A DNA stretch of 40,954 nt from assembly GCA_027067575.1 (NCBI GenBank), contig JAMOVQ010000098.1, positions 1 through 40,954 on the forward strand, written 5' to 3'. Each line of letters opens with the position of its first letter. Position 1 is the stretch's first letter. Source of the DNA: Thermoanaerobaculia bacterium. GTDB taxonomy: Bacteria; Acidobacteriota; Thermoanaerobaculia; Thermoanaerobaculales; Sulfomarinibacteraceae. Positions 1-40,954 of the stretch are shown here, one piece after another. Both the position numbers and the translations under genes were made by a program. The notes below the pieces were generated by a model. That model did not search any database. It was not told the origin of the DNA and saw only the letters and a program-made list of their open reading frames with translations.

Positions 1-319
1 CCCGGGGCCGTTCCCGCAAGGGCGCGAGGAGGAACTGACCTGGCGGTCGTGACGACGAAGCGACCGCGGCGGGGGCGGTCCCGGGGTGCGAGACTCGCGG
101 CCCCGTTCATCCAAAGTCGATGACTCGCCCCCCCTCCAACGAAGCCCAGGCGGCCGGCAGCGACGCCGCAGGCGGCGCCAGCGCATCGCACGGGCGGCCC
201 GGGGGGAGCTTGCTCCCACCGGGGTGCTCGGGCGCGGCGCGCAGCCCGCGCGAAGCGCGGGGGCCGGCCGCCGGTTCCCGCCCCACCGGAGCGCTATACC
301 CCATGACCGGGGCGCAAAG

Positions 320-1255
320 ATGTGCAGTACAATGTGCGGGATGGAACGAAGGGCGCCCGTCGTGCTGCCCCCGATCCCGCCACGGGCGGACGATGCGGCA
401 ATGAACCGCTACCTCGATCTCCTCCGGGAGGTCTCCGGTGCGGAGTGGGTCGAGCTCGATCTCCTGCTCGAAGGAACCACCCGGCCGACACGGTACGGTC
501 GCGGCACACGTCGCGGCGCCATGCTCCGAATGTTGCTCGAAATGCCAGGTTCCTTCCGGGCCAACGTCAGACACGACGGGGAGGCGGTCCAACCCGGAAC
601 GGAGCGCCTCCTCCGATTCTGCCTCGACCGGATTCTCGCCACGTTCGCGCTGGAGATCCGCCTGGACCTCGTGACCGAAGCGCTGGACGCCACGTCGAGC
701 GCTGTTCTGCTGTTCGACGCGCACGACGAGATCGCGTACGCCAACCCGCGGGCGGAGGAGCTCCTCGCGCGCCAGACGATGGGCGAGCTTCGGATCGAGA
801 CCGGTCAGGGCCGCGAGGAGCCGCTCATCGGGTACCTGACGCGACTCCTGGACAGGGTCCGGAAGGACGGGTCGGAGAAGCTGACAGGCCGTCAGACACT
901 CTCCGACGGCACCCAGGTGGCGTGGGAACTGGCGCGCCTCGGACCGGTCACCGATCACGACGGCCACGCAGTGCTCTGCGTGGTCCGGACGGCCTGTCCG
1001 GCGGATCGCAAGCCGGCCCCCAGTGTCCTCGCTGCCTTCAACCTGACACGGCGGGAACGGGAGGTCGTGGAACATCTGCTGTGCGGCCTCTCCACCCGTG
1101 AGATTGCCGACCGGATGGGAATCAGCCACCACACGGTCCGGGACCACGTCAAGCACCTTCTCCGGAAGACGGCCACCCGATCCCGGAGGGAGTTACTGGA
1201 GCTCGTCTCCTCCGGAGAGAAACCCGTGAGCGTGCCGGCCCCCGGAGAGCCCTGA
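320..1255 (+). CDS. LuxR-family transcriptional regulator with PAS-like sensor region
   Basis: C-terminal LuxR HTH 'LTRREREVVEHLLCGLSTREIADRMGISHHTVRDHVKHLLRKT'; PAS-like 'SSAVLLFDAHDEIAYANPRAEELLAR'. The ORF opens at 86 but the N-terminal part is low-complexity Arg-rich; start more likely ATG 320 or 341. Confidence 0.85.
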   Translation: MCSTMCGMERRAPVVLPPIPPRADDAAMNRYLDLLREVSGAEWVELDLLLEGTTRPTRYGRGTRRGAMLRMLLEMPGSFRANVRHDGEAVQPGTERLLRFCLDRILATFALEIRLDLVTEALDATSSAVLLFDAHDEIAYANPRAEELLARQTMGELRIETGQGREEPLIGYLTRLLDRVRKDGSEKLTGRQTLSDGTQVAWELARLGPVTDHDGHAVLCVVRTACPADRKPAPSVLAAFNLTRREREVVEHLLCGLSTREIADRMGISHHTVRDHVKHLLRKTATRSRRELLELVSSGEKPVSVPAPGEP

Positions 1256-1380
1256 TAGCATCGGCGGCCCACCGGGACACCCCGGGAGAGCCGCCCGTCA
1301 CACCGGTCCCGGCCTCTCCCAGGAGAACCCCGGTGGACTGGTCTATACTCGAATCGGAACAGGCAGGGAGGATCCCGAAG

Positions 1381-2127
1381 ATGCGCAAGACCGTGTTCCT
1401 GCTCGCAGTCGTCATGATCGTCGGAGCCCTCGTGGCCGCCAGCGAGATCGGGTACGTCGTCATTCTGAAGAACGGCACCAAGATCCCGGCGCGGGAGGAG
1501 ATGGCGATCAAGGGTGATCAGGCGATCATCATCCTGAGGAACGGAACGATGACGGCTATTCCCCTTTCGCAGGTCGATCTCGTCGCCACGGAACGGTACA
1601 ACCAGCTTGGCTTCGGCAGTGCAATCCTCCTGGAGGGCGTCGGGGAGACGACACCGGTCCCGACGGCCACGCCGACCCCTCTCCTGGGCACGACGGGAAG
1701 TCTCAAGAGGATGCGGCCGGTACTCGGAACACAGGCGACCCCGACCCAGACCCCGACGCCGGCCATCATGCTCAGGACCGTACCGTACACCGATGAACGG
1801 GTCACCAAAGCGTTCTCGAACCTCCTCGACAAGAAGCACCTCTACCTCTACAAGACCAGCGCCGGCACGAAGCCCGGCTACTTCTTCATCCAGGCCGTCA
1901 CCGACTCCCAGCGCGAGGTGTTCCACGCCTTAAAAACCGTCGCCGAGTCGTACGCCTTGATCCACGAGCTCAAGCCGGAGCTCGCACCGAAGGCCGTGGA
2001 GCTCCAGCTCGTCACCTCGGTCAACAAGTCGGCGGGAACGTTCCGCATGACCCCGGAACAGGCCGAGGCGCTGGCATCGGGGAAGATCTCACCCGAGCAG
2101 TACTACCTCAAGCACGTCATCTTCTGA
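1381..2127 (+). CDS. Secreted hypothetical protein with Thr/Pro-rich linkers
   Basis: Start MRKTVFLLAVVMIVGALVAAS (signal peptide); linkers 'TPVPTATPTP' and 'TPTQTPTP'. Confidence 0.7.
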   Translation: MRKTVFLLAVVMIVGALVAASEIGYVVILKNGTKIPAREEMAIKGDQAIIILRNGTMTAIPLSQVDLVATERYNQLGFGSAILLEGVGETTPVPTATPTPLLGTTGSLKRMRPVLGTQATPTQTPTPAIMLRTVPYTDERVTKAFSNLLDKKHLYLYKTSAGTKPGYFFIQAVTDSQREVFHALKTVAESYALIHELKPELAPKAVELQLVTSVNKSAGTFRMTPEQAEALASGKISPEQYYLKHVIF

Positions 2128-3307
2128 CCCCCGCCGCCGACAATGTCGCTCGGGGAAGCCGGGTCGAGAACGGGATCCAGGCGAGGAAGAGAGCGACCCC
2201 TGCGAGGCCCGAGAGAGCGAAGCTCCCGCGGCCGCCGAGCGCCGCGTACACCGGTCCGGCAAGAGCCGCTCCCGCCACGACGCCGAGGCCGAACGTCATC
2301 CCCGAGTAGAGCGCCTGGGCGCGTCGGACCGCCGAGGGGTGGGCCGTCCGCTGAACGAGCTGGATCCCGGCGAGGTGTGCGAGGGCGAAGCTCGCTGCGT
2401 GCCCGAGCTGCGCGGCCGCGAGGACGGGCAGGGCGGGGGGCAGCGAGAGCACCGCCCACCGGAGCGCCCCGAGCAGGATCGCCGCGCCGAGGAGGCGCCG
2501 AAGCCCCCACCGGCGTTCCAGCGAGCCTCCGACGAAGAAGGCCGCCAGTTCCGCCAGGACGCCGAGCGACCAGAGGGCACCGACCCAGCCCGGGCCGAGG
2601 CCGGCGGATTCCAGGTGGATCGAGAAGAACGCGTAATACGGACCGTGGAGCACCTGGTGCAGCGTCAGAAGGATCAGCAGCCCCCAGACGCCGGCCGTCA
2701 GGCGTCCGGACTCCGGTGCGGGGTGGGCGGGCGCGCCGTGGTGTTCGAACGGGAGCACGGCGGCCACGAGAACCGTCATCCAACCCGCCAGGAGCCACGG
2801 GAAGACACGGATCCCAAGCCGGTCCACGAGGACCGAGGCCACGGCAGCGGCGGCGACGAACCCCGCAGACCCCCACAGGCGGAGCCGGCCGTAGGAGAAC
2901 GGGGGAATCCGCTCCATGATGGCCGCCTCGACCAGCGGGAGCACAACGCCGTACCCCGCTCCCGCCAGCAGGAACGCCGCACCGAGCGCCCAGGGCGACC
3001 GGACCAGGAGCACGGCGAGGGTGGCCGCGATACTCAGGACGAGGTGGGCCGTCAGGGTGCCCGGGACCAGCCCCTTCCGGTCGACCCGGGCCGCGACGAA
3101 CGGCGCCCAGAACAGTTTCGCCAGCGAGACGGCGGCGGTGATCAGCCCGATTCCCACGGCCGCGACGCCACGGGACGCCAGGAACGGGCCGAGGAACGGC
3201 AGCAGGACCCCCAGCACGGCGAAGTACGCCCCGTAGAAGCGCGCTCCGGGCTTTGACGGGTCCCACGCCTTCCTGTAGCCTTCGCCCGTGGACGACGTCG
3301 CCATCAT
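2117..3307 (-). CDS. MFS transporter (LacY/3-phenylpropionate-permease-like)
   Basis: Multiple hydrophobic TM segments; N-terminus 'GARFYGAYFAVLGVLLPFLGPFLASRGVAAVGIGLITAAVSLAKLFWAPFVAARVDR'. Start 3307 or 3304 chosen inside an ORF opening at 3349. Confidence 0.8.
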   Translation of the reverse strand: MMATSSTGEGYRKAWDPSKPGARFYGAYFAVLGVLLPFLGPFLASRGVAAVGIGLITAAVSLAKLFWAPFVAARVDRKGLVPGTLTAHLVLSIAATLAVLLVRSPWALGAAFLLAGAGYGVVLPLVEAAIMERIPPFSYGRLRLWGSAGFVAAAAVASVLVDRLGIRVFPWLLAGWMTVLVAAVLPFEHHGAPAHPAPESGRLTAGVWGLLILLTLHQVLHGPYYAFFSIHLESAGLGPGWVGALWSLGVLAELAAFFVGGSLERRWGLRRLLGAAILLGALRWAVLSLPPALPVLAAAQLGHAASFALAHLAGIQLVQRTAHPSAVRRAQALYSGMTFGLGVVAGAALAGPVYAALGGRGSFALSGLAGVALFLAWIPFSTRLPRATLSAAGVRR

Positions 3308-4598
3308 CGGGGCGGGACTGACGGGCCTGACGGCAGGGTTCCGGCTCACCGGCGCAGGATACCGGGTCGTGGTGTACGAACGCCACCCGGAGCCCGGGGG
3401 ACTCGTCCGGACGTTCGACGCGGGCGGCGAGCCGCTCGAGCAGTACTACCACCACCTGTTCACCACGGACGAGTCCTACGTCGCCCTGGCCCGTGAGCTC
3501 GGCCTGGCGGACAGCATCGAGTGGCTCCCGTCCCGCATGGGGATCTGGAGCGGCGGGCGCCTGTGGGACTTCGGAACGCCACTCTCGCTGCTGCGGTTCC
3601 AGCCGCTGCCGTGGTCCGGGAAGCTCCGGTTCGCCCTCTCCACTCTCGCACTCCAGCGAGCGCAGGATCCCGCTCCGTTCGAGGACGTGACCGCCCGCGA
3701 GTGGCTGCTCGAGCATCAAGGCGAGGCCGCGTGGCGGACGATCTGGGCCCCGCTGCTCCAGCAGAAGTTCGGGGAGAAGGCCGGCGAGATCGCCATGGTC
3801 TGGCTGTGGCGGAAGATCTCCCTCCGCGGCCGTTCCCGGAACCGTTCCGGGATGGGCGAGCGGCTCGGGTACATGCACGGTTCGTTCGAGCGCCTCGTCC
3901 GGCGCCTCTCCGCAGGGATCGCCTCCGGAGGGGGCGAGGTCCTCGTGGACACTCCCGTGCTGCGGATCGAGAAGGAGTCCGACGGGCCGTTCACCGTGGA
4001 GACGAAAGGGGGGGCGCGCCCCTTTCGCTCGGTGCTCGTGACCGTGCCGCTCGAGGAGCACCTCCGGATCGCCGGCCACCTCCTGCCCGAGGCCGAACAC
4101 CGGGCGGCGGCGGCCTGCGTCTCCACCGCGGCCCTGTGCACCGTCCTCGAGCTCGACCGGCCTTTCATGCCGTACTACTGGCTCAACATTGCCGACCCCG
4201 GTTTCCCGTTCGGCGGCCTGATCGAGCACACCAACTACATCGAGCCCCGGCGGTACGGCGGGCGGCGCATCCTCTACGTCTCGAACTACCTCTTCCGGGA
4301 CGATCCGCTGTACGGTGCCTCCCCGGAAGAGGTGCTCGACCGGTACCTCCCCTCGCTCCGAAGGATCAACCCCGCCTTCGACCCTTCCTGGATCCTCGGC
4401 GTCCACCACTTCCGCGCGCCCTCGGCCCAGCCCGTCGTCGTACCGGGGTACCGCCACACCATCCCCCCGCTCCGCTCCGCCGTCCCGAACCTCTACCTGG
4501 CATGCATGGCCCAGATCTACCCGGAGGACCGGGGTCAGAACTACGCCGTGGTCTCGGGCGAGAACGCCGCCGCTGCCATCGCCGCCGATCTCGGCTGA
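3288..4598 (+). CDS. NAD(P)/FAD-dependent oxidoreductase (amine oxidase/protoporphyrinogen oxidase-like)
   Basis: Rossmann dinucleotide motif 'VAIIGAGLTGLTAGFRLTGAGYRVVVYERHPEPGGLVRTF'; GTG start at 3288. Confidence 0.88.
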   Translation: MDDVAIIGAGLTGLTAGFRLTGAGYRVVVYERHPEPGGLVRTFDAGGEPLEQYYHHLFTTDESYVALARELGLADSIEWLPSRMGIWSGGRLWDFGTPLSLLRFQPLPWSGKLRFALSTLALQRAQDPAPFEDVTAREWLLEHQGEAAWRTIWAPLLQQKFGEKAGEIAMVWLWRKISLRGRSRNRSGMGERLGYMHGSFERLVRRLSAGIASGGGEVLVDTPVLRIEKESDGPFTVETKGGARPFRSVLVTVPLEEHLRIAGHLLPEAEHRAAAACVSTAALCTVLELDRPFMPYYWLNIADPGFPFGGLIEHTNYIEPRRYGGRRILYVSNYLFRDDPLYGASPEEVLDRYLPSLRRINPAFDPSWILGVHHFRAPSAQPVVVPGYRHTIPPLRSAVPNLYLACMAQIYPEDRGQNYAVVSGENAAAAIAADLG

Positions 4599-4643
4599 GC
4601 CCCCATCCCGGCCGGAGCACGGCGCAAGCAGCGAACCCGGCCA

Positions 4644-4672
4644 TTGACAAGCACCGCTGCCGGCCGTAGATT
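4644..4672 (+). promoter_or_regulatory. Candidate sigma70-type promoter (TTGACA-N17-TAGATT)
   Basis: TTGACA at 4644-4649, 17-nt spacer, TAGATT at 4667-4672, 25 nt before ATG 4698. Confidence 0.6.
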
Positions 4673-4697
4673 GAGGCCATCGCTCCTGGAGGTCGAA

Positions 4698-7600
4698 ATG
4701 GGAAGAGCTGCAGCATGCGGTGCCGTTCTCGTCCTGTCCTGGTTTATCGTGGGCGCTCCCTCGGCGTCCTGCGCCACCCCCTCGACGGGGCGGGTTCTCG
4801 ACCCGGGCGCCCCGTGGCCCCGCTACGAGGTCCAGCGGCTCCCACTCCCGGCTGGCGTTCGGGGCGTGCCCCTCGAGCTGCTCGAGAAGGGCGACCTCGA
4901 CGGCGACGGCCGGCCGGACCTCCTGGCCGTCTGGTGTGGCGGCGGGCGTTCGACCGTGGCCGTCTACGGTTCGAGCGCCCCTGGCTGGGAACACCGCGAT
5001 TCCGACCCGTTCTCCCCGCCACGGGTGATCCTCGCCGTGGACGGGGAGATCGCCTTCGCCGCCGTGTGCGACATCAATCGCGACGGCTCCCCGGACGTGG
5101 TCCTGGCCGACCGGGACCACGCCGAACTCCTCTGGTTCACCCCGGGAAGCTCCCGGACACCCCCGTTGAGTTCCGTTCCCCTCCCGGGAACGGTGACGGC
5201 CCTCGCCGCTCTGGACTGGGGGCGGCGGGACCTCGTGTCCGAGCCCGTGGCCGGTGTCGCGACACCCTCGGGCCCTGCCCTCGTGCTGTTCGCAAGAACG
5301 CCCCCCGAAGATGCGGTCCTGCCGGTCCACACACTGGCCCTTCCGGCGGCGGCCCGCGCCCTCGCCTGCGGCGATCTCGACGGCGACGGGTGGTGGAACG
5401 TCGCGGTGGCGGACGGCAACGGCCTCTCGGTCGTCCGGCGGGCAGGGGAGCTCGATGACCAGGTCCGGCTCGAGACCGTCACGGGGACCGGGGACGGCGT
5501 GTGGTGGGTGGCCGTCTTGCGCTTCCCCGGGCTCGGGCGTGACGAGACCGCGGTCCTTCCATCCGGCGCTGGGATTGCTCTCCTGGACATCGGGGCTGGA
5601 ATCCGCCGCGAACCGGCGGGCGGCACGTCGTGGGACGCGGCTCCGGCCTCGTTCGTCACCGTGGCCTGGGAAGGTGCCGGCCGCGGCCCCGCGCTCGTGG
5701 TCCCCCGGCCGGACGGACTCGAGCTGACGGGAGCCATGGCAATCGACGAGCGTTCGTGGCGCGGTACCGCCACGGCGAGTCTCGTCCTCGGTGCCGAGCC
5801 CGTCTCGGTCCTCCCCGCCCGATGGAACGGTGACGGGCCCGAGGACCTCGCCGTGGCGCTCCGCGGCAGCTCCAGCCCCCTCCTGCTGCTGACCCAGCCG
5901 AGAGCGACCTACACCATCACGACCAGCGCCGACCACGACGACGGCACATGCTCGGCCGCCGACTGCACACTGCGGGAGGCGATCAACGCCGCCAACGCCA
6001 GTGCCGGGCCCGACCTGATCGATACCAGTGGGCCGTCCGTCTTCTCGATCGGCTCGACACTGCCGACCGTCGACGACACGACGACGTTCGACCTCAACGG
6101 CCAGGGGTACTGGTACATCGACGGCTCCTCGGCAACCGGCGGAACCTCCGGTCTCTGGATCCGTGGCGACAGCTGCGCCGTCCACAAGCCCGTGCTCCGG
6201 CGCCACGCGACGGATTCCAGCGGCAACAAGGGAGTGGGGCTCCTGCTCCTGGGGACGAGCAACACGGTCGTGGACGGGCTCATCGCCGAGAACAATGGGG
6301 CCTACGGCGTCCAGCTCTTCAACGCGGACCACTGCACCGTCAGTGGAAGCTCCTCGAGGAACGGGAGCCACGGTTTCTATGTCTACCGGTCGACGGGCGA
6401 CCCCTCGTCCGGGAACCACCTCGATCCAGTGGCCGCCTCCGGGAACTCCGGCCATGGGATCCTGATCCAGAACGCCCAGGACAACGAGATCGGCGGGCTC
6501 TCGTCCTCTTCCGGAGCCGTCCTCGACGGCAACGGCGGTGACGGGATCCGTGTGGAGGGGGCAACGGCGACGGGCAACTTCCTCACCAACGTCCGCGCCA
6601 CCGACGATTCCTCCAGGCCCAACACCAACGGCGTGACCCTCGAGGCCTCGGGCAACGTCTCGATCACCGGCGGCGCTTTCTCGGGGAACCGGGGTTTCGG
6701 GATCGACATCCAGAACACGGCCGCGGGGGTCGGGATCCGGGACTCCAGGATCGGATACCTCATGGACGGGACGGCGGCCGGCAACGCCACCGACGGCATC
6801 CGGATCCACCAGTCCAGCAACGTCACCATCTCCCGATGCGTGATCTCGAACAACGGCTGGAACGGGATCGAGATCGTCGCGAATACGGGCCAGCCCGCGA
6901 CGGGCAACGTGATCAAGGGCTCGCTCATCGGGTCGGATCCCGGGGGCACCTCCGCGGCGGGCAACGGATTCTACGGGATCAACATCGACTGGGGGTCCGG
7001 CAACACGGTCGGCCTTTCCGGCACCCTCTCCAGGAACCTGATCGTCGCCAACGGATCCGGCGGGATCCGCATCTACGGCCAGCCCGCGACGGGCAACGTG
7101 GTCCAGAACACGACCATCGGTGTCACAGCCGGGGGTCTGCCGATCCCGAACTCGGGCCACGGGATCCTCGTGGAAGACGCTCCGGACAACGTGATCGGCC
7201 CGGACAACGTCATCGCCTACAACACCGGAACGAAAGGCGAAGGGATCGTGATCCGGGGGAACACGGCGACCGGCGTCAACTGTTCCGGCAACAGCATCCA
7301 CGACAACGCCGGGCTCGGCATCGACCTGGGGGCGGACGGCGTCACCTACCCCGACGACGGCGACACGGACGAGGGGCCGAACCACCTGCTGAACCAGCCG
7401 GAGATCGTCGTGGCGGAGACGTGCGGCGGACACACCTGGATCCTGGGACAGCTCCGCTGCGCCGCCTCTTCCCTTCCCCTGACGATCACTCTCTTCAGGA
7501 ATCAGGCGTGCGATGCGAGCAGCATGGGTGAGGGCGAGACGGCCATTGGAGACCCGGTGACCATCACGGCTCCGTCCGGCGGAACGGTCCATTTCCGGCA

Positions 7601-7874
7601 GGAGATCCCGTGGTTCGGGGCGGGAACGTTTGCGACGGGAATGACGAAGGACCCGTTCGGCTCGACCAGCGAGTTCTCGAACTGCCGGGCCGTCACCGAC
7701 GGCCGTCCCGGAGACGCCAGCGCCGACTGTCTCCTCATGGCCGACGACCTCGCCGAGATCGTTCGGGCCGCCACCGATCCAGGCTACGCACCTCCTGGAG
7801 ATCCCGACTCCAACGGAAGCGGTGCCGCCGATCCGTTGGATCTCGTCGCGGACCTCATCAAGATCTACTGGTGA
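4698..7874 (+). CDS. Secreted FG-GAP/CSLREXLD/right-handed parallel beta-helix protein with dockerin-like C-terminus
   Basis: Signal peptide MGRAAACGAVLVLSWFIVGAPSASC; FG-GAP-like 'GDLDGDGRPDLLAVW'; CSLREXLD-like 'CSAADCTLREAINAANAS'; many 'GNVI.G..IG' beta-helix rungs; C-terminal 'GDPDSNGSGAADPLDLVADLIKIYW'. Confidence 0.85.
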   Translation: MGRAAACGAVLVLSWFIVGAPSASCATPSTGRVLDPGAPWPRYEVQRLPLPAGVRGVPLELLEKGDLDGDGRPDLLAVWCGGGRSTVAVYGSSAPGWEHRDSDPFSPPRVILAVDGEIAFAAVCDINRDGSPDVVLADRDHAELLWFTPGSSRTPPLSSVPLPGTVTALAALDWGRRDLVSEPVAGVATPSGPALVLFARTPPEDAVLPVHTLALPAAARALACGDLDGDGWWNVAVADGNGLSVVRRAGELDDQVRLETVTGTGDGVWWVAVLRFPGLGRDETAVLPSGAGIALLDIGAGIRREPAGGTSWDAAPASFVTVAWEGAGRGPALVVPRPDGLELTGAMAIDERSWRGTATASLVLGAEPVSVLPARWNGDGPEDLAVALRGSSSPLLLLTQPRATYTITTSADHDDGTCSAADCTLREAINAANASAGPDLIDTSGPSVFSIGSTLPTVDDTTTFDLNGQGYWYIDGSSATGGTSGLWIRGDSCAVHKPVLRRHATDSSGNKGVGLLLLGTSNTVVDGLIAENNGAYGVQLFNADHCTVSGSSSRNGSHGFYVYRSTGDPSSGNHLDPVAASGNSGHGILIQNAQDNEIGGLSSSSGAVLDGNGGDGIRVEGATATGNFLTNVRATDDSSRPNTNGVTLEASGNVSITGGAFSGNRGFGIDIQNTAAGVGIRDSRIGYLMDGTAAGNATDGIRIHQSSNVTISRCVISNNGWNGIEIVANTGQPATGNVIKGSLIGSDPGGTSAAGNGFYGINIDWGSGNTVGLSGTLSRNLIVANGSGGIRIYGQPATGNVVQNTTIGVTAGGLPIPNSGHGILVEDAPDNVIGPDNVIAYNTGTKGEGIVIRGNTATGVNCSGNSIHDNAGLGIDLGADGVTYPDDGDTDEGPNHLLNQPEIVVAETCGGHTWILGQLRCAASSLPLTITLFRNQACDASSMGEGETAIGDPVTITAPSGGTVHFRQEIPWFGAGTFATGMTKDPFGSTSEFSNCRAVTDGRPGDASADCLLMADDLAEIVRAATDPGYAPPGDPDSNGSGAADPLDLVADLIKIYW

Positions 7875-7898
7875 ACGCCGCCTGCTGGAGATGGCAAA

Positions 7899-7920
7899 GG
7901 GCGGGGCCGAGGCCCCGCCC
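7899..7920. terminator. Hairpin between convergent genes, candidate terminator
   Basis: GGGCGGGGCC-GA-GGCCCCGCCC perfect 10-bp stem between the ends at 7874 (+) and 7942 (-). Confidence 0.6.
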
Positions 7921-7941
7921 GCTTCCCACGTGGAGCGGTGA

Positions 7942-9459
7942 TCAGAACCAGCCACCCCACCCGTCGCCGCCGGATCCGCCGTCGTGGTCGCCGGAGCCAC
8001 CGTCGCCGTCATCGGAACCACCGGATCCGTCCGAACCACCGCCGTCGTCACCACCGGAGCCACTGCCGGCCAGTTCGACCTCGGCCGCGATCAGACTGTC
8101 GCCGTCCCAGCTCCCCGTCACGCGAACCGTCTGTCCGATCATGATCCCAGCACCGTCGGCGAACCCCTCGAAGACCGTCTCGGCCGTGACCACGACCTCG
8201 ATCGACGCCGTGTCGTTCTGGATCACGAACCCGTCGAACGTCCAGCCGACGACGATCCCCATCACCGTGGCCGTCTGGCTCCCGGAACCGTCATGGTCGC
8301 CGTTGCCACCACCGTGGTCGCCGGACCCGTCGCCGGAGCCTCCATCGTGGCCGCCGCCGATCACGGCCACAGTCTCCGCCAGGACCTGGTTCCCCTCAAT
8401 GGTACCGGTGACCTCGACCATCGTCCCGATCACGAGCTCCCCGAGATCCGAGAAGTTCTCGAAGACGGTCTCCTCGTCGACCACGACCTCGACCACCATG
8501 ATCCCCGTCTGCAGGAGGAACCCCTGACCGAAGAACCCGGCGACGCGTCCGTGGATCTCCTCACCCATGGAACCGTTGCCGCCGCCGTCACCACCGTTTC
8601 CGTTGCCGCCGTCGTCACCGGAGCCGTTGCCACCGTTCGGGTCGCCCGTGAAGCTGCCCGAGAGCAGGACCTCACCCGACCCAGCGTTCTCCCACGCCAC
8701 CTGGCCGATGGCGTCGACCGGCTGCATGGAAGTAGGCAGCGGCGCGTCCTCGCTGTCCGAGAAGAGCTCGATCTCCGCGTAGCCCATGCTGTCCGCTGTC
8801 AGGATCGCGACACCGACGCCGTCCACCACGACCCGGTACTGCTCACCGGCCTCGAGCCCCATGGCCCGCGTCTCGAACGACTCCGTGCCGTCGGCGCTCC
8901 GCTCCACACCGGCCATCCCCTGGGCCATGCCGCCCGAGACGTCGATCAGCGGAATCGTCTCACGGTACGCCACCACCCCGGCATCGGGCTGGTGGGGTTC
9001 AAAGATCGTGAACCCTCCCTGCAGGACGACGGCGCCGCTTCCATCGACCACGGCAGCGTCGATCAGCTGATCGGTCGCAGGGATCGCTTCAGGGACCGGC
9101 CCAGCCGGAGCGTGCGGCCCGAGCACGAGCTCGGCGCTTCCAGAGAGATCCGTCTCGAACGCGATCAATACCTCGCCGTCGATCACGGCGGTGTACGCCG
9201 AGTCGGGGTCGAGTCCGAACACCAGAACCGACGCGTGGCGCACCACCATCCCATCCTCGGTCCGGTCACTGACCGCGATCCGGCCCCAGCCCTCGGCCGC
9301 TCCCGCGGGCTCGAGCAACGCCCGGGCCACGACCTCCGGCCCGCTGTACGCACCGTGATGAATGGTGCCCATGAAACCCTGGGCACCGGCGATCCCGCCG
9401 GACGCCACCACCGCGATGACCGCCACGATGATCTCGATTGTCCGTCTTGTCTTTCTCAT
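7942..9459 (-). CDS. Secreted DUF5666-like repeat protein with Gly/Asp-rich linkers
   Basis: Signal peptide; repeats of the type 'GRVAGFFGQGFLLQTGIMVVEVVVDEETVFENFSDLGELVIGTMVEVTGTIEGNQVLAETV'; Gly/Asp/Ser-rich linkers; C-terminus GDGWGGWF. Confidence 0.75.
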   Translation of the reverse strand: MRKTRRTIEIIVAVIAVVASGGIAGAQGFMGTIHHGAYSGPEVVARALLEPAGAAEGWGRIAVSDRTEDGMVVRHASVLVFGLDPDSAYTAVIDGEVLIAFETDLSGSAELVLGPHAPAGPVPEAIPATDQLIDAAVVDGSGAVVLQGGFTIFEPHQPDAGVVAYRETIPLIDVSGGMAQGMAGVERSADGTESFETRAMGLEAGEQYRVVVDGVGVAILTADSMGYAEIELFSDSEDAPLPTSMQPVDAIGQVAWENAGSGEVLLSGSFTGDPNGGNGSGDDGGNGNGGDGGGNGSMGEEIHGRVAGFFGQGFLLQTGIMVVEVVVDEETVFENFSDLGELVIGTMVEVTGTIEGNQVLAETVAVIGGGHDGGSGDGSGDHGGGNGDHDGSGSQTATVMGIVVGWTFDGFVIQNDTASIEVVVTAETVFEGFADGAGIMIGQTVRVTGSWDGDSLIAAEVELAGSGSGGDDGGGSDGSGGSDDGDGGSGDHDGGSGGDGWGGWF

Positions 9460-9610
9460 CTCTCGTCTCCCTTCATTCTGTCGTCTATCGTCGTCTCCTC
9501 GTTCGCGTCACCTGTCAGTGGGACGGCGTGCAGGATCGAGACAGCACGGCCTGTGAGGCCCATCACAGAACGGCGAACGCCTCTCCTCCTGGCCCTTCAT
9601 TGAAGGAAAC

Positions 9611-9629
9611 GGCGGCCCCTCGGGCCGCC
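9611..9629 (-). terminator. Candidate terminator downstream of the subtilase gene
   Basis: GGCGGCCC-CTC-GGGCCGCC hairpin about 30 bp beyond the stop at 9660. Confidence 0.45.
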
Positions 9630-9659
9630 TGAAAAGGTTCGCGCGGAGACGGGATCGGA

Positions 9660-12446
9660 TCAGGGAGCCACGACCGCAAGGGCCGCGGCCACATCGAGCC
9701 GCAGATCGGTGGCGGAACCCTCGCCGAGCGGCACCCCGGTACCCCGCAGTACCGTCGCGAGGACGTCGGGATCGAGCCGCGGGGCGCTCTGGAGCGCCAG
9801 GGCCGCGGCGGCCGTCACGAACGGTGCGGCCATGGACGTCCCCGTCGAGGTTCCGAACGTCCCTCGGTCGAGGGCACCGTAAACGTCCGTGCCGGGGGCC
9901 GCGAGGATCCCGGCCGCCTGCCGATCGCTGAACTCCGCCAACGCCGTTCCGGCGGCGTCGAGCGCCCCGACGGCGATGACGTGGCCATCCTCCGCCGGGA
10001 ACGGGAGTGTCGCCGCGCCGTCGTTCCCCGCGGCCGCCACGACGACGATCCCCGCGGCCGCGGCGCGCTCCAGGAGCTCGTCCACGGCACGCGAGCGCTC
10101 GTGGTAGGTCAGGGAAAGGTTGATCACGTCGACCCGCCGTTCGATGGCGTCCGCGAGCGCCACGGCAAGCTCGTACGCCGTCCCCCCCCCGTCGTCGTCG
10201 AGAACCCGGTACGGTAGGATCCGCACGCCGGGCGCCACGAGTGCCACGAGGGACGCAACGAACGTCCCGTGCCCGGCCGCCTCGTCCACGTCACCGTCGC
10301 CGTCCTCGTCGAGGCCGTCCCGGGACTCCCACGGTTCCGTATCCCCGTCCACGAGATCGAGTCCGCCCGGCAGGATCGCCCGCCGGAGGGCCGGATGAAG
10401 CGGATCGACACCGGTGTCCACCACGGCGACCACGATGCCGCTGGCCACCGACCCGTCCCCGTCACGTGGCACGTCGGCCACCGCGAGCGCCGGCTGCTCG
10501 TCGAACTCGCTGGATGTCGGAGAACGGTCGACGATGGGGTAGCGCTTCCGTCCGGACTCCGGATCCCGGAAGAGGTAGTTCGGTTCCACGGCCGCGACCT
10601 CGGGATCGGCCTCCACGGAGGCCAGCAGCTCGTCGGTCAGCGCACCGTCCCAGCGGAAGAGCCCGCCGAGGGAACCGATGGTTCCGACGAGAACGGCACC
10701 GTGGCGCGCCGCGATCGTGCCGAGGTTCGCTCCGCTCTCAGGGATGACCAGCGCCTCGTGGGGAACGTACTCCTGGCCCTCCAGCACCGGAGGCTCCGGG
10801 TTCTCACTCCGGACCAGCAGTGCCTGGACCGACCCGTCCTCGGCCTCGACCGCCCGTCCCTCGACCCTCCATCCGGCCAGGATCTCCGCCGCCGTATCCG
10901 CATCACCCTCGAACCTGGTGGCACCCGTCAGGGTGAGCTGCGCTCCACCGGCGAGCACGAGCTCGCTGGCGGAGACCGCCTCCACCGTTCCCGAGAAATC
11001 CTCGTACTCCTGCCCCGCCGTTCTGTCGCCCAGGGCGACCACCCGCTCGGCGGCCAGGCCGGTACCGTGCCGGTACGCCGCCTCGACCCGGACGAACAGC
11101 CCCGGGTGGAGACCGGCCGCCGAACCGATCTCCGGTCCGAACTCCGTGTCGTCCATCACCCTGTACCGGCGCCCGTCGTCCAGCCAGAACGCCTCCGGAC
11201 CCGGACCCACGATCGCCGTGACTTCTCCCGCGGATTCGAACGTCTCGCCACGCGAGTGGCTCCCGCCCGTCCCGCCACCACCGTTACCGCCGCCGTCGCC
11301 GCCCCCCCCACCTGGGGACAGGAACTGGACGTGGGCCGCCTGCATCGTCGTTCCCTCGAGCGTTCCCGCGACCGCTACCCGATCGTCGACCTCGAGATCC
11401 GCCAGTCCCCCGAGCCCGTCCCACACGGTGTTCCCATCGACGAGGACTTCGACCATCCCCATCGTCCCGGCCCGGAGCATGAAGGCGTCCGGCAAGATCG
11501 CGGTGACGACCCCTTCGAGCTCCGTCTCCTCTCCATGCGAGCGTCTCGTCACGATGGACGCCTCGATCGTGGCTGCGCCGGTCATGGTGCCCTCGACCTC
11601 CACAGAATCCCCCATGGAGAGATCGGCGAGCCCGGTGCAGCCGTCGAACGACGTCCCCGCCGTCACCATGACCGTGTACGCCGCCGTCAGGGAGACCCGG
11701 AGCCCGAACCCGTCGGAGCCAACCCACATGACCGATCCATTGAACATGTGGACACCACTGTCGTCACTCCCTCCGCCGCCACCGTCGCCATCTCCCCCCG
11801 AGCCGCCGCCTCCACCGCCGCCATCACCGTCACCGCCTCCGTCGTCGTCACCGCCTCCGGTTGGGAGAAGTGTCACCGTCGCCGCCTCCACCGAGTTCAT
11901 ACCCATGGACGAGCCCACTACCCGCACCTCGTCACCGGCCGTCAGTCCTCCGAGGCCATCGACGCCCTCGAAGACCGTGGTCTCCGTCACCGTCACCGTG
12001 TACATCCGCATCCCCGTCCGGAGCGTGAACGAGGACGGGCCGACCCAGCCGACGGTCCCGCTGACCGTCACCGACCCATCGCCGTCCCGGCCGGCGGCCC
12101 GGACCGGCGGCCCCCCGGCCGCCTCGACCCCCGGCACGACGGACGGCAACGACGCGGTTACGAGCCACGTTCCGGTGCCCGCCGTCATCGGGGTCCCCAC
12201 AGCGCGGATCCGCTGCCCCACGTGGTACGGGAGACGATCCCCATCGGAGTCCCCCGCCGGAACGATCTCCACCACCATGCCGTTGTCGAGCTCGAGCACC
12301 CCGGCCGCCGGAACGGCGACGATCACGCCTTCCGCGACGGCGCCCCGGACAGCACATGGTGCCGGCCCGGCTCCGGGCCCCATCGCCCATGCCGCCACCG
12401 AGACCACCGCGACGACCGCCATCACGATCCATGTCTTCGTCCTCAT
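9660..12446 (-). CDS. S8 family serine peptidase (subtilisin-like) with N-terminal DUF5666-like repeats
   Basis: Triad motifs 'VVAVVDTGVDPLHP', 'GHGTFVASLVA', 'GTSMAAPFVTAAAAL'; signal peptide MRTKTWIVMAVVAVVSVAAWA; DUF5666-like repeats. The ORF extends to 13409 but start ATG 12446 is supported by the signal peptide and an ATGA overlap. Confidence 0.9.
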   Translation of the reverse strand: MRTKTWIVMAVVAVVSVAAWAMGPGAGPAPCAVRGAVAEGVIVAVPAAGVLELDNGMVVEIVPAGDSDGDRLPYHVGQRIRAVGTPMTAGTGTWLVTASLPSVVPGVEAAGGPPVRAAGRDGDGSVTVSGTVGWVGPSSFTLRTGMRMYTVTVTETTVFEGVDGLGGLTAGDEVRVVGSSMGMNSVEAATVTLLPTGGGDDDGGGDGDGGGGGGGSGGDGDGGGGGSDDSGVHMFNGSVMWVGSDGFGLRVSLTAAYTVMVTAGTSFDGCTGLADLSMGDSVEVEGTMTGAATIEASIVTRRSHGEETELEGVVTAILPDAFMLRAGTMGMVEVLVDGNTVWDGLGGLADLEVDDRVAVAGTLEGTTMQAAHVQFLSPGGGGGDGGGNGGGGTGGSHSRGETFESAGEVTAIVGPGPEAFWLDDGRRYRVMDDTEFGPEIGSAAGLHPGLFVRVEAAYRHGTGLAAERVVALGDRTAGQEYEDFSGTVEAVSASELVLAGGAQLTLTGATRFEGDADTAAEILAGWRVEGRAVEAEDGSVQALLVRSENPEPPVLEGQEYVPHEALVIPESGANLGTIAARHGAVLVGTIGSLGGLFRWDGALTDELLASVEADPEVAAVEPNYLFRDPESGRKRYPIVDRSPTSSEFDEQPALAVADVPRDGDGSVASGIVVAVVDTGVDPLHPALRRAILPGGLDLVDGDTEPWESRDGLDEDGDGDVDEAAGHGTFVASLVALVAPGVRILPYRVLDDDGGGTAYELAVALADAIERRVDVINLSLTYHERSRAVDELLERAAAAGIVVVAAAGNDGAATLPFPAEDGHVIAVGALDAAGTALAEFSDRQAAGILAAPGTDVYGALDRGTFGTSTGTSMAAPFVTAAAALALQSAPRLDPDVLATVLRGTGVPLGEGSATDLRLDVAAALAVVAP

Positions 12447-15172
12447 CGTCCGTTCCCCCATCCCCTCGGATCCCCGTACAGCTGGAAGCTCGCCCACACC
12501 GCCGGGTCGGGATCGCGATTCCGGAGCGCCGCCACCGCCTCCGCGTGGGCGCGTCCGGGGTTCCCGTGGCGGGCCAGTCCACGCGCCCACGCCACGTCGA
12601 AGGTATACGCCACCTCGTCCTCCACCGCAGTGATCGGCCCCACGACGCTCCGGACGCCACCGGCCACCATCGCCTGGAGAAAACCGCCGAACCGCGCTCC
12701 GTCTTCCCCGAGCCGGATGCCGGAGCACACGCCGAACCCGACGACCCGCGCCCCGATCCGCGCAGCCGCCAGGTCGTGGACCGTGACGAACCCGTCGGCC
12801 ATCCGGAGACCCGAGGCCCTCGGCATGCCGTCGAGGAACAGGGCATGGCCCGCAAGATGCACCATGTCGGCGCCTGCGAGCGCCTCCAGGAAGTCGCCAC
12901 GGGTGGCGCCGCTCCGCGCGACGGCCCCGGGAAACGCGGCGGTGACAGCCTCCACCTCCCGGCCGACCCACTCCAGCGCGCCCGTGGCGGCGCCGAGGAC
13001 CGCCACCGATCGGGGTGGCTCCGGCCGGTCCTCCAGCAGCGCGGCGCAGACCGCCGCTCCGGGAACCAGCGTCACCGTTCCCCGATCGGCCAGACGTTCC
13101 CCGCCGGACAGGGGCAACGCGCCCCACGGCACGTGGAAGAGGCCGTCGTGCGGAGCGATCCAGAGCGTGTTCCACTCCCGGCCGGCCAGCGGTCCGAGGA
13201 GCAGCGCGGCCAAGGCGGACAGCCTGTCCTCGAGCCCACGGCGCAGGTGCTCCCTCCAGGCCCCGCCCACCCGACCCCGTGCCGCGAGGTTGAAGCGGAG
13301 CGAGGCCACGTGCTCGGCGACTTCCCAGGCCCCACCCGGTACCCGGTGAACGTGGAGGCGTCCTCCTGCGATCACGAAGAGGGTGAGGTCGTGACGACCG
13401 ACGAAGCACTCGAGAAAGACCTGGCCATCGGGCAGCCGGGCCGCGATCCGGCCGGCCACGTCGCGGATCCCGGCCGCAGCCGGGAAGCCCGGCCGGACCC
13501 GCAGCAGCTCCACCTCGACCCCGCCGAGCTCACGTTCGACCCTGGCCACCTCACGTTCCAGCGCAAGCCCCGACGCCCGGAGCCGGCCCTCGTCCTCGCC
13601 CTCGAGCTCCCCGAGCAGAACGGCGAGCCGCCTCCGGAGATCGTTCCACCGGGCCACCAGCGGATCGCCCTCCTCCCCGGCTGCGCTGGACAGCTCCTCG
13701 ACCAGCCAGGCGCTCCGGAGCTCGGAGAGCAGGTCGAGCGCCTCGCGCCGGTCCCGGCTGCGTCCCCGCTCGATGAGCGCTTCCACCAGCTCGGCGAAGA
13801 CGGCGCCCCGTGTTCTGAGGAACGCCGCCCGGTCCGAGGGCGCCCGCAGCCTGCCGTGGAGCTGCCGGGCCTCCCTGACGGCCCGTCTGAGCACGGGGAT
13901 CCGGCGGTCCCTCTCAACGGCCGCCAGAGTCCGAAGCGCCACGAGACGGGCCCAGGGCGGCCGGGCACGGCCATCCAGCACCTCTCGGGCGAGACGGCCG
14001 GCCCGGCCCGTATCCCCGGCCTCCAGCGCCCGGCGGGAGGCCCAGGCCAGACCGACGAGCCCGCGGACCCGGAGGCCGGCCCGGCGGAGCCTCCGGCCGG
14101 CCGCTGCCAGCTCCTCCGCCGAAACCGTGGGGTCGAGCTGGGCCGCGTCCACGAGCAGCAGGTCCCGCTGGACGCCGAGGCGGCGTTCGTCGAGCTCGGC
14201 GTGGAGCGCGCGCCACCGCCCGGTGCGGCCCCGGAGCGCCTCCCGGAGCGCGACCAGCCGGACGGCCTTGAGCCGTTCCCGTTCGAGGCCGAGCGCCTCG
14301 AGCCGCGGCAGGAGCGCCGCAGCGCGGCGCCCGGCCGACTCGATCCGGCCGATCTCCGCCTCGGCCGCTGCCAGGTCGAGCGTCGCGGCCGCCGCGATCC
14401 CATCGGCCCCCGTCCGCTCCGCCTCCCGTACGACCTCGTGCCAGGTCTCGAACGCCTCTTCCGGCCGGCCGGCCGCGAACAGCGTCTCGGCGCGATTGAG
14501 GCGTGCCTGGAGTGCCAGGTTCTCGAGCCCCAGGGCGTGAGCCCGTGCCTCGACCGAGCCGTGGGCGTGGATGGCCTCCTCGAACCGGCCGCGGACCATC
14601 AGGACGTTGGCGAGGTTCGCCTCGACGAGAAGGCCGCGGATCCCATCCTTGCCCAGCCGGCGCCGGGCCTCGATCCACAGCGCCTCGGCCCGTGCCACGC
14701 GGTCCACCGCATCCTCGGCACACCCCAGGTTTGCCAGGGCGACCCCCGCCCGTTCCGGATCGTCCCGCTCCTCGAACCGCCGGGCCAGCCGCCGGGCCAG
14801 CCGACGCGCCCGGCCGATCTCCTGGAGCTCGCCGAAAACGTCGATCAGCAGGAGCCGGCATCGGTCGGCCGCCTCCTCCTCTCCGGCCCGGTCCAGACGC
14901 CGCGCTCCCCGTTCGAGCAGACCGGCCGCCCGCTGCGTGTCCCCGACGAGATGGAGCGCCGCGCCGCACGCCCGGTCGCGCCACCCCGCGAACACCGGGT
15001 CGTCCACCGGCTCCCGCGCCAGCCGCCGCGCCAGCGCCGCCGCGCGGTCCGGCTCGGTGCGCGCCGTCTCCTCCAGCAGCGCCAGCAGGTACCGGCCCGC
15101 GGCGTGGGCGCCCTGCGTCCGCAGGACCTCCCCGACGAGGCCGTGCAGACCGGGAGCGTCGTCAGGGTTCAT
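12443..15172 (-). CDS. TPR/alpha-helical-repeat CHAT domain protein (caspase-like protease)
   Basis: C-terminal CHAT features: 'LWIAPHDGLFHVPWGALPL', 'DMVHLAGHALFLDG', 'GARVVGFGVCSGIRLGEDGARFGGFLQAMVAGGVRSVVGPITAVED', 'WASFQLYGDP'. The long N-terminal alpha-helical repeat region is TPR-like. His and Cys are in the expected positions. Confidence 0.9.
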   Translation of the reverse strand: MNPDDAPGLHGLVGEVLRTQGAHAAGRYLLALLEETARTEPDRAAALARRLAREPVDDPVFAGWRDRACGAALHLVGDTQRAAGLLERGARRLDRAGEEEAADRCRLLLIDVFGELQEIGRARRLARRLARRFEERDDPERAGVALANLGCAEDAVDRVARAEALWIEARRRLGKDGIRGLLVEANLANVLMVRGRFEEAIHAHGSVEARAHALGLENLALQARLNRAETLFAAGRPEEAFETWHEVVREAERTGADGIAAAATLDLAAAEAEIGRIESAGRRAAALLPRLEALGLERERLKAVRLVALREALRGRTGRWRALHAELDERRLGVQRDLLLVDAAQLDPTVSAEELAAAGRRLRRAGLRVRGLVGLAWASRRALEAGDTGRAGRLAREVLDGRARPPWARLVALRTLAAVERDRRIPVLRRAVREARQLHGRLRAPSDRAAFLRTRGAVFAELVEALIERGRSRDRREALDLLSELRSAWLVEELSSAAGEEGDPLVARWNDLRRRLAVLLGELEGEDEGRLRASGLALEREVARVERELGGVEVELLRVRPGFPAAAGIRDVAGRIAARLPDGQVFLECFVGRHDLTLFVIAGGRLHVHRVPGGAWEVAEHVASLRFNLAARGRVGGAWREHLRRGLEDRLSALAALLLGPLAGREWNTLWIAPHDGLFHVPWGALPLSGGERLADRGTVTLVPGAAVCAALLEDRPEPPRSVAVLGAATGALEWVGREVEAVTAAFPGAVARSGATRGDFLEALAGADMVHLAGHALFLDGMPRASGLRMADGFVTVHDLAAARIGARVVGFGVCSGIRLGEDGARFGGFLQAMVAGGVRSVVGPITAVEDEVAYTFDVAWARGLARHGNPGRAHAEAVAALRNRDPDPAVWASFQLYGDPRGWGNGR

Positions 15173-15746
15173 CGGTGCCCCCCACCTCGACCGTGGGAAG
15201 CTCCACCCTGCCCCCGGGCAGCCAGCACGCCACCTCGTAGCGGCCGGGCTCGAGCCCGGCCGCGTGGGCCTCGCCGCTGCCGTCCAGCCGGAGGATGAGC
15301 CCGGGAACCTCCGGTGATCGCAGCACGATCCGGGAGCCGGTAACGTCCTCGCCCCCCGGGGCCAGCACCGCCAGGTGCAGATCGAACCGGCCTCCGGCGG
15401 CGGGCCGGACCTCCACCGCGAGCCGGTAGGCACCGGCCTCGTACTCGTCGATCCGGGCCGTCGCCGCGCCACGCACCGCCGTGGCGAGCTCCCGAGCCGG
15501 ACGCATCAGCCTGGCGACGAGGCCCTTCCGCCGCTTCGGGCCGAGGACCGAGAAGAGCGTCCGGAGGTTGTGCCGGTCGGCATCCGTCAACGCCTCTCCC
15601 TCCACCGCCGCCATCCCGGCGAGCCAGCGTGTCCATTCTTGCGCGGCCTCCCGGCACCTGCGGCAGGAGCGGAGGTGCTCCCGCTCCGCCCCGGTTCCCT
15701 CCCCGCGGGCCAGTTCGATCAGTCGGTGGTCGTCGAGGTGCTTCAT
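15162..15746 (-). CDS. zf-HC2-type zinc-finger protein (putative anti-sigma) with beta-rich C-terminal domain, no TM helix
   Basis: 'MKHLDDHRLIELARGEGTGAEREHLRSCRRCREAAQEW' contains H-x3-C-x2-C; C-terminal half reads as an Ig/CARDB-like beta region; directly downstream of the ECF sigma gene. Confidence 0.75.
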   Translation of the reverse strand: MKHLDDHRLIELARGEGTGAEREHLRSCRRCREAAQEWTRWLAGMAAVEGEALTDADRHNLRTLFSVLGPKRRKGLVARLMRPARELATAVRGAATARIDEYEAGAYRLAVEVRPAAGGRFDLHLAVLAPGGEDVTGSRIVLRSPEVPGLILRLDGSGEAHAAGLEPGRYEVACWLPGGRVELPTVEVGGTDEP

Positions 15747-15762
15747 GCGTCCTTCCATCCTG

Positions 15763-16344
15763 TCAGTGTCCCGGGGAGACCGATCGAGACAGTTCGACGA
15801 TCGCCTTCTTCAGGCGTGCGAGACACCGGCCCCGGATCGGCCCGATCGATGTGGCCGAAAGGCCCTCGCGCTCCGCCACGTCCCGGTAGCTCGCGGGCGG
15901 ATCGTCCAGGTAGAGCGCACGGACGATCCGCCGGCACCGCTCGTCGAGCGCCAGCATCGCCTTCCGGAGGATCGCCAGCTCCTGTTCGGCCTCCAGACGC
16001 TCGTGCAGGCGTTCGGGCGGCGCCGGCATGGCGGGGTCGAGCTCGGAGCTGCGCCGCCTCTCCCGAACCAGCGCGAGCGCCTGGAACCGGGCGACCCCGG
16101 CCAGCCAGCCGGCCAGGCGGCCCGGGTCGCGGAGCCCGCCAAGCCCCTCGAGCGCGACGAGCGCCACGCGCTGGAGCACGTCGTCCGCCTCGTCCGCCGT
16201 GCACCCGGCCCGGCGCGCCACCGCCTTGACCATGGGGCCGTACCGCTCCCACAGCTCCATCCACGCCGCCTCGTCGCCCGAGAGGCACCCCGCGACGACC
16301 TTCCGGTCGCGGCGGTTCACCGATTCCCAGTCTCTCGTGGCCAT
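15763..16344 (-). CDS. ECF-type RNA polymerase sigma factor
   Basis: Sigma-2-like 'GDEAAWMELWERYGPMVKAVARRAGCTADEADDVLQRVALVALEGL' and sigma-4-like 'LDERCRRIVRALYLDDPPASYRDVAEREGLSATSIGPIRGRCLARLKKAI'. Confidence 0.9.
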   Translation of the reverse strand: MATRDWESVNRRDRKVVAGCLSGDEAAWMELWERYGPMVKAVARRAGCTADEADDVLQRVALVALEGLGGLRDPGRLAGWLAGVARFQALALVRERRRSSELDPAMPAPPERLHERLEAEQELAILRKAMLALDERCRRIVRALYLDDPPASYRDVAEREGLSATSIGPIRGRCLARLKKAIVELSRSVSPGH

Positions 16345-16424
16345 CCGTCGCCACCCCTCCCCATCCCAGGGTACAATGCGCCGGGCGCCGCCGGCGCCCC
16401 AACCCGGTGAGAGCAGGAGGAACG

Positions 16425-17801
16425 ATGGCGACGATCACGGCAAAGATGGCGGAGTGGGCGGCCTCGGTCCGGTACGAGGATCTTCCGGGCGAGGTCGTGG
16501 AGACGGCGAAGCGGTTCCTGATGGATTCGGTGGGGTGCGCCCTCGGGGGCTCGGCCCAGCACGACGTAGCGCTGGCGAGGGCCGTTGCCGACGAGACCGC
16601 GGGCACCGGGCCGTGCCGCGTCCTGGTGACGGGCGAGCTGGTGGACCCGGTGACGGCGGCGTTCCTCAACTCGCTGATGATCCGGGTCATGGACTACAAC
16701 GACATCTACTGGAAGCAGGATCCATCCCACCCGTCGGACCTGATCCCGGCAGCGCTGGCGGCGGCCGAGCGCGCCGGCGGCTCCGGACGGGACCTGATCC
16801 TGGGCATCGTGCTCGCCTACGAGTTCGAGCAGCGGCTGTGCGAGGTGTCGTTCCCCGGGATCCGCGAGATCGGCTGGCACCACGGGACGCTGACCGCGGT
16901 GGCCGCTCCCATCGCCGCGGGCCGCCTCCTCGGGCTGTCGGCGGAGCAGATCCAGCACGCCATCGGAATCTCGGCCTCGCGCCACTGCGTCACCGGATCG
17001 GTGACAGCGGGCAAGCTGACCATGATGAAGAACACGGTCGATCCGCTGGCGACCCAGTCCGGCGTGCTCGCGGCGCTGCTGGCCGAGCGGGGGTACACGG
17101 GCCCCGAGCACGTCCTGGACGGCAAGGAGGGGTTCTCCCACGTCTTCGACACCGAATGGCGGTGGGAGATCCTGACGGACGGCCTCGGCGAGAGCTGGCG
17201 GATCCTCCAGTGCGGGATGAAGTTCTTCCCCACCGAGGCGCTGACCCACGCGCCGATCTCGGCCGTCCTCGACCTCGTCACGGAGCACGACCTCGATCCC
17301 GACGAGATCGAGACCGTGACGATCCACTCCCTGGCCCGGGCTGCCGACATCCTGGCCGACGAGTCCAAGTACGACCCGCGCACCAAGGAGACGGCGGACC
17401 ACTCGCTCCCGTACGTCGTCGCCGCGGCCATCGTCGACCGCCAGGTGACCCCGAAGCAGTTCCAGCCCGAGAAGATCATGGACCCCAGGATCCGTGCGCA
17501 GCTCCGGAAGGTCCGCGTCGTGGCGGATCCCGAGATCGAGGCCGTATTCCCCGAGCTCCAGCGTGTCAGAGTCGAGATCACCACCACGGACGGCCGGACC
17601 CTCACCAGGCAACTCGACTACCCCAAGGGTGATCCACGCAACCCTCTGACCGACGAGGAGATCACCGGCAAGTTCCGCGCCCTCGGTGAGGGTGTCGCCT
17701 CCACCGACGAGATGGACCGGATGCAGGACGCCATCCGCCGGGCCGAAACGTTCGACGACGTCCGCGAACTGGCCGCCCGCCTCGTGGTCTACGGCCGCTG
17801 A
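16425..17801 (+). CDS. MmgE/PrpD family protein (2-methylcitrate dehydratase-like)
   Basis: 'YEDLPGEVVETAKRFLMDSVGCALGGS', 'IGISASRHCVTGSVTAGKLTMMKN', 'MKFFPTEALTHAPISAVLDL'; AGGAGG upstream of ATG 16425. Confidence 0.9.
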   Translation: MATITAKMAEWAASVRYEDLPGEVVETAKRFLMDSVGCALGGSAQHDVALARAVADETAGTGPCRVLVTGELVDPVTAAFLNSLMIRVMDYNDIYWKQDPSHPSDLIPAALAAAERAGGSGRDLILGIVLAYEFEQRLCEVSFPGIREIGWHHGTLTAVAAPIAAGRLLGLSAEQIQHAIGISASRHCVTGSVTAGKLTMMKNTVDPLATQSGVLAALLAERGYTGPEHVLDGKEGFSHVFDTEWRWEILTDGLGESWRILQCGMKFFPTEALTHAPISAVLDLVTEHDLDPDEIETVTIHSLARAADILADESKYDPRTKETADHSLPYVVAAAIVDRQVTPKQFQPEKIMDPRIRAQLRKVRVVADPEIEAVFPELQRVRVEITTTDGRTLTRQLDYPKGDPRNPLTDEEITGKFRALGEGVASTDEMDRMQDAIRRAETFDDVRELAARLVVYGR

Positions 17802-17895
17802 GCGCCCGCTCGACCCCGGGACCGGGCGGACGCGGCCGTCCCAATCCGGCCCGGTGACGTCCGGAAACGGATCAGGTCGCCATCCGCTTCACGGG

Positions 17896-17933
17896 CCTGT
17901 TCAGGAACGGTTCTTGCAGTGTTCCTGCTCAGG
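17896..17933. promoter_or_regulatory. Imperfect inverted repeat upstream of the C25 peptidase gene
   Basis: CCTGTTCAGGAAC-N12-GTTCCTGCTCAGG: 13-nt arms with two mismatches, 36 nt before ATG 17970. Confidence 0.45.
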
Positions 17934-17969
17934 ACCGGGCGAGAATCGCCTGGGAGCGGGGGTGGCCGC

Positions 17970-20900
17970 ATGGTGGAACGGAATCGTCGCGGCAGACCGT
18001 GGTCGCGGGCAGGCGTGAGCCTCCTGTTGGGGGCCGTGTGCCTTCTGGTGGCCGGATGGCTGGAAGCAGGCTGGACGGACGAGGCCCTGCACGTTCAGGG
18101 ACCCTCCATCGGCCTCTACAACGGGGACTACGTCTCGGAGTCGGCGGGTCTCGACACGTACTACGCCTTTTGGATCGAGGTTCCTCCTGGAACGGGAGAG
18201 CTCCGGATCTACCTTTACGACGCCGACATCGGCGGTGGTGGGAGCTCGGAGGCCCTCGATCTGACCAACTCGAACGCCACGGCGGTCCGCTACACCCTGA
18301 TCGACCCCACGGGCGCCGTGTTCACCACTGTCAACCTGCCTTTTGGCGCCTGTTCCACGTGCGACGATGCGTGGGCCTACATCGGAGGACCCTCGTCCCC
18401 CATGCCCGGTCACTGGGAGTTCCGGATCGACCAGAGCACAGGCGTTCAGAGTGGCGGAGGACCCTGGGACGATATCAACGTCGTGTGGCTGGCACCGTAC
18501 GATCCCGTCAACGGCGTGGAGCTCAACCTGTACGCCCGGAGCTACACCGCCATGGGGAACGTCATGGGAGGAGGTACGGTAACGTACGATCTGTTCCCGT
18601 GGGTCGTCTGCGGCTGCGAGGCGGATTCCAACGACTTCGACGCCGACGCCTCTGCAACCGGGACCACGATGACGATCTCAACCCGGTCAGGAGCCACCAC
18701 ATGGAGCCCAACGGCTTCGGGCGCAACCACCTGGGCCAACAACACCCTGGGGGGGTTCACGACCGATTCCGATTCGATCGACTACGGGATCTGGCATGTG
18801 GCCTACGATCTGACCACCACGAGTTCGTTCCCGTACAACTGGGGAACCTACGAGTTCGGAAACTGGGACGCGGCAGACCCCGCAGGCAGTGGACCACCCC
18901 CATCGGCTCAGCCGGAGGCGAACACGGCACGCCTGTACTTCACAACCCTGGATGGCGGGGGGGCCGATCCCCCGGAGGCACCCGCCAAGGAGTACCTCGA
19001 GCAGATGGTCCGCTACAGATCGGGCCCAACTCCCCCTCAGACGGGCCAGACCACCGTGGTCACCGTGACCGTCCGGGTCGCCAATCCGACGGCGTACCCG
19101 ATCGAGTTCTCCTCCAACCAGACGATCACCTCCTGGGTCCCCGGAGGCGATGCCGTGTATCACGGGAATCTCCAGCTCGGACAGGGTACGGTGATCTCTC
19201 AGCCTGCGCTCGGCGGATCGGGCAACGTCGTGTGGAACCCGGGTACCGTTGCGGCCGGAAGCACCGTGATCATGGCCTACGAGGTTGCCGTCACCCCCTC
19301 GGCCTCCGGTCAACGGGTTCCCGTCACGGGATGGCCTGGCAACCATGGCACGACGGCCACCTACGTCGATGGCACCTGTGCGGGTGCCGGATGCTCCGGC
19401 ACCCAGCTCGACAGCGCCACTGCCACGATGGGGCCCCTGTGCGGGCTCGCCATCACCGAGAACCAGGTGACTCACGCAGTGATCACAGCGTTTCGCCTGC
19501 TGGATGATGGCGGAGAAAGCGTCGTCGAATGGGAAACCGGATCCGAGGAGGGCACCCTGGGATATCGGCTGTTGCGGGATGATCGGGGACGCCGGGTGCC
19601 CGTCCTGGCGGCGGCCGTACCGGCTCTCTGGAATGCGGCTCGTGGTGGGACGTACCGTGTGCGAAGCTCTGCCATCGGACGCGAATCCCGGTCTACATTC
19701 TGGCTCGAGGAGCTGGAAGCCGGGGGGAAACGGATCCTTCATGGCCCCTACACCCCTTCCGTGGAGCCGATGCCGCGCGGATCTCAAGGTGAATGGCCGT
19801 CACGGAACCGAGAGTGGGAGCGCCATCCTCATGACGTGGTGCCCGCGCCCGATCCAATCCACCGGCCGTCGGGAACGTCCATGGACACTCGGGGGTCGGC
19901 CCTGGCTGTGGGCATCCGGGGCAGGGGCATGGCCCTTATCCCTGCGGAGTTCCTGGCTCGTGGAACGGGCCAGACCGAGGGGACGATCCGGCGGCTGATC
20001 CGCTGGGGACGGATCCGGCTCACCCACAAGGGCCAGCCCGTGGCCTGGAAGGCCGCGCCCCACGGCGCAGGACTGATCTTCTTCGCGCCAGGGCTGGATT
20101 CGCTCTACACGAACGAGGACGTCTTCGTGCTGTCCGTCAGCTCTCGTTCGGGAAGCATTCCTTCCCGGTACGCAGCAGCGTTCCCCCCGTCTTACGGCGG
20201 CACCTTCTCGTCGTCCATCCATGCCGAGGAAGATCACCTCGCGGCCACGGTACTCGGGCTGGATCCCGAATCCGACTACTGGTTCTGGACCGGACTCATC
20301 GCGGGAGATCCAGTGATGAATCACTGTGCTCTGCCTCTGGATGCTCCGAATCCATCTTCCGGAGAGGCCAGCCTGACACTTCGGTTCCAGGGAGCCTCCG
20401 ATACCGAAGGAGGTCGCCATGAGGCTCGGGTCCTGCTCAACGGCACCGAGCTGGGTACTGCAACATGGCAGGGACTGACCACCCATGAAGCGACGTTCTC
20501 GTTCGATGGAACACTGTTGGCGCGCGGGAGAACCAATACCGTGACGGTGGAGGCCAGGGCCACCTCTTCCTTCAGCGCGTTCTTCATCGATTCCATGGAC
20601 TTGCGGTACCGCAGGACATACCGGGTCGACCACGACGCTCTGTTCTTCGATGTCGCCGAACCGGGGGCCGTCACCCTGGAGGGCCCCGGAACAGCGGCCC
20701 TGCAGCTCTTCAACGTCACCGACGAGAGCCAGCCCGTCGAGTTGCAAGGAGCCCGATCCGGATCGGCTTTCACGGCCGATCTGACACCCGGGCGGTACGT
20801 TGCAGTTCCCGACGGGGGATTCCTCCAGCCCGCATCCCTGCGCGCCGTCAGCGAAGAGGACCCTCTCCGGAGGCCAGCAACGTACCTGGTGGTGTCTCCA

Positions 20901-22025
20901 CAGGCGCTTCGCGACGGGGCCAACAGACTCGCAGAACACCGGGAGAAGCGGGGACTGACCGCCGCCGTCGTGACGGTGGAAGAGATCATGGACCGGTACA
21001 ACGGTTCCATCTTCGATCCCCACGCGATTCAAAGGTTCCTCGAAGAGGCGTACCGTTCCTGGGATACCCCGCCCCGGTTCGTGGTCCTCCTGGGAACCGG
21101 TTCCTTCGACTACCGGGGGCTGCTGGGACCCGGCCGGCCGGGAGTGCCTCCCCTGCTTCTCAAGACCCCCCAGGGGTTGTACGCCGCCGATGGCCTGTTC
21201 ACCGATTTCGACGGCGACGGCGTTCCTGAGATTCCCGTGGGCCGGCTTCCGTTCACCGACCGCGACATCCTGGAGAAGTGGCTTCACCATGCGGAGATCT
21301 GGGAGACACGTGCCCTGCCTCCAACCCTTCTGGCTATCAGCGACGACCGGGAAGGGGCGGCGGACTTCACGGACGATGCAGCGTACGTCACGGGCGTGCT
21401 GCCGCGAGGGTTCTCCCGGACGTGGTCCGGCCTGGACCGGGACGATCTCACGACGGTCCGGGCAACGCTGTTCCGGAGCCTTGAGGGCGGCGTCTCTCTG
21501 GTCCAGTATTTCGGTCATGGCGGTTCCGATCGATGGGCTGACGAGGGGATTCTGACCGTGGATGACCTGGACGGCTCCCACGCATTCGGGGTTCCGCCGT
21601 TCGTCACCGCACTGACCTGTGCCGTCAACCGCTTCGAAATCCCCGGCTATTCATGTCTGGGAGAGCGCCTTCTCGACCCTGGTGATGGCGGTGCGGTGGC
21701 CGTCTGGTCGCCCTCCGGGCTGACGAGCCGCGCCGATCTCCGCAAGCTGGGCCGTGCGCTGGAGGGGGCCCTGGTCCTCCCGGGTGGTACCACTCTGGGT
21801 GAGGCGTTGCGGGAAGCCCTGTCGGTATTCCCGGCCGGAACAGATGGGACCACCTGCCGGCTGTTGTTCAACCTTCTGGGTGACCCAGCGCTTCCGGTGA
21901 GGTTTGACTGTCCAGGTGGCGAAAGCTCTCCCGACCTGCCGGGCGCGACGTCGGGATCCTTCTCGCCGCCGATTCCGTTGCCGGACGACGTGACCCATGC
22001 ACGGCCCGTCGATCCGGCCCGGTGA
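17970..22025 (+). CDS. C25 family (gingipain-like) cysteine peptidase, secreted, multidomain
   Basis: 'RFVVLLGTGSFDYRG', 'GLFTDFDGDGVPEIPVGRLPF', His motif 'VQYFGHGGSDRWADE' (His codon 21516) and Cys motif 'FVTALTCAVNRFE' (Cys codon 21618); signal peptide 'AGVSLLLGAVCLLVAGWLEAG'. Confidence 0.88.
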   Translation: MVERNRRGRPWSRAGVSLLLGAVCLLVAGWLEAGWTDEALHVQGPSIGLYNGDYVSESAGLDTYYAFWIEVPPGTGELRIYLYDADIGGGGSSEALDLTNSNATAVRYTLIDPTGAVFTTVNLPFGACSTCDDAWAYIGGPSSPMPGHWEFRIDQSTGVQSGGGPWDDINVVWLAPYDPVNGVELNLYARSYTAMGNVMGGGTVTYDLFPWVVCGCEADSNDFDADASATGTTMTISTRSGATTWSPTASGATTWANNTLGGFTTDSDSIDYGIWHVAYDLTTTSSFPYNWGTYEFGNWDAADPAGSGPPPSAQPEANTARLYFTTLDGGGADPPEAPAKEYLEQMVRYRSGPTPPQTGQTTVVTVTVRVANPTAYPIEFSSNQTITSWVPGGDAVYHGNLQLGQGTVISQPALGGSGNVVWNPGTVAAGSTVIMAYEVAVTPSASGQRVPVTGWPGNHGTTATYVDGTCAGAGCSGTQLDSATATMGPLCGLAITENQVTHAVITAFRLLDDGGESVVEWETGSEEGTLGYRLLRDDRGRRVPVLAAAVPALWNAARGGTYRVRSSAIGRESRSTFWLEELEAGGKRILHGPYTPSVEPMPRGSQGEWPSRNREWERHPHDVVPAPDPIHRPSGTSMDTRGSALAVGIRGRGMALIPAEFLARGTGQTEGTIRRLIRWGRIRLTHKGQPVAWKAAPHGAGLIFFAPGLDSLYTNEDVFVLSVSSRSGSIPSRYAAAFPPSYGGTFSSSIHAEEDHLAATVLGLDPESDYWFWTGLIAGDPVMNHCALPLDAPNPSSGEASLTLRFQGASDTEGGRHEARVLLNGTELGTATWQGLTTHEATFSFDGTLLARGRTNTVTVEARATSSFSAFFIDSMDLRYRRTYRVDHDALFFDVAEPGAVTLEGPGTAALQLFNVTDESQPVELQGARSGSAFTADLTPGRYVAVPDGGFLQPASLRAVSEEDPLRRPATYLVVSPQALRDGANRLAEHREKRGLTAAVVTVEEIMDRYNGSIFDPHAIQRFLEEAYRSWDTPPRFVVLLGTGSFDYRGLLGPGRPGVPPLLLKTPQGLYAADGLFTDFDGDGVPEIPVGRLPFTDRDILEKWLHHAEIWETRALPPTLLAISDDREGAADFTDDAAYVTGVLPRGFSRTWSGLDRDDLTTVRATLFRSLEGGVSLVQYFGHGGSDRWADEGILTVDDLDGSHAFGVPPFVTALTCAVNRFEIPGYSCLGERLLDPGDGGAVAVWSPSGLTSRADLRKLGRALEGALVLPGGTTLGEALREALSVFPAGTDGTTCRLLFNLLGDPALPVRFDCPGGESSPDLPGATSGSFSPPIPLPDDVTHARPVDPAR

Positions 22026-22035
22026 GGGGGAGTTC

Positions 22036-22266
22036 ATGGACAGCGGAAATATCGGGGAAAGCATGAAAGACTGCGGCATCGTCAGACAATCGTCGGGCGA
22101 CGAGTGTCGGATTCCTGGCGGCGGTGTCGCCGCCAGGGCCCGCCGTCCGTACGTCCCCCCACGGATTCTCAGCTCGGAGACGGTGGAAGTGGTGGCCTCG
22201 ACCTGTACGGGCCCAACGGCCAAGGCCACGCCGGTGGACTGCTCTTCTGGCCCGATCCAGAGCTGA
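22036..22266 (+). CDS. Small Cys-containing peptide, candidate RiPP-like precursor
   Basis: MDSGNIGESMKDCGIVRQSSGDECRIPGGGVAARARRPYVPPRILSSETVEVVASTCTGPTAKATPVDCSSGPIQS; GAGGGGG Shine-Dalgarno just upstream; 10 nt after the C25 stop and 7 nt before the kinase start. Confidence 0.7.
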   Translation: MDSGNIGESMKDCGIVRQSSGDECRIPGGGVAARARRPYVPPRILSSETVEVVASTCTGPTAKATPVDCSSGPIQS

Positions 22267-22273
22267 TCCGGTC

Positions 22274-23200
22274 GTGTCCGGCCTCGAACGGTTCGTACGA
22301 AGTCCGGCACGACTCGGCCTCTCGGTCCTCCTCCGTGCTGAGGGCGGGCGAGGCCTCAACCTCCAGATGCCGTTTGGAACCGTGATGCTGCGAGGTGTCC
22401 CGGCAACCTCCGTGTCCGTCCTGAACGACTGTTGGCGTTCGTGGTTCCAGCGGGGTCCGGCACCGTCATCCTTCGAGGAAAGTGTTCTGGTCGATGTGGC
22501 ACCAGTGGGACCGGACGAGTTCAGGGAGGCTGGAGAGATCGTCTGGGATCCATTTCTATGTGTGGAGCCGTCGCAGGACCGGGTTCAGGCCGCCGGATAC
22601 CGGTGGATGGCGGAGGTCAGACGCACCGTGCCGGTACGGGCTCGCCTTTGGCTGGACCGTACGGCCCGCGGATCGGTCCTTGGAGATCTCTGGGAAAACT
22701 TCCTGCGACTCGTCTCGGCGTACGCCGTCCTCGCTGAAGGCGGGTTGCTGGTCCACGGTGCTGCGGCCGGGTTCCCCGGTGAAGGTATCCTCTTCCCGGG
22801 CCCGTCGGGAGCAGGCAAGTCCACCATCTCCGGGATCCTCGAACGTGAAGGAGTTCAGATCCTCTCGGACGACTGCACGGCCATCGTCCGCTCGGACAAT
22901 GGTTACGGCGTGGCCGGTCTGCCGTTCGGTGGTGAACGTCGGCCCCGAAGACCACCGACGCGGCCGTTTCCACTCCGTACCATCTGCCTCCTCGAGAAGG
23001 CTCATGAGACCGCGACCCGTCCTGCACGGCAATCCGAGACCCTTGCCCGCCTCGTGGCCTCGTCTCCCTTCGTCAACGGTGACCCAGCCGTGCACTCGGC
23101 TCTGCTCGAACACGCCACGGCAATCGTCGGCGCCGTGAGGACCGTACATCTCCGCTTTTCCCGCTCCGGCGGTGTTGCAAGGGCGCTCCAGGCCCGATGA
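22274..23200 (+). CDS. HPr kinase/phosphorylase-like protein
   Basis: P-loop 'ILFPGPSGAGKSTISGILEREGVQILSDDCTAIVR'; 'LLVHGAAAGFPGEGILF'. GTG start at 22274 chosen because it follows the peptide stop. Confidence 0.78.
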   Translation: MSGLERFVRSPARLGLSVLLRAEGGRGLNLQMPFGTVMLRGVPATSVSVLNDCWRSWFQRGPAPSSFEESVLVDVAPVGPDEFREAGEIVWDPFLCVEPSQDRVQAAGYRWMAEVRRTVPVRARLWLDRTARGSVLGDLWENFLRLVSAYAVLAEGGLLVHGAAAGFPGEGILFPGPSGAGKSTISGILEREGVQILSDDCTAIVRSDNGYGVAGLPFGGERRPRRPPTRPFPLRTICLLEKAHETATRPARQSETLARLVASSPFVNGDPAVHSALLEHATAIVGAVRTVHLRFSRSGGVARALQAR

Positions 23201-23305
23201 ACGCTAGATTCAGTAACCAGGCACGTCCTGCAACCGCAGCGGCGACAACCGACATGGCGATACACGACCGGACCCCAGAGACGGGGACGTGACCCAGCTC
23301 TGACC

Positions 23306-23526
23306 ACCGGACCGTCGTGGCTTCCTCCGGCTCGGCGCCCTCCTCTTCCACCATCGGCTGATCCATCGGAGGCCGTAGTGCCTCTTCGAGGGTGTCTCCG
23401 TCGATGACGGCGGGCTCCCCATCGAAGGTCCAGATCACGATCAGGTCTCGGGTTGCGGCGAGTTTCCGGGGACGCATGCCGGCGGGAAGCGAAAACGGCA
23501 CGAGATCGCCGCTGGACGTATCCACC
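23306..23526 (-). pseudogene. Partial duplicate of the 3' end of the 27592-28818 gene
   Basis: 221 bp aligns without gaps to 27594-27814 with about 15 mismatches by hand. The position matching the TAG stop is TGG here, and the 5' part of the gene is absent. Confidence 0.8.
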
Positions 23527-23696
23527 CTCCTCGCGAGACCGTCTCACCCTGCCATGGAAGACCGAGCTCACCCGAGTACCCGTGACGATTCCGCGACAGC
23601 CCAGGAGAACGCCGCACATCTCCCTCGCGGCCCCCAGGAATCGGTTCATCCTCCCCCAGGTGGAGCCCCATGGAACTGAGACAGCGTTTCAAAAAG

Positions 23697-23715
23697 AAAG
23701 GGAGTGTCCCTTTTT
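23697..23715. repeat. Short interspersed repeat copy a (AAAGGGAGTGTCCCTTTTT)
   Basis: Matches copies at 24655, 29304 and 34555; imperfect palindrome. Confidence 0.75.
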
Positions 23716-23757
23716 CTGGCAGTACAATCCAACTCTTCGTATGGTACAATCCCACTG

Positions 23758-24008
23758 TGACCACGATAGATAGCCAGTTCTTCGGTGATTCCGAGGCGCT
23801 CCGGCAACGGTCCGAGAGCCTCTCGACCTTCGCCGAGTGGGACCGGGAGAACCCCGTCGTCATGGACCCCACCCGGGCCGTCGCGGCCGTCGCCTCCCTG
23901 TACCGCCTCATCCCCGCGGACGCACGCCGCCGGGAGGACGATCCCGACTTCGAGGGCGTGGGGCGGATGCTCGACGCCCTGGCCCGGCTCGGACGATCCC
24001 GTGGTTGA
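23758..24008 (+). CDS. Small protein upstream of a nucleotidyltransferase (putative partner)
   Basis: VTTIDSQFFGDSEALRQRSESLSTFAEWDRENPVVMDPTRAVAAVASLYRLIPADARRREDDPDFEGVGRMLDALARLGRSRG; overlaps the next gene (GTGGTTGA). Confidence 0.65.
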
Positions 24009-24555
24009 CCTGGAACGGGTCCTCGCCGATCTGGCCCGGCGGCTCGCGGCAGCCGGGGTTCCGTACATGGTGATCGGCGGCCTGGCCAACGCCGTCTGGG
24101 GCGTTCCCCGAAGCACACTGGACATCGACGTCACGGTGCTTCTCGACCCGGGAGAGACCGGCGCCCTCCTGGCGGCGCTCGGCCCCGCCTACCGGCCCCG
24201 GCCCGAGGACCCCGAGGCGTTCGCCGAACGGACGCGGGTCCTTCCCCTGCTCCACGAGGACGGTATCCAGATCGACCTCATCCTCGCCATGCTCCCGTTC
24301 GAGGAGGAGGCGATCCGCCGGTCTGTGGAAATCCCCATCCGGGGCGTCCCCGTCCGCTTCTGCACCGCCGAGGATCTCGTTCTCCACAAGCTCGTCTCCG
24401 ACCGCGAACGCGATCGCGACGACGTCGCCGGGATCATCCAACGCAACCGGTCGAGGCTGGACCGTGCATACCTCGATCCCCGCGTCGAGGAGCTGGCCTC
24501 CATCCTGGACCGCCCAGAGCTCGTCCACTGGTACCACCGGCTACTGGACGGCTGA
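24001..24555 (+). CDS. Nucleotidyltransferase-fold protein (AbiEii/MNT-like)
   Basis: 'VPYMVIGGLANAVWGVPRSTLDIDVTVLLDPGETGALLAAL' NTase signature; 'TAEDLVLHKLVSDRERDRDDVAGIIQ'. Confidence 0.82.
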   Translation: MVDLERVLADLARRLAAAGVPYMVIGGLANAVWGVPRSTLDIDVTVLLDPGETGALLAALGPAYRPRPEDPEAFAERTRVLPLLHEDGIQIDLILAMLPFEEEAIRRSVEIPIRGVPVRFCTAEDLVLHKLVSDRERDRDDVAGIIQRNRSRLDRAYLDPRVEELASILDRPELVHWYHRLLDG

Positions 24556-24654
24556 CCACCCGCCCCTGGAGGGGCCACCGTCCGCCGCGTCATCGCCCCC
24601 CCGCCCGGAGCATCCCCGCCCCCCACAGGACGATCGAGACGCCGTCTCATCGAG

Positions 24655-24672
24655 AAAGGGGGTGTCCCTTTT
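24655..24672. repeat. Short interspersed repeat copy b (AAAGGGGGTGTCCCTTTT)
   Basis: Same family as 23697-23715, on the other side of the NTase pair. Confidence 0.7.
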
Positions 24673-24721
24673 CGGAGAAGAAGGCCGCGGTGACGTTCTC
24701 ACTCATTCACCGATGACCCGT

Positions 24722-25213
24722 TCACGGCAGCGGACGGCCCTCGAACACCTTACGCACCCGGATCGTCCGTCTCTCAGTCCCTCGTGGCCCAGAGGTTACG
24801 ATCTCGAACGGCCATCCACCGTCGTCCCTCGTGCGGCCGGCCAGCATGACCACCGCCTTCATGGGAAGGCGAACTCCGTCCGACGATTTCAGGTCCCGGT
24901 AGTCGATCCACCGAGATGATCCCGGTGCAAGGGTGAACTCCAGCGAGAAGACGATCTCGTCCCGTCCTGCCGCCTTCTGACGGATTCCGAAGGTATCCCC
25001 TGGCACGGCGGTCGAGATGATGATTCTCGTGGGCTCGTTCCCATCGTTCGTGGCCAGGAACCCCCCATGCCTCCGGGAGAGCGAGACACCGGACACGACG
25101 GTGACACCACCGCGCCCGCCAGACGCGCCGTGGTCGTGTCGGGCCACGACAGCGGCCACGCCGAGTCCCGCCGCACAGGCGAGGGCGACGGCCACGAGGA
25201 CACGACGTTTCAC
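24722..25213 (-). CDS. Hypothetical secreted or membrane-anchored protein
   Basis: GTG start 25213: VKRRVLVAVALACAAGLGVAAVVARHDHG...; start overlaps the upstream stop (GTGA). Confidence 0.65.
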   Translation of the reverse strand: MKRRVLVAVALACAAGLGVAAVVARHDHGASGGRGGVTVVSGVSLSRRHGGFLATNDGNEPTRIIISTAVPGDTFGIRQKAAGRDEIVFSLEFTLAPGSSRWIDYRDLKSSDGVRLPMKAVVMLAGRTRDDGGWPFEIVTSGPRGTERRTIRVRKVFEGRPLP

Positions 25214-26121
25214 GGCACAACCTCTCCGAACATTGCCTCGAAGCGAGTGTGAAGCCTGGGGGCCTTCGGTAACCAGCGGTACCGCTCGCGTCGGAACTGC
25301 TCGCAGCGGTCCTGCAACGCCGGTGGCCTCGACAACGACTCGGTGCAGCCCGAGAGAGCCGGCAGGCTCGGTCCTTCGGGAACCTGCGCCGGATCGAAGT
25401 TCAGCTTCACGCGGGGAAGCGTCCCCCCAGGACGGACGCACGAGGAATCCGAGAGCTGCGTCAGGAAGGCCAACCACCAGCGAAGGTTCCGCCACTGGTC
25501 CGGAGCAAGTTGGCGTCCGAGGGCTCCGAGCGTCCCCGCAACGTCGGCCTCCTCTCCCGCCGGGAGATACCGCCGTTCTGGTCCGACCTGGCAGATGATC
25601 TCACCACGGGATGCCCGGTTCTGGAGCCGGGCCATCGCCTTCGCACGCGCATCCTCGTCGGGTGCGGCCAGCGCGGCTTCGATGAGGCGGGCCGTGTTCT
25701 CGTCTTCAAAGCGGATCCCAACGGCCAGGACCGAGCCTGCCTCGAGATCCCGGAGACTCGTGATCGTCGCTCCGGTGGGGAGGACGACGGTGGTCAGCAA
25801 CGCCCTCGCCCCATCCCAGCGTTCGAACCCCCAACGCCGGATGGTGACGAACGCAGACGGAGGAACGTTCTCGAGGAGCTCGCGGCGCAGTTCCCGTTCC
25901 AGGACGCCGTTCTCTTCCAGATCCTGGCCGGAAACCCTTGGCGCATACCCCTCCCACCATCCCTCAAGCTCCTCCGGCAACGCCTCCGGAACGACCGTCC
26001 GGGTCGCCTCGGTCCAGATCCGCACGGGACGCCCATTCCCCAACCCCACCTCGTACGCACCACACCCCGTCAGCCGGACCCCGCCGCCGCCGACGACCAA
26101 TGCAAGCAGAAGCCAGATCAT
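25210..26121 (-). CDS. Hypothetical lipoprotein
   Basis: MIWLLLALVVGGGGVRLTGCGAYEVG has a lipobox-like LTGC; 303-aa uninterrupted ORF. Confidence 0.7.
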   Translation of the reverse strand: MIWLLLALVVGGGGVRLTGCGAYEVGLGNGRPVRIWTEATRTVVPEALPEELEGWWEGYAPRVSGQDLEENGVLERELRRELLENVPPSAFVTIRRWGFERWDGARALLTTVVLPTGATITSLRDLEAGSVLAVGIRFEDENTARLIEAALAAPDEDARAKAMARLQNRASRGEIICQVGPERRYLPAGEEADVAGTLGALGRQLAPDQWRNLRWWLAFLTQLSDSSCVRPGGTLPRVKLNFDPAQVPEGPSLPALSGCTESLSRPPALQDRCEQFRRERYRWLPKAPRLHTRFEAMFGEVVP

Positions 26122-26372
26122 CAGTCGCTCACCTGACAGGCGGCCAACTCTACGGAAATCGTCCTACTCTTGCGCATCACGTCCCTCCCACTGCCAACTC
26201 GCGATCGTCCGAGGCTATACCATCCAGATGCGACTGGACAAGATCTCGTCAACGAGTTGGCCGTTGCAGTATCACTCAAAGCGAACGCCCCACCCTCCCC
26301 CATCGCGGTCCCTGGCAGGAAACCGTCCATCCTTCGCCCCGGCAGAGCTCCCAAGCAGCAGTGAAACGAACG

Positions 26373-26402
26373 GCCGGCCGGCGGTGATGTCCGCCGGCCG
26401 GC
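26373..26402 (-). terminator. Strong hairpin downstream of the 26431-27315 gene
   Basis: GCCGGCCGGCGG-TGATGT-CCGCCGGCCGGC, 12-bp perfect stem. Confidence 0.55.
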
Positions 26403-26430
26403 GTGTTGTATCGAGCACTCCCGGTTTGTC

Positions 26431-27315
26431 TCAGTCGTCGAGGCGCGGAGGATCGGGCCAGGAGGCCCACTTCCCGAACGCGGTCTCGAGGTCCGGGTCC
26501 AGCGGCTCCCTGAGTTTCCCCCGGGCCAGCTGCTCGTCCAGCTTCGTGACCTCGACCTCGATCGGCACATCCCCTGGGGCAAATCCGGCGAGTCGGGAGA
26601 GAACCCACCACACGTACCGTGCCCCGGCCATCTGCTTGCTTCCCTCATGGCCGAGCCACGATGCGGACCATTCGAGGAACGCCGCCAGCTCCGGCTGACG
26701 GTCCTCGATGTCCCGCCGAACCCTCGCGGCGAACGACTCGAGTTCTTCCCCCTTCTTCTCCGGAATGGAATCGAAACGGAGCATGTCGGTGTCGATCCGC
26801 ACATCCGGCCGTACGAACTCGTCCAGAGCCAGCCGCTTCATCCACTCGACGGTGGACTCGTTCTCTCCAATCCTTGCGGACTTGGGCAACTCTTCCCGGA
26901 TACGGATCCAGGAACGGTCGGCGATGTCCACGAGAATATCTTCGAGCGGGAACTTCGCCTCCGGGTCCATCCGGTGGAAATAGGCGAGACGCGGCTTCGA
27001 CCCCTCCGTGCATAGCAAACGATTCACGTACGTGCCGGCCCCCTCGGGCAGCGCCGTCCGGGCGACACACGTCAGCTCGACGGAGGGTTCCGCCCCCTCC
27101 TCCCCTTCCACGGCCGCCACGTTCCGGAGCTCCACCCGGTACGACCGCTCCATGATCAGAGGCTGGGCCGGTGTGCCCGGCGCGGGGTTTCCGGCCCCAC
27201 TCCAGCCGGCGCCCAGGACCGCGATTGCGAAGGCCCCCACCCCGATCACCCGCGGCACCACGCCGATTACTGGACCACGGCGCCCTTCCTGCTCTCCCTC
27301 TCGATGGTTCATCAA
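26431..27315 (-). CDS. Hypothetical secreted protein
   Basis: 294-aa ORF with N-terminal hydrophobic segment 'VIGVGAFAIAVLGAGWSGAG'; no family recognised. Confidence 0.65.
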   Translation of the reverse strand: MMNHREGEQEGRRGPVIGVVPRVIGVGAFAIAVLGAGWSGAGNPAPGTPAQPLIMERSYRVELRNVAAVEGEEGAEPSVELTCVARTALPEGAGTYVNRLLCTEGSKPRLAYFHRMDPEAKFPLEDILVDIADRSWIRIREELPKSARIGENESTVEWMKRLALDEFVRPDVRIDTDMLRFDSIPEKKGEELESFAARVRRDIEDRQPELAAFLEWSASWLGHEGSKQMAGARYVWWVLSRLAGFAPGDVPIEVEVTKLDEQLARGKLREPLDPDLETAFGKWASWPDPPRLDD

Positions 27316-27591
27316 AGACCTCCCCGCGCGATTCTACGCCCTCCGACGATACCTCCAGAAACATCCCCCTAGCCCTGCACCGGCCGACAGCTTCGGCGCT
27401 CCACGAACCGCTCGAATTCGGCTCCCCTCCCCGTCAACCCCGGCAGGTCATGGGCCGCCCTCCGCTTCGAGTTCCCCCGAAGGCGTGACAGAGTGTCATC
27501 CGTTCGTTCTGGAGACTCGATCCCTTTGTAACCGATCGAGAACCCGAGACTGGGACTCGCCCCTCCGGCGATACCCGATCCGGAGCTCCCT

Positions 27592-28818
27592 CTACCGGAC
27601 CGTCGTGGGCTCCTCCGGCTGAGCACCCTCCTCTTCCGTCATCGGCTGATCTATCGGAGGCCGCAGTGCCTCCTCGAGGGTGTCTCCGTCGATGACGGCG
27701 GGCTTCCCATCGAAGGTCCAGATCACGATCAGGTCTCGGGTTGCTCCGAGTTTCCGGGGATGCATGCCGGCGGGAAGCGAAAACGGCACGAGATCGCCGC
27801 TGGACGTGTCCACCACCGACAGCGTCACACGTCCCCCGGGATCCGAGGCGTTTTCCAGCAGCAGGAGGTGGTCCTCCCACCAGCACGCATCGAGCACAGC
27901 GGGCCGGACGGCCACGCTGCCCGTCTTCTCGTCGGCCACGGCCCCGGCGCTCTCCGCCACGGCGGCGGCATCCTCAGCGCTTTCAGTGTGGACGCTCCGT
28001 TCGGTGGAGGGTTCCCGGAGAATCCCCTTGAACGTTCCGGACCGGCCGTACTTCTTGATCTCGAGGGTCAACGGGTCCACCGTGTACACGGCACCTCGTC
28101 CCGCAACGACGAACGGAGCCTTCGCGTACTGCCACGCGATGGCGTGGAACGGCCCTCCGCCGGACATCCCTTCCGGGAAATCCTCGAGGGTGTCGAACTC
28201 ATCGGACGAGACCAGACGGATGAGCATCGGGAGCGGCTCGTCCCCGGCCTCGAGTTCAGCGATGGAAGGTGGCGCATCACCGGCGAGCCGGTTGCCTCGC
28301 GCAACCGGGAGCACGGGAACGGTGGAGACCCACACGTCTCCCGAGACGTCGGCCACACTCTTTCCGGTAAACGGAAGGTCCAGGGAGTCCCCGACCTCGT
28401 CGTCCTCCACGATCCAGACGGCCCGCCTCCCAAGAAGAACGAGCTCTCCCGAGTCCGCCGCACAGGCGACCGGAGTGTCGGTCTGTCCATCGGCGGTGAG
28501 CCGGACGACGAACTGGTCGAGATCGTCCCCGCGGGAGTCCAGCACCGCGATCCTCCCGGTGGCCGGGAACACGGCCCAGAGCGACTTCCGCGAACCGCAC
28601 GGCAGGACACCGGCCAGATCACCCAGTGGCGACCAGGCATCCAGGAGCTTCTGGAACCCCTCGGGAAGCTCCTCACCCATCCGGACCGTGATCTCCCGGA
28701 CGGGCGGGGCATCCTCGCTTGCGACGACCAAAGCCGGCGCACCCGCCGCTACCAGCAGGGCGCCCATGACGGTCAGGCTGGCGACAATCCGCTGTGTCGG
28801 ACAGTTCTTACATGCCAT
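27592..28818 (-). CDS. Secreted protein, putative beta-propeller (6-bladed/TolB-like)
   Basis: MACKNCPTQRIVASLTVMGALLVAAGAPALVVA signal; repeated blade-like strands ('SLWAVFPATGRIAVLDSRGDDL', 'GAVYTVDPLTLEIKKYG', 'LIVIWTFDGKPAVIDGDTL'); GGAGG upstream of ATG 28818. Confidence 0.7.
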   Translation of the reverse strand: MACKNCPTQRIVASLTVMGALLVAAGAPALVVASEDAPPVREITVRMGEELPEGFQKLLDAWSPLGDLAGVLPCGSRKSLWAVFPATGRIAVLDSRGDDLDQFVVRLTADGQTDTPVACAADSGELVLLGRRAVWIVEDDEVGDSLDLPFTGKSVADVSGDVWVSTVPVLPVARGNRLAGDAPPSIAELEAGDEPLPMLIRLVSSDEFDTLEDFPEGMSGGGPFHAIAWQYAKAPFVVAGRGAVYTVDPLTLEIKKYGRSGTFKGILREPSTERSVHTESAEDAAAVAESAGAVADEKTGSVAVRPAVLDACWWEDHLLLLENASDPGGRVTLSVVDTSSGDLVPFSLPAGMHPRKLGATRDLIVIWTFDGKPAVIDGDTLEEALRPPIDQPMTEEEGAQPEEPTTVR

Positions 28819-28907
28819 GGTAGGTTCCTCCGACGAATTATGCCAAAGATACACGGGTCCGTAGAGGACCCGTGCCATTTTCTGACTGAGATTCATCGAA
28901 TCCAGCG

Positions 28908-29132
28908 TCAGCAAGGACATTTGCAATTGTGGACGATGTGCATCTCTCCGTCAGCATCCTGAATCACGAATATGATGCACTCAAACGAAAACGTAGCGCC
29001 CCAGCAGGTACATGTCTGGATGATGGTTTGCGTCGAGACGATCGTGCCACCTTCGGCATGGACGTACGGAACCGCCACCAACAGAATTCCAATAAGTGCA
29101 ACCGTTGCAGCAACATACTTCCAACCTTTCAC
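28908..29132 (-). CDS. Small secreted six-Cys peptide
   Basis: VKGWKYVAATVALIGILLVAVPYVHAEGGTIVSTQTIIQTCTCWGATFSFECIIFVIQDADGEMHIVHNCKCPC; AGGAGG 8 nt before GTG 29132. Confidence 0.72.
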   Translation of the reverse strand: MKGWKYVAATVALIGILLVAVPYVHAEGGTIVSTQTIIQTCTCWGATFSFECIIFVIQDADGEMHIVHNCKCPC

Positions 29133-29303
29133 TGATCTTTCCTCCTTCTTCCAAAGTTGTTCGTCGCGCGACAACTTCTTCCTACCAGATGGGGGGGGCA
29201 AGACCTCTTCACGAACTTTTACATTACTGTGACAAATAATGCAGGCATCCGATCTTCCTCCGCACCGGTGGGATCCCCGGATGTGAGACGGAGTATCACA
29301 ATA

Positions 29304-29320
29304 AAAGGGAGTGTCCCTTT
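29304..29320. repeat. Short interspersed repeat copy c (AAAGGGAGTGTCCCTTT)
   Basis: 17-bp identity with copy a. Confidence 0.75.
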
Positions 29321-29339
29321 CTCTGGAAGGATACCGAAA

Positions 29340-29361
29340 GCCCCCGGCCGGGGCCGGGGGC
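29340..29361 (-). terminator. Hairpin downstream of the thiolase gene
   Basis: GCCCCCGGCC-GG-GGCCGGGGGC between copy c and the stop at 29386. Confidence 0.5.
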
Positions 29362-29385
29362 GTGGTCGGTCGGTGAGTGGCTGGA

Positions 29386-30555
29386 TCAGGCCATCTCGAG
29401 GTGGTAGGCGAACCCCATGCCGCCGCCGATGCACATGGTGACGATCCCGTGCTTGCCGCCGCGGCGCTTGAGCTCGCCGAGGATCTTGACGGTCAGGATC
29501 GCGCCGGTGGCGCCCAGGGGGTGGCCGGTGGCGATGGCGCCACCGTTGACGTTGGTCTTCTCGGGATCGAGCCCGAGCTTCTTGACGCAGTAGACCGACT
29601 GGCTGGCAAACGCCTCGTTGATCTCCACGAGGTCGATCTCGTCGAGCGTCAGGCCGGCTTTCTCGAGCAGCGCGGGAACGGCGTACGCCGGGCCGACGCC
29701 CATCTCGTCGGGATCGACGCCCACGGCCACCCACTCCCGGACGAAGGCGATGGGCTCGAGACCCAGCTCCTTCGCCTTCTCGAGCGACATGACCACCACC
29801 GCGGCGAACCCGTCGTTGGTCTGGGAGGAGTTGCCGGCGGTGACGGTGCCCCGCGGGTCGAACACCGGCCGCAGCTTCGCAAGCTTCTCAATGGTGGTGT
29901 CCTTGCGGGGGCCCTCGTCGGTGTCGAAGACGAACTCGGTCCACCTGCCGTTCTCGTGCTTGCGGACCTCGAGCGGCACGATCTCGTCCTTGAACTTCCC
30001 GGACTCGATGGCGGCCACGGCCTTCATGTGGGAGTGGTACGCGAACTCGTCCTGCTCCTCGCGGGTGATGTTGTACCGGCGGGCGACGACCTCGGCCGTG
30101 GTGCCCATGGCCGCGTACGCGTTGGGCATGAAGTCCATCAGGGCCGGGTCGGCGATCAACTTGTTGCCGCCCATGGCCACGAGCGACATGGACTCCACGC
30201 CCCCGGCGATGACGATGTCCTTCTGCCCCGCCTTGATCGAGTCGGCCGCCAGAGCGATGGCCTGGGAGCCGGAGGAGCAGAACCGGTTGATGGTGATGGC
30301 TGGCACGCTGGTGGGAAACTCCGCGAGCAGCGTGATGAGCCGGGCGACGTTCATCCCCTGCTCGGCCTCGGGGAAGGCACAGCCGAGGATGACGTCCTCG
30401 ACCATGGCCGGCTCCAGGCCCGGGGTACGTTTGATCAGCTCCTTGAGCACGGGGGCGGAGAACTCCTCGGGGCGAGTGTCCCGGAGGCTTCCCCGCTTGG
30501 CCTTGCCCACGGCGGTGCGGGCGACGGAAACGATGACGGCTTCTCGCATCGTCAC
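29386..30555 (-). CDS. Acetyl-CoA C-acyltransferase (thiolase)
   Basis: '[36 protein letters not shown]', '[18 protein letters not shown]', '[12 protein letters not shown]'. Confidence 0.95.
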
Positions 30556-30561
30556 GACCTC

Positions 30562-32988
30562 CTAGTTCCTCAGCGGCTTGTTGTTGGCGAGCATGTACTT
30601 GATCCGGTCCTGGGTCTTGGGCTCTCCGCAGAGGGAGAGGAACGCCTCGCGCTCCAGGTCCAGGATCTGCTGCTCGGTGACCGGCTCGTGGATCGTGGTG
30701 TCGCCGCCGCACAGGATGTTGGCCAGGTGCGTGCCCACCACGGTGTCGTAGGAGCTCACCCAGTGGGTCAGCTTCATGTTGTGGAGCATCATCTTGATGG
30801 TGGCGACGCCCTCCTTGCCGGGGAGGTGGAAGGTGCGCGGACGCGGCGGGCGGTACCCCTCCTCGGCCATGCCGATGGCCATCTGCTTGGCCACGTGGAG
30901 CTGCTCGTCGCGGTTGACCACGACCTTGTCCCACGGCCGGAGGATCCCGAGGTCACGGGCCTCCTCGCCCGAGGTGGCCACCTTGGCCATGCCGATGTTC
31001 TCGAACACCTTCTGGATGAACGGCAGGTTCGAGAGCACGGGTTTCGTGGCGGCCTGGTAGTCCAGCATCCGCTCGAGCATGAACAGGCAACCGCCGCCCG
31101 CGGGGATCAGCCCCACGCCGACCTCCACGAGGCCGATGTAGGTCTCCGCCGCGGCGCAGACCCGGTCGCCGCCCATGGTGATCTCGCACCCGCCGCCGAA
31201 GGCGAACCCGAACGGCGCGGTGACCACGGGGATCGGGGCCTTCCTGAGCCCGGTGGTGACACCCTGGAACCGGCGGACCATCTCGTCGATCATGTTCCAC
31301 TGCTGGGTCTGGATCGCCTCCAGGATCATCAGCAGGTTGGCACCGGCGGAGAAGTTCTCGCCCTGGTGGTGGATCACCAGCCCGCGAAACTGCTCGGGCC
31401 CGATCTCGAGCGCCTTCTCCATGACGTCCTGGATCTTGTCGTCGATGGGGTTGAGCTTGGGCTGGAGGTCCGAGTGGAACTCGACGCAGGCGATGCCGTC
31501 GCCGATGTCCACCAGCGAGGCCCCGGCGTTCTCGTAGACCACCGCGCCCTCGCGCTTCTTGATCTCGGACAGCACGAGGAAGCTCGCAGGGCGCGGCTCG
31601 GGGACGTACGATTTCGTGTTCGGATCCCAGTACTTCCGGCCGTCGGCCCCCTCGAGGTAGAAACGCTCGTTGCCCGCATCGAGCATCTCGAGCACCCACT
31701 TCGCGGGCTCGACGCCCTCGGCCTGCATCCGCTCCACCACGGCGCGAACGCCCAGTGCGTCCCACATCTCGAACGGACCGAGCTCCCAGTTGAACCCCCA
31801 CTTGAGGGCGTTGTCGATGTCCACGATGGTGTCGGCGATCTCACCGAACCGCCGGGAAGTGTACGCCAGGGTGTCGCGGGTGATCCGCCAGGCGAACGCC
31901 CCGGCACGGTCGTCGGCGAACACCACGACCTTGACGCGCTCGCGGACGTCGTGGATGTTCCGGGCCTTGCCGAGCGATGGGTACTTGTACCGTTCCTTGG
32001 GCCGGTACTCGCCGGTCTTCCAGTCGATGACCAGCGTGACCTTCTTGCCGTCAGGTTGCTTCTCACGCTTGTAGAAGCCCGCCTTCGCCTTACGGCCCAG
32101 CGCCCCGGCCTCGATCATCCGCTGGACGAAGTCGGGCACCGTGAACAGGTCGTGCTCCTCGTCGTCCGGGCACCCCTCGTCGAGGGTCCGCACCACGTGG
32201 GCCAGCACGTCGAGGCCGACGAGGTCCACCGTGCCGAACGCCGCACTCTTGGGCCGGCCCAGCGCGGGGCCGGTGATGGCGTCCACCTCGTCCACCTGGT
32301 AGTCCATCTCCACCATGGCGCGCATGGTGGCCATGATCCCGTAGACGCCGATCCGGTTCCCGATGAAGTTCGGTGTGTCCTTGCCGTAGACGATCCCCTT
32401 GCCCAGACGGAACCGGCCGAAGTCCGCCATGAACTCCAGCACCTCGGGGAGCGTGTCCTTGCAGGGCACCAGCTCCAGGAGCTTCATGTACCGGACGGGG
32501 TTGAAGAAGTGGGTCACCAGGAAGTGCTTCCTGAAATCGTCCGAGCGGCCCTCGGCCATGGCGTTGATCGAGAGGCCCGAGGTGTTGGACGAGACGATGG
32601 CGCCCGGCTTGCGGACGGCCTCCACCCGCTCGAACACCTGCTGCTTGATGTCGAGCCGCTCCACCACGACCTCGACGATCCAGTCGCACTCGGACAACCT
32701 GTCCCAGTCATCCTCGAAGTTCCCGATCTCGATCAGGTCGAGGAACCGCTTGGAGTACAGCGCCGCCGGCTTCGCCTTCTTGATCCCCTCGAGACCCTTG
32801 AGCGCGAACTTGTTCCGGAACCGGGGGTCATCCGGCGTCAGCCCGGCCTTTTCGTCCTCCTCCGTGAACTTCGGCGGGACGATGTCGAGCATCAGCACCG
32901 GAATCCCGACGTTGGCGAGGTGGGCAGCGATCCCCGACCCCATCACGCCGGCCCCCAGCACGGCCACCTTCCGAATCTCTCGTTTCAT
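30562..32988 (-). CDS. 3-hydroxyacyl-CoA dehydrogenase / enoyl-CoA hydratase
   Basis: 'VAVLGAGVMGSGIAAHLANVGIPVLMLDI', 'SDCDWIVEVV'-type region, 'HFFNPVRYMKLLELV', and crotonase region 'GLVIHHQGENFSAGANLLMIL'. Confidence 0.93.
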   Translation of the reverse strand: MKREIRKVAVLGAGVMGSGIAAHLANVGIPVLMLDIVPPKFTEEDEKAGLTPDDPRFRNKFALKGLEGIKKAKPAALYSKRFLDLIEIGNFEDDWDRLSECDWIVEVVVERLDIKQQVFERVEAVRKPGAIVSSNTSGLSINAMAEGRSDDFRKHFLVTHFFNPVRYMKLLELVPCKDTLPEVLEFMADFGRFRLGKGIVYGKDTPNFIGNRIGVYGIMATMRAMVEMDYQVDEVDAITGPALGRPKSAAFGTVDLVGLDVLAHVVRTLDEGCPDDEEHDLFTVPDFVQRMIEAGALGRKAKAGFYKREKQPDGKKVTLVIDWKTGEYRPKERYKYPSLGKARNIHDVRERVKVVVFADDRAGAFAWRITRDTLAYTSRRFGEIADTIVDIDNALKWGFNWELGPFEMWDALGVRAVVERMQAEGVEPAKWVLEMLDAGNERFYLEGADGRKYWDPNTKSYVPEPRPASFLVLSEIKKREGAVVYENAGASLVDIGDGIACVEFHSDLQPKLNPIDDKIQDVMEKALEIGPEQFRGLVIHHQGENFSAGANLLMILEAIQTQQWNMIDEMVRRFQGVTTGLRKAPIPVVTAPFGFAFGGGCEITMGGDRVCAAAETYIGLVEVGVGLIPAGGGCLFMLERMLDYQAATKPVLSNLPFIQKVFENIGMAKVATSGEEARDLGILRPWDKVVVNRDEQLHVAKQMAIGMAEEGYRPPRPRTFHLPGKEGVATIKMMLHNMKLTHWVSSYDTVVGTHLANILCGGDTTIHEPVTEQQILDLEREAFLSLCGEPKTQDRIKYMLANNKPLRN

Positions 32989-33084
32989 CGATCGAACCTC
33001 CCCGTTTGGGCGTTTTCCGAACCGTGTTGCCGTGGAACCCTCGTCCGGTCGACCCGGCCCTGGAGGCCCCCCGGCGGAGAGCGG

Positions 33085-33102
33085 TGAATGAACACTCATT
33101 CA
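33085..33102. promoter_or_regulatory. FadR/TetR-type operator-like palindrome
   Basis: TGAATGA-ACAC-TCATTCA, perfect 7-bp arms, 97 bp upstream of the beta-oxidation operon start. Confidence 0.65.
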
Positions 33103-33174
33103 TTTTCTGCCATGCCGCGGCAAAAAGCAACCCCTCCCCCACCCTTCGCCCGCCCATGTCCCCTGGACACGGCA

Positions 33175-33200
33175 AGGGCCACGGATCGCTCCGTGGCCCT
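33175..33200 (-). terminator. Hairpin downstream of the PPIase gene
   Basis: AGGGCCACGGA-TCGC-TCCGTGGCCCT, 11-bp perfect stem. Confidence 0.6.
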
Positions 33201-33228
33201 GTTGTCCAGCGCACCACTGGCGCGGCGT

Positions 33229-34215
33229 CTACTTTCCGGAGGGCGCCGCCCCGCTCTGGCCGCCGACCTCCTCGATCTCCGCGCTCTTCCTGAGCTCCTC
33301 GAGCTTCGCGTTGACCGCCTTGCCGAGATCACGGTTCACGAGGTAGTTCTTGAGCCGGTCCTTGACCTCGTCGAACGGCTTCTTCCCGGCGGGCCGCTTC
33401 TCCTCGACCTTGATGACGTGGTAGCCGAACCGGGTCTCCACCACGTTGGAGATCTGACCGGGCTCGAGGGCGAACGCCGCGTCCGCGAACGGCTTGACCA
33501 TCTGCTCCCGGGTGAAGAACCCGAGGTCGCCCCCGTTCTTGGCGCTGGGCCCCTCGGACAGCTCCTCGGCGAGCTTCGCAAAGTCCTCACCCTTCAGGGC
33601 GCGCGCCCGAGCCTGCTCGGCCTTCTCGTGGGCCTTCTTCTTCGTCGCCTCGTCGGCGTCCTGGGGGACCTTGATCAGGATGTGGCGGGCGTGGACCTGC
33701 TCGGGGTGGGAGAACATTTTCGGGTTCTCATCGTAGAACTTCTTCGCTTCGGCGTCCGTCACGTGGACCGTCGGCTTGATCTTCGTCTCCACGTAGTCCT
33801 GGGCCAGGTCCATGGTCCGGAGCATGTCCGTGAACTGCTCCACCGTCATCCCGCCTGCGGCCAGGGTGGTCACGAACTTGTCCTTTCCCCCCGCCTGCTG
33901 CTCGATCTGGGCGATCGACTGCTGAACGCGCTCCTCGTTGGGCTTCAGCCCCGCCTTCTTCGCCGCCTGGGCGAGAAGGACACTGTCGATGACCCGTCCC
34001 GTGGCCATCTGGATCAGCTGCTGCTGGTCCGGCTTCTGCCCCATCTGCTGCATCTGCGCCGACAGGTTGCTCATCGCCATGGTGATCTCGGCGGCACGGA
34101 TCGGCTGCCCGTTGACCTTGAGGACCACGGGGTTCTTCTCCTGAGGGGCCTGGGCAAGGACCGTGGACGCACACACCAGGGCCGTCATCGCTGCCAGTGA
34201 AAGAATCCTCTTCAT
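33229..34215 (-). CDS. Parvulin-type peptidylprolyl isomerase (PpiC/SurA-like), exported
   Basis: Signal MKRILSLAAMTALVCASTVLAQA; 'HARHILIKVPQDADEATKKKAHEKAEQARARALKGEDFAKLAEELSEGPSAKNGGDLGFFTREQMVKPFADAAFALEPGQISNVVETRFGYHVIKVEEKRP'. Confidence 0.93.
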   Translation of the reverse strand: MKRILSLAAMTALVCASTVLAQAPQEKNPVVLKVNGQPIRAAEITMAMSNLSAQMQQMGQKPDQQQLIQMATGRVIDSVLLAQAAKKAGLKPNEERVQQSIAQIEQQAGGKDKFVTTLAAGGMTVEQFTDMLRTMDLAQDYVETKIKPTVHVTDAEAKKFYDENPKMFSHPEQVHARHILIKVPQDADEATKKKAHEKAEQARARALKGEDFAKLAEELSEGPSAKNGGDLGFFTREQMVKPFADAAFALEPGQISNVVETRFGYHVIKVEEKRPAGKKPFDEVKDRLKNYLVNRDLGKAVNAKLEELRKSAEIEEVGGQSGAAPSGK

Positions 34216-34420
34216 TCTCGCACGCTCCTTCGATCGATGTTCCGGGAGGCCGGGCCCTTGCCGGCCCGCACGGGTGGGTAAGGGGCAGTCTCCAGACCCG
34301 GGGAGCTTAGCACAACCGCAGCCGCCCCTCCGAGGTCCGCAGCACCGGGACCGCACCCGACCGATCCCCAACGGTCCCGACCACGGATCGGCCCGACGAA
34401 CGTGAGGGAGAGCCCGCCCG

Positions 34421-34501
34421 AAAAAGGGACACTGTTCTTCTGGAATGAAACGCACCACATGAAGAAGGGACACTGCTTTCTCCGGAACGAAACCCACCAG
34501 G
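34421..34501 (+). repeat. Tandem pair of diverged interspersed-repeat units (about 40 bp each)
   Basis: AAAAAGGGACACTGTTCTTCTGGAATGAAACGCACCACATG followed by AAGAAGGGACACTGCTTTCTCCGGAACGAAACCCACCAG. Confidence 0.65.
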
Positions 34502-34554
34502 CGATGCATAGCCGAAGCATGGGACGGTCGCCACCGGGCATCGGTGCCTCGAGG

Positions 34555-34574
34555 AAAGGGAGTGTCCCCTTTTC
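34555..34574 (-). repeat. Short interspersed repeat copy e (AAAGGGAGTGTCCCCTTTTC)
   Basis: Same core as copies a-c; opposite orientation to the 34421-34501 pair. Confidence 0.7.
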
Positions 34575-34628
34575 TTTCGGCGATGCCGGACTGCACTCCT
34601 TCCCTGGCCGTTCGAGTATCCTTGCCCC

Positions 34629-35369
34629 GTGGCGACGGATGGGGTGACGCTCAGCAGGCTTTCGGGTCGCTGGTGGATCTACCAGCTCGCCGACGGGCAC
34701 CGGTACGCCACGGACGACGTGCTCGTGGCGTGGGCCGGCACCCGCGCCCGCCCGGAGGCGGCGACGGTGCTCGACCTCGGCGCCGGCGTCGGCTCGGTCG
34801 GGCTGATGGCGCTTCTCATCCTTCCTGCGGAGAGCCGTCTCGTCTCGGTGGAGGTCCAGGCGGCCAGTGCCGCGCTGGCCCGCAGAACGCTACGCCACAA
34901 CGCCCTGGACAGGCGGTGGGAGATCCGCGAGGGCGACCTGCGCGATCCGGCCGTCCTCGGGCCGGGGGAGCGGTTCGACCTCGTGCTGGCCAACCCGCCG
35001 TTCCTCCCCGTCTCGGCCGGGTTCCTGCCCCACCACCCCCAGAAGGCCGCGGCGCGGTTCGAGCTCCACGGCGACGTTTTCGACTACTGCAGGACCGCCG
35101 CGGCCCACCTGGCACCGGACGGCCGGTTCTGCTTCTGCCACGCCGCGCGGGACCCCCGCCCCGAGCGAGCTGTGGAGGCGGCGGGCCTCGCCCTCATCCA
35201 GCGCCGTGACGTGGTGTTCCGGGAGGGCCGCGGCGCCCACCTCGCCCTCTACACCTGCGCCCGCGAGGGCCCACGCCGGGACGCACCGCCGCTGACGGTC
35301 CGGGACCGGACAGGACGCCGGACGCCGGAGTACCTCGAGGTCCTGCGGGCCATGAGGATCGTGGCGTGA
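34629..35369 (+). CDS. SAM-dependent methyltransferase, TrmN6/tRNA1(Val)-adenine-N6-like
   Basis: 'YATDDVLVAWAGTRARPEAATVLDLGAGVGSVGLMAL' and N6-MTase motif 'DLVLANPPFLPV'. Confidence 0.82.
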   Translation: MATDGVTLSRLSGRWWIYQLADGHRYATDDVLVAWAGTRARPEAATVLDLGAGVGSVGLMALLILPAESRLVSVEVQAASAALARRTLRHNALDRRWEIREGDLRDPAVLGPGERFDLVLANPPFLPVSAGFLPHHPQKAAARFELHGDVFDYCRTAAAHLAPDGRFCFCHAARDPRPERAVEAAGLALIQRRDVVFREGRGAHLALYTCAREGPRRDAPPLTVRDRTGRRTPEYLEVLRAMRIVA

Positions 35370-35974
35370 GCCTGGACTACCGGAAGGCGCTGGCCGGCGA
35401 GCGGTTCTGGGACCGGGAGGTCGAGGCCGTCTTCCGGGAGCGCGGCGAACCCGTCGTGGACTGCATCCTCCAGAACCGCGAGGAGGTGATCGCCCTGTGC
35501 GAGTTCATCGAGCGGGAGCGGATCCGCTCCTACCTCGAGATCGGAATCTGGACTGGGCGCCTGCTCTCGGCGCTCCACCGGATCTTCCGGTTCGACCTCG
35601 TGGCCGCCTGCGACCACCGGTGGGCCGAGACGCTGGGCCTCCCGATCCGGGTTCCTCCGGGCACTCGCACTTTCTGGAGCGACTCGGACTCCCCCGAGTA
35701 CCGCCGGTGGCGCGAGACACTGGGCCATGTAGACCTCGTGTTCATCGACGCCAATCATGCCCGCTTCGCCGTGGAGCGCGACTTCGAGATGAACCGGGCG
35801 TACCCCCACCGGTTTCTGGCATTCCACGACATCCGCGGCACCCGCCCCGGCACCGGCGGCGTCCGCCGTTTCTGGAACGCCCTCCGCAGGGGCCACAAAC
35901 TCGAGATCGTCCGTCCCCACCACGAGCTCGGCCTGGACCACACCACCATGGGGATCGGCATCTGGCGCGAATAG
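35366..35974 (+). CDS. Class I SAM-methyltransferase-like protein
   Basis: 'YLEIGIWTGRLLSALHRIFRFDLVAACD' and 'DLVFIDANHARFAVERDFEM...FLAFHDI'; GTGA overlap with the upstream gene. Confidence 0.65.
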   Translation: MSLDYRKALAGERFWDREVEAVFRERGEPVVDCILQNREEVIALCEFIERERIRSYLEIGIWTGRLLSALHRIFRFDLVAACDHRWAETLGLPIRVPPGTRTFWSDSDSPEYRRWRETLGHVDLVFIDANHARFAVERDFEMNRAYPHRFLAFHDIRGTRPGTGGVRRFWNALRRGHKLEIVRPHHELGLDHTTMGIGIWRE

Positions 35975-36129
35975 GCCCGGGCACCGGTACGCCGCCTCAC
36001 GTCCGGGGCCGGCGGGGATGCCATCCCTGACAGGGGGCCTGTCCCCTTCTCTACTCTCGCCAGCACCCGTTGGGCGCGGGCGTGGCACCATTGTGACGGG
36101 CCGGCCACGAGCCGGCCGGGAGGTCACGG

Positions 36130-36813
36130 ATGGGAGGAGACAGGGCGACCGGGGGTTCCCGACCGCTCGTCATCGGGCACAGGGGGTTCCGGGCGCGGTA
36201 CCCCGAGAACGGCCTGGAGGGCATCCGGGCCGCACTGGACGCCGGTGCGGACGGCGTGGAGCTCGACGTCCGTCCCACTGCCGAGGGGCTGTGGATCTGT
36301 CATCACGACCTCCGGCACCGCGGACTTCCGGTGGGCCTCCACAGCTGGCGTGAGCTCGGCCGCTGGGGGGTCACCTCGCTGGAGGCGGTCCTTGCGGCAA
36401 TCCCCCAGGACCGGTGGCTGTACCTGGAGATCAAGCCACTGGCGACTGCCCGCCTCGAGGCGTGCCTTCCCTCGCTGGCGGCGCTCCTCGCCCGCCGCAG
36501 GGGCCGGCTCAGAATCTTGTCGTCCTCCACCGCGGTGCTGCACCGTGTGGAACCGGCAGTTCCGGTGGGCAGACCCTCTCTCGTCATCCGCCGCCCGCAC
36601 TACCCGGCCATCCCCGGGAGCTGGACCCTCTCGCCGCACCACACCCTCGTGGAACGCCTCCTGCCCACCGGGCGAGAGCTCCACCCGTGGACCGTCAACG
36701 CTCCGCGCCGCATCCGGGAACTGGCCGGCCTGGGGATCCCTTCGATCACCACCGACGACCCGAAAAGGGCGCTCCATGTCCTGGAGACGTGGGCAAAAGC
36801 GGATGACGCGTGA
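36130..36813 (+). CDS. Glycerophosphodiester phosphodiesterase family protein
   Basis: 'VIGHRGFRARYPENGLEGIRAALDAGADGVELDVRPTAEGLWICHHDL'. Confidence 0.9.
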   Translation: MGGDRATGGSRPLVIGHRGFRARYPENGLEGIRAALDAGADGVELDVRPTAEGLWICHHDLRHRGLPVGLHSWRELGRWGVTSLEAVLAAIPQDRWLYLEIKPLATARLEACLPSLAALLARRRGRLRILSSSTAVLHRVEPAVPVGRPSLVIRRPHYPAIPGSWTLSPHHTLVERLLPTGRELHPWTVNAPRRIRELAGLGIPSITTDDPKRALHVLETWAKADDA

Positions 36814-37550
36814 GGTCCGGGAATCCCGCAGGTCCACCACGTGTTGCGATGGAACGGATGGCCACGGCACCGTACCCCGACTCCCTCCGGGAGCTGCCGC
36901 TGCTCGCCGGTCTCGACGAGGCCGCGAGGACCACGGTGATCCACGAGGGCTTCCCGCGCCGTATCCCGCGCGCGGCGGTGCTGTTCTCGGAGGGGGAGCC
37001 TGCGGAGGGACTCTGGGCGCTCCTGTCGGGCCGTCTCAAGCTCGTGCGCACCACGCCCCAGGGGCGGGAGCTCGTGCTCCACCTGGTTGAGCCCGGTCAG
37101 ACGTTTGCCGAGGCCACTCTGACCGGTGCGGCGGTCTACCCCGCAACGGCCGCCTCCCTGGAGCCGTGCGAGCTCTGGTTCTGGCCCCGGGAGCGTCTGC
37201 TCGCGCTCCTCGGCGCACAGCCCGGCCTGGCGCTGGCGCTGCTCGGCTCCCTCTCAGCCTGGACCCGGCGGATCCTGACCCGTCTGGAGCTACTCACCCA
37301 GCGACGCGTGGAGGAACGTCTCGCCCTCTACCTCCTCGCGCGCCATGGGACACGGCCCGTTCCGCCCGGCTCCACGGTACACCTCGACATCCCCAAGCAC
37401 CTGCTCGCCGGCCTGCTCGGCACCGGTCCCGAGGTCCTCTCCCGGACGTTCCGCCGCCTGGAGGAGGCCGGCATCCTCGCCATTCGGGGCCGTTCCATCG
37501 CCCTCATCGACCCGTCCCGCCTCGAGGACCTCGCCCACGGCGGTTCCTGA
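36810..37550 (+). CDS. Crp/Fnr family transcriptional regulator
   Basis: cNMP-binding-like 'VLFSEGEPAEGLWALLSGRLKLVRTTPQGRELVLHLVEPGQTFAEATL' and HTH 'IPKHLLAGLLGTGPEVLSRTFRRLEEAGILAIRG'; start GTG 36810 or ATG 36849. Confidence 0.88.
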   Translation: MRSGNPAGPPRVAMERMATAPYPDSLRELPLLAGLDEAARTTVIHEGFPRRIPRAAVLFSEGEPAEGLWALLSGRLKLVRTTPQGRELVLHLVEPGQTFAEATLTGAAVYPATAASLEPCELWFWPRERLLALLGAQPGLALALLGSLSAWTRRILTRLELLTQRRVEERLALYLLARHGTRPVPPGSTVHLDIPKHLLAGLLGTGPEVLSRTFRRLEEAGILAIRGRSIALIDPSRLEDLAHGGS

Positions 37551-37618
37551 GCGCTGGTGTCCGGCCGTTCGGGCCATCCCCGTCTGTTCCCCGGGCCATT
37601 CCAGGCTATCCTGTCCCC

Positions 37619-39112
37619 GTGGACTGGATCGTCACTCCGACGCCCGAGGCGGCGCCCGACCCGTACCGGGCGCTGGGACGCCCGCCGGAAGGGGCGACCG
37701 TGGTCGAGCTGCGGGGCGATCTCTACCCGGACGCCGACCCAGCCGGTATCATCGCCGGCTGCCCGCTCCCCGTGCTCTACACGCTCCGATCCACCGCCGA
37801 GGGCGGCCGGGGGCCCGACGACCCCTCGGCGCGCCGGTCGCTCCTGGCCCGGGCCCGGGACGCCGGAGCCGCACTGCTCGATCTGGAGGCGGCCCGCGAC
37901 ACCGCCCTCCTGCACGAGCTCGGCCTCAACCCGGCGCAGGTGATCCTCTCGTGGCACGATCCCACGGGGACGCCTGACGATCTCGAGGAGCGGATCCGGA
38001 CGATGCTCGATACGCCGGCTGGTCTCGTCAAGGTCATCACCACGCCGCGCTCCATCGGCGATCTCTGCCGGACGCTGGAGGCCCAGGTCCGGTTCAACGG
38101 CTCCCGCCGCAGGCGGCGCCTCGTGGCGTTCGGCATGGGACCGTTCGGTCTCGCCAGCCGGTACCTCGCGCCGCTGTTCGGACCACGGGTTGCCTACGCC
38201 GCCTGGTCGCCGGAGGCCACTGCCGCTCCCGGCCAGGTCGAGCTCGGCCGTCTGAGGGCGGCCATCGGCCACCTCGCCGGCCCGCCGCAGGCGATCCATG
38301 CCGTGGTGGGCTCCGACGTGGAGGGAAGCCTCAGCCCCGTCCTCCATGGGGCGGGGTACGCGGCCGCGGGGCTCCACCGGGTGATGCTCCCACTGACCGT
38401 CCGGGATGCCGGAACCCTCCGGAGAATCTTCCCAGCGGACAGAGCCGGGGTGATCGAGACCGCCACGGGGGTGCCCGTCGGGGGACTGGCCGTGACCACG
38501 CCGTGGAAGGGGGAGGCGCTGGAGCTCGCGGCGGCCTCCAGCCCCCGCGCCCGCCGCGCCGGGGCGGCCAACACGCTGCTCCCCACCCCCCACGGCCCGC
38601 TCGCGGAGAACACGGATGCGGACGGCGTCCGCGGCGCCCTCGTCGCCGCCGGGATCGAGCCGGCCGGCGCCGACGCCGTGGTGCAAGGCACGGGCGGCGC
38701 GGGTCGGGGCGCGGCCGTTGGGCTCGACCTCGCCGGGGCGCGGGTGTTCCTCCGCGGACGCGACGGCGCCCGGACCCGGCGGATCGCGGAAGCGCTCGGC
38801 GTCCTGGCGATGGACCCGGACGAGGCCGCGCCCCGCGGGGCGATCCTCGTCAACGCGACGCCGCTGGGCCAGCGGGAAGATGACCCGCTCCCGTTCGCCC
38901 CGGAGGAGATCGCCGCCGCGTCCGCCGTGGTGGACATGGTCTACGGCGGCCCAGCGCCGCTCGCCAGGGCAGCCGCGGATGCCGGCGTACCCTCCATCGA
39001 CGGTGTCGAGGTTCTGCTCCACCAGGGGCTGGCCCAGTTCGCCGCCATGACGAGGACCGTTCCCCCTCGGACGTCCATGGAGCGGGCTGTCCGGCGGTTC
39101 GCGCCGCGTTGA
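37619..39112 (+). CDS. aroDE: Bifunctional type I 3-dehydroquinate dehydratase / shikimate dehydrogenase
   Basis: DHQD: 'VILSWHDPTGTPDDLEERI' and 'GLVKVITTPRSIGDLCRT'; SDH: 'VVGSDVEGSLSPVLHGAGY', 'GLAVTTPWKGEALELA', 'GAANTLLPTPHGPLAENTDADGVRGAL'. Confidence 0.88.
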   Translation: MDWIVTPTPEAAPDPYRALGRPPEGATVVELRGDLYPDADPAGIIAGCPLPVLYTLRSTAEGGRGPDDPSARRSLLARARDAGAALLDLEAARDTALLHELGLNPAQVILSWHDPTGTPDDLEERIRTMLDTPAGLVKVITTPRSIGDLCRTLEAQVRFNGSRRRRRLVAFGMGPFGLASRYLAPLFGPRVAYAAWSPEATAAPGQVELGRLRAAIGHLAGPPQAIHAVVGSDVEGSLSPVLHGAGYAAAGLHRVMLPLTVRDAGTLRRIFPADRAGVIETATGVPVGGLAVTTPWKGEALELAAASSPRARRAGAANTLLPTPHGPLAENTDADGVRGALVAAGIEPAGADAVVQGTGGAGRGAAVGLDLAGARVFLRGRDGARTRRIAEALGVLAMDPDEAAPRGAILVNATPLGQREDDPLPFAPEEIAAASAVVDMVYGGPAPLARAAADAGVPSIDGVEVLLHQGLAQFAAMTRTVPPRTSMERAVRRFAPR

Positions 39113-39137
39113 GGGCGGCCGGCCCGGCCCGGGCCGT

Positions 39138-40103
39138 TCAGGCGATCCCGACGGCCCGGCGCACCCGGTCCATCAGCGGCGCGACGGCCTCGCGGGCCCG
39201 GGCCGCACCCCGCTCCAGGATCCCGTCCAGCTCGGCGGGATCGGCCATGAGCTCCTCGTACCGGGCCCGTGCGGCTCCGAACGTCTCGAGGAAGTAGGCG
39301 AACAGGCGCTTCTTCATCTCGCCGTACCCGGTCCCGCCCTCGTCGAACGCCCGTTCGATCCACTCCCGGTCGCCCTCCGGGGCGAACAGCCGGAGCAGGG
39401 CGTAGAGTGCGCTGCCATCCCGCGGCTTCGGCTCCTCGACGGGAGTCGAGTCGGTGACGATCGACATGATCCGCTTCCGGATCGCCTTCTCCGGCCCGAA
39501 GATCTCGATCGTGTTCCCGTACGACTTGCTCATCTTCCGTCCGTCCACCCCGGGGACCACCGCGACCTCCTCGAGGATCAGCGGGTCGGGAAGGGTGAAC
39601 ACCTCCTCGCCGTACGTCGTGTGGAACGCCTGGGCGACGTCGCGGGTCACCTCGAGGTGCTGCTTCTGGTCCTTGCCCACGGGCACGAGCTCGGCGTCGA
39701 CGATCAGGATGTCCGCCGCCATCAGGACCGGGTAGGCGAACAGCCCGTGGCTCGGGACGATCCCCTGGGCCGTCTTGTCCTTGTACGAGTGGCACCGCTG
39801 GAGGAGCCCCATCCCGGTCACCGTGGAGAGGTACCAGGCGAGCTCCGTCACCTCCGGCACGTCGGACTGGCGGTAGACCACCGCGCGGCCCGGGTCGATC
39901 CCCAGCGCGAGGAACCCGGCGGCCAGGTGCCGCGTATTCTCCCGCATCGCCTCCGCATCGTGCACCGTGGTCAGTGCATGGAGGTCGGCCAGGAAGTAGT
40001 AGCAGTCGTGCTCGTCCTGCAGCCGGACGAACTGCCGGATGGCGCCGAAGTAGTTGCCGATGTGCAGCCGGCCCGACGGCTGCACCCCAGAGAGAACCCG
40101 CAT
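39138..40103 (-). CDS. trpS: Tryptophan--tRNA ligase
   Basis: 'VLSGVQPSGRLHIGNYFGAIRQFV', 'YPVLMAADILIVDAELVPVGKDQKQHLEVTRDVA', 'GRKMSKSYGNTIEIF'. Confidence 0.96.
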   Translation of the reverse strand: MRVLSGVQPSGRLHIGNYFGAIRQFVRLQDEHDCYYFLADLHALTTVHDAEAMRENTRHLAAGFLALGIDPGRAVVYRQSDVPEVTELAWYLSTVTGMGLLQRCHSYKDKTAQGIVPSHGLFAYPVLMAADILIVDAELVPVGKDQKQHLEVTRDVAQAFHTTYGEEVFTLPDPLILEEVAVVPGVDGRKMSKSYGNTIEIFGPEKAIRKRIMSIVTDSTPVEEPKPRDGSALYALLRLFAPEGDREWIERAFDEGGTGYGEMKKRLFAYFLETFGAARARYEELMADPAELDGILERGAARAREAVAPLMDRVRRAVGIA

Positions 40104-40130
40104 CGAGTCACCCTCCCCCGCTCGTGCACG

Positions 40131-40160
40131 ACGGGCCGGCGCGCAGCCACGCCGGCCCGT
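40131..40160 (-). terminator. Hairpin downstream of the ferredoxin gene
   Basis: ACGGGCCGGCG-N8-CGCCGGCCCGT. Confidence 0.5.
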
Positions 40161-40196
40161 TTCGCGTTTCGTCTCGTTCCCGCCGTGGGGACGGCG

Positions 40197-40436
40197 TCAG
40201 CAGTCCTCCCCGTCGTCACCGATGGCCTCGACGGGGCACTCCTCCATCGCCTGCTGGCACGCCTCTTCCTCCTCGGCGTTCTCCGGCTGCTTGCAGACGT
40301 AGGAATAACCCTCGTCCTCGTTCGCTGCGAAGTTGTTCGGAGCGGTCGTCCGGCACACGTCGCAGTCGATGCAGTTGGAGTCCACGTAGTACTTGCCCGG
40401 AACGTTGTCGGGAAGCTTGTCAGTGCAATCGGCCAT
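40197..40436 (-). CDS. 4Fe-4S ferredoxin
   Basis: MADCTDKLPDNVPGKYYVDSNCIDCDVCRTTAPNNFAANEDEGYSYVCKQPENAEEEEACQQAMEECPVEAIGDDGEDC. Confidence 0.88.
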   Translation of the reverse strand: MADCTDKLPDNVPGKYYVDSNCIDCDVCRTTAPNNFAANEDEGYSYVCKQPENAEEEEACQQAMEECPVEAIGDDGEDC

Positions 40437-40557
40437 GGTGCTTTCTCCTTTCCTCCGGTGGTTCCGGAGCCACGTCAGGCGGATGCTAGCACACACTCCG
40501 GTGCTGTCAACATCCGCGCCGGCCGCGAGCCCTCCGCCCGCCGCCCGGCAACCGCCG

Positions 40558-40798
40558 TCAACGGTCCGGACAGTCCACCAGCCGCCACCCGCCGCGGATC
40601 GTCGTGTGCTCGCAGTACCCCTTGCCCGTACTGTTCCTTGCCCGTACTGTTCGGCGTGTTGAGGTACTCGAGGATGCTCTCGCACGTCTCGTCGTCCGAC
40701 GGGACGACCCGGCATACACCTGCGTAGGCGGGGTTCGTCTGACAGCACGCCCCGTCGCCCGAAACAAGACACTCCCCCCAGGTACCCCACTCCCCCAC
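40558..40798 (-). pseudogene. Small Cys/Trp-containing ORF frameshifted by a 16-bp tandem duplication
   Basis: Removing one copy of CCTTGCCCGTACTGTT (40620-40635 / 40636-40651) restores MGEWGTWGECLVSGDGACCQTNPAYAGVCRVVPSDDETCESILEYLNTPNSTGKGYCEHTTIRGGWRLVDCPDR*. Confidence 0.6.
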
Positions 40799-40920
40799 GA
40801 GCCCAGGGACGAGCGGAGCGATGTCCCGGTAGGCGCTTCAGAGAACCAAGACCATCACGATTGGGACTGTCCCTCGACCTGGCCGAAACCCCCGCCGAAA
40901 AGACGGCGCTCCACCTGGTA

Positions 40921-40941
40921 CCCCCCCCCCCCCCCCCCCCC
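40921..40941. repeat. Poly-C homopolymer (21 C)
   Basis: 21 consecutive C, 13 bp from the window end. Confidence 0.9.
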
Positions 40942-40954
40942 GGGACCAGCGGAG

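Follow-up and report, generated by a model that had tools for sequence, protein, structure and literature searches.

The window (the whole analysed stretch of 40,954 nucleotides, on contig C98) carries a run of three genes on the same strand, coding for a C25 peptidase, a short peptide and an HprK-like kinase, which are separated by gaps of 10 and 7 nt in the ORF calls (Table 1), as the preliminary description had reported. A ribosome-binding-like sequence, GAGGGGGAG, lies just 5' of the ATG of the peptide. The peptide has no signal sequence and matched no NCBIfam or Pfam model. The earlier statement that the window holds no radical SAM gene was confirmed, and neither a radical SAM nor a PqqD gene was detected in the window or on its contig; a lasso macrolactam cyclase was likewise not found in the window.

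Table 1. Features of the window cassette and of related precursor loci.
Feature	Location	Strand	Details
C25 (gingipain/PorU-like) peptidase	17970..22025	+	1351 aa; PF01364 at residues 972-1309, E 6.5e-59
Precursor peptide	22036..22266	+	76 aa, ends DCSSGPIQS; >50 loci with homologues beside HprK/PqqD/radical SAM genes
Predicted RRE-binding-type leader segment of the peptide, Y39 to A54	22150..22197	+	Conservation among 58 peptides
HprK/PEPCK-superfamily kinase-like protein	22274..23200	+	308 aa; H161, P-loop GPSGAGKST (K182), SDD (D199, D200)
Second precursor peptide	L089:10604-10831, contig C36	-	...KRPYSAPRVVHSEQVETLAGTCDTSGGGKGTGDPTCNLLRS; ends CNLLRS; between radical SAM gene and second C25 gene
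RRE-precursor fusions	L125, L127, L130-L132, L134-L138, e.g. L134:4756-5157	+	Tail P.[IV].WREE...FAG.C...C....S

As the sole query, the window peptide retrieved peptides that occupy the cognate position elsewhere, in other genomes (phmmer 1.9e-10, 8.8e-10 and 2.5e-8), and it is therefore no chance ORF. Short ORFs around relatives of the kinase were picked by the leader motif with the C-terminus left unconstrained, and their phmmer values against the window peptide ranged from 1.9e-10 to 8.1e-7. The preliminary description had made its reading depend on whether homologous loci conserve the short ORF; they do, beside HprK-like genes and across phyla.

The precursors share the leader [YW]xxPx[ILV]...E..E..A..C, in fuller form YxxPx[IV][LIV]xxExLExxAxxC, with Y/W at position 0, P3, E9, E/D12 and A15 (56/58) conserved among 58 unique peptides. 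In the window peptide this motif reads Y39-VPPRILSSETVEVVA54 and is followed by the predicted core S55-TCTGPTAKATPVDCSSGPIQ-S76, which contains C57, K63, C69 and the terminal S76. Exactly two Cys follow the leader in 56 of the 58 peptides and four in the other two; a Cys stands at position 18 after the leader Tyr in 55/58, and a Lys lies between the first and the last Cys in 56/58. As expected of RiPP precursors in general, the 58 short peptides combine a conserved leader with diverse cores and lie beside radical SAM, HprK and PqqD genes. A second large peptide group was observed in other genomes of the phylum (L243-L258 and others), with the pattern Y[ED][RK]P.[IV][IV]...K.EARA..C.K....C..GPIQS; some of these genomes carry several copies, and the GPIQS ending is the same as in the window peptide.

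The leader stands in the same register as the leader logo of the linear polyphosphorylated peptides (LPP), a system from Bacillota described in 2026 that comprises an HprK-like kinase, an RRE, an SpI-type peptidase, an NTP transferase and a transporter, and no cyclase (PMC13381572). The LPP leader, YxxPxVLxHQxIxFETxxS, is cut after T(-1) and the kinase acts on Ser3 (PMC13381572). A15 of the present leader corresponds to LPP T(-1) and C18 to LPP Ser3, and from this match a cut after A54 is predicted, which would leave the 22-residue core STCTGPTAKATPVDCSSGPIQS. The window peptide is very probably an RRE-dependent precursor.

The C-terminus was compared in peptides that had been selected on the leader alone. 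Of the 58 unique peptides 57 end in Ser, the exception ending in ...GPGSA, and after reduction of the cores to <60% identity the proportion was 35/36, against a background of 37/660 (5.6%) among the other predicted ORFs of the same loci. Chance or redundancy as the source of the terminal Ser was ruled out by the 35/36 diverse cores. A profile that included the C-terminus collected nineteen further peptides, of which 18 end in Ser and one in Thr. A sister group from the same order has PqqD ORFs whose own C-terminus is a precursor-like tail (e.g. PRIEWREELQQFAGKCHLIAGQSHQCNQHPGGS), with HprK and radical SAM genes after them; the fusion of substrate and RRE gives independent support for an RRE-guided precursor. 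Ser is the last residue in 8 of 10 such tails, and the other two end in Gln (L127) or Pro (L137) with intact kinases alongside. Because of these two tails and the single ...GPGSA peptide, the terminal Ser is not absolute. Decay of the kinase behind the few non-Ser tails was not supported, as the kinases there keep His, Lys and Asp.

Known targets of HprK-like kinases are the C-terminal Ser of lasso precursors of the paeninodin type and Ser3 of BsfA (PMC10368454). Since the position of LPP Ser3 is occupied by Cys here, the terminal Ser is the natural acceptor, and in our judgement the window kinase probably targets the terminal Ser of the peptide, a reading for which the near-constant Ser ending is strong support. 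Other Ser/Thr residues are also present in the core, and the terminal Ser could be kept for another reason, e.g. recognition by a protease. The RiPP-like phosphopeptide system proposed in the preliminary description fits these data, since the short ORF is conserved near HprK-like genes, its terminal Ser is near-invariant and the [YW]xxPx[ILV] leader is present.

The kinase was assigned to the HprK/PEPCK superfamily on its P-loop, catalytic His/Asp and fold. H161, G181, K182, T184 and D199 are invariant in 48 homologues. The AlphaFold model (pLDDT 88.9) has its nearest solved folds in PEPCK, which represents the superfamily's other arm, and a weak sequence match to HprK 1jb1 spans the H-to-SDD region. 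The best NCBIfam matches were ScmC (1.8e-8), HprK_rel_B (1.4e-6) and HprK_rel_A (8e-6), all well under the curated cut-offs, and the score for classical HPr(Ser) kinase (TIGR00679) was 20.1 bits vs a cut-off of 240. Relatives of the kinase occur in 101/297 genomes of the phylum; a window-kinase-like gene is present in 49/51 peptide-positive genomes vs 52/246 others (Fisher 4e-25, phylogeny ignored).

Annotation of the related loci with purpose-built profiles gave a recurring set of a C25 peptidase, the peptide, an HprK-like kinase, a PqqD-type RRE and a radical SAM/SPASM enzyme, the last two assignments being backed by PF05402, PF04055 and PF13186. Among 55 non-duplicate peptide loci a radical SAM gene was found in 53, HprK in 51, PqqD in 48 and C25 in 39, counts that are affected by contig ends and by the fact that most loci were found via their radical SAM or HprK gene. 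Homologous peptides with the recurring set occur in Acidobacteriota, Myxococcota, Gammaproteobacteria and a Verrucomicrobium. Within the same family, three genomes carry the cassette, complete in two (L121, L123) and cut at a contig end in the third (L122), and one genome of the same order has two full cassettes (L119). The radical SAM profile was run against 84,980 species genomes and returned 80 loci, from Acidobacteriota (Thermoanaerobaculia, Holophagae), Myxococcota, Gammaproteobacteria (Competibacter, Sedimenticola, Thiodictyon, Solemya symbionts, Halioglobus), Desulfobulbaceae and one Verrucomicrobiae, together with more distant radical SAM loci without other cassette genes. No NCBIfam radical SAM model reached its cut-off for the cassette enzymes, and a lasso macrolactam cyclase is not among the recurring genes.

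Two further functions are frequent in these loci. PF14907 NTP transferases (NTP_transf_5) are present in 20/62 peptide loci and an S26-like peptidase in 39/62, many of the latter also with C25. In the small S26-like proteins the nucleophile position is held by Cys (44) or Ser (9), and a His is conserved. Small S26/S24-like proteins adjoin the cassette kinase at L034:10463-10867, L143:7219-7731, L167:7505-7891 and about 40 other loci, with GxCMxP at the nucleophile and a conserved VHR; they are possibly leader peptidases with a Ser-to-Cys switch.

The remaining core functions were located on other contigs of the same genome. Contig C36 carries a radical SAM gene whose product shares 44% identity with the cassette enzyme of L034 (E 7e-78), next to the second precursor peptide and the second C25 gene (Table 1), with no kinase gene beside that peptide. 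Contig C176 carries a second HprK gene directly followed by PqqD. The cassettes on C98 and C36 lie about 12 kb or more from the contig ends, and the C176 pair about 4.6 kb from one end. There are four PqqD matches in the genome, none beside the window cassette; the RRE serving the window peptide is uncertain and would most likely be the PqqD protein of C176. C98, C36 and C176 together supply the core set, presumably acting in trans. The pathway of the preliminary description, minimal and without a radical SAM enzyme, was thus rejected as a complete one, because in relatives the cassette includes a radical SAM/SPASM enzyme along with a PqqD-type RRE, and the genome itself holds homologues of both on other contigs. 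No homologue of the S26-like peptidase was found in the genome (best E 0.03). At C179:28794-29437 (minus strand; L080/L260), one of the three other PqqD genes is directly followed by a lasso-B2-like Transglut_core3 gene (PF13471) beside a glmS-like gene, and neither a precursor nor a cyclase was recognised at this locus.

The cassette was then compared with known systems. It resembles LPP in its YxxPxV-type leader in register, its discrete RRE, its HprK-like kinase and the lack of a lasso cyclase, and the S26/SipW-type peptidase and NTP transferase functions are found in many relatives. It differs from LPP, whose description makes no mention of radical SAM (PMC13381572), in that nearly every peptide locus has a radical SAM gene and the majority have C25, that two Cys are conserved in the core and that the terminal Ser is near-invariant; moreover, core position 3 is Cys (55/58) instead of the phosphorylated Ser, and the hosts are mainly Acidobacteriota, Myxococcota and Gammaproteobacteria. 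With paeninodin-type clusters it shares the HprK-like kinase, the Ser-ended precursor, the YxxPx[L/I] leader and the discrete RRE, but it has radical SAM and C25 genes instead of the macrolactam cyclase, and the core is often without an acidic residue. In the window core (STCTGPTAKATPVDC...) the only Asp is at position 14, whereas lasso peptides have Asp/Glu at positions 7-9; with no cyclase and the acidic residue outside these positions, a lasso peptide was ruled out.

SynChlorMet and HPr-rel-A cassettes (NCBIfam TIGR04248-51, TIGR04352-53) likewise combine HprK-like and PqqD-like proteins, SynChlorMet also with radical SAM/SPASM, and ScmC is the best NCBIfam match of the window kinase. The scores are, however, far under the cut-offs (ScmC 34 vs 125 bits, ScmE 80 vs 400), none of ScmC, ScmD, ScmE and ScmF being found above cut-off, and the present peptides match no model and have a C25 partner. 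Sactipeptides/ranthipeptides and PqqE-type radical SAM/SPASM RiPPs are similar in the PqqD-type RRE, the radical SAM/SPASM enzyme and the Cys-containing precursor, and differ by lacking the kinase and terminal Ser seen here. No description of the combined gene set was found in the NCBIfam models or in the freely accessible journal papers covered. In that literature nothing relevant turned up on SynChlorMet or on C25/gingipain together with PqqD or HprK. The cassettes apparently form a widespread, undescribed RiPP class, whose products would be RRE-guided, radical-SAM-modified and C-terminally phosphorylated.

Two readings in which the window cassette is not part of such a class were weighed. 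It might be a decaying remnant in which C25, peptide and kinase persist without forming a pathway, as their separation from the radical SAM and RRE genes and the failure to find an S26-like peptidase homologue in the genome would suggest; we consider this very unlikely, as the three ORFs are intact with their catalytic residues, the peptide retains its leader, Cys pair, Lys and terminal Ser, and the complementary genes on C36 and C176 are intact. Loss of the other genes from an LPP or lasso-peptide pathway, with no separate class involved, is at least as improbable. The HprK-like kinase, the discrete RRE and the YxxPx[ILV] leader are common to all of these, the leader register is identical to the LPP logo and NTP_transf_5 genes recur in the peptide loci, but radical SAM accompanies the peptide in 53/55 loci and does not figure in the description of LPP, the phospho-Ser3 position is Cys, and 28/58 cores, counted from the first Cys, hold no Asp/Glu, so that no lasso isopeptide is possible there.

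Least certain is what the C25 peptidase does. Family membership is clear from PF01364 (200 bits vs a cut-off of 23) with the His (YFGHGG) and Cys (TALTCAVNRFE) motifs kept, and the score for the T9SS sortase PorU (NF033707) is 166.8 bits vs 420 (E 5e-49). From its hydrophobic N-terminal segment the enzyme is likely exported. The preliminary description had offered it as the processing enzyme, which is possible; many peptide loci, including most of the Myxococcota ones, have no C25 nearby, and an S26-like peptidase is common in the wider family. That C25 is the leader peptidase freeing the mature core is rather doubtful. Its adjacency and co-orientation with the peptide, the retained catalytic dyad and the missing S26-like homologue in this genome would agree with such a role, but C25 looks exported and the peptide has no signal sequence, and the S26-like Cys/Ser peptidase, LppS-related in type, often occurs in the same loci as C25. 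Since peptide systems without a nearby C25 exist, C25 is probably not a general leader peptidase.

Slightly better placed, and still unlikely, is a modified peptide that is no free natural product and serves as the dedicated partner of its own C25, as inhibitor, activator, secretion tag or surface anchor. C25 is on the strand of the peptide in 44/44 comparable pairs and upstream of it in 37, mostly immediately; peptide-C25 pairs are duplicated together in L155, L161 and L040 and across C98 and C36 of this genome, and loci with two peptides often have two C25 genes but one enzyme set. Two further C25 genes of the genome, L223 (C119) and L224 (C112), have near-identical dockerin-like C-termini (DVDCSG.IDA.DLAREV.YR.NGLY) and no peptide near them. 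Against such a partnership stand L156 and L045, with two peptides and one C25, and several Myxococcota and other loci that have peptide, kinase, RRE and radical SAM with C25 absent nearby. We favour extracytoplasmic processing of the mature peptide by C25, or a partnership with it; that C25 processes the peptide outside the cytoplasm is, in our judgement, somewhat short of an even chance. A speculative extension is a radical SAM-modified, C-terminally phosphorylated peptide made for its co-encoded C25 and attached, bound or cleaved at the cell surface.

The conserved peptide with its leader, Cys pair and terminal Ser, and the gene set that recurs around it, were established computationally. 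On this basis the following mechanism is proposed for the window cassette, and as a composite we regard it as reasonably probable. The window would hold one part of a dispersed RiPP pathway in which two parts carry a precursor. The YxxPxI leader would be bound by a PqqD-type RRE supplied from elsewhere in the genome, most likely from C176, which would present the peptide to the radical SAM/SPASM enzyme of C36 for modification of the core around the conserved Cys pair or between its members, and also to the adjacent HprK-like kinase for phosphorylation of the C-terminal Ser76. The leader would be removed near A54, by the S26-like peptidase in relatives and by some other enzyme here, and the paired exported C25 may, once outside the cytoplasm, have the mature peptide as its substrate or partner.

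If true, this would constitute a large and taxonomically broad RiPP class in which radical SAM chemistry is paired with kinase-installed C-terminal phosphorylation, and one leader architecture would link phosphorylated lasso peptides, LPP and radical SAM RiPPs. It offers a precise prediction, a phosphate on the last Ser, and would explain a group of C25 genes. Genome mining that relies on gene clusters would miss a pathway such as this one, distributed over three or more loci in a single genome.

Downstream of the cassette, a small ORF and a nucleotidyltransferase gene form a pair at 23670-24555 that is toxin-antitoxin-like in appearance. The nucleotidyltransferase (24004-24555) lies about 800 nt from the cassette, beyond the separate small ORF, and was rejected as an NTP_transf_5 partner, its best match being DUF6036 (6e-8) and its match to the cassette NTP transferases weak (7.9e-6); the two genes are likely an unrelated unit. 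A short palindromic repeat, AAAGGGAGTGTCCCTTTTT, is dispersed in the window at 23697, 24655, 29304 and 34555, four copies with <=2 mismatches where none is expected by chance.
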